A DNA stretch of 64,000 nt from Flavobacteriia bacterium 40-80. Its GTDB lineage: Bacteria > Bacteroidota > Bacteroidia > Flavobacteriales_D > Crocinitomicaceae. Under the pieces are notes generated by a model, which had not been told where the DNA came from, did not search any database, and worked only from the letters and a program-made list of their open reading frames with translations. The stretch covers positions 1 through 64,000 of the forward strand of contig MKVF01000017.1 of the NCBI GenBank assembly GCA_001899145.1. Reading direction: 5' to 3'. The position numbers and the translations under genes were made by a program. Below, in pieces: positions 1 through 64,000 of this stretch (its first letter is position 1; the number at the start of each line of letters is the position of its first letter).

Positions 1-158
1 ATCTGCTTCATCTGTGTTATCCGCGTCCTAATTTTAGGGCTTGTTCCGATTTATCGGAATATCGCAGATTTGATATGATTTTTATGATAAGTTGAAATTA
101 TACAATTCCTCTCAAGAATCTGCGTAAACCCGCCTCATCCGTGTCATCAGCGTTCTAT
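1..158. repeat. Degenerate 9-bp-period intergenic repeat, two copies
   Basis: The non-coding left edge holds two related segments, about 6-30 and 133-157, matching at roughly 20 of 25 positions. Each is built from near-9-bp units such as ATCTGCTTC, ATCTGTGTT, ATCCGCGTC in the first and ATCCGTGTC, ATCAGCGTT in the second. Between them is a perfect 6-bp stem, TTCCGA-TTTA-TCGGAA, at 44-59, without a T-run, so it is not an obvious terminator. The right copy abuts the stop codon of the glutamine cyclotransferase gene. The role is unknown. Confidence 0.6.
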
Positions 159-1235
159 CTATTTCTGTTCATTCGAAAACTCTACCTCAGCAAGCTGCGG
201 CCAGTATTTTCCTGTCAGATAGAACTTTTTAGCGCTATGATCGAAAGCGATCCCATTCAGTACATCGCCATTTCCTTTCGCTTTTAATGTCAGATCCATA
301 CAGTCGATGGATTTTAAGACTTTCCCGGTCTCAGCTTCGATCGCAACTATTTTATTGGACATCCAGACGTTAGCATAAACGATTCCATCAACATATTCCA
401 GCTCATTAAGATATTTTATCGGCCCGGCATTATCGTACACCTGAATAATTTTTTTGATGGCAAAGGTTGCCGGATCTCTGAAATACAAACGTTCGGAGCC
501 ATCACTCATGATCAGGTATTTTCCGTCATTTGTCAAGCCCCAGCCTTCGCCGGTATAAGAAAAAGAAAGATCTGTTTTGGCCAGCGAAGGAAAATCATAA
601 ACAAAACATTTCTGGGAAGTCCAGGTAAGCTGATACAGCTTATTGTTCAAGATGGTGATCCCTTCTCCGAAATAACCGGCATCCAGAGCAGTTTCTTTTT
701 GAACCTCTCCTGACTTCAATTGCTTTTGCATTACCTTAGTTGCTCCCATCCGGTTCGGATCACCTGTTCCTTCGTAAAGTAAGCCATTGACGATTTCTAA
801 TCCCTGCGTGAAATCTTCCGTATTATGCGGATAGAGCGAAATAACTTTTACTGTCTGAGCTAAAGGTTGTATGTCGGATAAAATACGAATTGTCTGGTTT
901 TCCGCAAATTCTTTTCCGCTTTTGTCTTTCACTTTAATTGTCAGACCTTTCACACCGATTCCGAAAGAAGTAATATCAAAAGAAGTTTCACTAATTTTAG
1001 GAGCATTGTTCCAGGTTTGCAGAATACTGTCTTCCAGGATAACCGTTACTTCACTGATCCTTTCCAGTTTTGAAAAACCAATTTTAAATGATTCACCATA
1101 AGTAAGCTGATACTTTGCGGAATAACCAACCGGAAATTCTTCAGTCGTTTCATCCGTATCCACGGAATCCTTACATCCTGTAACAGCAAATAAAAGTGTT
1201 CCAATGATAAGAGAAACGGAAATTATTTTTTTCAT
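159..1235 (-). CDS. Glutaminyl-peptide cyclotransferase (glutamine cyclotransferase family), lipoprotein
   Basis: This is a predicted 358-residue enzyme of the plant/bacterial glutamine cyclotransferase family, which converts N-terminal glutamine of peptides to pyroglutamate. It has a lipoprotein signal with Cys21, so it probably sits in the periplasm or outer membrane. Residues 30-125 form an N-terminal extension, perhaps Ig-like. The beta-propeller enzyme domain starts near residue 129 with the family's typical 'YPHNTEDFTQGLE' stretch, followed by 'LYEGTG', 'FGEGIT', 'GEGWGLT' and 'LNELEY', and ends with 'LNGIAFD' and 'YLTGKYWP'. It is the last gene of the pheS-ytxJ run, 11 bp after ytxJ. 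Pyroglutamate N-termini are common on secreted Bacteroidota proteins cut after AQ, so maturation of secreted proteins is a plausible job (inference). Confidence 0.88.
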   Translation of the reverse strand: MKKIISVSLIIGTLLFAVTGCKDSVDTDETTEEFPVGYSAKYQLTYGESFKIGFSKLERISEVTVILEDSILQTWNNAPKISETSFDITSFGIGVKGLTIKVKDKSGKEFAENQTIRILSDIQPLAQTVKVISLYPHNTEDFTQGLEIVNGLLYEGTGDPNRMGATKVMQKQLKSGEVQKETALDAGYFGEGITILNNKLYQLTWTSQKCFVYDFPSLAKTDLSFSYTGEGWGLTNDGKYLIMSDGSERLYFRDPATFAIKKIIQVYDNAGPIKYLNELEYVDGIVYANVWMSNKIVAIEAETGKVLKSIDCMDLTLKAKGNGDVLNGIAFDHSAKKFYLTGKYWPQLAEVEFSNEQK

Positions 1236-1246
1236 TTTTCTGAATA

Positions 1247-1597
1247 TTATAAGCCTAAAAACTGCTTGATCCTTGAAACAGCAATTCCTTCATGAGAAAA
1301 AGAAGTGTGCTCACCGCTTGTCCGTTGGATCAGCGTTTGCGGAGACTGGTGCACAATGTTCCATTTCTCTGCAATATGGTTTGACAGTTCCCGTTGCTTT
1401 AATACATCAATAAATACGAGATTCACATCCTGTAAATCGTATTCACGCTCAAATTGTTTCAGTGCGAAACCTGAAATACTGCAGCGCGTGCTGTGCTTAA
1501 ATACAATCAGCGGCTTAGATGTATCGTTCAAAATTACATCCAGCTCTTCAGTGGTTGCCGGATTTATCCAGTTTAATGCAGATGCAGAAAAAAACAT
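1247..1597 (-). CDS. ytxJ: YtxJ/BrxC-type monothiol bacilliredoxin
   Basis: A 116-residue thioredoxin-fold protein of the bacillithiol-system YtxJ family. The active-site stretch 'FKHSTRCSISGFAL' places the single redox Cys at residue 39, and 'VNLVFIDVLKQR', 'HQSPQTLI' and the C-terminal 'HEGIAVSRIKQFL' fit the family. Known members remove bacillithiol mixed disulfides from proteins in the cytoplasm, so the host probably makes bacillithiol (inference; no bsh genes are in the window). The start codon overlaps the pheS stop by one base, which indicates translational coupling. Confidence 0.88.
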   Translation of the reverse strand: MFFSASALNWINPATTEELDVILNDTSKPLIVFKHSTRCSISGFALKQFEREYDLQDVNLVFIDVLKQRELSNHIAEKWNIVHQSPQTLIQRTSGEHTSFSHEGIAVSRIKQFLGL

Positions 1598-2619
1598 TAT
1601 AAAACAGCTGTAAATTGTTTCAGGAACCGTATATCATTTTCAGAGTATAAACGCAGATCGTTTACTTTATATTTTAATTGCGTAATACGTTCAACTCCCA
1701 TTCCGAATGCAAATCCGGAATATATTCCGGAATCAATGCCTGAAGCATCCAAAACGTTAGGATCTACCATTCCGCATCCTAGGATTTCCAGCCATCCGGT
1801 GTATTTGCATACGTTACATCCCTGAGCGTTACAGATGGAGCAGGAAACATCCACTTCTGCGCTTGGCTCTGTAAACGGAAAGTAAGAAGGGCGCATGCGG
1901 ATCCGCGCTTTCTCTCCGAACATTTCTTTTGCGAAATATTCCAGTGTCTGCTTCAGGTCTGCGAAAGAGACGTTTTTGTCAATGTACAAACCTTCTACCT
2001 GATGGAAAAAGCAATGTGCGCGGGCAGAGACAGCTTCATTACGATATACTCTTCCAGGCGAAATAGTCCGGATCGGAGGCTGTGTATTTTCCATAACTCT
2101 CACTTGTACAGAAGAAGTATGAGTTCTTAGTGCCATTTCATTATCTCCTTTCTCAATAAAAAACGTATCCTGCATATCTCTTGCCGGATGTTCAGGAGGG
2201 AAATTTAAAGCAGAGAAATTATGCCAGTCGTCCTCAATTTCAGGACCTTCGGAAACGGTATAACCAATGCGGTTGAAAATTTCGATGATCTCTCTTCTTA
2301 CCAGGGAAATCGGATGATGCGAACCTACGGGAAATTCTTCTCCGGAACGCGAAAAATCAATAGAACCTGAGGCAGCATCCGTATTTTCGAATTGCTCTTT
2401 CAGGTCGTTGTATTTTGTTTCTGCAAGATTCCGCAGCTCATTGATCAGCTGCCCGATTTCTTTTTTTTCCTCATTGGGAACCTGCTTCAGCTGCCCAAAC
2501 AACTCTTTTAAGGAACCTTTTGAGCCAATGAACTGAATCCGGAAAGATTCTAATTCCCGGGGGTTTGAAATCTCGTAACTTTCTACCTGATACTTAATTG
2601 TTTGTATTAATTCTTTCAT
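1597..2619 (-). CDS. pheS: Phenylalanine--tRNA ligase alpha subunit
   Basis: A 340-residue class II aminoacyl-tRNA synthetase subunit that charges tRNA-Phe together with PheT. An N-terminal coiled-coil arm (about 1-90) binds tRNA. The catalytic core then shows 'FPVGSHHPI', 'EGPEIEDDWHNF', 'PARDMQDTFF', 'LRTHTSSVQ' (motif 2 region), the Cys-rich 'CSICNAQGCNVCKYTGW' and motif 3 'GFAFGMGVERI'. Length is normal for the family. It heads the minus-strand operon with ytxJ and the cyclotransferase. Its first 17 or so codons were also copied into the tandem duplication downstream of the lipoprotein pair. Confidence 0.97.
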   Translation of the reverse strand: MKELIQTIKYQVESYEISNPRELESFRIQFIGSKGSLKELFGQLKQVPNEEKKEIGQLINELRNLAETKYNDLKEQFENTDAASGSIDFSRSGEEFPVGSHHPISLVRREIIEIFNRIGYTVSEGPEIEDDWHNFSALNFPPEHPARDMQDTFFIEKGDNEMALRTHTSSVQVRVMENTQPPIRTISPGRVYRNEAVSARAHCFFHQVEGLYIDKNVSFADLKQTLEYFAKEMFGEKARIRMRPSYFPFTEPSAEVDVSCSICNAQGCNVCKYTGWLEILGCGMVDPNVLDASGIDSGIYSGFAFGMGVERITQLKYKVNDLRLYSENDIRFLKQFTAVL

Positions 2620-2662
2620 ATTGTAACCAATTCTGAAAACGGCCGTTTAATATTTCCTGAAT

Positions 2663-2712
2663 ACAAATTAACATTTGATATTGCACTTATCAAAGCTTTT
2701 TCATTAATTTGT
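2663..2712. promoter_or_regulatory. Divergent promoter region with dyad between pheS and lipoprotein A
   Basis: The intergenic region between the divergent pheS and lipoprotein A genes holds mirror-image boxes ACAAATTAA (2663-2671) and TTAATTTGT (2704-2712). They are 32 bp apart and each is close to the Bacteroidota -7 box TAnnTTTG, one per direction. The same arrangement is preserved in the second copy at about 3804-3853. Assignment as divergent promoters is inferred. Confidence 0.4.
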
Positions 2713-2765
2713 AAAATTATTTAAACCATTTTGATGCTTTAGCATTGATTTTAGGAAAAACGAAT

Positions 2766-3143
2766 ATGAAAAAATTACTCAGATTCTCATTGATGGTATT
2801 CGCAGGATTAATGCTGCTGACATTCGCATCATGTAAAAAAGATCCGTCCGTCTTGAAGGTATATGTGCGCTCAGCGAGTAATCAGCTGCTTCCCGGAGCA
2901 CGCGTGGTAATTGTTGGTGATATTTATTCCAATCCTCCTACACGAGAATATGTGGATACGATCATTTCAAACTCTACAGGTTATGCGATGTTTAACATGG
3001 ATGAATACTTTGGAGAAAAACCGGAGAAAGGAGAGGTAGGCTATTTTGATATCATTGTGAAAATTGATAACAAAGTAGCAACCGGCAGAGCTCGTGTAAG
3101 AGCAAATATTACGAATGTTGAAACAGTTAAATTTGACAACTAA
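2766..3143 (+). CDS. Small lipoprotein A, first copy (transthyretin-like fold suspected)
   Basis: A 125-residue lipoprotein of unknown function. I chose the ATG at 2766 because it begins a standard lipoprotein signal (MKKLLRFSL...) with Cys23 after 'LTFAS'; an upstream in-frame start at 2745 would add seven residues before it. The mature part, 'LKVYVRSASNQLLPGARVVI' followed by 'NSTGYAMFNMDEYF', looks like a single carboxypeptidase-regulatory/transthyretin-like beta-domain (inference). Its stop overlaps the start of gene B (TAATG). It is near-identical to the copy at 3907, with one residue change (Val to Met near the C-terminus). Confidence 0.75.
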   Translation: MKKLLRFSLMVFAGLMLLTFASCKKDPSVLKVYVRSASNQLLPGARVVIVGDIYSNPPTREYVDTIISNSTGYAMFNMDEYFGEKPEKGEVGYFDIIVKIDNKVATGRARVRANITNVETVKFDN

Positions 3144-3523
3144 TGAGAAATTCCAATAAATATATTTTGTTTGCACTGGTGTTTGTTGTAGCAGTTTTTA
3201 TAGGATGTAACCCTAAAAAAGATACTGTAGCCAAAATTTATGTTTACAACAACTCTAATAAAGTAGTACCTGAGTGTCGTGTGATCCTTTGGGGTAAAGC
3301 AAGTCCGGATGGTCAGGGGCAGGGAAATGTGGTATTATATGATACTGCGTACACAAACTCAGCAGGCGAAGCAGTTTTCTACTTCAATGAGCTTTATCAG
3401 AAAGGAATGGCAGGTGTGGCAATTTTGAACATTGATGCTAAAAAAGGAAATTACAACGGAAGCGGAATTATTAAGGTGGAAGAAGAAACCACAAATGAAG
3501 CAACAGTGTACATTGCTCCGTGA
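3143..3523 (+). CDS. Small lipoprotein B, first copy
   Basis: A 126-residue lipoprotein with signal peptide and Cys22. The mature domain resembles lipoprotein A: 'AKIYVYNNSNKVVPECRVIL' aligns with A's 'LKVYVRSASNQLLPGARVVI', and 'TAYTNSAGEAVFYFNELY' with A's 'TIISNSTGYAMFNMDEYF'. A and B therefore look like older tandem paralogues. Translation is probably coupled to A through the one-base overlap. It is followed by a strong terminator at 3545-3572. It differs from its second copy at about a dozen residues. Function unknown. Confidence 0.75.
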   Translation: MRNSNKYILFALVFVVAVFIGCNPKKDTVAKIYVYNNSNKVVPECRVILWGKASPDGQGQGNVVLYDTAYTNSAGEAVFYFNELYQKGMAGVAILNIDAKKGNYNGSGIIKVEEETTNEATVYIAP

Positions 3524-3544
3524 TATTAAAAATATTAAAATGTG

Positions 3545-3572
3545 AAAGCCCGGTTTTTTTCCGGGCTTTTTT
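3545..3572 (+). terminator. Rho-independent terminator after lipoprotein B, copy 1
   Basis: The stem AAGCCCGG / CCGGGCTT with a T-rich loop is followed by a run of six Ts. The same hairpin follows the second copy. Confidence 0.88.
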
Positions 3573-3659
3573 ATGTTTTTAAAATATTATATAAAGGAGA
3601 TAATATTTTTTACTTTGCATTTTTTGTTAGTTGAACATAGGAAAACATTTCATCAGGAT

Positions 3660-3709
3660 ATGAGTAAAATAAAACTTTCGGATTTCAATTTTAATTTACC
3701 AGACGAATT
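3660..3709 (+). pseudogene. 5' fragment of queA left by the duplication
   Basis: It encodes '[17 protein letters not shown]', matching the first 17 residues of the intact QueA except ATA for ATG at codon 4. It then runs into inverted pheS sequence and stops at 3738-3740. The matching upstream -7 box TATCTTTG of the intact gene is reduced by one base here (TACTTTG), so transcription has probably been lost. Confidence 0.9.
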
Positions 3710-3760
3710 GGAATCTCGTAACTTTCTACCTGAGATTTAAGTTTGTATTAATTCTTTCAT
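3710..3760 (-). pseudogene. 5' fragment of pheS left by the duplication
   Basis: On the minus strand the first codons of pheS (ATG AAA GAA TTA ATA CAA) are retained from 3760, but two small deletions and substitutions relative to 2567-2619 break the frame. It is a relic of the breakpoint, not a gene. Confidence 0.88.
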
Positions 3761-3906
3761 ATTATAACCGATTCTGAAAACGGCCGTTTAATATTTCCTG
3801 AATACAAATTAACATTTGATATTGCACCTATCAAAGCTTTTTCATTAATTTGTAAAATTATTTAAACCATTTTGATGCTTTAGTATTGATTTTAGGAAAA
3901 ACGAAT

Positions 3907-4284
3907 ATGAAAAAATTACTCAGATTCTCATTGATGGTATTCGCAGGATTAATGCTGCTGACATTCGCATCATGTAAAAAAGATCCGTCCGTCTTGAAGG
4001 TATATGTGCGCTCAGCGAGTAATCAGCTGCTTCCCGGAGCACGCGTGGTAATTGTTGGTGATATTTATTCCAATCCTCCTACACGAGAATATGTGGATAC
4101 GATCATTTCAAACTCTACAGGTTATGCGATGTTTAACATGGATGAATACTTTGGAGAAAAACCGGAGAAAGGAGAGGTAGGCTATTTTGATATCATTGTA
4201 AAAATTGATAATAAAATGGCAACCGGCAGAGCTCGTGTAAGAGCAAATATTACGAATGTTGAAACCGTTAAATTTGATAACTAA
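3907..4284 (+). CDS. Small lipoprotein A, second copy
   Basis: A 125-residue lipoprotein, the duplicate of the gene at 2766, with the same signal peptide and Cys23. The two copies are identical at the DNA level from 31 bp upstream of the start codon (2744/3885) to codon 98 (about 315 bp), and only the last quarter carries silent changes and one Val/Met change. Start chosen at the MKKLLRFSL methionine. It overlaps the second B gene by one base. Function unknown; a transthyretin-like envelope domain is suspected. Confidence 0.75.
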   Translation: MKKLLRFSLMVFAGLMLLTFASCKKDPSVLKVYVRSASNQLLPGARVVIVGDIYSNPPTREYVDTIISNSTGYAMFNMDEYFGEKPEKGEVGYFDIIVKIDNKMATGRARVRANITNVETVKFDN

Positions 4285-4664
4285 TGAAAAGTTCCAATAA
4301 ATATATTTTGTTTGTCTTAGTGTTTGTTGTAGCTTTTTTTACAGGATGTAAACCTAAAAAAGATACTGTAGCTAAGATTTATGTTTATAACAACACCAAT
4401 AAGGTGATACCTGAGTGCCGTGTGGTTCTTTGGGGTAAAGCGAGTCCGGATGGAAAGGGGCAGGAAAATGTGGTGATATACGAAACTGCATATACAAATT
4501 CAGCGGGAGAAGCAGTTTTTTATTTCAGCGAACTTTATCAGAAAGGAATGGCAGGTGTGGCAATTTTGAACATTGAAGCTAAAAAAGGAAATTACAACGG
4601 AAGCGGAATTATTAAGGTGGAAGAAGAAATCACAAATGAAGCAACAGTTTACATTGCTCCGTGA
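4284..4664 (+). CDS. Small lipoprotein B, second copy
   Basis: A 126-residue lipoprotein (Cys22) duplicating the gene at 3143, but with roughly a dozen residue changes, such as 'FTGCKPKK' for 'FIGCNPKK' and 'GKGQENVVIYETA' for 'GQGQGNVVLYDTA'. The last 40 residues are almost unchanged. The many silent changes in the middle contrast with the near-perfect A copies, so the pair has not evolved as a simple unit. Followed by its own terminator. Confidence 0.75.
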   Translation: MKSSNKYILFVLVFVVAFFTGCKPKKDTVAKIYVYNNTNKVIPECRVVLWGKASPDGKGQENVVIYETAYTNSAGEAVFYFSELYQKGMAGVAILNIEAKKGNYNGSGIIKVEEEITNEATVYIAP

Positions 4665-4685
4665 CCTGAAAATTATCAAGATGTG

Positions 4686-4713
4686 AAAGCCCGGTTTTTT
4701 TCCGGGCTTTTTT
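4686..4713 (+). terminator. Rho-independent terminator after lipoprotein B, copy 2
   Basis: The same AAGCCCGG / CCGGGCTT stem and T-run as at 3545-3572, separating the lipoproteins from queA. Confidence 0.88.
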
Positions 4714-4749
4714 ATGTTTTGAAAATTATATAAGGGAGATAATATTTTT

Positions 4750-4757
4750 TATCTTTG
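4750..4757 (+). promoter_or_regulatory. queA promoter -7 box
   Basis: TATCTTTG is a perfect match to the Bacteroidota -7 consensus TAnnTTTG, 42 bases before the queA ATG. The duplicated relic at about 3611 has lost one base of this box. Confidence 0.6.
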
Positions 4758-4799
4758 CGACTTTTGTTAGTTGAACACGGAAAAACATTTCATCAGAAT

Positions 4800-5858
4800 A
4801 TGAGTAAAATGAAACTTTCGGATTTCAATTTTAATTTACCAGACGAATTAATAGCTGAATATCCGAGTAAGAACAGAGACGAAGCCCGTCTAATGGTTGT
4901 CCACAGAGAAAGTGGAAAAATTGAGCACAAATTATTTAAAGACATTATTACTTACTTCGATGACGGAGATGTGATGATCACCAATAACACAAAAGTATTT
5001 CCTGCAAGAATGTATGGAAATAAAGAAAAAACAGGAGCGAAAATTGAAGTTTTCCTTTTGAGAGAGCTGAACCGCGAAAGCCTGCTTTGGGACGTGCTGG
5101 TTGATCCTGCGAGAAAAATACGTATCGGTAACAAGCTGTATTTTGGTGATGACGATTCATTAGTGGCCGAAGTAATCGACAATACGACTTCCCGTGGAAG
5201 AACACTACGTTTTTTATTTGATGGGACGTACGAAGAATTTAAAGCAAAAATCACAGAATTGGGAGAAACGCCGCTTCCGAAATACATTAAACGGGATGTA
5301 GAGAAAGATGATGAAGAACGTTATCAGACGATCTATGCTTCCATAGAAGGAGCTGTAGCAGCACCTACTGCCGGCCTTCACTTCTCGAGAGAATTGTTGA
5401 AACGCCTGGAATTAAAAGGAGTAAATTTTGCAGAAGTGACGCTTCACGTAGGTTTGGGGACTTTTCGTACTGTAGAGGTAGAAGACCTGACAAAGCACAA
5501 AATGGATTCTGAGCAGGTGATTATTACTGAAAAAGCTGCGAAGGTGGTTAATGAAGCAAAGCTGAAAAAGAAAAAAGTGTGTGCAATCGGAACAACTTCC
5601 ATGCGTGCAATTGAATCTTCTGTTTCGTCAGATGGTCTGTTAAAACCGTATGATGGCTGGACGAATAAATTTATTTTCCCGCCGTATGACTTCAGTGTTG
5701 CGAACTGTATGGTTACGAATTTTCATACTCCGTTATCCACTTTACTGATGATGATCTCCGCCTTTTGCGGCCATGAGCTGATGATGGAAGCATACGGTCA
5801 GGCGATTAAGGAAAAATACAATTTCTATTCTTACGGAGACGCGATGCTCATTTTGTAA
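4800..5858 (+). CDS. queA: S-adenosylmethionine:tRNA ribosyltransferase-isomerase
   Basis: QueA transfers and isomerises the ribose of S-adenosylmethionine onto 7-aminomethyl-7-deazaguanine in tRNA, giving epoxyqueuosine. The protein is about 352 residues, normal for the family. It shows '[17 protein letters not shown]', 'DEARLMVV', '[12 protein letters not shown]', 'PLPKYIKR', '[18 protein letters not shown]', '[15 protein letters not shown]', '[11 protein letters not shown]' and C-terminal 'YSYGDAMLI'. The start is ATG 4800, or 4809, which would give the more usual MKLSDF opening. A TTG upstream at 4755 lies inside the promoter box and is unlikely to be used. It has its own promoter and terminator. 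Confidence 0.96.
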
Positions 5859-5882
5859 AGAAAAAGAAAATTATATTGCAGG

Positions 5883-5909
5883 AAGCGGAGTAGAGATACT
5901 CCGCTTTTT
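5883..5909 (+). terminator. Rho-independent terminator after queA
   Basis: The stem AAGCGGAGTA / TACTCCGCTT with a short GAGA loop and a T-run lies 25 bp after the queA stop. Confidence 0.85.
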
Positions 5910-5971
5910 ATTTTACCGGAATGTTTCCTGAATTTTTAAACAGCTGCAGGATTCGTTATAAAATTGTGTTT

Positions 5972-6005
5972 TTTGACAACCATGAATTTTATTTCCCTAA
6001 CTTTG
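5972..6005 (+). promoter_or_regulatory. Bacteroidota-type promoter for tatA-gatA
   Basis: TTTG (5972-5975) and TAACTTTG (5998-6005), separated by 22 bp, match the -33 and -7 elements of the Bacteroidota sigma factor. The predicted transcript starts about 25 bases before the tatA ATG. Confidence 0.65.
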
Positions 6006-6033
6006 CGAAAACAGAATTTAGATTATTGTTATC

Positions 6034-6192
6034 ATGGGAAAATTTGGAGTTACTGAAATATTATTGATCCTGGCAGTTGTTCTTTTGTTGTTCGGAGGTA
6101 AGAAAATTCCGGAATTAATGAAAGGCTTAGGTAAAGGAATCAAAGAGTTCAAAGACGCTTCTAAAGGAGAAGAGGACAAAACGGAAAAATAA
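6034..6192 (+). CDS. tatA: Twin-arginine translocase subunit TatA/TatE
   Basis: A 52-residue protein beginning '[20 protein letters not shown]' with the conserved hinge '[20 protein letters not shown]' and an acidic/basic tail. This is the classic TatA layout: one N-terminal membrane helix (about 6-21), a Gly-Gly hinge, an amphipathic helix, then a charged tail. TatA forms the pore for export of folded proteins with TatC, which is not in this window. It is short for the family but complete. A promoter lies immediately upstream and gatA starts 12 bp later, so the two are probably co-transcribed. Confidence 0.92.
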
Positions 6193-6204
6193 TTCGGAAT
6201 TTTT

Positions 6205-7614
6205 ATGTATAAAAATTTTGCTGAAGTAAAATCTGCGCTTGCTTCAGGCAGGCGTGTTGTTGACATACTTGAAGATTATTTAAAGCGAATTGAATCCAAA
6301 AAACAATTGAATGCTTTTTTAGAAGTGTTCAGTGAATCCGCGCGCCAGCGTGCGAAAGAAGTGGATGCGAAAATTGCTGATGGTACTGCCGGCAGGCTGG
6401 CAGGAATGATCATCGGGATAAAAGATAACATCTGCTATAAAAATCACAAAGTTTCCGCTTCCTCAAAAATCCTGGAAAATTTCGAATCGTTATATACAGC
6501 AACAGCTTTACAGCGGTTAATTGATGAAGATGCAGTTATCATTGGCAGATTGAATTGTGATGAATTCGCAATGGGAAGCTCCAATGAAAATTCCGCTTTT
6601 GGAAATGTTTTAAATCCGCTTAACGAGGACTGCGTACCTGGAGGATCTTCAGGAGGCTCCGCGGCGGCAGTAGCAGCAAATTTGTGTACTGTCGCATTAG
6701 GCTCTGATACAGGAGGTTCTATTCGTCAGCCGGCATCGTTTACAGGTACTTATGGCATTAAGCCGACTTATGGGAGAATTTCCCGTTACGGTTTGATCGC
6801 CTATGCCTCTTCATTTGATCAGATAGGTGCTTTTGCCAATGATCTGGAAGATACTGCTTTGGTGACGGAAATAATGGCAGGAGCGGACGAAATGGACAGC
6901 ACTTCTTCCAGAGAAGAAGTTACAGATTATACTCCGGTGCTTCCTGCCGGTAAATTAAAGATCGCATACATTAAAGAATGCCTTGAAATAGGTGTAAATG
7001 CACACATAAAAGAAGCTTTTCTGAAGTTAATTGAAGAGCTGAAAGCAGACGGACACGAAGTAACAGAGGTATCTTTTCCATACCTGGATTATATGGTACC
7101 GATGTATTATGTTTTGACAACAGCCGAAGCTTCATCAAACCTTTCCCGTTTTGACGGTGTACATTACGGCTATCGTTCGCCGAATGCTCAGGGAACAGAG
7201 GAAACCTATAAAAAATCACGTTCGGAAGGTTTTGGTGCGGAAGTGAAACGCCGTATTATGACAGGAACGTTTGTCTTATCACATGGATATTACGATGCGT
7301 ACTATTCAAAAGCGCAGAAAGTAAGACGGGTGCTGCAGGAGAAAACCAATGAAATTCTGGCACAGGCGGACTTTATCATTTCTCCGGCTTCCCCGAATGT
7401 CGCTTTCAAAAGAGGTGCAATTTCCGAACCAATTGAAATGTATCTTCAGGATATTTATACCGTTCATGCTAATCTGACAGGACATCCGGCAATTGCAATT
7501 CCGCACGGGCAAAAAATAGATGGTTTGCCTTTCGCTGTTCAGTTGATGGGAAAATTTTTCAAAGAAAAAGAATTGTTTGATTATTCAAAATTGTTGGAAA
7601 AATACATTCAGTAA
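6205..7614 (+). CDS. gatA: Asp-tRNA(Asn)/Glu-tRNA(Gln) amidotransferase subunit A
   Basis: A 469-residue amidase that releases ammonia from glutamine for transamidation of misacylated tRNA by the GatCAB complex. The amidase signature is intact. By alignment with the known spacing of the Lys-cisSer-Ser triad, the catalytic residues are Lys73 ('GIKDN'), Ser148 ('PGGSSGGSAAAVAAN') and Ser172 ('GSDTGGSIRQP'). Later 'GTYGIKPTYGRISRYGL' and 'SSFDQIGAFA' are typical of GatA rather than generic amidases. gatB and gatC are not nearby. It lies 12 bp after tatA and 3 bp before the lytic transglycosylase, in one run of genes. Confidence 0.94.
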   Translation: MYKNFAEVKSALASGRRVVDILEDYLKRIESKKQLNAFLEVFSESARQRAKEVDAKIADGTAGRLAGMIIGIKDNICYKNHKVSASSKILENFESLYTATALQRLIDEDAVIIGRLNCDEFAMGSSNENSAFGNVLNPLNEDCVPGGSSGGSAAAVAANLCTVALGSDTGGSIRQPASFTGTYGIKPTYGRISRYGLIAYASSFDQIGAFANDLEDTALVTEIMAGADEMDSTSSREEVTDYTPVLPAGKLKIAYIKECLEIGVNAHIKEAFLKLIEELKADGHEVTEVSFPYLDYMVPMYYVLTTAEASSNLSRFDGVHYGYRSPNAQGTEETYKKSRSEGFGAEVKRRIMTGTFVLSHGYYDAYYSKAQKVRRVLQEKTNEILAQADFIISPASPNVAFKRGAISEPIEMYLQDIYTVHANLTGHPAIAIPHGQKIDGLPFAVQLMGKFFKEKELFDYSKLLEKYIQ

Positions 7615-7617
7615 ATC

Positions 7618-9360
7618 ATGAGGTTGTTACTACTCACGCTTTTATTTATTGCAGCTGCAGGTAACGGTCTGGCACAGCACCGTCAGCCTAAGCCTGTTGT
7701 CAAAGACTCGTTGAGTAGCGATGTATTCATTGATCTGGTGGAAAAAACACTTTTTGATTATTACGGAGAGATTGCAAATCTTCCGAATTCCGAAACCATT
7801 TTCAACGACCTCGAAAAAGAAACCCGTGACGACATTTCTGATCAGGAGATCTGTGAGCGGATCAAAGCGATGAATGAGCTTTCAGAATTCAAATTCGATT
7901 GTAATGCCATTACTGTTGAAGCTATAAAAACATTTATCCGTACAAGAAAGTCATTTGTCCGTATTTGTATGGGGCGCTCAAGCCTTTATTTCGATATGTA
8001 TGAAGAGTATCTTCACAAATACGAGCTGCCTAAAAATTTGAAGTACCTCTCTGTGATCGAGAGCGCGTTAAGCCCTCAGATAAAATCAAGAGCCGGAGCG
8101 CTGGGATTGTGGCAGTTCATGTATGGAACGGGTAAATTATACGGACTGAAAGATAATTCCTATTTCGATGAGCGGATGGATCCCCGGAAAGCTACGGATG
8201 CAGCCTGCCGGTATCTGAAGAAGCTTCATGATATTTATAACGACTGGAACCTGGCATTAGCGGCATACAATGCCGGGCCGGGCAATATTAACAGGGCTAT
8301 AAGAAGAGCAGGCGGAAAAGTTTCCTACTGGGCCGTAAGACCTTTTTTACCAAAAGAAACACAACAATACGTGCCACGGTTTATTGCGGCTACCTATCTG
8401 TTTGTTTATGCCAAACAGCACGGAGTAACTGCTGCACCTTCTGCTTACCGCTATTATCAGCTGGATACGATGTGCCTGAAAAAAGGAGTCCGGATGAATA
8501 CTATTTCCGATCTGATCGGCTGGGGAGCAGACAGTATCCGTTATTTTAATCCTGTGTACAAAGGAACTTATATTCCTAAAACGGAACCCAACCAGTGTAT
8601 TACAGGACCATTGACCTATATCGGCCGTCTGGTAAGCCTGGAGGACTCGCTTTATAAAATGACAAACGATATTGATAAAATTGAAGACAATAATACGCTT
8701 GATCCGGACAATATTTATCCTTTGAATACTACTGAGGTTTATGAGCTTCATACTGTAAAATCGGGAGAAACACTGACAAATATTGCTGCAAAATACAATG
8801 TATCCCTTACGCTGATTAAGCAGGAAAATAACTTAACGACTAATACTGTAAAAGTTGGCCAGGAGCTGAAAATTCCGAGGAAAGTGATCAGTTCGGTACA
8901 AACAACCGGAATTGAAATACAAACCTTTGTAGATACGGTCTATTTTGATACGCTGGTGGAAAGAATACACGTTGTTCAGAGAAATGAAAACATGGACGTT
9001 ATTTCTAAAATTCATGGAGTTTCAAAAGATTCTATTATTAAGTGGAACGGCCTGAAAGACGAATGGATTAATATAGGGCAGAAATTATCAGTATTCAAAA
9101 TCGAGCAGATTTATCGCCTGGAGCAAAATACCGCACCGGTTAATACTTCAGTGCCCAATGCAGCGCAGCAACCTAAGCCGGCGATACCTAAACCAGCTGT
9201 GCCGGCAGCTTCAAAACCCCAGTATCATGTGGTGCGTTCCGGGGAATTGTTTAACAGAATTGCCGGTAAATACAACTTAACACAGGCACAGCTGCAAAAA
9301 TTAAACCCAAATGTTAATCCAAACAGAATTGCCGTAGGGCAAAAGTTGCGTGTGAAATGA
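7618..9360 (+). CDS. LysM-containing lytic murein transglycosylase (MltD-like)
   Basis: A 580-residue cell-wall enzyme that cleaves peptidoglycan glycan strands with formation of 1,6-anhydro-muramyl ends. The signal peptide ends near 'GLAQ' (residue 20). The SLT domain (about 125-250) has the catalytic Glu148 in 'YLSVIESALSP', then 'RAGALGLWQFMYGTGKLYGL' and 'NLALAAYNAGPGNINRAI'. Three LysM peptidoglycan-binding modules follow: 'HTVKSGETLTNIAAKYNV' (about 380-425), 'HVVQRNENMDVISKIHGV' (about 450-495) and 'HVVRSGELFNRIAGKYNL' (about 538-580). A Pro/Ala-rich linker precedes the last. It follows gatA by 3 bp and overlaps the next gene by four bases. Confidence 0.93.
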   Translation: MRLLLLTLLFIAAAGNGLAQHRQPKPVVKDSLSSDVFIDLVEKTLFDYYGEIANLPNSETIFNDLEKETRDDISDQEICERIKAMNELSEFKFDCNAITVEAIKTFIRTRKSFVRICMGRSSLYFDMYEEYLHKYELPKNLKYLSVIESALSPQIKSRAGALGLWQFMYGTGKLYGLKDNSYFDERMDPRKATDAACRYLKKLHDIYNDWNLALAAYNAGPGNINRAIRRAGGKVSYWAVRPFLPKETQQYVPRFIAATYLFVYAKQHGVTAAPSAYRYYQLDTMCLKKGVRMNTISDLIGWGADSIRYFNPVYKGTYIPKTEPNQCITGPLTYIGRLVSLEDSLYKMTNDIDKIEDNNTLDPDNIYPLNTTEVYELHTVKSGETLTNIAAKYNVSLTLIKQENNLTTNTVKVGQELKIPRKVISSVQTTGIEIQTFVDTVYFDTLVERIHVVQRNENMDVISKIHGVSKDSIIKWNGLKDEWINIGQKLSVFKIEQIYRLEQNTAPVNTSVPNAAQQPKPAIPKPAVPAASKPQYHVVRSGELFNRIAGKYNLTQAQLQKLNPNVNPNRIAVGQKLRVK

Positions 9361-9980
9361 TCTCAAAGGGTATTTCAACAATTATCTTTGATCTGGGAGG
9401 TGTAATTCTTGATCTGGATTATCAGCTGACACAACAGGCTTTCGAAGAATTGGGAACCGGGAATTTTCAGCAACATTATACACAGGCAGCCCAATCCGGG
9501 CTTTTTGACCTTTATGAAACCGGGAAAATTTCGACCAATCATTTTGTCAATAAGCTGCTGGACATGCTGCCGAAAGGTACAACACCCAATAAAGTTGTGC
9601 AGGCCTGGAACGCGATGATTAAAGAATTTCCTGCGGACAATCTGGAATTGCTCCGGAAGCTGAAAGAAGATTATCAATTGATCTTATTGAGTAATACCAA
9701 CGAATTGCACATTGATTTCCTGGAAAGAAAGCTTCGCAAGCACGGAGAACATTTGCAGCTGAAAGATTTCTTCAGTCATGCTTACTATTCATCCGAGCTG
9801 GGAATGAGAAAACCGCATCCGGAGACATTTCAGCATATTTGTGAGCTTCACCAATTGAATGTTTCAGAAACATTATTCATTGATGATACCGCCGGACACA
9901 TTGAAGGAGCTCAGAAATGCGGTTTAAAAACCTGTCATTTCACGACAGGAGCTTATCAGCTGAATCAGCTTTTCTCCTGA
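9357..9980 (+). CDS. HAD-superfamily phosphatase (YihX-like)
   Basis: A 207-residue haloacid dehalogenase-type hydrolase. Motif I is 'FDLGGVILDLD' with nucleophile Asp12; the position two residues later is Gly, as in the YihX-like sugar-phosphatase branch. Motif II is 'LLSNTN', motif III lies around 'GMRKPHPETF', and motif IV is 'FIDDTAGHIEGA'. The cap is helical (residues 20-85). Substrate unknown; a small phosphorylated metabolite is likely. It overlaps the transglycosylase gene by four bases (ATGA), so translation is coupled. Its 3' end overlaps the convergent epimerase gene by 16 bp. Confidence 0.85.
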   Translation: MISKGISTIIFDLGGVILDLDYQLTQQAFEELGTGNFQQHYTQAAQSGLFDLYETGKISTNHFVNKLLDMLPKGTTPNKVVQAWNAMIKEFPADNLELLRKLKEDYQLILLSNTNELHIDFLERKLRKHGEHLQLKDFFSHAYYSSELGMRKPHPETFQHICELHQLNVSETLFIDDTAGHIEGAQKCGLKTCHFTTGAYQLNQLFS

Positions 9981-10369
9981 CATAGCTCTACCAGGATCCC
10001 ATCTGTTGATTTTGGATGTAAAAAAGCAATTATTTTGTTGTCAGCACCGTCTTTCGGAACTTCATTGATCAATTGAAAACCTTCTGCTTTTAAACGTTCA
10101 ATTTCTGCATAAATATCCTCTACATCAAAGGCAATATGATGAATTCCCTGTCCTTTTTTTTCAATAAATTTATAAATCGGAGAATTTTCATTTGTTGCTT
10201 CCAGTAATTCGATTTTGGACTCGCCGATCCGGTAAAAAGCAGTTTTTACACCTTCAGAAACGACTTCCTCAATTTTATAGCAGGCACTTCCCAGTAAAGC
10301 GTCATAAATTTTTGCTGATTCCTCAATGCTTTTAACAGCAATCCCTAAATGTTCAATTTTGCGTATCAT
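9965..10369 (-). CDS. mce: Methylmalonyl-CoA epimerase
   Basis: A 134-residue vicinal-oxygen-chelate protein interconverting (R)- and (S)-methylmalonyl-CoA in propionate/odd-chain fatty acid and branched amino acid breakdown. The likely metal ligands His7 ('KIEHLGIAV'), His78 ('GQGIHHIAFDVEDI') and Glu128 ('GILVELCQ') are present, together with the conserved 'HPKSTDGILVEL'. It is translationally coupled (ATGA) to the upstream secreted-protein gene and converges with the HAD gene, overlapping by 16 bp. Confidence 0.93.
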   Translation of the reverse strand: MIRKIEHLGIAVKSIEESAKIYDALLGSACYKIEEVVSEGVKTAFYRIGESKIELLEATNENSPIYKFIEKKGQGIHHIAFDVEDIYAEIERLKAEGFQLINEVPKDGADNKIIAFLHPKSTDGILVELCQEKS

Positions 10370-11166
10370 TTCTTAATTATTACTTCTTCTTTTGTATCAA
10401 AATAAAGCTTATAAAATCCGTTTTTCAGATTGGATACATCGATTGTTCCGTCGATCCCTTTTTTGACAATCACACCATGCAGATCTTTCAGCTCGTAACA
10501 GGTCACGGCCGGCTTATTGTTTTTTATAATGTTGATATGCTTTGTAACGGAATTAGAAGCTATTTTATAATGTTGCTCAGTCATATCAATGACCGGAAAA
10601 TAGTAATACTGCTTAGTATTACTTTTAGATATCCTGAATTGATTTTTCCCGCTCAGAAGAAACGGAACAATATATTCATAATTCTGATTGCCCATTCCGT
10701 TACTGCTGATTTCAGCGATTTTAACCCACTTGTCACGGAATTTTAATTCCAGAAGCAAAGAAGATAGTAAAACTTCACTCTGACTTTGCCAGCTCAATTT
10801 ATTGCCATCCGCTTTCAGACTAATGAATTTTACACCTTCTTTAAACTTAAAATCATTCTTATTGTAGATGATCGGCACACATCCGGACTCATGATCAATC
10901 GTCATTGAAAACAATTCTCCTTTTCTGATGCTCAGTAAGGAAAGATCGACCTCAAGGTAGTTATCGGAAATATTGAAAGGGTAAATTTCTCCGTTTATGG
11001 TGATCCGGTGAATGCAGGTTCCGAAAAGATCAGCAGATAATGGATTGTTAATGATAATTTTTTTCTCTGAATAAACACCTTCAAAGTAAGTTTGCTGAGC
11101 GTTCAATCCTGAAAAAAAAGAAATAAAAACCGCAATATTCAATGCAAATTTTCTAAACGTATCCAT
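10366..11166 (-). CDS. Secreted protein with possible type A T9SS sorting tail
   Basis: A 266-residue protein of unknown function. I chose the methionine at 11166 ('MDTFRKFALNIAVFISFF') because it starts a clean signal peptide ending 'GLNAQ'; a longer in-frame form starts at 11208. The body is beta-rich with no recognised domain. The last 60 residues ('YELKDLHGVIVKKGIDGT', 'DVSNLKNGFYKLYF', ending in Lys-Lys) resemble the type A (Por) T9SS sorting domain, so export through T9SS is likely (inference). It overlaps mce by four bases, an unexpected partner for a metabolic enzyme. Confidence 0.65.
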   Translation of the reverse strand: MDTFRKFALNIAVFISFFSGLNAQQTYFEGVYSEKKIIINNPLSADLFGTCIHRITINGEIYPFNISDNYLEVDLSLLSIRKGELFSMTIDHESGCVPIIYNKNDFKFKEGVKFISLKADGNKLSWQSQSEVLLSSLLLELKFRDKWVKIAEISSNGMGNQNYEYIVPFLLSGKNQFRISKSNTKQYYYFPVIDMTEQHYKIASNSVTKHINIIKNNKPAVTCYELKDLHGVIVKKGIDGTIDVSNLKNGFYKLYFDTKEEVIIKK

Positions 11167-11232
11167 AAATTGGAAAATAATTCTAAATTTAGAATTTAAT
11201 TTTGACAAGTAAATAACTAACGGTAATATTCG

Positions 11233-12900
11233 ATGAAGAATATTTTAGCTTTCCTATTTTTACTTTTTTTCGTTGTAGCTTGTCAGGGTGATAAGAAAAG
11301 ATTCAAATATGAAGGAGGAGAAGTTTCCTTTTCTGTTTCATCAAAACCAACCAGCTGGATTCCTTGTTTTGCATATGACCTGAATACACAGATTATTTTA
11401 AATCAGGTATATGAAAGTTTAGTGGAAATAGACCAGCATACTTACCAGGTACGGCCGCTGCTGGCAAAATCTTTTGAATATTCCCCGGATTTTATTACTT
11501 ATACGTTTGAATTGAATAAAGGGATTTATTTTCATCCGAGCCCTTTATTTCCCGAAGACAGCCTGGCAGAACTCTCGAATCAGGATGTCATAAAAACCTT
11601 TGAATTTGCCTGTTCCAGAAAATATATCGAAAGCTCATTCGCTTATCAGAATGTACTGAAAGACGTAAAAGGAGCAGAAGATTTTCACAAAGGACTGACA
11701 GACAGAATAGAAGGATTGAGGGAAGAAGAAGATAAGATTGTGATTGAGCTGGAAAAGCCGGATCCTTTATTCCTGCAGAAATTAGCCTCCACTTCTCTTG
11801 GTGTTTTTTCTTCAAAATGGATTGAGAACCAGGATGCGGTTCCGCCGGGGACGGGGCCTTTTTATCTGAAAGAAGAAAATGAAAAAGAAATTAGATTGAT
11901 CAGGCATCCGTTCTATTATCTGGAAAGTGCAGAAGGATATTCCTTACCCTATCTGGATGAAGTAGTATTTAAGATCTATACAGATGACAAAAACAAGGTG
12001 GAAGATTTTCTTTCCGGAGATCTGGATATTATCAATGGGATCAACGCTTCTGAGCTGGATCATATTTTTGAAGCCCGCCGTGCAGACTTTAACAGGATTC
12101 CTCCTAAGCTGGTGTATTTCAATAACCCGCTGATGCGGACAACAATGATATTGTTTAATCTGGGAAGTCCGGTTTTTAAAAATCCGGTTAATAGGAAATT
12201 GTTTAATTATGCCATTGATCGTAATGAGATAAATCGTAAAATTGTTCATAATCAGCTTCATGAATCCAACGTGTATGGTCTGATTCCTCCGATGGAAAAT
12301 ATGTTCAATCATTATGATTATGACAAGCTTAAGAAAGAAAGCCTGGATTATAATCCTGAGCTGGTCAGGAAGAACAAAAGCCAGCTGAAAGACTACCAGG
12401 GAGATACTTTGCTGCTGAACATTCTTGACGAGCCGCAGCGCATTGCATTGGGCATGATCCTGAAAGAACAGCTGAGAAAAGAGCTGAATGTGGAAGTGAA
12501 GCTGCAGACTTTGAAAATGGAGCAGATGTTCGCTTCCGTTGATAAAATGGATGCGGATATGTACCTGATCAGCCTGTCAGCGGAATTCTCCAACCCACTT
12601 TCTTTAATGAAGCACTTTCACGGTAAGGCTGTTCCTGATTCATCAGCAGTCTCTTCTACAGTTAACCTTTCAAGATATCAGAACTGGTATTTTGATCAGT
12701 TCTTTGAAAAGGCAACAAAACAATTCAAATCCACAGACCAGTTCAACGCGATTCTGCTGGCGGAAAAAGAGCTTTTGAAAAATCCACCGTTCATAGTTTT
12801 ATTCTATAATTCTGACAACTATGTGCATTATACGTATGTTTGCAACTTTTACAGCAACATTTTGAACTTAGTCTCTTTTCGGGAAGTGTATAAAAAATAA
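11233..12900 (+). CDS. Peptide/solute-binding lipoprotein (SBP family 5)
   Basis: A 555-residue extracytoplasmic solute-binding protein of the oligopeptide/DppA family, with a lipoprotein signal (Cys17 in 'FVVACQGD'). Family features include 'YEGGEVSFSVSSKPTSWIPC', 'LNQVYESLVEID', 'YTFELNKGIYFHPSP', 'PPGTGPFYLKEE' and 'NRKLFNYAIDRNEINRKIV'. No ABC permease or ATPase gene is adjacent. Instead a TonB-dependent receptor follows after 10 bp, which suggests the pair works at the outer membrane, much as SusD-like lipoproteins work with SusC (inference). Confidence 0.86.
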   Translation: MKNILAFLFLLFFVVACQGDKKRFKYEGGEVSFSVSSKPTSWIPCFAYDLNTQIILNQVYESLVEIDQHTYQVRPLLAKSFEYSPDFITYTFELNKGIYFHPSPLFPEDSLAELSNQDVIKTFEFACSRKYIESSFAYQNVLKDVKGAEDFHKGLTDRIEGLREEEDKIVIELEKPDPLFLQKLASTSLGVFSSKWIENQDAVPPGTGPFYLKEENEKEIRLIRHPFYYLESAEGYSLPYLDEVVFKIYTDDKNKVEDFLSGDLDIINGINASELDHIFEARRADFNRIPPKLVYFNNPLMRTTMILFNLGSPVFKNPVNRKLFNYAIDRNEINRKIVHNQLHESNVYGLIPPMENMFNHYDYDKLKKESLDYNPELVRKNKSQLKDYQGDTLLLNILDEPQRIALGMILKEQLRKELNVEVKLQTLKMEQMFASVDKMDADMYLISLSAEFSNPLSLMKHFHGKAVPDSSAVSSTVNLSRYQNWYFDQFFEKATKQFKSTDQFNAILLAEKELLKNPPFIVLFYNSDNYVHYTYVCNFYSNILNLVSFREVYKK

Positions 12901-12910
12901 GAATTATTTT

Positions 12911-15370
12911 ATGGTAAAAAAATTACTTTCAGCATTTGTACTGCTTTTACTTGCTAATCAGATTTCAGCCCAGATTACGCAAACTGTCCGTGGAAAAATT
13001 GTAGATAATGAGACCAATTACCAGCTTATTGGTGCGATGATCCAGGTGATCACGAAAGATACAGCTCAGAAATATATCACCTACACAGATACATTGGGAG
13101 AATTTTCAATTCCTAAAGTACCCATAGGAAAACATGAGCTGATTATTCGCGCAATCGGCTATGACGATAAAGGAGTGACAATTGAAGTAAACTCCGGGCG
13201 TGAAACGATCGTGAATATTGCATTGCAGGAGAAATTTGAAGCAATAGAAGAAGTGAAAATCGTTTCCAGAAAACCGAATCAGACCCTGAATGAAATGGCA
13301 ACAATTTCTTCACAGCAATTTTCTGTGGAAGAAACCAACCGTTATCCGGGATCCCGTTCCGATCCTGCCAGAATGGTTTCTAATTTTGCCGGGATCCAGG
13401 GCGCTGATGATTCAAGAAATGATATCATTGTAAGAGGAAATTCTCCGCTGGGAATTGTATGGCGGATGGAAGGAATTGACATTCCCAACCCTTCACATTT
13501 CGCAACTTCAGGTTCTTCAGGAGGTCCGGTTTCTGCACTGAATAATAAAGTGTTAGCCAATTCTGATTTCTTTATGAGCGCATTTCCTGCGGAATACGGA
13601 AACAGCATTTCCGGTATTTTTGACCTGAAGCTCAGAGGAGGAAATAACAAGATTCATGAAATGAGCTTTCAGTTTGGATTTTTAGGGACGGAGCTGATGG
13701 CGGAAGGACCTTTATCAAAAAAAGGCAACTCAAGTTATCTGGTGGTCGGGCGCTATTCCACTTTGTCTATGATGCAGGGAATCGGGATTAAAATCGGAAC
13801 CGATGCTGTTCCTACCTATGGAGACGGCGCATTTACATTCAAATGGAGATTGAAGCGAGGCGGCCAGCTGACGTGGTTTGGAATGGGAGGATCAAGTGAT
13901 ATCAAAATTCTTATCTCAGAACAAAAAGAATATTCTACGGAAGCATTCGGCGAAGGAGACAGAGACCAGTATTTTGGTACAACAATGGGGCTGACAGCCT
14001 TGAATTACAAAAAATCCCTGAATGAAAAGACTTTTCTGAGCGTGACAGGAGGCGTTACTTACGAAAAACAACGGTCTAACCATAATTACCTTGTAAGAAG
14101 CCTTGATACCTTGTTTGAAAACGGCGCTGAAAGATATGAGATTTCGGTTGATTCCATCTATCCCATGATGGGCTATCGTTTCAGCATTCTTCGTGGTACG
14201 ACACACTTTTCCATCAACCATAAGATTACCAGAAATCATATCATAAAAGCGGGAATGAACGCGGAGGTACAGTATATGAATATGCTGGATTCGGCTTTAA
14301 GCCTTGACGAAACTTATTTCAGAATCCGTTACGATTTTAAAGGTGCGGCTTTATTAGTCCAGCCTTTTGTCCAGTATAAATACAGGATCACTGAAAATAT
14401 GGACTTTACAGCAGGGATTCATGCACAATATTATTCCCTGAGCAACAGTATCAGCCCTGCGGAGCCCCGTTTAGGATGGAAATGGAGATTGCCAAAACAG
14501 CATATTGTATCTGCCGGTGCCGGTCTGCACAGCCAGACACAGCCGATTTATAATTATACCTATTCCAAAATAGATGCTTTTGGGGGCAGATATTATGAAA
14601 ACCGGAATATGGATTTTACCAAAAGCATTCACACAGCAATTGCCTATGAGAAATATTTTAAAGGGAATTTCAACTTTAAAACAGAAATTTATTACCAGCA
14701 CTTATATAATGTTCCTGTCGAAATAACTCCTTCCGCTTTTTCGATCATCAATCAGGGGAGCGGCTTTCAGCGGTTCTTCCCGGATAAGCTGGAAAATACC
14801 GGAACGGGAAAGAATTACGGTATTGAATTTACAGCGCAGAAATTCTTTGACAAAACATTCTTTTTTCTTGTTACCGTCTCGCTTTATGATTCAAAATACA
14901 AAGGAAGTGACGGAATCGAACGAAATACTTCCTACAACGGTCGTTTTACAACAAATTTCCTTGCGGGAAAAGAATTCAAATTATCCGAAAAACAAAGTAT
15001 TTCAGCAGGTCTGAAGGTAACCTGGGCAGGAGGAAAACGCTACGGGTATGTGGATCGTGCAGCATCGGAATTACAAAGAGAAATCGTATATAAAGATTCC
15101 ATGTTCAATGAATTACAATTCAAAGACTATTTCCGGCTGGATCTAAAAGTCAACTGGAAGCTGAATACGGCGAAGCTGACACATGAGATAGGGCTGGATC
15201 TGATTAATATTCTGAACACGAAAAATATTTTATCACTTGCTTACGCGCCTGATCTTGCTGACCCTTCAAAAGAGCCGGTGGCTTTCAAATACCAGTTGGG
15301 CTTTTTGCCGATCTTCTATTATAAAATAGATTTCAGAGTGAAGCAAAAAGGAATGATAGAAGAGGATTGA
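12911..15370 (+). CDS. TonB-dependent receptor with carboxypeptidase-regulatory domain
   Basis: An 819-residue outer-membrane receptor. The signal peptide ends at 'ISAQ' (about 21). Residues 24-115 form a carboxypeptidase-regulatory-like domain ('VRGKIVDNETNYQLIGAMIQ', 'IALQEKFEAIEEV'). A plug domain follows (about 125-240: 'NDIIVRGNSPLGIVWRMEGI', 'AEYGNSISGIFDLKLRGG'), then a C-terminal beta-barrel. The length and the mix of repeated aromatic strands are usual for small TonB receptors. It lies 10 bp behind the peptide-binding lipoprotein and is followed by a strong terminator, so the two form an uptake unit, perhaps for peptides (inference). Confidence 0.92.
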   Translation: MVKKLLSAFVLLLLANQISAQITQTVRGKIVDNETNYQLIGAMIQVITKDTAQKYITYTDTLGEFSIPKVPIGKHELIIRAIGYDDKGVTIEVNSGRETIVNIALQEKFEAIEEVKIVSRKPNQTLNEMATISSQQFSVEETNRYPGSRSDPARMVSNFAGIQGADDSRNDIIVRGNSPLGIVWRMEGIDIPNPSHFATSGSSGGPVSALNNKVLANSDFFMSAFPAEYGNSISGIFDLKLRGGNNKIHEMSFQFGFLGTELMAEGPLSKKGNSSYLVVGRYSTLSMMQGIGIKIGTDAVPTYGDGAFTFKWRLKRGGQLTWFGMGGSSDIKILISEQKEYSTEAFGEGDRDQYFGTTMGLTALNYKKSLNEKTFLSVTGGVTYEKQRSNHNYLVRSLDTLFENGAERYEISVDSIYPMMGYRFSILRGTTHFSINHKITRNHIIKAGMNAEVQYMNMLDSALSLDETYFRIRYDFKGAALLVQPFVQYKYRITENMDFTAGIHAQYYSLSNSISPAEPRLGWKWRLPKQHIVSAGAGLHSQTQPIYNYTYSKIDAFGGRYYENRNMDFTKSIHTAIAYEKYFKGNFNFKTEIYYQHLYNVPVEITPSAFSIINQGSGFQRFFPDKLENTGTGKNYGIEFTAQKFFDKTFFFLVTVSLYDSKYKGSDGIERNTSYNGRFTTNFLAGKEFKLSEKQSISAGLKVTWAGGKRYGYVDRAASELQREIVYKDSMFNELQFKDYFRLDLKVNWKLNTAKLTHEIGLDLINILNTKNILSLAYAPDLADPSKEPVAFKYQLGFLPIFYYKIDFRVKQKGMIEED

Positions 15371-15391
15371 ATTCATTAAAAATAAAAATTG

Positions 15392-15424
15392 AAAGCGGGC
15401 AAATGATAATTTGCCCGCTTTTTA
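15392..15424 (+). terminator. Rho-independent terminator after the TonB receptor
   Basis: The stem AAAGCGGGCAAAT / ATTTGCCCGCTTT with a short loop and trailing Ts. Confidence 0.9.
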
Positions 15425-15458
15425 CATTACTTTTTTTTTAAATTACGGACAAAAAGGC

Positions 15459-15466
15459 TATTTTTG
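15459..15466 (+). promoter_or_regulatory. Promoter -7 box for the SprB-repeat gene
   Basis: TATTTTTG matches TAnnTTTG, 20 bases before the ATG. No clear -33 TTTG is seen. Confidence 0.5.
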
Positions 15467-15486
15467 CTAGCGATAACTTATTTATT

Positions 15487-18400
15487 ATGAGTGCATATAG
15501 AATTCTGTTGTTTATCTCTTTTCTTACGCTGACCAATGTTTGGGGACAAAATATAAAAGAAACGAGGACAAAAAATAATGAACTTTTAAAGAAAAACATT
15601 CCTTCTGAATATACAAGACATTCTGATTATGGGAAATATTCTCTGGATATTCCCCAAAGCAATGTGGAGCTGATTCAGTACCGGAAAGAAGATGAACGTC
15701 TGTTTTTAGATGCAGAAGGCAATTATTACCTGCAAAAAACAGCAGGAAAATACCATTATCGCAACAATATGGGAGAGCTGAAGACAATTCAGAGAATACC
15801 TTCCAAGATGGGGAAAGATTTTGGGATCTTTGAAACAGAGCTTCCTCTGAATGTGAATCTTTCCGATGCGGTAACTTCCATCAGCATCAACAACCTGAGA
15901 AATAAAGTTGTTTTTGGAAAGTCAACCATTCTGAAAGAAATCGCAGCGAACGGTACAATTGTTAAGCAGGAAAACCTGAAAGTAAGCAACTACTCAACAG
16001 AGGGGCAAACGCTAACATTTAAAAACGTATTTACAGCTGTTGACAGAGTTCAGACTGTAGAATATGATCGGATTCAAACAAATTTCGTCTTGAACTCAAG
16101 ACCATTATTAGGCGCTAATACGGAATTCCTGATCCTTGAAGAAGTATATGAGCTTCCTTCCGGATGGAGTATTGTTACACCACAGAATGCAAATTCATCA
16201 AAAGCATATCAGGGCGAATTATTGATAATGAACGAAGTAGGAAACCAGGTTTCCTCTATTTCCAAAGCGCTCATATATGATGCAAATCCGGTAGTGGATA
16301 ACTCGAACACAGGAAATGCGTTTGTTGCAGATTATTCATTTGAAAATATCGGAGCTAACCAGTACCGCGTGTCTATAAAAATACCCGCTAAATGGTTATT
16401 GAACGGTCAGAGAAAGTTCCCGGTTACCATTGATCCTACATTGAGTAATAATTATGCGGGTAATTTAGGTATTGAAGATAGAAACACACAATTCAGTGCC
16501 GGGTGTCAGACGCAGTTGAATATTGTTCTCCCGGGAGGAAATTCGCAGGTAGTGACAAATACAAATGCAAGATATACGATCATTGCAAAAGGAGAGATCG
16601 CCGTATCGGGATCTACTACTTATTATGCGGAAGGGCCTGAGCAACGTTCCAGAATAGGGGTCGGGGCAGGTCCTACCTGGCACGCTACTCAGACAGGAAC
16701 AGGTCCACAGCAGTCGGCACCTTATGATGTAAATTATAACTATAATTCTAACATTGCAAACACTTGTTATCCACCCGGAAGCACGCTCACTTATACTTTT
16801 CAAGGTTACCAGACTTATTTTCCTCAAACAGCGACAGGAACTACTAATGTTGCTGGATGTGTTACAAATTATCAGGAGCTGAAAACAAATACACTTGAAA
16901 TTACGGTAACATTCAATGATTTTACATTGAATACGACTTCGGTAGGCTTTTCAAGTATAACAGCTACAGGACCTGCCAATCCAACCTGTAATGACTGGTC
17001 AGCAACATGGTGCGCCGGTTCAGGAACCAACACCTCTTTGTACCTTCATGAAGGAGTAAACTATACCGTAGAAAATGTCGGAGGAACAGCTTGTAGTGGT
17101 TCACCAATGCCTGCAGCATATATTCAGGCCTGGTCCCCAAGTGGCTCTTCCTGTAATATGGATCCTATCGGAGCTCCCGGAACAAATACTTATTCTTTCA
17201 ATGCCGGTCCTCCGTTTGGTGCGGCAGGTTCCGCCGTACTACATTATGTAACTGTTTCTTCCGGTAATTGTAACGCCGCAGCTAATTATTGTGGTGGTTA
17301 CACCGGACATGATTATACAGGGCAGTCGGCAGTGTTGAGATATCGTCAGAATACAGGAGTAAACAATACGACCTCTAATACGGGAATGTGTATCAACGGA
17401 ACCCGTCAGCTGACAGCAAATCTGACAGGTACTCATAACAATCCTACGGTCAGATGGTCAGTAGTTTCAGGTCCGGGTACTATCAACGGGACAACATTGA
17501 CAGCTACGGGAGCAGGAACAATTGTGGTAAGAGCTACGATCGGCTTCTGTAACAGCGATGTTTCTATTGTTGTAGAACCGGTTCCAACCATTGTTGTGAA
17601 TGTCACCAATGCCACGTGTAATGGTTATTCCAATGGAACGGCAACAGCAAATGTCACCCCGACGACAGGAACTTATACTTATGTATGGCAGGGAAATCCC
17701 TCAACAACGAATACGGTGACAAATTATGCCGCCGGAAACTATTCCGTCACGGTTACAAGCGCGGGAGGATGCGCTGCCAGCCAGACATTTACAATTACCG
17801 AACCTCCGGGCATGACACTCCAGACATCTTCGACACAGGCAACCTGTGGATTGAGTAATGGTAGCGCCAGCGTTGCTGTAACAGGAGGAACAGGTACATA
17901 CAGCTATCAATGGACGCCGGGAGGATATAACACAAGCACAATTACGAATGTTGCGGGAGGTTTATATACGGTTGTTGTTACAGATGCTAACGGATGTACA
18001 GCCACTGAATATGCGGCTGTAAATAATAATATGGATTTGACGATTGCTTTTACAGCATCTAATGTTCTTTGTCACGGAGAAAGTAACGGATCCGTTTCAG
18101 CGACAATATCCGGCGGAGCGCCACCTTATCAGACAGGTTGGGTTCCTACCATGACAACAGGAAATTCCTTAACGAACATACGTGCCGGACAATATGTATT
18201 CACTGTTACCGATAACGACGGATGCTTTATGTCTGACACGATTATTATAACAGAACCTGCTCCGTTAGCTGCCGGATTCCAGACAGTTAATGTCGGCTGT
18301 CCGAATAACTACGGACAGATCACGGCAAATGTCGGAGGAGGAACGCAGCCTTATGTATATATCTGGAATAATGGCCAATATACCGGTCAGACAGTTTCAA

Positions 18401-19011
18401 ATCTTCCTGTCGGAGGATATGAATTCAAAGTTCAGGATGCTAACGGATGCATTTTAATAGACTCTGTATATTTACACCAGACAGGCGGACTTAACATTTC
18501 GGTTTCACCGGCATCAGCTACTGTTGATGAAGGAAACTCTATCGTGCTGAATGCTACTATTTCACCGTATGAACCGGGAGTTGTTTACAGCTGGTCGCCA
18601 AGCCAGACATTATCCTGCAGTGATTGTCCTAATCCAACGGCGTCGCCTGTAGAAGATACCGACTATATGGTAGTAATAACTACTCCTAACGGATGTAAAG
18701 ACACAGCTATCGCTGTTATTAAATGGAACATATTCTGCGGAGAAACATTTATCCCTAATATTTTCTCACCAAACGGAGACGGAGAGAACGATGTCTTCAA
18801 AGTGTACGGAAGATGTGTGAAAAACGGAACATTGAGAATTTTCAACCGTTGGGGAGAAGTGATGTTTATGACGACAGATCTGACTCAGGGATGGGATGGA
18901 ACTCACAAAGGGAAACCTTGCAATACCGGTGTTTATACTTTCTACTTTGACGGAACAAACTCGAATGGAGAAGTTAAATCAATGTCCGGTTCGGTTACAT
19001 TAGTCAGATAG
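15487..19011 (+). CDS. SprB-repeat surface protein with gliding-type (CHU_C) T9SS sorting domain
   Basis: A 1174-residue secreted protein; signal peptide about 1-20 ('LTLTNVWGQ'). Residues 1-315 form an N-terminal globular part without a recognised domain. Residues 330-690 are Thr/Gly/Asn-rich. From about 699 there are at least four SprB-like modules of about 75 residues, each with a Cys-containing opening ('NATCNGYSNGTATANV', 'QATCGLSNGSASV', 'NVLCHGESNGSVSATI', 'NVGCPNNYGQITANV') and a 'TVTDANGC'-like close. An Ig-like domain follows. The last 90 residues ('FIPNIFSPNGDGENDVFKV', 'RIFNRWGEVMF', 'GVYTFYFDG') form the CHU_C T9SS sorting domain. It is probably a cell-surface adhesin or matrix protein. 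Confidence 0.9.
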   Translation: MSAYRILLFISFLTLTNVWGQNIKETRTKNNELLKKNIPSEYTRHSDYGKYSLDIPQSNVELIQYRKEDERLFLDAEGNYYLQKTAGKYHYRNNMGELKTIQRIPSKMGKDFGIFETELPLNVNLSDAVTSISINNLRNKVVFGKSTILKEIAANGTIVKQENLKVSNYSTEGQTLTFKNVFTAVDRVQTVEYDRIQTNFVLNSRPLLGANTEFLILEEVYELPSGWSIVTPQNANSSKAYQGELLIMNEVGNQVSSISKALIYDANPVVDNSNTGNAFVADYSFENIGANQYRVSIKIPAKWLLNGQRKFPVTIDPTLSNNYAGNLGIEDRNTQFSAGCQTQLNIVLPGGNSQVVTNTNARYTIIAKGEIAVSGSTTYYAEGPEQRSRIGVGAGPTWHATQTGTGPQQSAPYDVNYNYNSNIANTCYPPGSTLTYTFQGYQTYFPQTATGTTNVAGCVTNYQELKTNTLEITVTFNDFTLNTTSVGFSSITATGPANPTCNDWSATWCAGSGTNTSLYLHEGVNYTVENVGGTACSGSPMPAAYIQAWSPSGSSCNMDPIGAPGTNTYSFNAGPPFGAAGSAVLHYVTVSSGNCNAAANYCGGYTGHDYTGQSAVLRYRQNTGVNNTTSNTGMCINGTRQLTANLTGTHNNPTVRWSVVSGPGTINGTTLTATGAGTIVVRATIGFCNSDVSIVVEPVPTIVVNVTNATCNGYSNGTATANVTPTTGTYTYVWQGNPSTTNTVTNYAAGNYSVTVTSAGGCAASQTFTITEPPGMTLQTSSTQATCGLSNGSASVAVTGGTGTYSYQWTPGGYNTSTITNVAGGLYTVVVTDANGCTATEYAAVNNNMDLTIAFTASNVLCHGESNGSVSATISGGAPPYQTGWVPTMTTGNSLTNIRAGQYVFTVTDNDGCFMSDTIIITEPAPLAAGFQTVNVGCPNNYGQITANVGGGTQPYVYIWNNGQYTGQTVSNLPVGGYEFKVQDANGCILIDSVYLHQTGGLNISVSPASATVDEGNSIVLNATISPYEPGVVYSWSPSQTLSCSDCPNPTASPVEDTDYMVVITTPNGCKDTAIAVIKWNIFCGETFIPNIFSPNGDGENDVFKVYGRCVKNGTLRIFNRWGEVMFMTTDLTQGWDGTHKGKPCNTGVYTFYFDGTNSNGEVKSMSGSVTLVR

Positions 19012-19031
19012 TTATATAATCAGATATTTGA

Positions 19032-19066
19032 AAAGGCCGGCATTTTTATTAAGCCGGCCTTTTTTG
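19032..19066 (+). terminator. Rho-independent terminator after the SprB-repeat gene
   Basis: The stem AAGGCCGGC / GCCGGCCTT around an AT-rich loop, followed by Ts. Confidence 0.9.
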
Positions 19067-19101
19067 TTATTTTTAGGCGCATTGAAAATTCAGCTTGGTG
19101 A

Positions 19102-19752
19102 ATGTCAGTATTAGATATTTTTTTACTTCTGCCCCTTTGCTATGGAGCATACAAGGGATATAAATCGGGATTAATTGTTCAGATAGCAACGTTTGCTTCT
19201 TTATTTTTAGGAATTTATGTAGCTATCCGGTTTTCAGATATTGTTTCCGATTGGCTGGTTAAATCCTATGAGATGGAGCCAGGCTCAATGCTTCCTTTTA
19301 TTGCTTTTTTTCTTACGTTTATCGCCGTTGCAGTAGGTGTTTATTTTTTAGGAAAGATCCTCAAAACAATGCTCAAGGCGACTTTACTTTCTCCTTTTGA
19401 TAAGTTTGGCGGGCTCGGTATCGGATTATTAAAATACCTGTACATTGTGGGGATATTGATTGTGTTTTTCGAAACAATGAATGAACGGAAACATATTGCT
19501 TCCGATGAAACATTCGATCAGTCACTGTTGTATCATCCGATTTTAAAAACAACCGTTTATACTGTTCCTGCTCTGGAAGAAAGCTCTCTTTTTCTTAAAA
19601 ATCAGCTGTTCAACGATTCGAGCGAATTGAACTTGAAATTAGATCAGGCAAGAAGAGCAAAGGAAATTGCCGACAGTTTAGGGGTTGATGCGGAAGATGC
19701 GGATAAAATTGTTGAAATCTATAAAGAGTATCGCTTAGATACCATTCAATGA
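19102..19752 (+). CDS. CvpA family inner-membrane protein
   Basis: A 216-residue membrane protein of the CvpA/colicin V production family. 'DIFLLLPLCYGAYKGYKSGL' opens the first helix, the family's typical start, and three further helices lie at about 25-45, 65-85 and 105-125. The C-terminal 80 residues are soluble and helical. The family's role in Bacteroidota is poorly defined; elsewhere CvpA affects purine-biosynthesis expression, bile tolerance and envelope stress. It overlaps the following flavoprotein gene by four bases (ATGA), implying coupled translation. Confidence 0.88.
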   Translation: MSVLDIFLLLPLCYGAYKGYKSGLIVQIATFASLFLGIYVAIRFSDIVSDWLVKSYEMEPGSMLPFIAFFLTFIAVAVGVYFLGKILKTMLKATLLSPFDKFGGLGIGLLKYLYIVGILIVFFETMNERKHIASDETFDQSLLYHPILKTTVYTVPALEESSLFLKNQLFNDSSELNLKLDQARRAKEIADSLGVDAEDADKIVEIYKEYRLDTIQ

Positions 19753-20912
19753 AAACAATTCACATTATCGGAATGGGGCCGGCAGGATTGATGGCCGGGA
19801 CGGAATTGTTGAAACGGGGATTCCGGGTGAACTTTTATGATCATAAAAATGTGCCTGCCAGAAAATTTCTTGTTGCCGGGCATGGAGGCTTCAACCTGAC
19901 AAATGCAGATACTCTGGCAGATTTTGTGGATCAGTACGATTCGGAGCTGATCAGGAATGCTGTGAGACAATTTACCAATGAAGACCTGATTGGTTTTCTG
20001 GTAGATATTGGAATTCCCACGTATAAAGGCACTTCAGGAAAAATTTTTCCTGAAAAGCATATTAAGCCGATAACAGTCTTAAATAAATGGCTGGATTATA
20101 TTCGTTCTTTCGGGAACGTGCTCTTCCATTTCGAACATAAATTGACAGGCTTTGATGAAGATGGGCTGGTTTTTGAACATCAGGGAACAGAAAAGCGTAT
20201 TTCTAAAGATAATGGTGTCATTTTCGCGCTGGGAGGTGGCTCGTGGGCTAAAACAGGTTCGACAGGTGAATGGCTTTCCCTGTTTGAGTCGAACGGAATT
20301 TCTGTCCGGTCGTTTGCATCAAGTAATGCCGGAATGGAAACCGGATTTCCTGATTTCCTGAAAAAATACGAAGGAAGCACCATTAAAAACGCGCTTTTTA
20401 AACTGGGAGCAAAGTCCAGGGCCGGAGAAGTAGTTATTACCGGATATGGGCTCGAAGGAGCCCCGGTTTATTACCTGAACGGAGAATACAGAGCGGGTAA
20501 CAGACAATTATTCATTGATTTTAAACCAGCTTTTGAGGTAGAGAAAATCCGGTCAGTGCTGGAAAATTCAAAGAATGTAACGGAAGGGTTGAAACAATTA
20601 AAGCTTCCTCATTTTTTGATAGATTACCTGAAATCAGAATTGACAAAAGAGCAGTTTTTATCGCTTGAATTTCTTGCCCGTAAAATCAAAAATGTGAGCT
20701 TTGAAATACGTTCGTTACGGTCGGTGGAAGAAAGCATTTCAACTGTCGGAGGAATCTTGCTTTCCTCTGTAAATGCTGATTTTTCACTTAAAAAATATCC
20801 CCGGTTTTATACAATAGGCGAAATGCTTGACTGGGACGCTCCAACCGGTGGTTATTTACTCCAGGCGTGCTTTTCCATGGGAATTGTCGCCGGAAGGGCT
20901 GTTGAGAAATAG
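19749..20912 (+). CDS. TIGR03862-type FAD-dependent flavoprotein (HI0933/BaiN-like)
   Basis: A 387-residue FAD-binding oxidoreductase. The N-terminal dinucleotide fold is 'IHIIGMGPAGLMAGTELLKR', followed by 'ARKFLVAGHGGFNLTNAD', the family's FAD-pyrophosphate stretch. Later come 'FALGGGSWAKTGSTG' and C-terminal 'FYTIGEMLDWDAPTGGYLLQ', typical of the HI0933-like superfamily. The reaction is unknown for this branch; relatives include BaiN and other putative NAD(P)H-dependent flavoproteins. It is co-translated with cvpA. Confidence 0.88.
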   Translation: MKTIHIIGMGPAGLMAGTELLKRGFRVNFYDHKNVPARKFLVAGHGGFNLTNADTLADFVDQYDSELIRNAVRQFTNEDLIGFLVDIGIPTYKGTSGKIFPEKHIKPITVLNKWLDYIRSFGNVLFHFEHKLTGFDEDGLVFEHQGTEKRISKDNGVIFALGGGSWAKTGSTGEWLSLFESNGISVRSFASSNAGMETGFPDFLKKYEGSTIKNALFKLGAKSRAGEVVITGYGLEGAPVYYLNGEYRAGNRQLFIDFKPAFEVEKIRSVLENSKNVTEGLKQLKLPHFLIDYLKSELTKEQFLSLEFLARKIKNVSFEIRSLRSVEESISTVGGILLSSVNADFSLKKYPRFYTIGEMLDWDAPTGGYLLQACFSMGIVAGRAVEK

Positions 20913-20943
20913 TACAGTCAGATTATGCCGATTGATTTTCCAG

Positions 20944-22032
20944 TTAGTGAGACATACTCGGTATAGACAGCTTTTCCAACAGATAAAAATACGCTTCATA
21001 GGAATGATGTACCATCATATTCAGATCCGAATCGGGAAAACGGCGATCGTAAGTTTCGTCGAACTGGTTCAGAATGATCGGCGTACCGCAGCGTGTGTAA
21101 TTCATATTGTTGCTGTACGTTGGTTTCGGAAAATCTTTTAATTCTTTGTTGACAAACTTATAAACGGTGCTTCCAAGTATTTTGATAAAGTTTTTTCGGG
21201 CTTTCTTTGGTGGTTTGTCCAGTTTGTTATACAAGCTCTTCAAGACCATCTTACGAAATAGTGGTTGTTTTTTGATCATTAATTTCATAACCTTAAAGCC
21301 ATTCACTTTATTGAAATCGTCTGTTGTCTGGATGGAAAAAGGGGCTTCCGGAACCCAGTCTCTGGAATTTAAGATAGTGTAAGACCAATTCAGATGCGCT
21401 GCTTCGAAATCGTAGGAATAATATAAATTTCCGACTTTTGGCTGTGCGCTGCAATAAGATTTGAAAACAATATCAGACGGAAGCCTCCCGTCTTTTTGCT
21501 TGTAATAAATCAAAGAATGGATCAGATTGGCCAATGCTCCGCCCTGGCTGTGCCCGATGATAAAGAAATTTTTCATTCCTTTCTGATAACAGGAATCAAT
21601 CGTTGGGAGAATATTCTCCAGTAGTAAAATAGCGCCCAGGCTCCAGCCGACATGCGTGGTTGCCATCTCATTCTCTGCAAATTGATAAGAAATGGTTTTC
21701 TGGGAGTCAATTACCAGATTGCCTTTGGCAGGAATCATCGCGGCATAAAAATTTCCGATCCAGCTCGGACCCGCAACAGAAGCTCTTAGCGATATAACGC
21801 CCGTATCGCCTTTGGCCCAGAACTCCCATTTGTTCTGTAAGCCGAATTCAGATGAAGCGTATATGCGTTCATATCCGTCCGGATAAGGGATTGTTTTGGC
21901 ATATTCCGGTTCGGAATTATGAGCCGTCAACTGGAGCAGCTCAAGATATTCCTGCTTATCAAATCCGGGTTTAAGCTGTGATAAAGCAACATTGCAGGTG
22001 ATCAGAGATAAGAAAAGTAAAATTCTATTCAT
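20944..22032 (-). CDS. Secreted class 3-type lipase
   Basis: A 362-residue alpha/beta-hydrolase with a signal peptide ending at about residue 19 ('CNVALSQ'). The nucleophile elbow is 'FFIIGHSQGGALANLIH' with Ser162, the pattern of the fungal-type lipase_3 family. 'SYCSAQPKVGNLYYSYDFE' and 'SYTILNSRDWVP' follow and carry the expected catalytic Asp neighbourhood. A His near the C-terminus ('MMVHHSYEAYFYLL') is a candidate for the triad. It probably hydrolyses esters or lipids in the periplasm or outside the cell. Its start overlaps the end of the permease gene by 8 bp, so it is likely the third gene of the rbfA-permease-lipase run. Confidence 0.83.
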   Translation of the reverse strand: MNRILLFLSLITCNVALSQLKPGFDKQEYLELLQLTAHNSEPEYAKTIPYPDGYERIYASSEFGLQNKWEFWAKGDTGVISLRASVAGPSWIGNFYAAMIPAKGNLVIDSQKTISYQFAENEMATTHVGWSLGAILLLENILPTIDSCYQKGMKNFFIIGHSQGGALANLIHSLIYYKQKDGRLPSDIVFKSYCSAQPKVGNLYYSYDFEAAHLNWSYTILNSRDWVPEAPFSIQTTDDFNKVNGFKVMKLMIKKQPLFRKMVLKSLYNKLDKPPKKARKNFIKILGSTVYKFVNKELKDFPKPTYSNNMNYTRCGTPIILNQFDETYDRRFPDSDLNMMVHHSYEAYFYLLEKLSIPSMSH

Positions 22033-23242
22033 GGCGTTTTAGTTTTTTTAAAAGGTATTTTACAGGTATGTAAGTTGCCATCATTGAAAGTGATGAAACG
22101 ATCACAAGAATAAGAATTCCATCCGAAAAATTTATCTGAATAGGGAAAATATCGTTGTTGGCATTCGGAATTCTGATAATGCCTCCCCATAACTGTAGAA
22201 GGCAGATACTGTACCCGATAACGAGTCCTGCTGCAATTCCTTTAAAAGCGATCATTAAACCATTGAAAAAGAAAATGTAGAAAATATTTTTTTTGGTAGC
22301 TCCGAAACTAAGCAGTGTAAAAATATCCTTTTTCTTTTCCAGCATGCTCATAATGATTGCTGTCATTAAATTAAATGCGGAGATAATAAATACAAAAATC
22401 AGGATCCCTATGACGATGATTTTCTCTGTCCTGGAAGTTTTATAAATCAGCTCATTTTTTTCGAATTGTGTTTTTACGACCCACTTACTGCCCAGTGTTT
22501 GCTGAAGAGCTTCTCTGACTTTACTGATCTTTCTCTCTTCAGGGACATGAACGTAAATACAGCTGATGTCGTCACCATACTCCAGCTGTTCCTGAGCAAA
22601 TTCCAATGGCAGGACAACAGATTCATGATTCACATCTTTGTTGAAATTAAAAGAAGCGGACAGCCTTACAAATTCGCTGTTAAACGGAGATGAGCCGATG
22701 CTCATTTTAGCTTCGCGGAGAGGAAAATACAGCTCCAGGTACTCATAATCATCTTTTTCATCATGAACATACGCCTGGAGTTTTTCTAAAAGCCCTGCGC
22801 CGGCGATTGCAAACGGAATTTTTCCTTTCGTGAGATATGCTTCACCTTCCACCAGGTGATTTTTCATATCGGACATCAGCAGGAAAGAATTTTCCACCCC
22901 GTAAAGATTGGCATTCAGCCATTTTTGCTCATGCTTAATAACCACTATTTCTTCAATAGCTTTTGAATAGCTGGAAATATCCCGGTTCTTTAGCTTTCCG
23001 TATGGAAATTCTTTCTGATCAAACGTTTTTCCATTTGCCGACCGGATCGTAATGGTAGCGTCAAAATCACTGTAAAGCTGCTTTACCATGTACTCAATAC
23101 CATTGAAAGCACTGAGCAGGATCACAAGCGAAGCGGTGGAAATTAAAATGCCGATTACCGAAATACGGGTAATGATCTGAATAATATTTTTGCGTTTTTT
23201 CTGCTTAAAATAACGCTTCGCTATGTAAAACGGGAGATTGAT
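22025..23242 (-). CDS. LolC/FtsX-type ABC transporter permease, non-canonical start
   Basis: An inner-membrane permease of the MacB/FtsX superfamily, about 405 residues. The first helix lies near residues 25-45 ('ISVIGILISTASLVILLSAF'), then a periplasmic domain of about 200 residues, then three C-terminal helices ('IIVIGILIFVFIISAFNLMT' onward), the LolC/E layout. The conserved N-terminus 'NLPFYIAKRYF' lies upstream of the first possible GTG (23125) and is read in frame, but no ATG, GTG or TTG precedes it. The best placed codon is ATC at 23242, immediately after the rbfA stop, which would give MNLPFYIAKRYF. ABC transporters of this kind act in lipoprotein or lipid trafficking. The GTG at 23125 lies inside the first helix. 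Confidence 0.8.
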   Translation of the reverse strand: MNLPFYIAKRYFKQKKRKNIIQIITRISVIGILISTASLVILLSAFNGIEYMVKQLYSDFDATITIRSANGKTFDQKEFPYGKLKNRDISSYSKAIEEIVVIKHEQKWLNANLYGVENSFLLMSDMKNHLVEGEAYLTKGKIPFAIAGAGLLEKLQAYVHDEKDDYEYLELYFPLREAKMSIGSSPFNSEFVRLSASFNFNKDVNHESVVLPLEFAQEQLEYGDDISCIYVHVPEERKISKVREALQQTLGSKWVVKTQFEKNELIYKTSRTEKIIVIGILIFVFIISAFNLMTAIIMSMLEKKKDIFTLLSFGATKKNIFYIFFFNGLMIAFKGIAAGLVIGYSICLLQLWGGIIRIPNANNDIFPIQINFSDGILILVIVSSLSMMATYIPVKYLLKKLKRHE

Positions 23243-23244
23243 GA

Positions 23245-23586
23245 TTATTTATCTTTTAGTAAACGATCTATTTCCATAGCATAGTCCAGAGAGTCGTCAA
23301 TACGGAATTGCAGCTCAGGGATTTTCCGGAGATTTTTTAGCTCTTTTCCTACTTCAAAACGAATACGGCTGACATTTTCATTAATGTGATCCAGTACTTT
23401 CAGGCGATTTTCTTTTGTAGAAAGAATACTTACAAAAATACGTGCCATTGACAGGTCTGCTGTTACACGGACAACAGTTACCGTTACTAATGCGCCCAGA
23501 CAAATGTCGGACATGTTTTTTTGTAAATAGCTGCCAACTGCTTTTTGTATAACACCTTCAATTTTACTTTGTCTAATACTTCCCAT
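23245..23586 (-). CDS. rbfA: Ribosome-binding factor A
   Basis: A 113-residue KH-like protein needed for maturation of the 30S subunit and 16S rRNA 5' end. The conserved 'RQSKIEGVIQKAVGSYL', 'VTVTVVRVTADLSMARIFVS' and 'LRKIPELQFRIDDSLDYAMEID' identify it. The start is at 23586. A TAATTTTG box on the same strand (23598-23591) lies only a few bases before it. The stop codon abuts the downstream permease gene. Confidence 0.94.
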   Translation of the reverse strand: MGSIRQSKIEGVIQKAVGSYLQKNMSDICLGALVTVTVVRVTADLSMARIFVSILSTKENRLKVLDHINENVSRIRFEVGKELKNLRKIPELQFRIDDSLDYAMEIDRLLKDK

Positions 23587-23651
23587 ACTACAAAATTAAA
23601 GAAAACAACTTTAATAACCCGCTAATAAACTTCCTTGTTCCCCAAATATTT

Positions 23652-23659
23652 TAAATTTG
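23652..23659 (+). promoter_or_regulatory. Promoter -7 box for the MsbA-like exporter
   Basis: TAAATTTG matches TAnnTTTG seven bases before the ATG. If used, the 5' leader is very short or absent. The divergent rbfA has a similarly close box (23591-23598 on the minus strand). Confidence 0.4.
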
Positions 23660-23666
23660 TCAGATT

Positions 23667-25499
23667 ATGAAGGAAGTTTTACAAATTTACAGATATACTT
23701 TCACCTACATCTGGAGCTGTGTGCTGGTGATTTTTTTTAATTTTCTGTACGTTATCTTTAACCTGCTTTCACTGGTTTTATTTATTCCTTTTCTGAGAGT
23801 TATTTTTCCTTCCGGAGAAGCTGAACAGGCGCAGCTGATAAAACCGGATTTCCACGGAGGCCTTTTTGATTTTTTCAACTATGTAAAAGATTACTATCAA
23901 TACTGGATGGAATCCATGGCCAGGGAGAATGCGGTCAATGCACTGTGGTTTGTTTGCTTAACAGTACTGGCAGCATTCTTTTTGAAAAATGTTTTCAGGT
24001 ATCTTGCTATTTTTTTCCAGTCTTATGTGAGGATGGCAGTCGTAAGAGATATCCGTTTGCAGCTGTTTGAGAAAGCGGTAAAGCTGCCTTTATCCTATTA
24101 CACGAGTGAAAGAAAAGGAGACCTGATGACGCGGATGAACAATGACGTGAATGAAATTGAAGTTGCGGTAATTTCCTTATTTGACCTGTTTTACAGAGAC
24201 CCGGTTGCGATTATAATCAATATTGCAACATTGATCTATTTTAGTCCGCAGCTCACACTTATTTCTTTCGTGCTGCTTCCCGTTTCCGCTTTTTTTATTT
24301 CCAGGATAGGCAAGAGCTTAAAGAGAACGGCAAAAAAGAGTCAGGAAGAAATGGCGACATTATTTTCGAATATTGAAGAAAATATCAGTGCGATGCGCAT
24401 TATTAAAGCATTTAATGCGATGGATTTTGTGACCGCAAAATTTAAAAAAATTAACCTGTGGCACCAGCAGCTGGTAACAAGAACATTCAGAAAAAAAGAC
24501 CTTACTTCGCCACTGAATGAATTTCTGGGAGCGGCAGTAATGATAAGCCTGGTGTGGTTCGGAGGAAAAATGATTGTTGAGGGAACGGCAGAGATGACAG
24601 GAGAAACATTCCTGGGGTTTATCATTGTATTCTCTCAACTGCTTGTCCCTATTCAGAGCGTGGCCAATTCTGTGACTTATCTTAATAAAGCAAAAGTCTC
24701 AATGGATAGGATCAACGAGGTATTGAATAGTGATGAAAAGATTCTGGAGAACGATCAGCCATTGGTGATCAATGAGCTGAAAGATAAAATTGCCTATGAG
24801 AATGTTTCTTTTAAATACCAGGATGCTTATGTTTTAAATAACCTGAGCTTTTCTGTGCGGAAAGGAACTGTGGTAGCATTAGTGGGAGAGTCGGGGAGTG
24901 GAAAATCTACTGTTGCGGATTTACTGCCGCGGTTTTATGATGTGACGGAAGGCAGAATTACTATTGACGGAACGGATATCAGGAATTTTTCTTTGAAATC
25001 TCTTAGAGATCAGATCGCGATTGTTTCGCAGGAATCCATTCTCTTTAATGATACTGTAAAAAACAATATTTTATTCGGGCGTCCTGATGCGACAGAGGAA
25101 GAGGTGATGCAGGCGGCAAGAATAGCGAATGCCAGTGATTTCATCGAAAAAATGGAAAACGGCTATGAAACCATGATCGGCGAACGCGGTGGAAAATTGT
25201 CGGGCGGACAGCGCCAGCGGATCAATATTGCACGCGCGGTTCTGAAAAATGCTCCGATTTTAATCCTGGATGAAGCTACTTCTGCATTGGATATTGAAAG
25301 TGAGAGACAGGTACAGCAGGCATTGGAAGAGCTGATGAAGAATAAAACGTCTATTGTTATTGCTCACAGATTAAGCACTATAAGGAATGCAGATCAGATT
25401 ATAGTCATGAGTAAAGGGAAAATTGTGGAGACAGGCACACATGAAGAATTACTGATGTTAAAAGGAACTTATTTTAAGCTTTTTTCGCTCCAATTCTGA
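23667..25499 (+). CDS. MsbA-like ABC exporter (ATPase fused to permease)
   Basis: A 610-residue ABC exporter half-transporter with a transmembrane domain (about 1-350, six helices) and a C-terminal ATPase. Walker A 'GESGSGKSTVADLL' is near residue 406, the Q-loop at 'AIVSQESILFND', the signature 'KLSGGQRQRI' near 511, Walker B 'ILILDEATSALD', and the H-loop 'IAHRLSTI'. The family exports lipids, lipopolysaccharide cores or drugs. The lipid A flippase MsbA is the closest well-known type, but the substrate cannot be fixed from sequence. It is divergent from rbfA. Confidence 0.92.
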   Translation: MKEVLQIYRYTFTYIWSCVLVIFFNFLYVIFNLLSLVLFIPFLRVIFPSGEAEQAQLIKPDFHGGLFDFFNYVKDYYQYWMESMARENAVNALWFVCLTVLAAFFLKNVFRYLAIFFQSYVRMAVVRDIRLQLFEKAVKLPLSYYTSERKGDLMTRMNNDVNEIEVAVISLFDLFYRDPVAIIINIATLIYFSPQLTLISFVLLPVSAFFISRIGKSLKRTAKKSQEEMATLFSNIEENISAMRIIKAFNAMDFVTAKFKKINLWHQQLVTRTFRKKDLTSPLNEFLGAAVMISLVWFGGKMIVEGTAEMTGETFLGFIIVFSQLLVPIQSVANSVTYLNKAKVSMDRINEVLNSDEKILENDQPLVINELKDKIAYENVSFKYQDAYVLNNLSFSVRKGTVVALVGESGSGKSTVADLLPRFYDVTEGRITIDGTDIRNFSLKSLRDQIAIVSQESILFNDTVKNNILFGRPDATEEEVMQAARIANASDFIEKMENGYETMIGERGGKLSGGQRQRINIARAVLKNAPILILDEATSALDIESERQVQQALEELMKNKTSIVIAHRLSTIRNADQIIVMSKGKIVETGTHEELLMLKGTYFKLFSLQF

Positions 25500-25520
25500 C
25501 CGTTATATATATTTTGGTTG

Positions 25521-25528
25521 TATTTTTG
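25521..25528 (+). promoter_or_regulatory. Promoter -7 box for the choice-of-anchor-L gene
   Basis: TATTTTTG matches TAnnTTTG, 42 bases before the GTG start. Confidence 0.45.
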
Positions 25529-25570
25529 ATATGCAACAACTTTCGTCCAATTTATACGTCTAAGCAATAG

Positions 25571-27976
25571 GTGAGAAAAGTATTATTCATATTAAGCATA
25601 TTGCCATCGTTTTTGATGGCACAGTTAGTGACTACGACAAATCAGTCACCTTCCCAGCTTGTCCAGAATGTTTTATTGGGACAGGGCGTGGATGTCATGA
25701 ATATAACTTTTTCCGGCGCTTCACAGTCGATAGGATATTTCAACGGAACAAATACAACGCTGGGTTTTTCGGAAGGGATTCTGATTACTACCGGAACGGT
25801 GCAAAATGTTGCAAATGGCCCGCATGGTCCTAACGACCGGGATAATGCTACGATCAATAACAATGCAGGCGGCTATAATCGCCTTTCGCAGCTTGTCGGA
25901 GGAACACAAACCTACAATGCAGCCGTCTTAGAGTTTGATTTCATACCATATTCAGATACGGTAACGTTTCGTTATATATTTGGTTCAGAAGAATACCGGG
26001 AATATGTAAATACAGAATTCAATGATGTATTCGCATTCTTCATTTCGGGGCCGGGATATACCGGATACCAGAATATTGCCACACTTCCGAATAATACACC
26101 TGTGACAATTAACAACATTAATGATGGCTATATTAATAACGGGCAGTACGTCCCTCAGTGCAATAATTGCCAGTATTATGTCCATAATGGAAACGGAAGC
26201 CAGTCACCTTATAATGTCAATCCGAAATATATTCAATACGACGGATTTACGAAACCCTTAGAAGCTGTTGCTAAAGTGCAATGCGGTAAAAAGTACCATT
26301 TAATTATTGCAATTGCGGATGTAAATGACCCACAATATGACTCCGGGATCTTTCTGGAAGCAAACAGTTTGAAGTCAAGTGTCGTGGCGAATGTTGACTA
26401 CTCATTGTCTTTTGATGCGTTCGGGGACAATGTAACCATGTCAGAAGGCTGTGTTACCGCAAATTTTGTTATTTCCCGTCCTGCGGACAAAGCAAGCCAG
26501 GCACTGACTATTCCGATTACCATCGGAGGAACGGCGACAATGGGTGTAGATTATAATACGATTCCTTCAAGCATTACGCTCAATCCCGGAGAAACCCAAA
26601 AAACATTTTCCATTCAGTCAATACAGGACTTTATCAGCGAAGGAACAGAAACGATTGAATTGATTTTCGGAATTCCGGATGCCTGCGAAAATATTATCGA
26701 GAAGAAGATCGAACTGAAAATCGTAGATGTGGAAGAATTACAGCTAACTATTTCAGGAGCAGATAAAACATGCCCTGATCAGGAAGTTGTTTTGACAGCT
26801 CTTCCCGTTGGAGGATCCGGTCCTTATCAGTATCAGTGGAGTACGGGAGCTACGACCAGCTCCATATCAGTATCGCCGCAGAGTACAACGACTTACAGCG
26901 TGACAGTGACAGAAGGTTGTCAGAATGATCAGGCTACGGCAAGTTATACTGTAAATGTAGTTACTTATATTCCGATGACTTTATTTCCCTCTGCAGATGT
27001 TGTGGAAGCATGCCGTAACAAGGAAACGGATTTGAACATTGATTTTATAAACGGCTCCCCGGATTATGAAATAACATGGAAAGATGCGGAAGGAAAGAGT
27101 ATCGGCTATGATTCGATTTTGACCGTATCACCTTGGGAAAGCACTTATTTCACAGTTACAATCAAGGACGGCTGCGGTTTTGAGTACGACACAATTATTA
27201 ACTATACGATCATTACTCCGCCTTTAATGGTTGATTCCATTCAACCGGTACGGACATGTCCGGGAAAAGAGATTCAGTTTACAGTGAATTCTTCCGGCGG
27301 TATGGGACAACATTATTACAGATGGAGCAACGGGGCAAATACACGTTCTATTATTGTCACTCCGACATCTACGATTGTCTATACCGTTACTGTCTCTGAT
27401 GAGTGCCAGACTTATTTTGTAAGTGTACCGGCAAAAGTTATTGTTGAAGTTCCCGTGGCGGATTTTAAAGTAGTTAATTACCCTTTGACGCAAGGCCTGC
27501 CAGTGATATTTCATAACACTTCCACACCTAATTCTGTCGCTTTTGACTGGGATTTCGGAGACTCTCTGAATCCGGTGAACTCGACAGTTAAAAACCCTGT
27601 TCATACTTATGAAGAACCGGGCGGTTATGTGATCCGCCTGATTGTTACTTCTGATCTGGGATGTACGGATACGGTTTATAAAGCAATTGAAGTAATGCCG
27701 GAATTTTATGTATATGTTCCGAACGCGTTCACTCCGAACGGAGATCGCCATAATCAGGATTTTAAAGCGAGCACGGTTAATATTGTTGAATTTAAGATCA
27801 GACTTTATAATCGCTGGGGAGAAATGATCTTTGAAAGCGATGATACTGATTTTAGCTGGGACGGTACTTATAAAGGAATGATGGTGCCGGATGATGTCTA
27901 TGTCTGGGTGATTGATTATACGTCTGTTACAGGCTATCAGGATCGCCTTACCGGACACGTCACAGTGATACGATAA
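25571..27976 (+). CDS. Choice-of-anchor-L surface protein with Calx-beta, PKD and CHU_C sorting domain
   Basis: An 801-residue secreted protein starting at GTG, which gives a clean signal peptide (MRKVLFILSILPSFLMAQ). The choice-of-anchor-L domain (about 25-270) has 'VQNVLLGQGVDVMNITFSGA', 'TFRYIFGSEEYREYVNTEFN', 'DVFAFFISGPG' and 'YHLIIAIADVNDPQYDSGIF'. A Calx-beta domain follows (about 275-390: 'TMGVDYNTIPSSITLNPGET'), then Ig-like modules, a PKD domain ('FDWDFGDSLNP'), and the CHU_C T9SS domain ('VYVPNAFTPNGDRHNQDF', 'RLYNRWGEMIF'). It is probably surface-attached. A paralogue lies at 42978. Confidence 0.91.
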   Translation: MRKVLFILSILPSFLMAQLVTTTNQSPSQLVQNVLLGQGVDVMNITFSGASQSIGYFNGTNTTLGFSEGILITTGTVQNVANGPHGPNDRDNATINNNAGGYNRLSQLVGGTQTYNAAVLEFDFIPYSDTVTFRYIFGSEEYREYVNTEFNDVFAFFISGPGYTGYQNIATLPNNTPVTINNINDGYINNGQYVPQCNNCQYYVHNGNGSQSPYNVNPKYIQYDGFTKPLEAVAKVQCGKKYHLIIAIADVNDPQYDSGIFLEANSLKSSVVANVDYSLSFDAFGDNVTMSEGCVTANFVISRPADKASQALTIPITIGGTATMGVDYNTIPSSITLNPGETQKTFSIQSIQDFISEGTETIELIFGIPDACENIIEKKIELKIVDVEELQLTISGADKTCPDQEVVLTALPVGGSGPYQYQWSTGATTSSISVSPQSTTTYSVTVTEGCQNDQATASYTVNVVTYIPMTLFPSADVVEACRNKETDLNIDFINGSPDYEITWKDAEGKSIGYDSILTVSPWESTYFTVTIKDGCGFEYDTIINYTIITPPLMVDSIQPVRTCPGKEIQFTVNSSGGMGQHYYRWSNGANTRSIIVTPTSTIVYTVTVSDECQTYFVSVPAKVIVEVPVADFKVVNYPLTQGLPVIFHNTSTPNSVAFDWDFGDSLNPVNSTVKNPVHTYEEPGGYVIRLIVTSDLGCTDTVYKAIEVMPEFYVYVPNAFTPNGDRHNQDFKASTVNIVEFKIRLYNRWGEMIFESDDTDFSWDGTYKGMMVPDDVYVWVIDYTSVTGYQDRLTGHVTVIR

Positions 27977-27987
27977 AAACATAATTT

Positions 27988-28653
27988 ATGGCATTTCTCT
28001 CAAAAGCTTATTTTGATTTTTTTGATGAGCTGGAATCTAACAATAACAAAGAATGGTTTGACGCTCACCGTGCGGAATATGAGAACAATGTAAAGCAACC
28101 TTTTAAAGAGCTGACAACTTTCCTGATCGAGGAAATTTCCCGGTTTGATGATACTGTCACACGTGATGTGTCAAAATGTATTTTCAGGATCAATAAAGAC
28201 GTTCGTTTTTCAAAAGATAAATCTCCTTACAAGCTGAACATGGCTGCAGTATTTGGTGAAAACGGAAAGAAAACGGAGAAACCAAGCTATTATATACATA
28301 TCGGAAATAAGGAATTGTTTATTGGCGGAGGAATGTATGCCGTTTCAAAAGAAGACCTGAACAAGATCCGTCAGGAAATATTCTATAATTCCGGTGAATT
28401 CACTGCTGTCTTAAATAAAGCTGAATTCAAAAAATATTTTGGAGAGATCCAGGGAGAAAAGAACAAAATAGTGCCGGAAGAATACCGTGAGTTTTTAAAA
28501 AAGCAACCTTATATTGCCAATAAGCAATTTTACACGGGAGCGGTTTTCTCGAGAGAAGAAGTGGTAGCAGAAGGTTTTGAACAAAAAGTGATCGACTGCT
28601 TTAAAGCGGTAAAGCCACTGAATGACTTTTTGCTGGAAGCCATTTTAGATTAA
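27988..28653 (+). CDS. DUF2461 (TIGR02453) family protein
   Basis: A 221-residue soluble protein of a family with no settled function. Family hallmarks: 'FFDELESNNNKEWFDAHRAE', 'CIFRINKDVRFSKDKSPYK', 'SYYIHIGNKELFIGGGMY', and C-terminal 'QFYTGAVFSREE'. It starts 11 bp after the preceding surface-protein gene and converges on the AsmA gene with an 8-bp gap and no terminator visible. Confidence 0.9.
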   Translation: MAFLSKAYFDFFDELESNNNKEWFDAHRAEYENNVKQPFKELTTFLIEEISRFDDTVTRDVSKCIFRINKDVRFSKDKSPYKLNMAAVFGENGKKTEKPSYYIHIGNKELFIGGGMYAVSKEDLNKIRQEIFYNSGEFTAVLNKAEFKKYFGEIQGEKNKIVPEEYREFLKKQPYIANKQFYTGAVFSREEVVAEGFEQKVIDCFKAVKPLNDFLLEAILD

Positions 28654-28661
28654 AGAAAGTA

Positions 28662-31316
28662 TTATTCAATTTCAAATTCCACTTCTTTTTGTTGCTGCTG
28701 TTTGGCCTTGTTGATCTTTTCATCAATTGATTTTTTCAGTTTTGACTCTTCTTTCGGGGCAGGAGTCTCTTCTTTTTTATCACCATAATCGACTTCAAAA
28801 ACGACTTCTTTTTTCTTTGGACGCTGGTAGTCCTGAATAGTGGAATCCTTTTTATTAAAACCGAATTCACTTTTTAAGATAGACAGCGCTTCCTGCTTTG
28901 CCTTCTCCCGGTTTTCTTTCTGCTGTTCTTTTTTTGCATCCTTATCCCAGGAAATCTGAGGATCATCCAGCAAGCCTGTCATTTTCATGAAAATGAAGAA
29001 ACCGGTTCCGTCGTCCTCGATAATTCCAAATTCCGAATCACGGTTAATGGTTTTTACGTCTCTGAAGCGGAAGGAAAAACGGTAATCGATTATATTTTCG
29101 AACGTATGCCAGCCGCTTAATGTAAGGTCCAGCGCACTGGAATTGATCTTCATTTCAGGGATGGTTACTTTTCCTTTGTGAATGGTGAAATTATTTTCCA
29201 AAACATCAAACTGTAAATTCATTAACCGTTGCTCAAACAAGTTCAGCTGGTTTTTATTGATCACTAATTTTGTTGCCGAATTTTTTAAGCTTTTCATGAC
29301 AGACCTGAAAAGATCTACATTTTTAAGCGTTCCGTTGATAATTTTCATGTTAATTGTGGAAGTGATCTCGTTTTTGATGATCCCGGATCTTAGATCAAAC
29401 GGTGCTTTAAAGCGCATATTTATAACCGCATGCCCGTTGATATTTTCTTCTTTGATGATTTCCTGCTCAAAGTTATTCCACTCTTTGAACAGCTTTTTGA
29501 AATTGATCTCATTGGAGCTTAAAGCAGCTTCCACCATCAGGTATTCAGGTGCTGTTTCCTCGATTACAAGTGCTCCCTGAATGCTGTTCCCGGCATTTTC
29601 AACATTCATCTGAGAGAAGGCAAGGCGCCGGTTTCCGACTTTCAAATTACTGCGAAGATTGATGAATTCGTGTGATTTGTACCGGAGCTTGTGAATGCTC
29701 ACGTGAAGGTTTCCGTCAATATTGACCGGAAGGCGAAAAGTCCGTTCTGCTGTATTTGATGTATTATTTCCCTGCTTTTGAGAAGATTCCACGTCAAAAT
29801 CCAGTACATTAATGTAATTGCTTCGCAGCTCTGCATTTACCAGAATATTTCCGCTGCCCGATAAAAACTGTTCGATATTTTTAAACTCGCCGTCAAGCGT
29901 CATGTCAGAGTTTGTCATGCGAACAGTCAGGTCTTCCACATACGCTTCATTTTTATTGAAGATGATGTTTCCGTTAATTCCGGAGAATGTGCGCGGATCG
30001 CTCACAAGCTTTATTTCCGAGTTGTTCAAGGTGATATTTCCTGTCAGATCATTTATTTTATAAGAGCTGTTAATGGTTGAAATATCAAATTGAAGCCTAC
30101 TTTCCATAATTCCGTTAAGACGCTCAATCTCTTTTATTTTCAGTAGATTGGAAAGCGCTGCGAGATTTACCTTTCCATTGGCGGTGCCCTTATAATGCGG
30201 AGCGGAAAAGTTGGTAAGAAGAAACTGGCCGTTAAAAGGTCCTGTTGAGGAAGTGAAATCAAAGGTTTTTAAATGAATGAACTCTTTTCCGAATCCTTTT
30301 TCATTCGAATAATGTCCGTCAATGTTGATGTTTGAAAGCGTTAAATTTTGATTGGGCTCCGTGAGTTGCCCGTTTTGGACTTTGAAGACACAATTTACCT
30401 GGACAGGTGTTGATTTCAACGTGTCGTCTTTAACAGATAAATCAAATGTGACCATTCCTTTCCCTTTATACTGGCTGATATTTTTATTATCCGCCAACAA
30501 GCTGCGTGTCACTTCCTGCAGCTGAAGATTCTTACCTCTGATATTGAATTGTGTCTGAGTATTACTGATAAAGCCTTCAACAACAAAAGGAAGTCGTTCG
30601 ATTTCAATGGTAGAAGAAGGAATCTGGATGAGCTGTTTCGGTTTGTTGATGAGCAGCTTTAAGTCTATTTTTGCTTTTTTATTTTTAATCAGCTGGATTT
30701 CCTGGTTTTTGATAGATAAAACCGTAAGCTCAGCTTTCGTTTGTAAATCAAAATGCTCCGCCTGAAAATCTCCTTTAAAACTCAGCTCATCAATTTGTGA
30801 GCTGTAAGATTGCTGGGTGATTTTATTCTCATAGCTCAGTCTGAATTGATATAATTTGATCAGATCCAGCTTGAAATTTATAGGAGTAGAAGAAGAGGAC
30901 GTATCATTTGTTTTGAAAAAAAGATAATTTTCCCGTTCGTCTTCGTAAACTTTAAGCTTGGCTACTCCCGGAAAGATCTGAGCTTCTTCCAGCTCATACT
31001 TTTTATTCCAGAGCTTCAAAGCGTCAAATTTGAGCCGCACCAGCTCCGAATAAAAAACAGTATCATTTGTATTTTGAATCGTATCGAAGATCAATACCTC
31101 TTGAAAATCTACTGAAATTCGTGGAAAAGTTCTCCAGAATGTCAGGTCGATTTTCTTTACTTCCACTTTTGCTGCCAGGTGCTGATTGATTTCTTCCACT
31201 ACATATTGGATGATTTTCCCCCTGAACGCGTACAGCAAAATACTTACAAGCAGGAAAAAGCCGAGCAAGGAAATTCCCGTCCATTTGGCTGCCTTAAGTA
31301 ACGTTTGCTTGTTCAT
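28662..31316 (-). CDS. AsmA family protein with charged C-terminal tail
   Basis: A protein of about 884 residues with an N-terminal membrane anchor (about residues 10-32, 'WTGISLLGFFLLVSILLYAF') and a long periplasmic part of repeated beta-strand segments. The typical opening 'VEEINQHLAAKVEVKKIDLT', 'WRTFPRISVDFQEV' and C-terminal 'IPEMKINSSALDLTLSGWH' mark the AsmA/chorein-like superfamily, thought to shuttle or organise phospholipids between membranes. The last 110 residues are Lys/Glu-rich without beta character. An alternative start is at 31322. Confidence 0.86.
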   Translation of the reverse strand: MNKQTLLKAAKWTGISLLGFFLLVSILLYAFRGKIIQYVVEEINQHLAAKVEVKKIDLTFWRTFPRISVDFQEVLIFDTIQNTNDTVFYSELVRLKFDALKLWNKKYELEEAQIFPGVAKLKVYEDERENYLFFKTNDTSSSSTPINFKLDLIKLYQFRLSYENKITQQSYSSQIDELSFKGDFQAEHFDLQTKAELTVLSIKNQEIQLIKNKKAKIDLKLLINKPKQLIQIPSSTIEIERLPFVVEGFISNTQTQFNIRGKNLQLQEVTRSLLADNKNISQYKGKGMVTFDLSVKDDTLKSTPVQVNCVFKVQNGQLTEPNQNLTLSNINIDGHYSNEKGFGKEFIHLKTFDFTSSTGPFNGQFLLTNFSAPHYKGTANGKVNLAALSNLLKIKEIERLNGIMESRLQFDISTINSSYKINDLTGNITLNNSEIKLVSDPRTFSGINGNIIFNKNEAYVEDLTVRMTNSDMTLDGEFKNIEQFLSGSGNILVNAELRSNYINVLDFDVESSQKQGNNTSNTAERTFRLPVNIDGNLHVSIHKLRYKSHEFINLRSNLKVGNRRLAFSQMNVENAGNSIQGALVIEETAPEYLMVEAALSSNEINFKKLFKEWNNFEQEIIKEENINGHAVINMRFKAPFDLRSGIIKNEITSTINMKIINGTLKNVDLFRSVMKSLKNSATKLVINKNQLNLFEQRLMNLQFDVLENNFTIHKGKVTIPEMKINSSALDLTLSGWHTFENIIDYRFSFRFRDVKTINRDSEFGIIEDDGTGFFIFMKMTGLLDDPQISWDKDAKKEQQKENREKAKQEALSILKSEFGFNKKDSTIQDYQRPKKKEVVFEVDYGDKKEETPAPKEESKLKKSIDEKINKAKQQQQKEVEFEIE

Positions 31317-31433
31317 CAGCATAAAATTAATTGGTTTTTTCTTGAAAAATAAGAGAGGTTGGGGATGTTTATTAACGATGGACTATTAAAACGTTAATAC
31401 TTTCGATTAATTTTACAGGATTAAATAATTGAA

Positions 31434-31736
31434 ATGTTAAAAAAACCATTGATAATTTTCGGACTGGGAGTCGTATTGATGACGTTGATCTTTTTTCTGA
31501 TTCCCATCAATCTGTTTGATGCAGAAGTTCATTTTAATACAGGTATCCAGCAGTTTACGGAGCCTGCAAAAATAGCATTAAGTTATTTTATCGGTATTGG
31601 CATCCGTGAAGGTGACCTTAAAGATGTGGAAAGCTTCCATCTGACGGCTTCGGGATATGCGCTTGCTGTTATTCTGATTATTGGATTTCCCGCACTTTTC
31701 GCTTACAGGTCTTATTTGAAAAGTCTCAAAAAATAA
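31434..31736 (+). CDS. Small two-helix membrane protein, unknown
   Basis: A 100-residue protein with predicted membrane helices at about 5-24 ('PLIIFGLGVVLMTLIFFLIP') and 73-90 ('GYALAVILIIGFPALFAYRS'). The 45 residues between them contain 'ALSYFIGIGIREGDLKDV', and the end is Lys-rich. I do not recognise the family. It stands alone, divergent from the AsmA gene, and is followed by a hairpin that also ends the opposing DUF5723 gene. Confidence 0.7.
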   Translation: MLKKPLIIFGLGVVLMTLIFFLIPINLFDAEVHFNTGIQQFTEPAKIALSYFIGIGIREGDLKDVESFHLTASGYALAVILIIGFPALFAYRSYLKSLKK

Positions 31737-31767
31737 AAAAACCGGATCTTATGATCCGGTTTTTTAC
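31736..31767. terminator. Bidirectional Rho-independent terminator
   Basis: The hairpin AAAAAACCGGATC / GATCCGGTTTTTT with A and T runs on either side serves both the small membrane protein gene and the convergent DUF5723 gene. Confidence 0.9.
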
Positions 31768-31783
31768 TCATTATTACCTTCAA

Positions 31784-33148
31784 TTAGATTTTCGATGCCT
31801 TTAGTTTCGGATCTAATTTTCCTATCAGTAAGTTTAGTCCGAAAGTAACGTGTGCGTTTTTTACTCCGGTATAATTAATAGCAAGAATATTGTCTGTCAT
31901 CACGTAGAACTGGATCGGGCCACCACGAAGCGAAAGCCCCAGGCCGATATTTCCCCATGATCTTCCGTAAGTGGAATAATTAGCCGTAAATCCCAGCCAG
32001 TTCTTTAGCTGGATTGTTCCGGAGATGATTCCTGCCATTCTCAACCTGTTACCGACAATCTGGTTGTAAGAAGTAACGCCCACCGTAAACCAGTCGGTTA
32101 CCTTGTAGCGTGCCCCTATGTAGAATCGCGAGCTAAGTGTTGATGTGTACGGATTGTAAGTGATGTCCTTGTCTATTTTAGACAAAAGAGAATCCTGTAA
32201 CCGGTCTAAATATTCTGTGGAATCATTCAGGTATTCTTTTAGATTAACCCCTTCAAAACGAAAATCAAGATTATCCGTTTCATAGCTTGCTGTTTCGTTT
32301 TTCCAGCGGATGAATCCGAAGTCAAGCAGAGATGCGTTCAGCTCGATCTTATCTGTCAGATTATAGGTTGCACCTAAATCCAGCGCCATTCCGAAATTTT
32401 TGAATTTGTAGATCATCGAAGGGTCAAAAGTATATCCGCCTCCTGAATTGGTTGTATCAAAGAAATCTCTGAACCCGGAAGACGCGAATTTGAATTTTCC
32501 ATCGACCGTAAGATCAAAATCTTCTTTATCGGTGGTGATTCCTAATTTTGATTTTTTAGTGGAGAAATTACCGTAGCCTGAAAGAAATTTCAGACGCCCG
32601 CCCACTCTTAGCTTTTCATTTATTTTCCGATTATAACCCAGCGCTACTTCCAGATAAGCATCAATGTGTGCACCTAATCCGTTGAGATTGATTCGTTCGC
32701 CCAAAAGAGAACGGCCGTTTCCTTCCAGACCGAGGATAATCAGGTCTTTCGGATAAACAATATTTCCCATGATCCGGTTAGAGATCGAAAGGCTGAAATA
32801 GTTTTTCTTCACGTGGAAGCCTATTCCCAGCAATTCGTTTCGTACATCCGTCATAATATAATTTCTTCCCCACAGGGATTTTTTAAGCCGGTCCTGGTCT
32901 AATACCAGCGTATCATCCTGCGAACGGGGAACAAAAACCCGGTTTAAGGTAAATCCGCTGTGATTTACACCGATGGAATGATGGCTCAGGCCGATCCCGA
33001 TATATATCTTTCCGTTCGCGTAGTTTGACGGATTTTCATAATGTGATTGTGCCATTTTTGTCATGGCATACATGGTGTAATTTTGCTGTGCAATCGAAGA
33101 AGCCGCACAACAAAAAAACAGAACGATTATATAGAGTAATTTTTTCAT
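31784..33148 (-). CDS. DUF5723 family outer-membrane protein
   Basis: A 454-residue predicted outer-membrane beta-barrel. The start at 33148 begins the signal peptide 'MKKLLYIIVLFFCCAASSIA', with a second possible start at 33169. The mature N-terminus 'QQNYTMYAMTKMAQSHYENP' and later 'GARYKVTDWFTVGVTSYNQI' and 'IQFYVMTDNILAINYTGVKN' fit DUF5723, a Bacteroidota family related in fold to FadL/PorV-type barrels. It follows the lipoprotein gene by 4 bp, so the two are an operon and perhaps partners. Confidence 0.8.
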   Translation of the reverse strand: MKKLLYIIVLFFCCAASSIAQQNYTMYAMTKMAQSHYENPSNYANGKIYIGIGLSHHSIGVNHSGFTLNRVFVPRSQDDTLVLDQDRLKKSLWGRNYIMTDVRNELLGIGFHVKKNYFSLSISNRIMGNIVYPKDLIILGLEGNGRSLLGERINLNGLGAHIDAYLEVALGYNRKINEKLRVGGRLKFLSGYGNFSTKKSKLGITTDKEDFDLTVDGKFKFASSGFRDFFDTTNSGGGYTFDPSMIYKFKNFGMALDLGATYNLTDKIELNASLLDFGFIRWKNETASYETDNLDFRFEGVNLKEYLNDSTEYLDRLQDSLLSKIDKDITYNPYTSTLSSRFYIGARYKVTDWFTVGVTSYNQIVGNRLRMAGIISGTIQLKNWLGFTANYSTYGRSWGNIGLGLSLRGGPIQFYVMTDNILAINYTGVKNAHVTFGLNLLIGKLDPKLKASKI

Positions 33149-33152
33149 TTCC

Positions 33153-34754
33153 TTAGAATTTCCCTTCAAACTGACCGCTTAGCTTTAAATTCAACTTATA
33201 AGATTCATAAATCTTAATGTGCTTCCCGGAAGCAAAATCCAGTGTGTTCGCTTCTGCCTGTAACTCAATGTACTTGACATGGTCCAGAAGCTGGATCTGA
33301 TTTTCGCTTAATTTTAAATCCGATATTTTTTTCTTGTTGGAAGTGACTTTTCCGTTTCCATCTACCGGAGCGGCTTCTGCCAGTAACAGCTGGTCGTTAC
33401 TATACATGAATACTTCCTGGTAATTTTCGTCCAGGAATCTCAGCTTTGCCAGCACATTAATAGGAAAGCCGTTATCTATGATTAAGCGGAACATAACGCT
33501 TCTCAGATTTTCTGCTTCAGTCGGAGTAGAAAAATTAACCGTGTCTCTCAATTTGAAGGAGTGTGCTAGACCGTGGAGTGGTAGCTCTACCTCACAATAG
33601 GCTTTTAATCTGGAGTTTTTGGTGACAAAATTATCAACACCCGTATTTCCGGAAGGATTTGCAACGGCATTGGCGTCAAATGTTACGTATTTTGGTGCAG
33701 GAGATACGACTTGCTCCAGGTTGGTAGTATTATTTTTTGTAAAAACAATGGTTGTCAGGGAAGAATCGCCCATAACGGAAGGATAATTCAGCAGATGCTG
33801 CTGTGAATATCCCAATAAATTAAGCACCTGCCCGTTGTTGACATTGATCGTCTTTATCTGGTTGATATTTAAATTGATCGGAAGTCCGAAGGAATTTGTA
33901 AGATAAAAACGGATTTCAGGATCAACCAATTCAAAATACCCTTCATCGGAATATTGGAATACTTTTAATAACACGGAATCACTTGGAACCACAAGGTTTC
34001 TTGTCCCGAAGAATCCTTTGGCATAATCCATTTTAAGAGAAGTGAAACCGAAATCAAGGCTGATCTGATCTGTTGCTAAAATGGGATTTCCGTTTCCGTT
34101 GACCGTAATCTGATAGTTTACCTGCAATTTATTGTTGGTCGTATTGCCAAGAGTTAAGTCTGCGACATAGCCTGCCAGGTCTTCATATACTGACGCTGTA
34201 GATGCAGATCCGGATGCAGCATTTACATTGATCGTCTTGCTGAATATAACACCGTTTTTTTTCAGGGAAGGAACGGAAAAGGAGATGGTGACAGGATGTT
34301 TGAAGGTTGATGAAATATTGAAGAATAAATCTCCGTCATCAAACTTAAACTCTTTAATCTGAGCACTGTTATCAAAAGCGAAATCGATCTCTTCATTTCC
34401 CGAGTGTGAGAACGTAGAGGAAAAGCTTGGAGAAACGGTACCTCCCAGCGCGGATAAGGACAGGCTCTTGCTATCCGAAAAATCATTGATACTTACGTAC
34501 TGGTTACCGCTTAGCGTAGCGATATCACTTTTATAAACCAACGCAAGCATACCCGTATTCGGATCAATTACAACAAGATCTTCCGCGTTGGTATGTGCAA
34601 ATATATCGTAAACATCAAATGTGGAATGCGCAAGCGGAACTGCCAGATTCGGATTCCATTCTCCCAGTGAAAGCTTTTTAAGATCCTTTTTACAGGAAAG
34701 TAAAGCGACTAAAAGACAGGCTGCCCATATATATGAGAAGTATATTTTTTTCAT
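33153..34754 (-). CDS. Large lipoprotein, unknown function
   Basis: A 533-residue lipoprotein. The start at 34754 ('MKKIYFSYIWAACLLVALLS' then Cys21) is preferred over a form starting at 34823. The mature part is beta-rich: 'LSLGEWNPNLAVPLAHSTFD', 'VYDIFAHTNAEDLVVIDPN', several Asn-rich loops, and no catalytic motif I can name. It is encoded directly before the DUF5723 barrel. A surface or periplasmic partner of that barrel is possible (inference). Confidence 0.7.
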   Translation of the reverse strand: MKKIYFSYIWAACLLVALLSCKKDLKKLSLGEWNPNLAVPLAHSTFDVYDIFAHTNAEDLVVIDPNTGMLALVYKSDIATLSGNQYVSINDFSDSKSLSLSALGGTVSPSFSSTFSHSGNEEIDFAFDNSAQIKEFKFDDGDLFFNISSTFKHPVTISFSVPSLKKNGVIFSKTINVNAASGSASTASVYEDLAGYVADLTLGNTTNNKLQVNYQITVNGNGNPILATDQISLDFGFTSLKMDYAKGFFGTRNLVVPSDSVLLKVFQYSDEGYFELVDPEIRFYLTNSFGLPINLNINQIKTINVNNGQVLNLLGYSQQHLLNYPSVMGDSSLTTIVFTKNNTTNLEQVVSPAPKYVTFDANAVANPSGNTGVDNFVTKNSRLKAYCEVELPLHGLAHSFKLRDTVNFSTPTEAENLRSVMFRLIIDNGFPINVLAKLRFLDENYQEVFMYSNDQLLLAEAAPVDGNGKVTSNKKKISDLKLSENQIQLLDHVKYIELQAEANTLDFASGKHIKIYESYKLNLKLSGQFEGKF

Positions 34755-34870
34755 ATTTATACCGATTATTTTATTTCTTGTGACTAAAATACAATTTTTA
34801 GTTAACGTTGTAAAATATAACATTGCATTTGTGTAATTAATTCCATTAATTAGCGTTTCTTAAAGTTATT

Positions 34871-35701
34871 ATGTATCGGTTTAAAAGATTTTTCTTGCTG
34901 CTCACAGCTGTTATTTGTTCACAATTAGTGTCTGCTCAGAAATTCACACCAAAATCAAGAACCGAATTGGGCTTTTTACTGGGTGGGAGTCATTATTTCG
35001 GCGATCTGAACCAGGAAAAGCTGTTTCGTTTTACTTCACCTGCGGCACAACTTTTAATGCGCTACAATGTTCATGCGAGGCTTGCCTGGAGGACAAATAT
35101 CGGTATCGGAAAAGTATATGGTATGGATGCAAAGAGCTCAGATCCTTTGCTGGTGAACCGTAATTTATCTTTTAAATCTATTATTCTGGAAGCCTCTACA
35201 GGTGTCGAATTTCATTACCTGAAATTCCAGATCGGTCACCGAAAGTACAATTTTACCCATTATATTTTAGCTCAGATCGGTCTTTTTTACATGAACCCGA
35301 AAGCGGAGCTGAACGGAACGTGGTATAATCTGAGAGATGTGGGAACAGAAGGGCAGGGGACAACACTGACAGATCAAAAACGTTATGGCCTGATCCAATT
35401 GTGCGTACCTTTGGGATTAGGGTTTAAATTTTCACCGAATGAACGGATTTCCATCGGTTTGGAGTATGGAATAAGAAAAACATTTACGGATTATCTGGAT
35501 GATGTGAAAAGCAATACGTATGTTTTAAAAAGCCGTATGGCGGAGGAAAACAGTGAAGTTGCCGCACAATTATCCAACCGGAGCCTGGATCAGAATGACT
35601 ATGGTGTCCGCGGAAATGCTAATACGAAAGACTGGTATTCATTTTTCGGATTGACGGTTACCATCCAGATCGGAAAGCACAATCCGTGTGTTCAGCCCTG
35701 A
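34871..35701 (+). CDS. DUF6089 family outer-membrane beta-barrel protein
   Basis: A 276-residue barrel with a signal peptide ending 'VSAQ' (about 22). 'TELGFLLGGSHYFGDLNQE', 'PAAQLLMRYNVHARLAWR' and 'ISIGLEYGIRKTFTDYLDDV' are typical of DUF6089, a Bacteroidota family of OmpA-like eight-stranded barrels. It converges with riboflavin synthase, overlapping by 10 bp. The function is unknown. It is divergent from the lipoprotein/DUF5723 pair. Confidence 0.86.
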   Translation: MYRFKRFFLLLTAVICSQLVSAQKFTPKSRTELGFLLGGSHYFGDLNQEKLFRFTSPAAQLLMRYNVHARLAWRTNIGIGKVYGMDAKSSDPLLVNRNLSFKSIILEASTGVEFHYLKFQIGHRKYNFTHYILAQIGLFYMNPKAELNGTWYNLRDVGTEGQGTTLTDQKRYGLIQLCVPLGLGFKFSPNERISIGLEYGIRKTFTDYLDDVKSNTYVLKSRMAEENSEVAAQLSNRSLDQNDYGVRGNANTKDWYSFFGLTVTIQIGKHNPCVQP

Positions 35702-36294
35702 CTCTTTTGCTGGTACACCTGGAACTGCTTTTGAAAGTATTTGCCGATAATATCAAATTCGAGATTGACTTTACTTCCGGTTGCCAGTGATTTAAAGTTA
35801 GTATGTTCCAGTGTGTATGGAATAATACAAACAGAGAATGTGCTGATTCCGCTATCTACAACCGTCAGGCTTACTCCATTGATAGTAACGGAACCTTTTT
35901 CAACAGTTAAATGTGGTGCATCGTATTCAAAATGGAATTTGATGCTGCCTTCAAAATCTTCAATTTTTGTGCACGTTCCCGTTATGTCCACATGTCCTTG
36001 TACGAGATGCCCGTCCAACCGGTCGCCCAGCTTTACGCAGCGTTCCAGGTTTACAATTGTTTCCGGCTGCCATTCAGACAAAACCGTGCGTTGAAGCGTT
36101 TCCCGGATAGCGGTCACCTTGTAGGACTGATCGTTATTGATCTCTACAACAGTCAAGCAAACCCCGTCATGAGCAACACTCTGATCAATTTGCAATTCAT
36201 CTGTAAAAGCGGCCTGAATGGTAAAGTGAATATTGGTGCCTTCTTTTTCGATCGCTTTTACTTTTCCCAAAGCTTCAACTATTCCTGTGAACAT
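35692..36294 (-). CDS. ribE: Riboflavin synthase
   Basis: A 200-residue enzyme that dismutates two 6,7-dimethyl-8-ribityllumazine molecules to riboflavin. It has the two lumazine-binding repeats: 'MFTGIVEALGKVKAIEKEG' with 'VAHDGVCLTVVEI' (about 1-95), and 'VKLGDRLDGHLVQGHVDITG' with 'TINGVSLTVVD' (about 96-190). Normal length. It is the last gene of the usp-thiamine diphosphokinase-ribE run, 5 bp after the previous gene. No FMN riboswitch is seen. Confidence 0.95.
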   Translation of the reverse strand: MFTGIVEALGKVKAIEKEGTNIHFTIQAAFTDELQIDQSVAHDGVCLTVVEINNDQSYKVTAIRETLQRTVLSEWQPETIVNLERCVKLGDRLDGHLVQGHVDITGTCTKIEDFEGSIKFHFEYDAPHLTVEKGSVTINGVSLTVVDSGISTFSVCIIPYTLEHTNFKSLATGSKVNLEFDIIGKYFQKQFQVYQQKSQG

Positions 36295-36299
36295 ATTTT

Positions 36300-36983
36300 T
36301 TATCGTTTATTATCGGAGCATTCCATTAAAAGCAGGTCACCGCCGGAATATTCTATTTCGATTAATCCTGTTTCAAGCACTTCATTACTGTTGCCGGAAC
36401 GGTATCCTGATTTCAGCTCTTCGTTATGCAGGTTGTATTTTAGGTTTTTTGTAATAATTCCCGTTGCTGTTCCCACGGGAATTAGTGAAATAGGTGTTTC
36501 TTTTTCATACCATTTTGTAAATTTCTGAGGAGCAAGTGGCAAGAGTGTAATGACAGAATAATCGTCCAGGATACAGGTGGTAATCTTTGTCCGGTAGCGG
36601 CACAGATTTGTAATGTTAGAAATAGTGTGATCCGCTCTTTTTCCTGTTGCCCAGATGATATTTACAGCGCTGAACCCTTCTTCAATAAGATAATCAATGG
36701 CTTTTTCAAGATCTGTTTTTTCCTGGTCTTCCGCATAAATGATTTTTACGTGAGATTGTTTTTCAAGGAGCTGCTCAAATCCTATTTCTGCCCGGTCAAA
36801 GTCTCCCAGAAGGACATCGAATTTAATTCCCAGCTCAAGCACGCGGTGAATAGCACCATCCAATACTATTATAAACGGGTTCCATTCTAAAAGCTCATTT
36901 AACAACGAAGGGGAACATGATTCCCCGTTCGCGATTATTAAAGCCGGCTCTTGCTTGTCTCTTACAAAATGATGTGATGACAT
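36300..36983 (-). CDS. Thiamine diphosphokinase
   Basis: A 227-residue enzyme transferring pyrophosphate from ATP to thiamine to make thiamine diphosphate. Recognised by 'LIIANGE', 'IIVLDGAIHRVLELGIKFD', 'LLGDFDRAE', 'YAEDQEKTDLEKAIDYL', and 'WATGKRADHTISNITNL'. It sits between a universal stress protein gene (8 bp upstream) and riboflavin synthase (5 bp downstream), so it makes a second coenzyme in the same transcript. No TPP riboswitch is evident upstream of the run. Confidence 0.91.
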   Translation of the reverse strand: MSSHHFVRDKQEPALIIANGESCSPSLLNELLEWNPFIIVLDGAIHRVLELGIKFDVLLGDFDRAEIGFEQLLEKQSHVKIIYAEDQEKTDLEKAIDYLIEEGFSAVNIIWATGKRADHTISNITNLCRYRTKITTCILDDYSVITLLPLAPQKFTKWYEKETPISLIPVGTATGIITKNLKYNLHNEELKSGYRSGNSNEVLETGLIEIEYSGGDLLLMECSDNKR

Positions 36984-36991
36984 TTTGCTGA

Positions 36992-37810
36992 TTAACCAAA
37001 CAGGAAGCTTGTACCGTATTTAGACTCAATCGGATTTACGATCAGTGTCGGGATCATTGCATCGTTTGTGATCATGTACTGCTCATAATTTGCAGTTAAA
37101 AGACCAAAGAGATTCTGCTGATTTAAGTTCATGATCGCGATCAGATCAGCATCTACTTTTATCGCATGTTTCACCACTTCTTTGTCGAATCCTGCCTGGC
37201 TGACAATATGAGTTGTGTACTCAATATCTCTTTCCTCCAGGAAGTTTTTTGCAAGGTAAATGTTATCGCTGATACGGCGGGACAATGTAGGGTCTTTTTC
37301 TTCCAGCGTTACAATGTGAATCTTGGAATTGAAATACTTTGCCAGATTCGCAACGTGCACCAGTTTTTGCTTTGTTTCTTTTGCCAGATCCAGAGGAACG
37401 ACAATATCCTTATATCCTTCCGGTTTGATATTTCTCTCTTGTACGATGATGAACGGAACGGAAGAATTCGTAACTACGCGCAGTGCGTGGCTGCCGAAAA
37501 TATGCTGAAAACCGTGCGGTCCGTGCGTTCCCATAAAAATAAGCTGCGATAAATGCTCGGCAGCTACATTTCCGATATCATCAAATATATTTCCGATTCT
37601 GACAATAGGAATGATCTCTACCGATGTATTCAGATTGGAAATGATCTCTTTCAGCTCCTCCAGCTTCGGAGCAATTTCTTTTTCACTACTTACCACGTGC
37701 AGCACATAAATGCTTGCATCAAGTGCCTTTGCCGTAACAATAGCATGATTCAATGCTATTTCTGCTACTGGTGTAAAGTCGTAAGGAACTATAAAATTTT
37801 TCTTATTCAT
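36992..37810 (-). CDS. Universal stress protein, tandem Usp domains
   Basis: A 272-residue cytoplasmic protein with two Usp folds (about 1-140 and 150-265). The first opens 'FIVPYDFTPVAEIALNHAI' and holds the nucleotide-binding-type 'MGTHGPHGFQHIFGSHALRV' followed by 'SSVPFIIVQE'; the second opens 'IVVPLDLAKETKQK' but is degenerate in that region. The first gene of the run with thiamine diphosphokinase and ribE; its promoter -7 box is TATATTTG at 37840-37833. It may respond to growth or stress state (family knowledge). Confidence 0.88.
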   Translation of the reverse strand: MNKKNFIVPYDFTPVAEIALNHAIVTAKALDASIYVLHVVSSEKEIAPKLEELKEIISNLNTSVEIIPIVRIGNIFDDIGNVAAEHLSQLIFMGTHGPHGFQHIFGSHALRVVTNSSVPFIIVQERNIKPEGYKDIVVPLDLAKETKQKLVHVANLAKYFNSKIHIVTLEEKDPTLSRRISDNIYLAKNFLEERDIEYTTHIVSQAGFDKEVVKHAIKVDADLIAIMNLNQQNLFGLLTANYEQYMITNDAMIPTLIVNPIESKYGTSFLFG

Positions 37811-37832
37811 ATTAGAGGATTGATGAGTATTA

Positions 37833-37840
37833 CAAATATA
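37833..37840 (-). promoter_or_regulatory. Promoter -7 box for usp-tpk-ribE
   Basis: On the minus strand TATATTTG matches TAnnTTTG, about 22 bases before the usp start codon. Confidence 0.5.
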
Positions 37841-37853
37841 ATAATTTCATTGA

Positions 37854-40535
37854 TTAATTGACCTTTATCGGGAGCAGAATTGTAAAAACAGTCCCTTTTC
37901 CCTCATCACTGTCAACACTGATCTGCCCGGAGTGGTTTTCCACAATTTTTTTACAGATGGTTAACCCGATTCCGGTTCCCTGAAATTTGTTTTTGTCATG
38001 AAGCCGCTGGAACATATCGAAGATCTTATGCTTGTATTCTTTTTTGAAGCCGATACCGTTATCTGAAAATTTGATTTCCACGAAATTGTTGTTAGGGAAC
38101 AGATCCAGGTCGTTAGCTTCAATGAGCCTTGAGGTTACTGTAATCCTCGGATTTTCGGAAGTAAATTTAATAGCGTTCGACATGAGGTTGGCAAACAGCT
38201 GTTTCAGTTGAATCTGGTGCCCTTCGATGACCGGAAAGTCGGAAATGTCGAGCTGGATGTTTTTTTCTTTTAGTGAGATATCGAAATCCTCTGCAACGGA
38301 AAGAATCAGCTTTTTCAGGTCAATCTCCTCTTTTTCCCGGCTGCTGCTGCTTACTCTTGAATAGTCTAAAATACCGTTGATAAGGTTGGACATCCGTTTT
38401 GCGGAAGTCATGATTTTATTCAGGTAAAGCATGTCAGCATCTTCTTTTTTTTGTTCGAATTCTTTGAAAAAAAGATCCGAAAACATGACAATTTTCCTTA
38501 CAGGCTCCTGTAAGTCATGGGAAGCGATATAAGCAAACTGCTCCAGCTCTTTATTCCTGTTTTCGAGCTCGGATGTATATTCTTTCAGACGTTGCTCAAT
38601 GAGCATGGACTGGGTGAGATCTTTTATCACGTTCGTATAATAGATGATATTTCCATCCTTGTCTCTGGCAGGATTTAGCACAGAAGCCACCCAGATTTTC
38701 TGTCCGTTTTTTTTGACACGCCAGGAATGCTCGGTTAATTTCCCGTATTTAGAGGCATACTGGATATTTTTATTGGGAATCCCATCTTCAATGTCTTCTT
38801 TTGTGAAAAATACAGACATGTTTTTTCCGACGATTTCTTCCTCTGAATAGTCAAATATTATGGAAAGGCCTTTGTTCCAGCTCATGACATAACCTGCTTT
38901 GTCCAGGAGAATAATTACGTAATCGTCAACGTCTTCCACGAAATTGTTGAAACGTATTTTGTATTGGTCAATTTGCTGGTTTTTCTCTTTTATTAAGCTC
39001 GAGGTTTCAATATTTTTATTCGCTTTTTCTATACCAAAAACCGAACTTCTGACTTCCCGGAAGATCCCATACAGGCGCTCTATCTTTTTGGTGGCATTGA
39101 GCTTGACTCTGAATCTGAAATTCAGCCATATAGTATGGTCGGCATCTTTCTCAAAACGAAGGTCCCAGAGCATTTCGCCTTCCGGATTCTCGGTAATTTT
39201 GATCATTTCGACTACTTTGTTGTAATCGTCCTGATTCAGATTGTTTTTAAAGAAATATTTATTGGGAACAAAATTTTTCGGAAGCTGAAGAAGATCAAGG
39301 CCTTTCCGTGAAATGAAGTAATTCTCTTTCTCATAGTCAAAGTCAAATATCGCGCTATTTTCGATATCACCTCCCGGAACATTAAACTGGTAGATCTTTA
39401 AAAGATTTCTCTTATTGAGATAATCAGTTGTTTCATCTTTTAAGATAATGAGAATAGACTTTGTTTCAGATCCCTGTAATAAAGGAAATAATTCGTAATC
39501 AAAATAATAAGTCTGGTGTCCGCTTTTGGAGTTGATGGTTACCGTAACATTTTCGCGTGAGAAGGGTTCTCCGGTCTTTTTTACCGTTTGTACGTCTGTG
39601 AATAGCTGTGATTCCTGTAGTCCCGGGAAGATTTCAAGAATTTTTTCATTGACTTTAGGGACTGCGGTAAGCTCATCAGAAAGCAGGAGGAATGGCCTGT
39701 TCAGGCTTAATATATTATAATCCTGAGCACTGACAATTATTGAAGGCCCGTGGATATGTTCCGTGATCCGGTAAAACGGGTCCGGAAATATGGTCTGCTG
39801 GATATGCTCAAAGTTTTTGTCGGTAGTATGGTAAAATTTGAGTAAAATGATGTTTTTCCTTTTTGCAAATTCCTCTTCAATCGTGATTTTTTGACAGACG
39901 GATTGCTGAATACCATTTTTGGTGAGATGCCTGAAATTGAAAAAGGAAGTGCTGTCATTGTTTTTTCTTGACTGTAATACCCATTTATTCAATTCAAAGA
40001 GAGAATTGTGAATGAGAATATCCGAAATATTCGCATCTAAAATATCTCTGTCCGTTTCAAATATTTCTTTGAACTGACTGTTGTAATCAATGATCTGCAG
40101 ATTATCAGCATCAAATACAACCAGGGAATTAGGATTGTATTTAGACATGTAATAATTAAGATGCCCTCCGGAAGAAGTATCTGTGGAAAGAGTGATAAGA
40201 AGATGTTCTTCTTCTATTTCACTTCCTTGAATATCAATTATTCTCCCGTTGTATTCCAACAGGCTATAGATGAAAGAAGTATGAAATGATTCTCTCAATT
40301 TATTTCTCAGAGCTTCAATGAAAGAAGGGATATCATTGCCCAGATACTGGCCGGCGAATACAATAAAATTGAAGTTATAAAAGAGACCGCTGTTGTTGAA
40401 TAATAATTTCGGAGCATTGGAATTAACCAGATTATGATAATGCCGGATATCAATTTTACTTTCAGTTAGCTGGCTTTTCAGATTTTTGTTAAACGAATTT
40501 ATAAGCTGAAAAAAATCATTCTCTTTCTTAGGCAT
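37854..40535 (-). CDS. Soluble multi-PAS sensor histidine kinase
   Basis: An 893-residue kinase with no membrane helix. The N-terminal 110 residues are unassigned. PAS-like segments follow near 130-200 ('LVVFDADNLQIIDYNSQFKE'), 260-360, 385-510, and a clear PAS-PAC at about 525-645 ('DDYVIILLDKAGYVMSWNKG', 'KNGQKIWVASVLNPARDKDG'). The dimerisation domain has the phospho-acceptor His673 in 'FAYIASHDLQEPVRKIVMF', and the HATPase domain shows the N-box 'ANLMSNAIKFTS', 'IKFSDNGIGF' and 'FQGTGIGLTICKKIVENHSG'. It is 16 bp downstream of a response regulator gene, so the two form a two-component pair; the HDLQEP type is common in phytochrome-like kinases. Confidence 0.92.
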   Translation of the reverse strand: MPKKENDFFQLINSFNKNLKSQLTESKIDIRHYHNLVNSNAPKLLFNNSGLFYNFNFIVFAGQYLGNDIPSFIEALRNKLRESFHTSFIYSLLEYNGRIIDIQGSEIEEEHLLITLSTDTSSGGHLNYYMSKYNPNSLVVFDADNLQIIDYNSQFKEIFETDRDILDANISDILIHNSLFELNKWVLQSRKNNDSTSFFNFRHLTKNGIQQSVCQKITIEEEFAKRKNIILLKFYHTTDKNFEHIQQTIFPDPFYRITEHIHGPSIIVSAQDYNILSLNRPFLLLSDELTAVPKVNEKILEIFPGLQESQLFTDVQTVKKTGEPFSRENVTVTINSKSGHQTYYFDYELFPLLQGSETKSILIILKDETTDYLNKRNLLKIYQFNVPGGDIENSAIFDFDYEKENYFISRKGLDLLQLPKNFVPNKYFFKNNLNQDDYNKVVEMIKITENPEGEMLWDLRFEKDADHTIWLNFRFRVKLNATKKIERLYGIFREVRSSVFGIEKANKNIETSSLIKEKNQQIDQYKIRFNNFVEDVDDYVIILLDKAGYVMSWNKGLSIIFDYSEEEIVGKNMSVFFTKEDIEDGIPNKNIQYASKYGKLTEHSWRVKKNGQKIWVASVLNPARDKDGNIIYYTNVIKDLTQSMLIEQRLKEYTSELENRNKELEQFAYIASHDLQEPVRKIVMFSDLFFKEFEQKKEDADMLYLNKIMTSAKRMSNLINGILDYSRVSSSSREKEEIDLKKLILSVAEDFDISLKEKNIQLDISDFPVIEGHQIQLKQLFANLMSNAIKFTSENPRITVTSRLIEANDLDLFPNNNFVEIKFSDNGIGFKKEYKHKIFDMFQRLHDKNKFQGTGIGLTICKKIVENHSGQISVDSDEGKGTVFTILLPIKVN

Positions 40536-40551
40536 ATCTCAATAAGCAAAG

Positions 40552-40938
40552 TTAAATAGTCCTAAATATACTATCAACTTCCTTTAAGATACCGTCAAAT
40601 GTATCCGGTTTTTTAACGACCTTGTGAATTTTTAACATATCAAACCCTGTCCGGTTAATGCCTTCAACGGAAGTTGAATAAATAACAACAGGGATGTGGC
40701 GGGTTTCATTGAATTCCCGCAATTTTTGAAGGCATTCCAGTCCGTTCATTTTCGGAAGATTGATGTCCAGAATAATCAATTCCGGCAAAAACTTTTCTTC
40801 CAGCAAAATAGAAAAGGCATTTTCAGCATCGTACGCCGTTCTGATGTATACATCCTCAAAAAGCTCTGAAATCGCTTGCATCAAAATGAACTTGTCATCC
40901 TCGTCATCTTCAATTAACAGGCAGCGCTTTGGATACAT
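40552..40938 (-). CDS. Single-domain response regulator
   Basis: A 128-residue receiver domain without an output domain. The acidic pocket is 'LLIEDDEDDKFIL', the phospho-acceptor Asp58 is in 'LIILDINLPKMNGLECL', Thr/Ser in 'VVIYSTS', and Lys in 'VVKKPDTF'. It is the rcp1-like partner of the histidine kinase gene 16 bp downstream and is transcribed first. Output is probably by protein interaction or phosphotransfer. Confidence 0.93.
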   Translation of the reverse strand: MYPKRCLLIEDDEDDKFILMQAISELFEDVYIRTAYDAENAFSILLEEKFLPELIILDINLPKMNGLECLQKLREFNETRHIPVVIYSTSVEGINRTGFDMLKIHKVVKKPDTFDGILKEVDSIFRTI

Positions 40939-40988
40939 GTAAAAATAATGTTAAATTAATAAAGGTAAGGTTAAATATAGTCTAATTT

Positions 40989-41465
40989 TTAGAAATCCAA
41001 AATTTTTGTGAGGTTTTTTATAACATCCAGGTCAAGCGCTTTTTTCTCGTTGATATCAAACGATTTTGTAATCAGCCCGTTACCGGCTTTTATCTTTCCT
41101 TTAAAATTTAGCTCTACTTTACCTGTAAGCGCCGATTTGGCAAGGGCTAAGACGTTGAATCCATCTAGTTCCACAGTTAGCTTTGCGGTATAAACATTTT
41201 CTGCTTTCTTCTTCAGCTTTACCCTTTCATTAAGGTGGATAATTCCCAGTCTGGAATCATTCAGATAGACGTCCAGCTGAGAAGGTTTTACTTTGATATT
41301 ATAAGTGTTCGGATTATTCACACGAAGGTCAAGGTCCAGATCAATCGCTTTCCCGTCTTTTCTGACATTGGAAACATTGCTGATTCCTAAAAACCTGACT
41401 TGTTCAAACTGAATACAGGAACTAAGAGTGAATAATAGCAGCAGGATGCCTGAAATTTGTTTCAT
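40989..41465 (-). CDS. LEA type 2 family lipoprotein
   Basis: A 158-residue lipoprotein (Cys17 in 'LSSCIQFEQV') with a WHy/LEA_2-like beta-sandwich: 'GKAIDLDLDLRVNNPNTYNI', 'VYLNDSRLGIIHLNERVKL' and 'VELDGFNVLALAKSALTGK'. The family is widespread in Bacteroidota and its function in the envelope is unknown. It follows its own promoter region and precedes the dipeptidase gene on the same strand, after a 23-bp gap on the other side. Confidence 0.83.
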   Translation of the reverse strand: MKQISGILLLLFTLSSCIQFEQVRFLGISNVSNVRKDGKAIDLDLDLRVNNPNTYNIKVKPSQLDVYLNDSRLGIIHLNERVKLKKKAENVYTAKLTVELDGFNVLALAKSALTGKVELNFKGKIKAGNGLITKSFDINEKKALDLDVIKNLTKILDF

Positions 41466-41488
41466 TGATGTAAATTTAGTTTGTCGTT

Positions 41489-42877
41489 TTACTTGTTTAA
41501 TTCTTTGAAATACTGATAGAAATAAGGGATTGTCTCAATTCCTTTATAGTAATTGAATAATCCGTAGTGCTCATTGGGTGAGTGAATAGCATCAGAATCC
41601 AGCCCGAATCCCATCATGATGGTTTTCAATCCTAAAACACTTTCAAATAAAGCGATAATAGGAATGCTGCCTCCGCTTCTTACCGGAACCGGGATTTTCC
41701 CGAATGTTTGCTCGTAAGCTTTACTTGCCGCCTGGTACGCAATGGAATCAATAGGTGTAACAACCGGAAATCCGCCGTGATGAGGTCTTACTTCAACTGT
41801 TGTTCCCGCTTCGGCGATGGACTCAAAATGATTCTTGAACAATTGTGTGATCTCATCAGGATGCTGATCCGGAACCAGCCGCATAGAGATTTTGGCATAC
41901 GCTTTTGAAGCAATCACTGTTTTTGCTCCTTCTCCGGTATATCCTCCCCAAATTCCGTTTACATCTAATGTCGGACGGATAGCTCCTCTTTCCGGTGTTG
42001 TATATCCTTTTTCTCCCTGAACAGCTGTTATACCGATCGATTTCTTGTATTTTCCTTCGTCAAAAGGTGCCTGTGCCATCATCGCTCTTTCTTCTGCGGA
42101 TAGCTCAATCACCTTGTCATAAAAGCCAGGAATAGTGATGTGATTATTTTCATCGTGAAGAGATGCGATCATTTTTGCCAGGCTGTTGATCGGATTTGCA
42201 ACGCAGCCGCCATACAAGCCTGAATGTAAATCCCTGTTTGGACCTGTAACTTCGACTTCAACATAGCTCAGGCCTCTTAGTCCGGTAGTAATGGAAGGCG
42301 TATCGTTTGCCAGCATTCCTGTGTCCGATACCAGGATAATATCCGCTTTCAACAGTTCTTTCTGTTCTGTAATAAAATGCTCTAAGTTAACGCTCCCGAC
42401 TTCTTCTTCGCCCTCGATCATGAGCTTAACGTTGCATTTCAGCTCGCCCGTTCTCAGCATCGCTTCGACCGCTTTGACGTGCATAAACATCTGGCCTTTG
42501 TCGTCGCAGGCGCCGCGTGCAAAAATTGCTCCTTCCGGATGAATCTCCGTTTTTTTAATCACAGGCTCAAAAGCGGGAGAATCCCACAATTCAATAGGAT
42601 CTGCCGGCTGGACATCATAATGGCCATATACTAAAACAGTAGGAGAGCTGCTGTCAATAATTTTTTCTGCATAGACGATAGGATGCCCTTTTGTCGGAAA
42701 TACAGTTACTTTATCTAATCCGATTTCTTTCAGATGATCTGCTAAAAAATCAGCAGCTTTTGCGACGTCAGCTTTGTAAGCGGAGTCAGCAGAGACAGAC
42801 GGGATTCTTAAAAGAGAAGTTAATTCTTCTAAAAACCTGTTTTTGTTATTTATTATGTATTCAATTGTTTTGTTCAT
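41489..42877 (-). CDS. M20 family dipeptidase
   Basis: A 462-residue di-zinc peptidase. I chose the ATG at 42877, which starts the family-typical 'MNKTIEYIINNKNRFLEEL' and 'LLRIPSVSADSAY'; a longer form from 42943 is unlikely. The metal site includes 'VLVYGHYDVQPADP', 'ARGACDDKGQMFMH', 'LMIEGEEEVGS' and 'LVSDTGM', with a C-terminal His in 'SDAIHSPNEHYGL'. The dimerisation lid begins 'GLRGLSYVEVEVTGPNRDLH'. It probably hydrolyses dipeptides in the cytoplasm. Confidence 0.93.
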   Translation of the reverse strand: MNKTIEYIINNKNRFLEELTSLLRIPSVSADSAYKADVAKAADFLADHLKEIGLDKVTVFPTKGHPIVYAEKIIDSSSPTVLVYGHYDVQPADPIELWDSPAFEPVIKKTEIHPEGAIFARGACDDKGQMFMHVKAVEAMLRTGELKCNVKLMIEGEEEVGSVNLEHFITEQKELLKADIILVSDTGMLANDTPSITTGLRGLSYVEVEVTGPNRDLHSGLYGGCVANPINSLAKMIASLHDENNHITIPGFYDKVIELSAEERAMMAQAPFDEGKYKKSIGITAVQGEKGYTTPERGAIRPTLDVNGIWGGYTGEGAKTVIASKAYAKISMRLVPDQHPDEITQLFKNHFESIAEAGTTVEVRPHHGGFPVVTPIDSIAYQAASKAYEQTFGKIPVPVRSGGSIPIIALFESVLGLKTIMMGFGLDSDAIHSPNEHYGLFNYYKGIETIPYFYQYFKELNK

Positions 42878-42977
42878 AAATCCGGAAAAAAAATTAATTT
42901 TGAAACTTGCATCAAAATTTAAAATAATGCAACTTTTAGCCAAAAATAATAGTCTTTAAAACAACAATTCATACTTT

Positions 42978-45269
42978 ATGAAAAATATTTTTATTGCTAT
43001 CATATTGTTTTCTTCTTTACCGTTTCTCTTCGGACAGACGCCGACTGTAGATTTATCTCTTACACCGACACAGTTGGTAGAAGATGTTCTGGCGGGTCCG
43101 GGAGTAATTATCTCTAATGCGAAGTTTAATGATAATCCGAATTACGCCGGAAACAGAATAGGTAAATTTACTTATACAGGCAGCCAGATTTCTTTTCCCT
43201 CGGGAATTGTAATTGGCTCAGGAGGTGTTTCAAACGGGCAGGGAACAGCTAATGGAATGATTGGTCCGAATAGTTCGGGAGGCTACAATTTAGCAGGAAC
43301 GGGCAACACTGTTAGTAATGATGTGCAATTAAAAGCACTAGACGTCCAGAATCAGGGTCTTTTTGATATTGGTCGTCTTGAGTTTGATTTTGTGCCGGCA
43401 GGTAACAAGATTAAGTTTGATTTTATTTTCGGGAGTGATGAATACAACGAATATGTCTGTTCCGGTTTTTATGATGTTTTTGGCTTTTTCGTGACAGGAC
43501 CTAATCCTGCCGGAGGAAATTATACGAATCAGAATTTTGCATTAGTTCCCGGAACTAATCTCCCTATTTCTATTAATACTATCAATAATGGAAGTGTGGG
43601 CAGCAGCAGTGGTGCTATTCCCGTAATCAATCCCTTGGGAAGCTGTACTGCAGCCGGTCTGGCAAATTCTCAGCATTTTTCCGGAGCTCCGGGTGCACAT
43701 TTTCAGATGGACGGTGCAACAAAGTCACTGACAATTGAATTCGACGTTACGTGTGGGGAAACCTATCATTTTAAATTTGCTATTGCTGATGTAGGAGATG
43801 CAAATTATGATTCATGGGTATTCCTGAAAGCGGGTTCATTTGCCTCTGAGGAAGTGCAGGTTTCTGTTGCTACCGTATCGGGTGAATCAACGATCATTGA
43901 AGGATGTTCTACTGCGGATATTATTTTTACCAGACCATTGGCAGCAGCTGACACGGCAATGACAGTACATTACGAAGTATATGGATCGGCTATTGAAGGT
44001 GTTGATTACGATTCACTGCCGAATCCTATTGTTTTTCAGCCGGGGCAGGATAGTCTGATCTTATCGCTTATTCCGATTCAGGATAATATAGACGAAGGAA
44101 CGGACTCTGTTATTATCAGGGTTTTTATTGTAAATTCATGTGGAGATACGATTATTTCAGAAGGAACTATTTACATTGTTGACGGCCCTGATATCGTTAT
44201 CAACGAGATTGATCCGGTGATATATTGCGCGAACGATACGATCCCGATTTATGCCTCCGCCTCCGGAGGGAAATCCCCTTATACTTACGAATGGTATAAT
44301 TTGTCCGGAGATACTATTTCCCATATTGACACGGCGTATGTCAAGACCGGACTGAACGGGCCTTTTGAATATTACGTGAAGGCAACGGACGCCTGTGGAT
44401 TTAATAAAACCGATACGGTAACCATTACCTTAAATCAGACCTTAAAGATCGATACGCTGATCTCTTTGCCTACAAAAGCATGTCTGAATACAGGAACTGC
44501 TTCTGCTGTTGTTTCCGGTATAACGGGAAATCCCGTTTATACATGGACAGCATCGGACCTTAACAATACCACTATCTCAACAACAACCCTTGCACAAAAT
44601 CTGGGATCAGGATGGTATCATTTTACGGTGGAGGATAATATCTGCTCCCTTACTGACAGTATTTTTGTTGATGCGATCAATGCACCGATAGCGGTAATTG
44701 TTCCTGATAAGACAGAAGGATGTAATCCAACGACGTTTGTATTGAGCAATGAAAGTTCAAATGCGAACAGCTATCAGTGGAATACGGGATCAGGTTATTA
44801 CTCTGTTTACAGCAAAGAAGCACAATCAGTAACACTTTCTTCTAATCAGTACGTTTATCTGATTGCATCAGACGGGACGTGCAGCGATACTGCAAGAATT
44901 GCTCTGACAATTGTCAATTGCGGATGTACGGATCCTCTGGCGTTAAATTATGATTTGACGGCTGCATTGGACGATGGTTCATGTATGTATCACGATCCTG
45001 TGATTGAATTGCCGAATATATTTACTCCAAATGGAGATAATGTGAATGAACTGTATGAATTTACAAAGATGTACGTTTCGGAAATCGAATACTGGATCTT
45101 TAATCGTTGGGGAAATCAGATGTATTACACCAATAAGCTGGATGAATACTGGAATGGCAAAGTAAACGGAACGGATGCTTCGGAAGGAGTTTATTTTATT
45201 AAATACAAAGCTAAAGGAATCAATGGGAAAGAGCTGGAAGGCCACACTTTCTTCCATTTAAACCGCTGA
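42978..45269 (+). CDS. Choice-of-anchor-L surface protein with CHU_C sorting domain
   Basis: A 763-residue secreted protein, paralogous to the one at 25571. Signal peptide about 1-20 ('LPFLFGQ'). The choice-of-anchor-L domain (about 25-290) has 'LVEDVLAGPGVIISNAKFN', 'IKFDFIFGSDEYNEYVCSGF', 'DVFGFFVTGPNPAGGNYT' and 'FKFAIADVGDANYDSWVF'. A Calx-beta-like domain follows, then Ig-like modules, a single 'GCTDPLALNYDLTAALDDGS' Cys motif near residue 650, and the CHU_C domain ('LPNIFTPNGDNVNELYEF', 'WIFNRWGNQMYY'). It is exported by T9SS and probably cell-attached. Confidence 0.91.
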   Translation: MKNIFIAIILFSSLPFLFGQTPTVDLSLTPTQLVEDVLAGPGVIISNAKFNDNPNYAGNRIGKFTYTGSQISFPSGIVIGSGGVSNGQGTANGMIGPNSSGGYNLAGTGNTVSNDVQLKALDVQNQGLFDIGRLEFDFVPAGNKIKFDFIFGSDEYNEYVCSGFYDVFGFFVTGPNPAGGNYTNQNFALVPGTNLPISINTINNGSVGSSSGAIPVINPLGSCTAAGLANSQHFSGAPGAHFQMDGATKSLTIEFDVTCGETYHFKFAIADVGDANYDSWVFLKAGSFASEEVQVSVATVSGESTIIEGCSTADIIFTRPLAAADTAMTVHYEVYGSAIEGVDYDSLPNPIVFQPGQDSLILSLIPIQDNIDEGTDSVIIRVFIVNSCGDTIISEGTIYIVDGPDIVINEIDPVIYCANDTIPIYASASGGKSPYTYEWYNLSGDTISHIDTAYVKTGLNGPFEYYVKATDACGFNKTDTVTITLNQTLKIDTLISLPTKACLNTGTASAVVSGITGNPVYTWTASDLNNTTISTTTLAQNLGSGWYHFTVEDNICSLTDSIFVDAINAPIAVIVPDKTEGCNPTTFVLSNESSNANSYQWNTGSGYYSVYSKEAQSVTLSSNQYVYLIASDGTCSDTARIALTIVNCGCTDPLALNYDLTAALDDGSCMYHDPVIELPNIFTPNGDNVNELYEFTKMYVSEIEYWIFNRWGNQMYYTNKLDEYWNGKVNGTDASEGVYFIKYKAKGINGKELEGHTFFHLNR

Positions 45270-45290
45270 TAGAATTTTAAATTCAGAAGA

Positions 45291-45318
45291 AAAGGTTGGC
45301 ATTTGTCAACCTTTTTTT
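45291..45318 (+). terminator. Rho-independent terminator after the second choice-of-anchor-L gene
   Basis: The stem AAAGGTTG / CAACCTTT and a run of Ts. Confidence 0.85.
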
Positions 45319-45350
45319 ATATTTAAGAGCTAAAATTAAAAATCAGAAAA

Positions 45351-45875
45351 ATGCTGCTCCCTTTTAATATTCACAAGTGGATCGAAGAAAACAGAGATTT
45401 ACTGAAACCTCCGGTTAACAATAAAGTGCTTTTCCGGGATACGGAAGATTTTATTGTGATGGTTGTCGGAGGGCCTAATGCGCGCAAAGATTACCACTTT
45501 AATGAAAGTGAAGAGTTTTTTTATCAGCTGGAAGGTGATATTACGGTTACAATTCAGGAAGACGGAAAGGCAAAGGAAGTGCAAATCAGGGAAGGAGAAA
45601 TGTTCCTGCTCCCGTCCAATATTCCTCACAATCCGGTCCGTCCGGCGAATACTATCGGGATAGTAATTGAAAGAGTCCGTAAAGGAACGAATCTGACAGA
45701 CGGTTTAATGTGGTTCTGTGAGAAATGTAATCACAAGCTGCATGAATACCGTTTTCCGTTAGATAACATTGAACGTGATTTTTTACCCCGGTTTAAGGAG
45801 TTTTATTCTTCGGAAGAATTAAGAACCTGCAAATCCTGCGGACACGTTATGGAAGCAGATGAGCGTTACCTATAA
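45351..45875 (+). CDS. 3-hydroxyanthranilate 3,4-dioxygenase
   Basis: A 174-residue cupin that opens the ring of 3-hydroxyanthranilate in the kynurenine route to quinolinate/NAD. The iron ligands His49 ('KDYHFNESEEFFYQL'), Glu55 and His93 ('PHNPVRPAN') have the spacing of the bacterial enzyme. The C-terminal rubredoxin-like second metal site is complete: Cys123/Cys126 ('WFCEKCNHKLHEY') and Cys160/Cys163 ('TCKSCGH'). No other kynurenine gene lies in the window. Flanked by a terminator on each side, so it is a single-gene unit. Confidence 0.94.
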   Translation: MLLPFNIHKWIEENRDLLKPPVNNKVLFRDTEDFIVMVVGGPNARKDYHFNESEEFFYQLEGDITVTIQEDGKAKEVQIREGEMFLLPSNIPHNPVRPANTIGIVIERVRKGTNLTDGLMWFCEKCNHKLHEYRFPLDNIERDFLPRFKEFYSSEELRTCKSCGHVMEADERYL

Positions 45876-45908
45876 AAAATCCGGCTAAAATTCTTAGCCG
45901 GATTTTTA
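45876..45908. terminator. Rho-independent terminator after 3-hydroxyanthranilate dioxygenase
   Basis: The hairpin AAAAATCCGGCTAA / TTAGCCGGATTTTT; the A-run and T-run could also stop the convergent PspC gene. Confidence 0.9.
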
Positions 45909-45925
45909 CTTTTGAGATCTGCAAG

Positions 45926-47491
45926 TTAGTAGTTATGACGGTAGGTCCCGTTTCTTTTTAAATACCCTCTTATTACGACAGGCTCGTCTGCGTCATCATC
46001 AAAATCATCCTGTTCACTGTTGGGTTCCATGCTGACTTGCTCACCATCTATCGCTACGGATTTCCCTTTAGGTATGTAGATATGTACTTCTATGTCCTGT
46101 GCCCGTATTTTATCTTTTTTCGGATAAGAAAAATAATTAGGCAGTGTGATGGTGTCGCCGCTGATCATCGCCCCATAACGAATGTTTTTTGCTCTGTTCA
46201 CTGCATTTTGAAGCCGGTCAGCCTTCGCTTCTTTTTCTAACAGGACATGAAAAAGACTGTCTTTTGAAGGATGATAATATACGTCGATACCATATGAAAA
46301 AATAGATTGCTCTTCAACGTGCAGCATCCAGTCGTTATTGTTGAGCTTTACTTTGTAATCCGAATTCGATAAAGGGCTCGTAAACATCGTTTTTATCTGA
46401 AGCTGTTCTGTGGAGATGGCTGCGATTTCCTTTTCGATATCACCGGACACCGTAAAATCTCTTGCTGTACGCGAAGCTACCAGAAATCCTATGATGGTAC
46501 TGATGATTCCAAGTGAAATCAATCCTAAATTAATAAAACGATACCATCTGTTTCTCAGATTGAACATCATAACGATTCCTCCCAGCAGGAAAAAAGTGAT
46601 TAAGCTGAAAGCGGCCAGATAAACGCTCAGCTGTGCCAGCTGATAGTCAAACGGATCATTGAATATCAGATCGCTTAGCGAATTTAGTGAAAGAAAACCC
46701 TCTGTAGAAACTGCCGGAAAAAACTGCGGTTTGCCAAAAAGGATAACGACTAAAAGCAGTGACAGCATAAATCCGATGAATAAGAGGAAAAGGCTGATCC
46801 CGAACCGGAACACTCTTCCGATGGAAGAAACACCTTTTCGTATTTTTCCGTCTCCTTTCATTTTATTTGCGAAAGAACGTGATTTCTCAGTGACATTTCT
46901 CGCAGCGCGTTCCACTTCCTCTTTGACAGTGTCCACATTGATCGGCTTTCCTTTCATGCGCAGCCGGTCAATGGATGAGTTCGCAGCCGGAACGATGATC
47001 CATAATAGTAAGTAAAGGAGGAATCCCGATCCGAAAATGAAAAACGAGCCCGCCCAGATCAGCCGGATGACAGTCACATCAATATTCAGGTAAGCAGCCA
47101 GTCCGGCGCAGACACCTCCGAGCTGTCCGTTTTCTTCGTCTCTGTATAATTTTCTTTCAGAGCTTTTCGGAGAGCTGTATTGACCGTCAGATTTACTTTT
47201 GCTCTCACCGAATGACGCTGTATTTTCGCTTTCATCCGCGTAATCGGAAGGATCACCCAGTGTTTGTAATACTTCTTCCACATCTTTCATCTCTACAACC
47301 TGTTTTGACCCTTTTCTGGTATTGAGCAGCTCTGCAATACGGATCTCAATATCCTCAACAATTTCATCTGCTCCTTCCTGATCACCGAGCATTTGCTTGA
47401 GAAGGTACAGATAAGCTTCCAGCTTTTTATAGGCTTCTTCTTCAATAAGAAAGGGAAAGCCTTTGATATGTATAGAAACAGTTTTATTCAT
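45926..47491 (-). CDS. PspC-domain membrane protein
   Basis: A 521-residue membrane protein. Residues 1-90 are a helical HAAS-like domain ('EEAYKKLEAYLYLLKQML', 'VVEMKDVEEVLQTLGDPSDY'). A PspC domain (about 112-172) follows with 'KLYRDEENGQLGGVCAGLAA' and a helix at 'FFIFGSGFLLYLLLWIIVPA'. Three further helices (about 230-340) precede a periplasmic C-terminal domain. PspC proteins act in envelope stress. It is co-transcribed with the PadR regulator gene just upstream (gap 4 bp), a common Bacteroidota pairing. Confidence 0.88.
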   Translation of the reverse strand: MNKTVSIHIKGFPFLIEEEAYKKLEAYLYLLKQMLGDQEGADEIVEDIEIRIAELLNTRKGSKQVVEMKDVEEVLQTLGDPSDYADESENTASFGESKSKSDGQYSSPKSSERKLYRDEENGQLGGVCAGLAAYLNIDVTVIRLIWAGSFFIFGSGFLLYLLLWIIVPAANSSIDRLRMKGKPINVDTVKEEVERAARNVTEKSRSFANKMKGDGKIRKGVSSIGRVFRFGISLFLLFIGFMLSLLLVVILFGKPQFFPAVSTEGFLSLNSLSDLIFNDPFDYQLAQLSVYLAAFSLITFFLLGGIVMMFNLRNRWYRFINLGLISLGIISTIIGFLVASRTARDFTVSGDIEKEIAAISTEQLQIKTMFTSPLSNSDYKVKLNNNDWMLHVEEQSIFSYGIDVYYHPSKDSLFHVLLEKEAKADRLQNAVNRAKNIRYGAMISGDTITLPNYFSYPKKDKIRAQDIEVHIYIPKGKSVAIDGEQVSMEPNSEQDDFDDDADEPVVIRGYLKRNGTYRHNY

Positions 47492-47495
47492 AGCG

Positions 47496-47825
47496 TTAAT
47501 TTTTATGGGTTATTTTTTGTACGGCGGAATGTAGCTCATTCCAGGTTTGATGTAGCTGTTCCAGCAATTCTTTGCCGGATGGAGTGATGGAATAATATTT
47601 TCTTGGCGGCCCTGACGGGGATTCTTCCCAGCGATAGCTTAAAAAATCCGTGTTTTTTAAGCGTGTGAGCAATGGGTAAAGTGTTCCTTCCACAACAATC
47701 AGCCGGGCTTCTTTTAACTCTTCCAGAATTTCCGAAGGATAAGCTTCCCGCTTGTCTAAAATCGCCAGAATACAATATTCCAAAATGCCCTTTCGCATTT
47801 GTGCCTGTGTATTCTCAACTTTCAT
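47496..47825 (-). CDS. PadR family transcriptional regulator
   Basis: A 109-residue winged-helix repressor. 'MRKGILEYCILAILDKREAY' opens the DNA-binding domain, the recognition region is 'LIVVEGTLYPLLTRLKNTDF', and the wing 'ESPSGPPRKYYSITPSGKEL' is canonical PadR. The short helical C-terminus is for dimerisation. It precedes the pspC-type gene and probably controls it and itself through the palindrome at 47851-47868, which overlaps its own -7 box. Confidence 0.93.
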   Translation of the reverse strand: MKVENTQAQMRKGILEYCILAILDKREAYPSEILEELKEARLIVVEGTLYPLLTRLKNTDFLSYRWEESPSGPPRKYYSITPSGKELLEQLHQTWNELHSAVQKITHKN

Positions 47826-47843
47826 TTTTCATCATTTATATTG

Positions 47844-47868
47844 CAAAGATATATCTTTTAAAAGGTAT
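47844..47868 (-). promoter_or_regulatory. padR promoter and candidate PadR operator
   Basis: The minus-strand -7 box TATCTTTG occupies 47851-47844, about 18 bases before the PadR start codon. It adjoins the 18-bp palindrome ATATCTTTTAAAAGGTAT (47851-47868), symmetrical about TTTT/AAAA apart from one mismatched pair. An operator here would directly block RNA polymerase, as in autoregulated PadR systems (inference). Confidence 0.55.
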
Positions 47869-48010
47869 CTTGTAATACATAGTACTAAAAAATAACAATT
47901 TTTTAAATCTTCGTAACATTTCGGGATAAAATAAAGCTTGAATAATTGATATATTTTAAATATTTCTGCCAGAAGAGCAGCAAGTTAGCACTCTGCAAGC
48001 AACTGTTTAG

Positions 48011-48018
48011 TACTTTTG
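48011..48018 (+). promoter_or_regulatory. Promoter -7 box for the LRR surface gene
   Basis: TACTTTTG matches TAnnTTTG, 31 bases before the ATG. Confidence 0.5.
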
Positions 48019-48049
48019 CTGTCTATTAAGCGGACTAATAAACATAATT

Positions 48050-51000
48050 ATGAAAAAAATTATTCTTTTGGGCATTCTGTCCACAATAACGGCTTTTACT
48101 ACAACCGCACAAAATGTATATATCCCTGATCCGGTTTTTAAGGCTTTTCTGGTTAATCATTCTTATCCTTCCAATCCTACCGGTCCCAATGGTATTACTA
48201 TTTACCTGGATGCCAACCATGATGGTGAAATCCAGGTGAGCGAAGCGACCAATTATACATCAGATGTCTTCAGTCATGGCTTTGCGCTAAACGGATCTAC
48301 AAATCCCATTTATGATTTAACAGGTATTGAAGCTTTTAAGAAGATCGAATATCTTAACATTAGTAATTGTCCGCTGACCACTCCTCTTACTATTAATGGC
48401 TGTACCTCTTTAAAAACATTAAAGTGTACGAACGTTTCTTTCACCACTTTTAGCATGAATAATTCCGCAGTGAAAGAGCTTGAGCTGGTAAATTGTTCTT
48501 CTTTGACTTCCGTGACTCTTGCAGGTTTCGGGCTGGAAACACTCAGAATCAATAATAATTCTAACCTGACTTCTGTAAACCTTGGAATCCATACCGCATT
48601 AACGATGTTTCAATGTGGTATGAATCCTCTTTTAACTTCCTTAGATGTAAGCCGCTGTGCGGCGCTTCAGCACTTTTATGCACAAGGTAATCAGCTCTCT
48701 TCGTTGAATCTCGCGAATGGGCATCCGCAAAGCTTTATCGGGATTAACGTTACCGGATATCCTAATCTGACCTGTATAAAAGTGGATAATGTGATGGTTT
48801 CCGATTACCTGTGGGGAAATGGCTATCCTTATGAATTTGATGCCTGGGCTGCTTTTGATACTGATTGTACTCCTCCCGGGCCTTGTGTTGTAGCTATTCC
48901 GGATGCCAACTTTAAAGCCGCTCTGCTTGGAAACAGCGCTATTAACACCAATGGCAATAATGAGATCGAATGTGCGGAAGCAACTGCTTACACCGGTGCT
49001 ATCAACGTGAATAATATTACTATTTCAAATTTGAAGGGAATAGAAGCATTCGTAAATATTACCAGTTTTTCCGGTAACAATATTCAGGTAGGCTACGGCT
49101 CTCCAACCCCTATTGATACCTTGGATCTCAATAATTTTACATCTTTAACAAGTGTGAGCTTTACGGGTAATGTGGGGTTAAAATACCTGAAACTAAGCGG
49201 TTGTACGGCACTTACGAATGTTGACGTATCCACAGGGTTTGCCGCAGGCGTCGGCGTTAATCTGAACGGTTGTACGGCTTTAACAAGTCTGAACTTGAAC
49301 AATAAAAAGCTAAATGCTTTAAATGTGAATGGCTGTACAGCGCTGACCAGCTTGAATTGCAGCAACAACTTGCTGACAACGCTGGATGTCAGCAGTAATA
49401 CAGCTTTAACTGCTTTGGACTGTTCCAAGAACCAGCTAACTTCTTTGAATACTTTCAATCAGGCGAATCTTTCTACATTGAACTGCAGCTATAATCAGCT
49501 GCCTTACCTCATTGTTTCACTGAATACGGGATTGACAACCTTAGATTGCAGTCATAACAATATTACCTATCTGGATGTGAACAACAATACTCTTCTGACC
49601 TCGTTAAACTGTTCGTATAATCAGCTTCCTAACTTGAGCACTAATAATACCGGGTTACTCACTAACCTGGATTGTTCTCATAATCAGCTTACTAATCTAA
49701 ACATAGCAAACAGCACATCACTGACGATGCTCAATTGCTCTTTCAATCTGCTTCCGGCCTTGAATGTGAGCAACAATACGGCAATCGTTAATTTATACTG
49801 TTCGGATAATTTGCTACCAACCATTGACATAAGCAATAATAATCCTGCGCTGGCAAAATTAGATTGTTCCAATAATTTGCTGACGACTATTGATATCAGT
49901 GTTAATACCGCACTGAAAGACCTGAATTGCTCCGGCAATCAGCTTCCTTATATAGACTTCAGCAATAATACTTCACTGCTCATATTGTATTGCAATAATA
50001 ACCAGCTTACTTCATTGAACCTGAATGCTCCGAATCTGGTTTTGCTGGATTGCAGCAAAAATCCCTTCACGTCTTTGGATTTCAGCTCACAGCATATAAG
50101 ATTGTTGTACTGTAGCGACATGCCGTTGCTTTCATCACTCAACCTGAAAAACGGGTACAATCCTGATTATGTAACAATTATTGCCAATAATAATCCTGCG
50201 TTGAATTGTATTCAGGTGGATTCTGCTGCATACAGCTATGCTCACTGGACAACAGGTAATCTTGCTTTTGCTTTTGATGCCGGTGTCTTTTTCAGTAAGG
50301 ATTGTGCTTCTTCCTCTTGCGTGATAGCCGGAACGGATTTTCATACAGCTTGTGGTTCTTTTACCTGGATAGATGGTATTAATTACACAAGCAGTAACAG
50401 CACTGCTACTTATCTGATTCCGCATGCAGCGGCTGGCGGCTGTGATAGTCTGGTAACACTGGATTTAACCATTCTTGACCTTCCGGCAGTGAATTTAGGT
50501 GTGGATACTGCAATTTGTGCAGGTACATCAGTGATGCTGAATGCAGGAAATGCGGGCGCGTACTATTTGTGGAATGATAATTCCACCGCTCAGACTTTAG
50601 CTGTAACAACGTCCGGAGCCTACTTCGTAAAAGTAACGGATGCTAACAATTGTTCCAAATCAGATACGATTGTCATTACTCAGAACGCGTTGCCGGTGGT
50701 GAATTTAGGTGTGGATACTGCAATTTGTGCAGGTATATCAGTGACGCTGAATGCAGGAAATACAGGCGCGTACTATTTGTGGAACGATAATTCCGCCGCT
50801 CAGACTTTAGCTGTAACAACGTCCGGAACCTACTTCGTAAAAGTAACGGACGCTAACAGTTGTTCCAAATCAGATACAATTATTATTGCTCAGAACGCAC
50901 TACCGGCGGTAAATTTAGGGCCTGATGCTTGGATTTGTGCCGGTTCGTCCTTAACACTTGATGCAGAAAATTCCGGTTCGTCCTATTTGTGGAATGATAA

Positions 51001-51607
51001 TTCCACCGCTCAGACTCTGACTGTAACAACAGCCGGAAGCTATTATGTAAAAGTGACAGATGCAAACGGATGTAAAGACGCTGATACAGTTGTCATAACG
51101 GAGAATCTGCTTCCTGTGATAAACGGTATCTCCGATTCCAATAACGGATGTGATTTTGATTTCGGAATAACCGGGGCAACCGATGTCAATTTTTATACAT
51201 GGGATTTCGGAGATGGAACAACAACAACTTCGATCACAGCAAACATATCCCATGCTTATGAGCAGGACGGAAATTATACTGTTAAAGTGACTGCTTCCAA
51301 CGATTGTGGTTCTGTGACAAAACAGAAATCCGTCGCTTGTATTAAGTTAAAAGTCAACGATGCTGAATTAACGCACAAGCTTACACTTTACCCGAATCCG
51401 GCATCCGGTAATATTATTATCGAAGGAGATTTGGGAATAGAAAACATTACATTTATGGATGTTACGGGAAGAACCATTTATAAAAATGAATATCAAAACG
51501 CGCTCAGCTGCCAGATAAATATTTCACAGCTGTCAAGCGGGATTTATACGGTTATCATTAATACGGAAAAAGGTATCGTAACGAAAAAGCTGGAGGTTTT
51601 GAAATAA
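48050..51607 (+). CDS. Leucine-rich-repeat T9SS surface protein
   Basis: An 1185-residue secreted protein (signal peptide to about residue 21). Two 'IPDPVFKAFL' / 'IPDANFKAALLGN' prefix segments with Asp-rich loops ('DANHDGEIQVSEAT') begin LRR blocks. Residues 412-690 contain about 14 units of 21 residues with the pattern LxCSxNxLxxLDxSxNTALT, which builds a Cys/Asn ladder. Three near-identical 70-residue Ig-like modules follow from about 813, repeating at 210 bp, then a PKD-like domain ('FYTWDFGDGTTTTS') and a type A T9SS sorting tail ('LTLYPNPASGNIIIEGD', 'SGIYTVIINTEKGIV'). Probably a surface adhesin or binding protein. Confidence 0.9.
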   Translation: MKKIILLGILSTITAFTTTAQNVYIPDPVFKAFLVNHSYPSNPTGPNGITIYLDANHDGEIQVSEATNYTSDVFSHGFALNGSTNPIYDLTGIEAFKKIEYLNISNCPLTTPLTINGCTSLKTLKCTNVSFTTFSMNNSAVKELELVNCSSLTSVTLAGFGLETLRINNNSNLTSVNLGIHTALTMFQCGMNPLLTSLDVSRCAALQHFYAQGNQLSSLNLANGHPQSFIGINVTGYPNLTCIKVDNVMVSDYLWGNGYPYEFDAWAAFDTDCTPPGPCVVAIPDANFKAALLGNSAINTNGNNEIECAEATAYTGAINVNNITISNLKGIEAFVNITSFSGNNIQVGYGSPTPIDTLDLNNFTSLTSVSFTGNVGLKYLKLSGCTALTNVDVSTGFAAGVGVNLNGCTALTSLNLNNKKLNALNVNGCTALTSLNCSNNLLTTLDVSSNTALTALDCSKNQLTSLNTFNQANLSTLNCSYNQLPYLIVSLNTGLTTLDCSHNNITYLDVNNNTLLTSLNCSYNQLPNLSTNNTGLLTNLDCSHNQLTNLNIANSTSLTMLNCSFNLLPALNVSNNTAIVNLYCSDNLLPTIDISNNNPALAKLDCSNNLLTTIDISVNTALKDLNCSGNQLPYIDFSNNTSLLILYCNNNQLTSLNLNAPNLVLLDCSKNPFTSLDFSSQHIRLLYCSDMPLLSSLNLKNGYNPDYVTIIANNNPALNCIQVDSAAYSYAHWTTGNLAFAFDAGVFFSKDCASSSCVIAGTDFHTACGSFTWIDGINYTSSNSTATYLIPHAAAGGCDSLVTLDLTILDLPAVNLGVDTAICAGTSVMLNAGNAGAYYLWNDNSTAQTLAVTTSGAYFVKVTDANNCSKSDTIVITQNALPVVNLGVDTAICAGISVTLNAGNTGAYYLWNDNSAAQTLAVTTSGTYFVKVTDANSCSKSDTIIIAQNALPAVNLGPDAWICAGSSLTLDAENSGSSYLWNDNSTAQTLTVTTAGSYYVKVTDANGCKDADTVVITENLLPVINGISDSNNGCDFDFGITGATDVNFYTWDFGDGTTTTSITANISHAYEQDGNYTVKVTASNDCGSVTKQKSVACIKLKVNDAELTHKLTLYPNPASGNIIIEGDLGIENITFMDVTGRTIYKNEYQNALSCQINISQLSSGIYTVIINTEKGIVTKKLEVLK
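50490..51119 (+). repeat. Three direct repeats of 210 bp in the LRR protein gene
   Basis: Units begin at about 50490, 50700 and 50910, each coding a 70-residue module ('VNLGVDTAICAG', 'AYYLWNDNS', 'AQTLAVTTSG', 'FVKVTDAN'). The first two are nearly identical in DNA; the third is diverged. The exact phase and length make recombination-driven copy change likely. Confidence 0.9.
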
Positions 51608-51633
51608 AGCTATCGGAATTTTATAGGAAAGTT

Positions 51634-51660
51634 AAGGAGGTAGAAATGCCTCCTTTTACA
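51634..51660 (+). terminator. Weak Rho-independent terminator after the LRR gene
   Basis: The hairpin AAGGAGG / CCTCCTT with a short T-run. Confidence 0.65.
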
Positions 51661-51662
51661 TT

Positions 51663-52898
51663 TTACTGATGGGATTTGTTTAAAGTGGTCCCTAACCGGT
51701 TAAGAATCAGGAAGAGTAAAACGATCCATAGAGGAAGGGAAAAAATGATCAGCCTGTCTGCCTGCCAGAAAGAAATCCCGGAAGAGAAAATGATATAAAA
51801 TAATAATAAGCCGATCGCCGTTGACTGCCAGTTGATTACCAGCTTTTTGGAAAACAGATCTCTGATTGATAAAATAATAAATGCAGCAAAAAGGAAATAA
51901 AAGAAAATGTAAAGCTTTTCGTTGTAAACAGCCATAAATTTGACATATTTCGGAGCGGATTTTCCGGAAGGAAGAATAATATTTGTTCCATACCCGGTAA
52001 CATTGTCCTGTATATTTTTAAAATAGAGCTTTAAAAAAGTATTCCGGTGATTCCAGAGATAATGTCTTTTTTCTGAAACATCCATATTGAGCGCAATTTC
52101 CTGTGATACGGCAACTTCGCTGATTTGCTCAATTTCCTGGATTCCCTGTGCCAGCAGGTATTTATCAAATGTCAGGCTGCCGATCTCTGATATTTTAAAC
52201 AGGTCATATTTCGCTTTCATTGCAGTTAGCTGTAGGAGAACCGGAGTAACCGCCAACAGAAGGAGCAGCATTAATTTTACGTTTTTCCGGTACGTTTTGA
52301 AAAAATATACTCCTGTCACCAGCAAAAAGAAAAGAAACGGATACAAAAACAAGGGTTTTGTGACAGCCAGCAGCGCGAAGAGAAATAAGATGCTCACAGC
52401 AGTCTTAAATTCAAACCTTTTTTTGAGCGTCTTGCAAGTAATAAAGGTAATTAGTGAGAGCAATAAAACGGACATTACTTCTGTAAGCCCGTGAAATGTG
52501 TAAGAGATCAAGGAAATGTTGATGACAAAGAAAAAAACTGCAATGATTCTGTAGATCGGTTTTCCGCTGATCTCCTTGACACAGTAATAAACCAGGTTAG
52601 CGCTGGTAAGCCAGAAGAGCAGCTGTAACAGGACTACGAGCCAGGCTCCGCCCAAATAGTAGGACAAGGCCAGAAAGCAGGAATAGAAAAATGGCCTGAT
52701 CAGCGAATCTCCCTGAGCTGAAAAATCAAAAAATTCTTTTCCAGCGTTAAAATAAGTTTTTGAATCACTGGTAAACAGCAATAAATCGTCTGACGGGCGG
52801 AAAGGAGAATTGAGGATAATTCCCGTTAAGAAAAGCAGCAATATTCCGTTTAACAGGAAAAATTCTTTATTTGCTAATCGCTTATATACCGCCCGCAT
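51663..52898 (-). CDS. Polytopic membrane protein, GT-C glycosyltransferase-like
   Basis: A 411-residue membrane protein with about ten predicted helices. The first periplasmic loop holds 'LLLFTSDSKTYFNAGKEFF' and 'DSLIRPFFYSCFLALSYYLG', resembling the acidic-residue loop and the following Pro-rich helix of GT-C lipid-linked glycosyltransferases, but no family could be named with certainty. The C-terminal third carries a periplasmic loop and two more helices. It lies 2 bp after der on the same strand, so it may be co-transcribed. Confidence 0.6.
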   Translation of the reverse strand: MRAVYKRLANKEFFLLNGILLLFLTGIILNSPFRPSDDLLLFTSDSKTYFNAGKEFFDFSAQGDSLIRPFFYSCFLALSYYLGGAWLVVLLQLLFWLTSANLVYYCVKEISGKPIYRIIAVFFFVINISLISYTFHGLTEVMSVLLLSLITFITCKTLKKRFEFKTAVSILFLFALLAVTKPLFLYPFLFFLLVTGVYFFKTYRKNVKLMLLLLLAVTPVLLQLTAMKAKYDLFKISEIGSLTFDKYLLAQGIQEIEQISEVAVSQEIALNMDVSEKRHYLWNHRNTFLKLYFKNIQDNVTGYGTNIILPSGKSAPKYVKFMAVYNEKLYIFFYFLFAAFIILSIRDLFSKKLVINWQSTAIGLLLFYIIFSSGISFWQADRLIIFSLPLWIVLLFLILNRLGTTLNKSHQ

Positions 52899-52900
52899 TC

Positions 52901-54208
52901 TTATTTCTTTCTGAAGAATATCCGGATCGGAATACCTTCAAAATTGTAGTGTTCTCTCAGCTTATTTTCCAGAAAGCGTTTGTAGGAATCCGGGACATAT
53001 TGAGGGAGATTACAGAAGAAAGCAAATGCCGGATATTTGATGGGCAGCTGCGTAATATATTTAATCTGGATGTATTTTCCTTTTACGGATGGAGGAGGTG
53101 TATGCTCAATAATCGGAAGCATGACATCGTTCAGCTCGGAAGTGGAAATACGGATATTCCGGCTTTCATAAACTTCTATGGCTTTCTCCAAGGCTTTATG
53201 TAAACGCTGCTTAGTGATGGTTGAAGTGAAGAGAATCGGAACATCATTGTAAGGCGCCAGCTCTGCCCGAAGCTTTTCTTCATATTCCAGCAGAGTTTTG
53301 TGATCCTTTTCTACCAGATCCCACTTGTTTACCAGCAACACCACACCTTTATTGTTTTTTTCGATCATGTAGTAAATGGTCAGGTCCTGTTTCTGAAGCC
53401 CTTCGACAGCATCTATCATCATGATACAGATATCGGATTCCTCAATGGCTCTGACCGAACGCAATGTCGAATAATATTCAATATCTTCTGTTACCTTATT
53501 TTTCTTTCTTAATCCGGCAGTGTCAATAAGCAGGAAATCAAAACCAAATGATTTATAGCGTGTGTGGATTGCATCACGTGTTGTTCCGGAGATATCCGTA
53601 ACAATATTTCTTTCTTGTCCTGTAATAGCATTTACAAACGAAGATTTACCAACATTCGGGCGACCTACAACCGCAATTCGGGGTAAAGCATCTTCTTCTG
53701 AAAAATCTGCTTCCGGCTCAAAATCTTTTGTGACTTCGTCCAGTAAATCTCCCGTACCGCCGCCATTAACTGCTGATATTTCAAAGACATCGCCTAATCC
53801 AAGGCTCCAGAACTCCGCGGACATACCCATTCGCTGCGTATTATCCACTTTGTTGGCAATGATAAATACTTTCTTTTTTGACTTACGAAGTAAAGAAGCG
53901 ACCAGCTTATCCATGTCTGTAATACCAATAACCGCATCTACCACGAACAGAATCACATTCGCTTCATCAATAGCAAGCTCTACCTGTTTACGGATTTCCC
54001 CTTCAAAAATATCTTCAGACCCTTTAACATAACCGCCTGTATCAATAACTGAGAAATTAATCCCGTTCCATTCCCCTTTTCCGTAAATACGGTCGCGGGT
54101 AACACCGCTTACTTCTTTTACGATCGCGTCCCTTGATTCCGTTAAACGGTTGAAAAGTGTTGACTTTCCAACATTTGGACGCCCTACTATTGCTATGATA
54201 TTACTCAT
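52901..54208 (-). CDS. der: Ribosome biogenesis GTPase Der
   Basis: A 435-residue double GTPase (EngA) needed for 50S maturation. Two G domains, each with P-loop 'GRPNVGKS' (near residues 8 and 182), 'GVTRDR' / 'GTTRDAI' switch regions, DTGG / DTAG, and the NKVD / NKWD base-specificity motifs. The C-terminal KH-like domain ends '[15 protein letters not shown]', typical for Der. It is 90 bp downstream of era, separated by a 7-bp-period repeat. Confidence 0.97.
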
Positions 54209-54264
54209 CTTCTTTACTTATTATGTTGTTTCTCAACAAGATTATTTCTTAACCCGCATTTCAC

Positions 54265-54299
54265 AATCTGCAATTTGCAATCTGTAATCTGCAATTTTT
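54265..54299. repeat. Intergenic 7-bp-period repeat beside era
   Basis: Five consecutive heptads, AATCTGC, AATTTGC, AATCTGT, AATCTGC and AATTTTT, run directly up to the era stop codon in the 90-bp der-era gap. Confidence 0.8.
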
Positions 54300-55174
54300 T
54301 AATACCCGTACTTTTTTAATTTCAGATCATCTGTTCTCCAGTCTTTATCTACTTTGACAAATGTTTCCAGATAAACTTTCTTCCCGACGAATGCCTCAAT
54401 ATCCTTTCGGGCATCATAACCGATCCGTTTCAGCATTGTTCCGCCTTTACCGATAATGATTCCTTTTTGAGAGTCACGTTCCACAACGATAACAGCCCGA
54501 ATCCGGATAATATGATCTTCTTCTAAATATTCCTCAACTTCTACCTGACTTGAATAGGGAATTTCCTTATCGGTATAAAGAAATATTTTTTCCCGTATCA
54601 TTTCAGAAATGAAGAAACGCATCGGGCGGTCTGAGATATCCTCCTTGTCGAAGTAAGGTGGATTTTCCGGAAGCAATTCCAGGATTCTGTCCCAGATCCA
54701 TTCTTTATTGAAGCCGTGAAGGGCAGAAGCAGGAATGATCTCAGCAGAAGGAAGGCGTTCCTTCCAATAGCTGATGCGCTCCACTACTTTTTCCTGTGTT
54801 CCCAGATCAATTTTGTTGATCACCAGTAGTATAGGAATCCGTAAGCGCTGGATGCGTTCCAGTGTTCCGGGATGATTCATCTCATTTTCGAAGATATCTG
54901 TTATAAAGATAAGGATATCAGCATCTTTCAGAGATGTTTCAACATATCCCATCATCTGTTCATGCAGCTTGTAAGCAGCGTTAACCACACCCGGAGTATC
55001 AGAAAAAACGATCTGATAATCATCTCCGTTCACAATTCCGTGAATCCGGTGGCGGGTGGTCTGTGCCTTTGAGGTGACAATTGACAGCTTCTCTCCCAGC
55101 ATCTGGTTCATCAGTGTCGATTTCCCCACATTCGGACTCCCTACAATATTTACAAAACCTGCTTTATGCGACAT
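54299..55174 (-). CDS. era: GTPase Era
   Basis: A 291-residue essential GTPase in 30S assembly. The GTPase domain shows '[19 protein letters not shown]', 'TTRHRIHG', 'DTPGV' and 'NKID'; the C-terminal KH domain, which binds the 3' end of 16S rRNA, has 'IGKGGTMLKRIGYDARKDIE'. It lies upstream of der, both on the minus strand, so ribosome assembly GTPases sit together. Confidence 0.97.
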   Translation of the reverse strand: MSHKAGFVNIVGSPNVGKSTLMNQMLGEKLSIVTSKAQTTRHRIHGIVNGDDYQIVFSDTPGVVNAAYKLHEQMMGYVETSLKDADILIFITDIFENEMNHPGTLERIQRLRIPILLVINKIDLGTQEKVVERISYWKERLPSAEIIPASALHGFNKEWIWDRILELLPENPPYFDKEDISDRPMRFFISEMIREKIFLYTDKEIPYSSQVEVEEYLEEDHIIRIRAVIVVERDSQKGIIIGKGGTMLKRIGYDARKDIEAFVGKKVYLETFVKVDKDWRTDDLKLKKYGY

Positions 55175-55332
55175 CTTTCAAAAATAATTTGCAAAGTAAC
55201 GAATAATTACCGGCTTTTGAAAATCGCAGGTTATATGAACAGAATTAAAGCTCAGGGAAAAATTGATAAGAGTCATTCTTAAAGACAGGATTTTGGATTA
55301 TTTTATCTGTAATCGGGATTTATAGAATCTGG

Positions 55333-55372
55333 TTCATATTGATTTAATATACTTCATATTGGATTCATGATA
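55333..55372. repeat. Short direct repeats in the era-choice-of-anchor-I intergenic region
   Basis: TTCATATTG occurs at 55333 and 55353, a spacing of 20 bp, followed by ATTCATGA. A two-turn spacing could be a regulator site. The remaining sequence of this 272-bp gap shows nothing recognised. Confidence 0.4.
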
Positions 55373-55446
55373 AGATGATATAAACACAAGAACCAGCTAA
55401 AACAGGCTTAGTAAGCGCTGTGCAATTTTGCAAGAAAATAAGAAAT

Positions 55447-58400
55447 ATGAAAAAATGGATACTAACTATTGCTTGCTTTGCTGTTGGCTGTTTTGTCTGG
55501 GGGCAAACACAAGTAGCTTTTTGGGATTTTAATTCCACAACAAATGATGCAGCTACGGGTACAGGAGTTTTGACTCCGGCTGTAGGTTCGGGAAATATTG
55601 TTTTGTTGGGTGGAATTACAAATTCATTTTCTGCCGGATATTCAGCAGATTTAAACACGACAGACAATTCAGGATTGCAGACAACCTCTTATCCGTCTTC
55701 CGGATCACCAAAAACAGCAGGTGTTCAGTGGAATGTGAACACTACCGGACACTCTGATCTGAAATTTTCAGTGTGGCAGCGATTAAGTAATACCGCTGCA
55801 AATACATGGGTGTTGCAGTATTCTGCGGATGTTACAGGTGCAGCAACAGGAGGTATTGCAGTCTGGACAGATGCAACGGTGTATACGTTTACTCCTGCAC
55901 CGACCGGTACCGGAGATACCTGGCATGAACGGACATTTGATTTTTCCGCGATTACCTCTCTGAACAATAATCCGAATGCTGGTTTTAGAATAGTTTCGGA
56001 TTATGATCCTGTTTCAGGTGGTTACCTCGCTGCGAGATCAACAAGCACGTATGGTGGAGGTGGAACTTCCCGTTTCGATTTGTTCTCAATTGAGGAGGCT
56101 GCAGTTGTAATTCCGGATGCAAGTATTGCTGCTGCGTCTAATTTTATTATCTTGAATGAAGATGCGGGAGTTCATTCTATTCCGTTGACGATCTCTAACG
56201 GAAATTCTTCTCCTTCAAAAATCGCCGTGGCGCTATCTGTATATTCTGATGCGATATTAGATACAGACTTTACCTGGGTGAATGATACGATTGATATTCC
56301 TGCCAATACAAACGGAATTATAGATTTTCCAATTACTATCATTGACGATAATCTGAGTGAGCGTGCAGAAAAAATTATTGTGAAACTGATAGCGGGAGAT
56401 AACATGAATATTGACCCTGTAAATAACTATCAGATTATTTATGTTCAGGATAATGATTATGTTGCTCCGTCAGCATCCAATGAATTGCAACTTGAGTTAT
56501 TGACAAGCTTCTCTAATGGCGCGGCAGGATCAAACTCGGCTGAAATTGTTGCGTATGATTCTTCAAATTACCGTTTGTATATAGCAAACAGTATCGGGAA
56601 AAAGCTTGATATTGTTGATTTTTCTGATCCTTCTGCTCCATCACTGCTGAACAGTATTGATATTACAACGTACGGGAATATTAATTCTGTAACAGTGCAT
56701 AATGGTCTGGTTGCTTTGGCAATAGAAAATGCAAATGCGCAACTGAACGGATTTGTTGTATTTCTGGATGAAAACGGAGTATTGATCAATCAGGTAGAAG
56801 TTGGAGCTATGCCGGATATGATTACATTTAATAAGGATTTTACGAAAATACTGACAGCAAACGAAGGGGAACCGAGTAGTAATTATAGTGTCGATCCTGT
56901 TGGCTCTGTCTCAATCGTGGATTTGACATCAGGAGCAGCTGCTCTGACTCAGGCTGATGTTACCACTATCGGATTTGATGCTTATAACGGGCAGGAGACA
57001 CTATTAAGAAACCAGGGGATCCGGATTTTTTCTACTTCAGCTTCTGTAGCTCAGGATCTGGAACCGGAATATATAACTATCTCTGAAGATAATACAAAAG
57101 CGTATGTTTCTATTCAGGAAAATAATGCGATGGCAGTGATTGACATTGCAACGGCAACAATCGATACCATTTATGCTTTAGGTTATTCCGATTATTCATC
57201 AGGAAACGGACTGGATGCTTCCGATCAGAGTGGAGCTGTTCTGATTACGTCGGCACCGGTTAAAGGAGCTTTCATGCCGGACGCAATTGCTTATTCTTTT
57301 ATCAATGGTCAGGGATACATATTTTCAGCTAATGAAGGTGACTCCCGCGAGTTTGGGTCTGTTGTTGATGCAAAGCGTATCAGTTCTATGAATCTGGACC
57401 CGGTAGCATTTCCGGATCAGCACATTTTGAAAAATAATAAATTATTCGGTCGCTTAAACGGATTGACTTATTCCGGAGATACGGACGGTGATGGCGATTT
57501 TGATGAAATCCATGTAATGGGAGGACGTTCTTTTAGTATATGGAATGCTGCTACAGGCGAGCTGGTATTTGATTCTAAAGATTTACTGGAGCAAATCACT
57601 GCTAATCACCCGGTATTCGGACAATTCTTTAATGCCTCTAACGGAACAGGTGCTGCCACATTAAAAAACCGAAGTGATGACAAAGGTCCGGAGCCGGAAG
57701 GCGTGACAACGGCATTCATAGGTGGTAATCATTACTTATTTGTGTCTATGGAAAGAATCGGCGGTGTTATGGTATTTAATGTAAATGATCCGCAGAATCC
57801 TGTTTATTCAGGTTATGCAAACAATCGTACTTTAAATGGGAGCGGTCCTGATTTGGGAGCGGAAGGAATTATTTATATTGATGCGGCATCCTCTCCGAAT
57901 GGAAATGACATTTTAATTCTTGCAAATGAAGTAAGCTCTACGCTTTCAGTCTATCAGCTGAATACATGTGTCAGCCTGGCGGGAGGTTTGATTACTGCAT
58001 CTAAAACACTTTTCTGTCAGGGAGATACTGCATTACTGTCAATTGAACCAACACAAGGAACAACATTTGAATGGCTGCGGGATGGTCAGGTCTTGACTAA
58101 TGAAACAAATGACGAATTAATAGTCGATGCAGCAGGAGTATATAAAGTGTTTGTTAACAGTACAACTCACGCTTGTGAAGCTACTTCAGAAGGGATTGAA
58201 ATTAACGTAAATACGCTTCCTTCAGTTGCTGCTACAGCTTCAAAAACATCTTTATGTACAGGTGAATCTGTTATATTGACGGCAAACGGAGCAGTAACGT
58301 ATGTATGGAATAACAGCGTTCAGAACGGAGTGGCATTTCAACCGGTTCAAACAACCACTTACGAAGTTACCGGTACGGATATTAACGGATGTACAAATAC

Positions 58401-58896
58401 GGATGAGGTAACGGTTGATGTAAATGCTTTACCGGTAGTGAGTCTGGGGAATGATGTGACTGTATGTCAAAGTCAGACACCGGTTACTTTAAATGCAGGA
58501 ACACATACAGCTTATAATTGGAGTACCGGAGCGACAACTTCGTCGATTCAGGTTTTCGCTTCCGGGACATTTAGCGTAACTGTCAAAAATGCGGCAGGTT
58601 GTTCTGCAACAGATGCCGTTCAGGTTACTGTAGAGAACTGTTTGGGAGTTGATGAGTTAACAAATGCTATCGGTGTGTACCCGAATCCTGTTACAGATCA
58701 GTTGACTATCGAAACAGACGGATTGTTATTACAGGCTGTATATGTTTATGATATGCAGGGTAGAATTCAGAAAGAAATGAAAGCACATTCAACAACATCT
58801 TTGAAAATCAATTTAAGTGAACTTCCTGCGGGAATCTATCAGATAAAAATGATCACTGAAAAAGGAGTGCATCATCATTCCGTTTCGAAGTTGTAA
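55447..58896 (+). CDS. Choice-of-anchor-I T9SS protein with Calx-beta and Ig-like domains
   Basis: An 1149-residue secreted protein. The start at 55447 gives the signal peptide 'MKKWILTIACFAVGCFVWGQ'; an upstream GTG at 55420 is possible. Residues 21-225 look like a jelly-roll domain. A Calx-beta-like domain (about 225-345) follows, then the choice-of-anchor-I propeller (about 350-840: 'LELLTSFSNGAAGSNSAEIV', 'PEYITISEDNTKAYVS', 'EPEGVTTAFIGGNHYLFVSM'), related to extracellular esterase/phosphatase-like propellers. Ig-like modules and a type A sorting tail ('IGVYPNPVTDQLTIETDG', 'PAGIYQIKMITEKGVHHH') close the protein. Confidence 0.88.
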   Translation: MKKWILTIACFAVGCFVWGQTQVAFWDFNSTTNDAATGTGVLTPAVGSGNIVLLGGITNSFSAGYSADLNTTDNSGLQTTSYPSSGSPKTAGVQWNVNTTGHSDLKFSVWQRLSNTAANTWVLQYSADVTGAATGGIAVWTDATVYTFTPAPTGTGDTWHERTFDFSAITSLNNNPNAGFRIVSDYDPVSGGYLAARSTSTYGGGGTSRFDLFSIEEAAVVIPDASIAAASNFIILNEDAGVHSIPLTISNGNSSPSKIAVALSVYSDAILDTDFTWVNDTIDIPANTNGIIDFPITIIDDNLSERAEKIIVKLIAGDNMNIDPVNNYQIIYVQDNDYVAPSASNELQLELLTSFSNGAAGSNSAEIVAYDSSNYRLYIANSIGKKLDIVDFSDPSAPSLLNSIDITTYGNINSVTVHNGLVALAIENANAQLNGFVVFLDENGVLINQVEVGAMPDMITFNKDFTKILTANEGEPSSNYSVDPVGSVSIVDLTSGAAALTQADVTTIGFDAYNGQETLLRNQGIRIFSTSASVAQDLEPEYITISEDNTKAYVSIQENNAMAVIDIATATIDTIYALGYSDYSSGNGLDASDQSGAVLITSAPVKGAFMPDAIAYSFINGQGYIFSANEGDSREFGSVVDAKRISSMNLDPVAFPDQHILKNNKLFGRLNGLTYSGDTDGDGDFDEIHVMGGRSFSIWNAATGELVFDSKDLLEQITANHPVFGQFFNASNGTGAATLKNRSDDKGPEPEGVTTAFIGGNHYLFVSMERIGGVMVFNVNDPQNPVYSGYANNRTLNGSGPDLGAEGIIYIDAASSPNGNDILILANEVSSTLSVYQLNTCVSLAGGLITASKTLFCQGDTALLSIEPTQGTTFEWLRDGQVLTNETNDELIVDAAGVYKVFVNSTTHACEATSEGIEINVNTLPSVAATASKTSLCTGESVILTANGAVTYVWNNSVQNGVAFQPVQTTTYEVTGTDINGCTNTDEVTVDVNALPVVSLGNDVTVCQSQTPVTLNAGTHTAYNWSTGATTSSIQVFASGTFSVTVKNAAGCSATDAVQVTVENCLGVDELTNAIGVYPNPVTDQLTIETDGLLLQAVYVYDMQGRIQKEMKAHSTTSLKINLSELPAGIYQIKMITEKGVHHHSVSKL

Positions 58897-58920
58897 TACG
58901 AGAATCACAACAATAAGATA

Positions 58921-58953
58921 AAAGAGGTCACCCATTAAAGTGACCTCTTTTTA
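58921..58953. terminator. Rho-independent terminator after the choice-of-anchor-I gene
   Basis: The hairpin AAAGAGGTCACC..TTAAA..GTGACCTCTTT with T-run; the reverse strand A-run could also serve the convergent barrel gene. Confidence 0.88.
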
Positions 58954-58988
58954 GTATCAGACAGATATTATTTGAATATACTATTTAC

Positions 58989-59783
58989 TTAGAAATTGAA
59001 AGAAAAACCTATTTGTGCTCCTGCTGTCCAGTATTTTCGCGCATACGAAGCTTGTTTGTTGAGTGTGTTGAACAACGAATATCTGAATTCCGGAAGCAGA
59101 TAGAAATAAAGTCCATTGGTGATTCGGAATTGAACTCCGGCCTGAATATAAGCCATGATATTGAAATCATTTACCGCATTACGTAAAGGTGTTTTTGTTG
59201 TTGTTTCCACTTTTTTTTCAGTTACCGTTGTCAACGTGTTTTTTGAGCCGAATATTACTTGCGGAGCAAATCCTAATCCTCCGGTGAACTGTATTTTTTT
59301 TCCTGTGATATAAGTGATGCCGACAGGAACGGATAGCAGCTGGTATTTATTGGTATAATTATAAGCCGAATCCGTTGTTGGAGATTTCCAATTGTACTTT
59401 TCAGCTGTCTGGGAATAATCGAAGCCGAAATTCACATAGAAGCCTTTGCTTACTGAAATCTTATAATTAATATTGAAAACAGGTGTTACCATTCCTTTTT
59501 CATCTTTCTTTAAGCCCAGAGGTTCACTGAATAAATTATTTGTTTCGGAATTAAGAGGCTGTGTAAACTGTGCTCCCCCGCCAATGAACAAAAAAGACTT
59601 TCCTGTCATGTCTTCTTCAATTTTTGCTTTTTTTTCTTTCGGAGCTTTCATTTTCTCCTTTTTTTCCTTGCTTTCAGTTTTTTCAGCTGAAGGGACGATT
59701 TTGCCTGATTCTATTTGGGAAAAATTATGATTTGCGAAGAATAAAACGCTTACAAAAACATAAAAAAGATTATTTTTACTCAT
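58989..59783 (-). CDS. Outer-membrane beta-barrel protein with Lys/Glu-rich linker
   Basis: A 264-residue secreted protein; the signal peptide ends about residue 23 ('HNFSQ'). Residues 26-62 are almost only Lys, Glu and Ala ('EKTESKEKKEKMKAPKEKKA'), then a barrel-like region ('FLFIGGGAQFTQPLNSETNN', 'FYVNFGFDYSQTAEKYNWKS') ends with 'GAQIGFSFNF', the strong C-terminal Phe of outer-membrane barrels. It is divergent from an AsmA-like gene that has a similarly charged tail. Function unknown. Confidence 0.8.
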   Translation of the reverse strand: MSKNNLFYVFVSVLFFANHNFSQIESGKIVPSAEKTESKEKKEKMKAPKEKKAKIEEDMTGKSFLFIGGGAQFTQPLNSETNNLFSEPLGLKKDEKGMVTPVFNINYKISVSKGFYVNFGFDYSQTAEKYNWKSPTTDSAYNYTNKYQLLSVPVGITYITGKKIQFTGGLGFAPQVIFGSKNTLTTVTEKKVETTTKTPLRNAVNDFNIMAYIQAGVQFRITNGLYFYLLPEFRYSLFNTLNKQASYARKYWTAGAQIGFSFNF

Positions 59784-59845
59784 GTTTTAACGAAATTGAA
59801 ATATTTTACGTTAACGACAAATATCGTGAATAATTACTGAGTATT

Positions 59846-62740
59846 ATGAATAAAACGACATCAAAAAAGAAAAGCTGGTTGAAGAAGCTTCTGATCGGTA
59901 CCGGAATCGTATTTGTGCTGTTACTGGCAGCGCTTATTATTATCCCGATTTTTTACAAAGAGGAGATTAAGAATCTTGCGTTGAAAGAAGTGAATAAAAT
60001 GCTTTTGGCAGATGTCGGCGTGAAAGATTTTGACCTGACGATCATATCGACGTTTCCGAAGCTTACGGCGCAGTTTGACGGAATTACGATAACCGGGCGC
60101 GATACATTTGATAAAGTGGAGCTGGTGAACATCGAACGTTTTAATGTGCATCTTGATTTCTGGAGCTTGTTTGGTGACCAGTTTGAAATTAAAGGATTTT
60201 CTATTGATAAGCCGGTGGTGGATGTGCGTGTCCTGAAAAACGGATTGGCAAATTATGATATCGTTAAACCTGATTCTTTAAAGACACCTGAAGAGAAAGA
60301 AGAGCCCTCTTCCTTTAAGCTGGCGTTGAATCATTATGAGATCAATAACGCACATATAAAATACGATGACCGTTCTTCCAATATGTTTGCAGAGCTGGTA
60401 AATTTCAATCATACCGGTTCAGGAGATCTGACGGCTGACGTGATTGACTTTGATACGAAAACCAATATGGATGAGCTGACATTTAAAATGGACGGATTGT
60501 CTTACCTTACAAAAGTAAAGACGGATCTTGTTGCCAATTTGCTGATGGAATTTAAAGAAAGCTCCTCAAAATTCACACTTCGTGAAAACTCGCTGGCATT
60601 GAATAATTTCAATATGTCCGTGAAAGGCTTCTATGAGATGTTCGATAACAAGAGCGAAATGGACTTAACGCTGAACACCGGAAAATCTACATTTAAAGAT
60701 CTGCTTTCTCTGGTTCCTGCGTTTTATAAAACCGGCTATGAAAGCATGGTTACAAGCGGAAGTCTGGCATTAAATGCAGCTGTAAAAGGAACGCTGGATG
60801 ATAAAAATTATCCTTCCTGGAATGCAGGATTAAAAGTAAGTAACGCGTCCGTGAAATATCCGGACCTGCCGGAGCAATTGAAAAATATTCAGATCGATGC
60901 GAAATCGACATTTCCGGGAGGAAGCAACCTGAACGCAATGACTGCGGACGTGAATAAATTTCATGTGGATTTCGTAAAAAATACCGTCGATGCAACGCTG
61001 AAGCTGCGTAATATTATGGCAGATCCGGCCATTGACACTAAAATCAAAGCAAATGTAGATCTGGCAACGCTGGGAAAAGTTATTCCGTTAGCAGAAGGAG
61101 AATCCTATAATGGTCTTTTAGATGCGGATATCGCCCTGAAAGGAAAGATGAGCTCTATTGAAAAAGAACGGTACGAAGAATTTGACGCGTTAGGGACGCT
61201 GATCCTGAAAGATATGATATATAAATCTCCGGATTTGCCGAAATCGGTAAGCATTAGTGAAATGGTCTTTAGATTTACACCTAAAAACCTGAATCTGGAA
61301 ACTTTGAAAGCAAAAACAGGAAATTCAGACTTTGCCGTGAACGGAACCATAGATAATTACCTTGCGTACTTATTCAAGGATGAAAAGCTGAAAGGAGATT
61401 TCAGATTTACCTCTAATTATCTTGATGTTGATGAGCTGATGGGCTATGTTCCTGCTTCTTCAGGCGAAGAAACACCTCAGGAACCGGCAAGCTCTTCGGA
61501 AGAAGCGGTTACTATTCCTGCCAATATTGATTTTAATCTGAATACAGCTATCGGAAAGATCCGTTATTCCGGACTGGATATTGAGCAGGTAACAGGAAAT
61601 ATCGGCTTGAAAAACGAAACAGCTTATCTCAATAATATTAAAATGAAAGCCATGGGCGGAACAGTTGGTTTAGATGGTTCCTACAATACCAGTAATCCGT
61701 ACCAGCCGACTGTTGATTTAGGGTATAATCTGAATCAGATTGATATCAACACGCTGGCAACAACATTTGTGACCGTAGAGAAGTTTGCCCCGATTCTGAA
61801 ATATGTTCAGGGAAAAGTTTCTTCCAATCTGACGCTGAATTCGAAGGTAACACCTGATTTTTCTCCGATATTGAGCTCTATCAACAGTTTGGGTGATTTC
61901 AGCACTACATCCATTACCATTTCCGGGTTCGAGCCGCTTGCAAAATTAGGATCAGCTTTAAAAATGGATAAGCTCGGCTCGGCTCAGACGCTTAAAAATC
62001 TTACGGCTAAGTTTAAAATTGCTGATGGGAAGCTGATGACACAGAAACCGATCAATGTTAAGATCGGAAATATCTCTACGGAAACAGAAGGATTTACAGC
62101 TTTGGATCAGTCCATTGGCTATACGATGAAAATGAACATTCCTAAAGAAGAAATTCCGCAGGTAATTATTAAGAACATTGAGAAAGGGCTGGAAAAAGTG
62201 AATGGGCTTGTTCCGCAGCTGAAGCTGGCAAATTTACCGGCCATCATTCCGGTAAATGTGAATATCGGTGGTACAGTGAAAAACCCGAAAATCACGACAG
62301 ATATTGAAAACTCCATTAAAAAACTGACGGGTAATCTGAAAGAATCCGTAAAAGAAGCAGCGAAGGAAGTTTTCGAAAAAGCGAAAGACTCTGTAAAAAC
62401 TGTTGTTACCAATAAGGTAAATGAAGTGAAAGAAGATGTAAGCGCAGAGATTCAAAAGAAAAAACAACAGATTCTGGATGAAGCGCAGAAACAGGCAAAT
62501 ACAATAAAATCAGAAGCTAAAAAACAGGCAGATAATGTGCGTGCTGAGGGAGAAAAAGCTGCTCAGAAGCTGATCGATGAAGCAGGCTCTAACCCATTGA
62601 AGAAGAAGGCTGCTGAAATTGCTGCCAAGAAAGTACGCGATGAAGCTAACTCGAAAGCAGACAAGCTGGAATCAGAAGCTAACGCAAAAGCGGATGGCAT
62701 TATGAAAACAGCCAATGAAAAAGCTGCTGCAGTGAAATAA
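59846..62740 (+). CDS. AsmA-like protein with long amphipathic helical tail
   Basis: A 964-residue periplasmic protein with an N-terminal anchor (about 12-35, 'LLIGTGIVFVLLLAALIIIP'). Its AsmA-like body (about 40-800) has 'LADVGVKDFDLTIISTFPKL', 'FEIKGFSIDKPVVDVRVLKN' and 'SLGDFSTTSITISGFEPLAK', and 'VNGLVPQLKLANLPAIIPVN' near its end. Residues about 825-964 switch to an Ala/Lys/Glu-rich helix built of EAxKxAxxxxxEAxKxA-like units, resembling LEA or apolipoprotein amphipathic helices. Likely role: lipid handling in the periplasm (family inference). Confidence 0.86.
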   Translation: MNKTTSKKKSWLKKLLIGTGIVFVLLLAALIIIPIFYKEEIKNLALKEVNKMLLADVGVKDFDLTIISTFPKLTAQFDGITITGRDTFDKVELVNIERFNVHLDFWSLFGDQFEIKGFSIDKPVVDVRVLKNGLANYDIVKPDSLKTPEEKEEPSSFKLALNHYEINNAHIKYDDRSSNMFAELVNFNHTGSGDLTADVIDFDTKTNMDELTFKMDGLSYLTKVKTDLVANLLMEFKESSSKFTLRENSLALNNFNMSVKGFYEMFDNKSEMDLTLNTGKSTFKDLLSLVPAFYKTGYESMVTSGSLALNAAVKGTLDDKNYPSWNAGLKVSNASVKYPDLPEQLKNIQIDAKSTFPGGSNLNAMTADVNKFHVDFVKNTVDATLKLRNIMADPAIDTKIKANVDLATLGKVIPLAEGESYNGLLDADIALKGKMSSIEKERYEEFDALGTLILKDMIYKSPDLPKSVSISEMVFRFTPKNLNLETLKAKTGNSDFAVNGTIDNYLAYLFKDEKLKGDFRFTSNYLDVDELMGYVPASSGEETPQEPASSSEEAVTIPANIDFNLNTAIGKIRYSGLDIEQVTGNIGLKNETAYLNNIKMKAMGGTVGLDGSYNTSNPYQPTVDLGYNLNQIDINTLATTFVTVEKFAPILKYVQGKVSSNLTLNSKVTPDFSPILSSINSLGDFSTTSITISGFEPLAKLGSALKMDKLGSAQTLKNLTAKFKIADGKLMTQKPINVKIGNISTETEGFTALDQSIGYTMKMNIPKEEIPQVIIKNIEKGLEKVNGLVPQLKLANLPAIIPVNVNIGGTVKNPKITTDIENSIKKLTGNLKESVKEAAKEVFEKAKDSVKTVVTNKVNEVKEDVSAEIQKKKQQILDEAQKQANTIKSEAKKQADNVRAEGEKAAQKLIDEAGSNPLKKKAAEIAAKKVRDEANSKADKLESEANAKADGIMKTANEKAAAVK

Positions 62741-62764
62741 TAAAGACACATAGGAATAAACAAA

Positions 62765-62798
62765 AATCCCCGAAACGAAGTTTCGGGGATTTTTGTTT
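62765..62798 (+). terminator. Rho-independent terminator after the AsmA-like gene
   Basis: The hairpin AAATCCCCGAAAC / GTTTCGGGGATTT with trailing Ts. Confidence 0.92.
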
Positions 62799-62842
62799 TA
62801 AGGGAAAATTGATAATGCACTAAAATTAAATCTTATATCTTT

Positions 62843-62898
62843 TTCTAGTGTCTTATAGTCTAATGTCTAGTATCTAATATCTTGAGTCTAGTGTCTTA
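62843..62898. repeat. Intergenic 7-bp-period TCT repeat
   Basis: Heptads with TCT at a fixed place: AGTCTAA, TGTCTAG, TATCTAA, TATCTTG, AGTCTAG, TGTCTTA (62857-62898) with two more units before, one base out of phase. It lies between the AsmA-like terminator and the rfbB stop, in a gap that holds nothing else. Confidence 0.8.
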
Positions 62899-62923
62899 AT
62901 AATATCTGTAGTCTTTAATCCGA

Positions 62924-63967
62924 TTATTTCCCGTACATCTTCTCATAGTATTCCTGATATTCCCCGGATGTTACATTTTTCACCCATTCCTGATTTTCCA
63001 GGTACCAGTCAACGGTTTTGGAAAGGCCTTCTTCAAATGTAATAGAAGGTTTCCAGTTCAGTTCTGCTTCCAGTTTTTGTGCATCTATCGCGTAACGCAG
63101 ATCGTGCCCGGCACGGTCCTTTACAAACCGGATCAATTGTTTGCTTGTTCCTTCCGGCCGGTTTAATTTCTGATCCATCAGCTCACATAAGAAATGTACC
63201 AGCTCAATGTTTTTCCATTCATTCAAACCGCCGACATTGTAGGATTCACCGATTCTTCCGTTGTGGAAGATCGTATCGATCGCCGAAGCATGATCTTCTA
63301 CCCATAGCCAGTCACGGATGTTTTCACCTTTCCCGTAAACAGGAAGCTCTTTGTTGTTCAGGATATTTAGGATCATTAGCGGAATTAATTTCTCCGGGAA
63401 ATGATGGCTTCCATAATTGTTGGAACAATTTGACATTTTTACAGGAAGACCGTAAGTATGAAAGTAAGCATTCACAAAATGATCAGAAGAAGCTTTTGAT
63501 GCAGAATAAGGGCTTCTCGGGTCATAAGCGGTTGTCTCTTGGAACAAACCGTCTTCTCCTAAGCTTCCGTACACTTCATCCGTGGAAACATGATGAAAAA
63601 CATGATCTTTCCCGTCCTGCCATTCAGAGCGGGCAACTTCCAGTAAATTTAATGTTCCGATTACATTCGTCATGGCAAACTGCATCGGACCGTCAATAGA
63701 GCGATCGACATGAGATTCCGCTGCCAAATGGATAACATGCGTAATGTGGAAATTGTGAAATGCGTTCCGGACGTCCTCTATATTACAGATATCACCTTTT
63801 ACAAAATGATAATTAGATTCGTTTTCAATATCCTGAAGATTGTGAATGTTTCCCGCATAGGTCAGCTTGTCGAAATTGACAATTTTATAATCAGGATATT
63901 TCTTAACAAATCTGCGTACAACGTGTGAACCGATAAAACCGGCTCCTCCGGTAACCAAAATATTCAT
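62924..63967 (-). CDS. rfbB: dTDP-glucose 4,6-dehydratase
   Basis: A 347-residue NAD-dependent short-chain dehydrogenase converting dTDP-glucose to the 4-keto-6-deoxy sugar on the path to dTDP-rhamnose. It shows 'MNILVTGGAGFIGSHVVRR', 'LAAESHVDRSIDGP', 'HHVSTDEVYGSLGE', 'SPYSASKASSDHFV' (Tyr-Lys catalytic pair), and 'RDWLWVEDHASAID'. The start at 63967 leaves only 33 bp to the window edge, so the genes that normally accompany it are outside. Supplies surface polysaccharide sugars. Confidence 0.95.
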   Translation of the reverse strand: MNILVTGGAGFIGSHVVRRFVKKYPDYKIVNFDKLTYAGNIHNLQDIENESNYHFVKGDICNIEDVRNAFHNFHITHVIHLAAESHVDRSIDGPMQFAMTNVIGTLNLLEVARSEWQDGKDHVFHHVSTDEVYGSLGEDGLFQETTAYDPRSPYSASKASSDHFVNAYFHTYGLPVKMSNCSNNYGSHHFPEKLIPLMILNILNNKELPVYGKGENIRDWLWVEDHASAIDTIFHNGRIGESYNVGGLNEWKNIELVHFLCELMDQKLNRPEGTSKQLIRFVKDRAGHDLRYAIDAQKLEAELNWKPSITFEEGLSKTVDWYLENQEWVKNVTSGEYQEYYEKMYGK

Positions 63968-64000
63968 GTAGAATCTGTAAAATAATTAGTAATTAAGCTC

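Follow-up and report, generated by a model that had tools for sequence, protein, structure and literature searches.

Based on the comparison with related sequences, the lolF/lolC-like permease gene in the window very likely starts at an ATC codon (23240..23242, minus strand) or at a neighbouring ATT, ATC or ATA codon. The window is the whole stretch of 64,000 nucleotides analysed here (positions 1 to 64,000 of contig MKVF01000017.1 from Flavobacteriia bacterium 40-80, Crocinitomicaceae). Below, ATT, ATC and ATA are collectively written as ATH (AUH in the mRNA), and ATG, GTG and TTG are called canonical. Judging by the aligned codons, the ATH start is spread well beyond the window, to most sampled family members.

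We suggest the following course of initiation. Translation of the permease would start at codon 1, where the initiator tRNA would recognise ATC-23242 as a near-cognate codon. Ribosomes would be guided to the site by the adjacent rbfA end and by A-rich sequence around -13 to -11, a Shine-Dalgarno (SD) sequence would play no part, and IF3 would repress the near-cognate start. With AUU, AUC or AUA in most sampled Crocinitomicaceae, synthesis of this inner-membrane transporter is probably held low. To the reading as a whole (a near-cognate start at ATC-23242, weak synthesis, and help from the A-rich stretch and rbfA without an SD sequence) we assign a probability of about 0.78; initiation at this codon, the weakness of the start, selection for that weakness and repression by IF3 are the parts that we infer.

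The permease gene and its reading frame

The permease gene (22025..23242, minus strand; stop codon 22027-22025) comprises 405 codons when read from ATC and was assigned by Pfam, NCBIfam, sequence and fold matches. The Pfam domains FtsX (PF02687) and MacB_PCD (PF12704) were found above the cut-off. The lolCE model TIGR02212 covers residues 3-393 with 158.6-159.4 bits, below its cut-off of 362.45, which was passed in only 2 of 14 control genomes. The permease is the best lolCE-type match of its genome; the only two further ones, of 69.0 and 60.3 bits, fall within a 674-residue open frame. This frame (G000:C17:81342-82967), matched by the lolCE model in two pieces (L367 and L368), is a second FtsX-type permease. 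The PDB sequence matches of the window's permease were LolE, LolF and LolC chains, its AlphaFold model had a mean pLDDT of 85.7, and the best PDB match in the fold search was a LolCDE chain (E 6.4e-23, TM 0.73).

According to a review, LolDF is the common arrangement, Bacteroidetes have also retained Lol transporters, and lolF and lolD are placed in one operon (PMC11784454). No lolD was found beside the permease. The best match to lolD (C6:160535) lies on a different contig, which is evidence against a textbook lolF; it scores 264 bits, under the cut-off of 307.75. Near the permease, the lolD model hit just one gene, an ABC gene encoded on the opposite strand (24819-25427). The permease is thus similar to LolF, LolC and LolE in sequence and fold over nearly its whole length but differs from them by a score below the curated lolCE cut-off and by the lack of an adjoining lolD. 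We infer a LolF/LolC-like function for it.

The last 8 bases of the permease gene (22025-22032) are shared with the beginning of the following ORF (20944-22032, lipase-like by eye), so the operon may continue past the permease. Upstream of the permease lies rbfA (23245..23586, minus strand; stop TAA 23247-23245), whose protein was matched in 188 of 200 same-family genomes.

On the minus strand, the permease frame reads TAA (23251-23249), ATA (23248-23246), ATC (23245-23243) and ATC-23242, followed by AAT CTC CCG TTT TAC ATA GCG AAG. Between the in-frame stop and GTG-23125 there is no ATG, GTG or TTG, and the ATC and ATA codons just named are the only other in-frame upstream candidates. The preliminary description of this DNA had reported a permease frame devoid of these three codons before GTG-23125; checked on the sequence, both its coordinates and its codon reading were right. 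Since the window has two more ATH codons just before codon 1, the exact start could be off by 1 or 2 codons.

The first canonical in-frame start, GTG (23123..23125, minus strand), is codon 40 and is probably unused. It falls inside the second of two helices that the AlphaFold model places at residues 3-12 and 18-55, with low model confidence over approximately the first 20 residues (49 for the first block of ten residues and 57 for the second). With helices at these positions, a start at codon 40 would delete the first helix and 22 of the 38 residues of the second.

The start codon across relatives

The codon aligned with ATC-23242 was read in 130 different Crocinitomicaceae-type sequences (profile score >395; the highest score outside the family was 376.7), sequences with identical first 300 bases being counted once. 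Many of the relatives compared are metagenome assemblies. Loci with a truncated permease match (e.g., L083) or a match starting after profile position 6 or 7 were left out, as was L311, a family member with ATA at codon 1 that scored below 395. The aligned codon was ATH in 96 of the 130 sequences (ATT 48, ATC 41, ATA 7) and canonical in 30 (ATG 12, GTG 10, TTG 8). The four remaining members, with ACA (2), CCA (1) and CTC (1), carry TTG or GTG at one of the two preceding codons. A smaller set of 89 different 5' ends gave ATT 38, ATC 34, ATG 7, ATA 4, TTG 3, GTG 2 and CCA 1. GTG immediately precedes codon 1 in 5 of the 96 ATH members. Rare initiation at ATC was one of the possibilities raised in the preliminary description, together with the proposal to align this codon in related species. 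The alignment gave ATT, ATC or ATA in most sampled family members and strongly supports that possibility.

Crocinitomicaceae-type permease genes were also seen in records titled Chitinophaga pinensis, Chryseobacterium gleum, Candidatus Kuenenia and Glaciecola amylolytica (L034, L035, L046, L095 and similar loci); these titles may be mislabelled.

Outside the family, none of 93 homologues (33 order-level and 60 class-level) begins with ATH; in the class-level locus L269 the aligned codon is ATT, but ATG stands three codons before it. The 33 order-level loci remained from 47 fetched, 14 having no permease beside rbfA. At class level (Bacteroidia, loci L223-L282, n=60), codon 1 is TTG in 22 cases, ATG in 21, GTG in 12 and another codon in 5, which indicates that weak starts are common for the permease gene. 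TTG and GTG together exceed ATG across these Bacteroidia (34 versus 21 of 60). By contrast, in 100 readable rbfA loci the canonical codon closest to residue 1 (at most 8 codons away) is ATG 99 times and GTG once; 45 further loci were cut.

The manner in which codon 1 varies was compared with that of ordinary isoleucine positions. In an alignment of 131 sequences, 31 of the 38 non-Ile codons at codon 1 are ATG, GTG or TTG, while in the other Ile columns these three codons make up 232 of 759 Val/Leu/Met replacements. Codon 1 therefore behaves as a start codon would. A chance control comprised the 194 ORFs with at least four homologues out of 306 ORFs in 80 loci. The first canonical start lay at least 10 codons past the median homology start in 63 of 77 permease ORFs and in 1 of 117 other ORFs; the single exception, L067 on the minus strand with a gap of 13, resembles a spurious frame. 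The 10-codon threshold replaced a looser control, in which any canonical start past the median homology start was counted and which selected 105 of the 194 ORFs, 42 of them not permease-like.

Two trees were used to follow the start codon. Tree 1 (60 family genomes and 9 outgroups, built without the first 12 residues) has two changes between ATH and canonical starts and one change of the infC start type. Tree 2 (130 sequences, simpler model, with long-branch warnings) has four changes between ATH and canonical starts, one change when ATG is set against ATH, and 26 third-base changes within ATH. Of the latter, 21 are T/C swaps, 5 are to or from A, and none involves G. Fourfold third bases are A in 29.8% and G in 20.5% of cases, so only about three changes to G would be expected beside five to A, and their absence could be due to chance alone (estimate ~0.07). 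These few events are suggestive, but no proof, of selection against AUG at the permease start, which we consider likely. The ATH state in the family may have a single origin. The genome of the window forms a long branch of unsure placement; if it lies outside the Brumimicrobium group, that group would represent a return to canonical starts.

Upstream context and alternative readings

Adenines at positions -3, -6, -12 and -13 raise translation in F. johnsoniae, as reported in PMC6847099, which describes Bacteroidetes as being without SD sequences. In the window, A is found at -15 to -12 (AAAA, 23254..23257, minus strand, within the rbfA end), at -6 and at -3, with G at -11. The AAAA stretch coincides with an A-rich position in relatives and with the positive signal in F. 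johnsoniae. The frequency of A at -13, -12 and -11 is 0.65, 0.83 and 0.87 in the 96 ATH members, compared with 0.40, 0.40 and 0.53 in the 30 family members with canonical starts. In part, this A-richness is the Lys-rich end of rbfA. Where the rbfA stop lies at least 13 bases upstream (21 of 90 ATH members), the frequencies are still 0.71, 0.81 and 0.86. Among the bases after such a distant stop, A accounts for 56 of 88 at -14 to -10 versus 163 of 600 elsewhere (Fisher p 4e-11, ignoring relatedness). The -3 and -6 signals are not strong at the permease start, as A reaches only 0.41 and 0.44 there.

SD-like matches in the last 20 bases were found in 5 of the 96 ATH members and 2 of the 30 canonical ones, and a strong or extended SD is not a feature of this set. 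RNA folding around the start is weak, with a mean of -6.3 kcal/mol over 95 sequences, compared with -10.4 kcal/mol for windows within the gene. No Rfam match at the gathering score was found in 18000-28000.

The junction with rbfA is variable. Of 145 loci from the family and the order, 48 have the rbfA stop in frame 2, 47 in frame 0 and 34 in frame 1; in the other 16, all outside the family, it is far away. Within the family it is mostly 2 to 15 bases upstream, with a range to -121, and in Fluviicola-like members it overlaps the permease start (ATTAA). Translational coupling to rbfA, as proposed in the preliminary description, may help permease initiation, but it would do so at no fixed stop distance and in no fixed frame.

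If such coupling makes the start codon nearly irrelevant, initiation at AUU or AUC could be real and ATH could have been kept by history and drift rather than by selection. The short distances, the overlap in Fluviicola-like members and the excess of T/C swaps over changes to or from A all agree with this proposal. However, ATH is kept even at rbfA stop distances of 42 to 121 bases (L081, L084, L090, L108 and L109), and a drifting start should have reached ATG, GTG or TTG more often than in four changes. We therefore regard drift as rather improbable.

Far less probable is a start at GTG-23125, the first in-frame canonical codon, with the conserved upstream stretch left untranslated. In the upstream stretch the amino acids are conserved although the codons differ, the predicted helix 18-55 would be cut, and relatives with ATG, GTG or TTG mostly have it at codon 1. 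The preliminary description had named relatives that really start at the later GTG as a refutation of its reading; the first downstream canonical codons of the relatives are scattered from 11 to 56 codons after the homology start.

A second conserved position within the gene is codon 7, ATA (23222..23224, minus strand), which ranks first of 155 columns in conservation at the synonymous level. Among 196 Bacteroidia permeases, 190 have Ile at this position, encoded by ATA in 163 versus 34.7 expected from each gene's own usage. In the 131-sequence set ATA is found in 121, against a share of 5-27% in 27 further columns of conserved Ile; the class set gave 33 of 51 versus 22%. The codon is kept alike in members with ATH and canonical starts. 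Several causes of this preference were considered. Replacement of ATA-7 by ATT or ATC shifts the computed folding energy by only -0.23 or -0.15 kcal/mol (90 sequences), so RNA structure offers no explanation. Codon-pair preference was also rejected, as ATA has a share of 18.1% when G follows and of 15.5% in the other Ile-Ala pairs. A third idea was a TAG in the +1 frame arising from ATA-G. If T is the first base of the following codon, no TAG is possible and ATA is still present in 3 of 6; this frame is moreover already closed by ATG, GTG or TTG followed by A. In the remaining sequences, those in which the next codon does not begin with T, a +1-frame TAG may still play a part. Codon 7 is thus under an unexplained synonymous constraint, for which our guess is an early rare-codon brake.

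This constraint, together with the ATA GCN found after an SD-like motif at infC of nine relatives (see below), might suggest that AUA at codon 7 is the true start and that codons 1-6 form a leader. We find this very unlikely: the residues encoded by codons 1-6 are conserved, codon 1 alternates between ATH and canonical codons, and the spacing of the A-rich stretch fits codon 1. Still less credible is an RbfA-permease fusion through frameshifting or stop readthrough, for which the adjacency and closeness of the two genes in the family would speak; the rbfA stop occurs in all three frames (48, 47 and 34 of 145 loci), which counts against a fusion, and in-frame stops separate the genes in many members, including the window. 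A single base change would yield ATG, but a sequencing or assembly error, also raised in the preliminary description, can be dismissed, since ATT, ATC or ATA stands at the aligned codon in 96 of 130 different family-type sequences.

Initiation factors and known near-cognate starts

An ARAGORN search (30 of 39 tRNA loci) gave nothing odd with respect to an unusual initiator tRNA. Three tRNAs have the anticodon CAT, and one of them, L362, we take to be initiator-like by its features.

The gene for IF3, infC, was matched in 59 of 60 genomes, 50 of which were comparable with the permease; infC starts were called by pattern. In 9 of the 50 genomes infC reads ATA GCN after an SD-like motif, and the permease there has ATG, GTG or TTG. 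In 38 genomes infC has ATG, and the permease is ATH in 28 of these. The permease is canonical in the three remaining genomes, with infC TTG in two and no start call in one. The infC ATA with the SD-like motif was seen in genera g5, g9, g12 and g20 (loci L193-L222 and L313-L332), and infC ATG without such a motif in most other Crocinitomicaceae read, including the genome of the window. Since the permease has AUH only in genomes with infC AUG and no SD-like motif, it may have become a reader of IF3 or initiation fidelity. This association is a lead rather than a test, because the infC starts were assigned by pattern and their distribution corresponds to one tree change. A comparison of IF3 for a loss of fidelity residues gave eleven differences between the clades, two of them at the N-terminus; in this comparison the genome without an infC start call (G004) was counted with the ATG genomes.

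To our knowledge, conserved near-cognate starts have been described for few bacterial genes. The inefficient AUU start of pcnB in E. coli reportedly limits its expression; the AUU start proposed for many of the permeases would be similar, in another gene and another phylum. As in other conserved non-canonical starts, the permease has no canonical codon at its conserved N-terminus, and the near-cognate codon is kept across species while other relatives have canonical ones. For start-codon switches in 36 genome triplets, a change to AUU is reported for 1 of 61,358 AUG and 1 of 5,080 GUG starts (PMC5622118).

PMC5472188 gives ATT as the infC start of E. coli and ATC as that of Streptomyces, and states that E. 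coli IF3 lowers its own synthesis. Like the permease, infC has a near-cognate AUU, AUA or AUC start, in several phyla. The permease, however, is a transporter gene mostly without an SD-like motif, and infC of the window's own genome reads ATG. In S. aureus, infC and ccpN (AUA) and cvfC1 (AUU) have starts with an extended SD, and the conserved non-canonical starts of ccpN and cvfC1 lower expression in reporters, according to PMC13009471. Their starts are directed by extended SD pairing, whereas the permease has an A-rich stretch in a lineage without SD. The start of sigR in Streptomyces, GTC in 32 of 34 species and GTT in 2, is described as IF3-repressed (PMC5472188). It is kept across a genus as that of the permease is across a family, but it is preceded by a conserved AGGAGGTG, and codon, gene and phylum differ. 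The near-cognate or non-canonical starts of ccpN and cvfC1 (PMC13009471) and of sigR (PMC5472188) are thus presented in these sources with a strong SD. A literature search, which left most subscription journals outside its reach, gave no title on this permease gene or family among those listed, and no paper on Crocinitomicaceae and start codons.

On the available sequences, the best reading is that the permease start is a conserved near-cognate start of the infC, ccpN and sigR kind, but one without SD help. A broader proposal would combine selection against an AUG start in a gene that probably serves lipoprotein export, an A-rich element replacing SD for near-cognate starts, the permease as a reader of IF3 or initiation fidelity, and AUA-7, into a two-point throttle on lipoprotein export; we consider this combination doubtful.

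A family-wide AUU, AUC or AUA start without SD would make the contributions of the A-rich element, rbfA coupling and IF3 testable. Furthermore, gene finders restricted to ATG, GTG and TTG would misplace the permease start in many Crocinitomicaceae.
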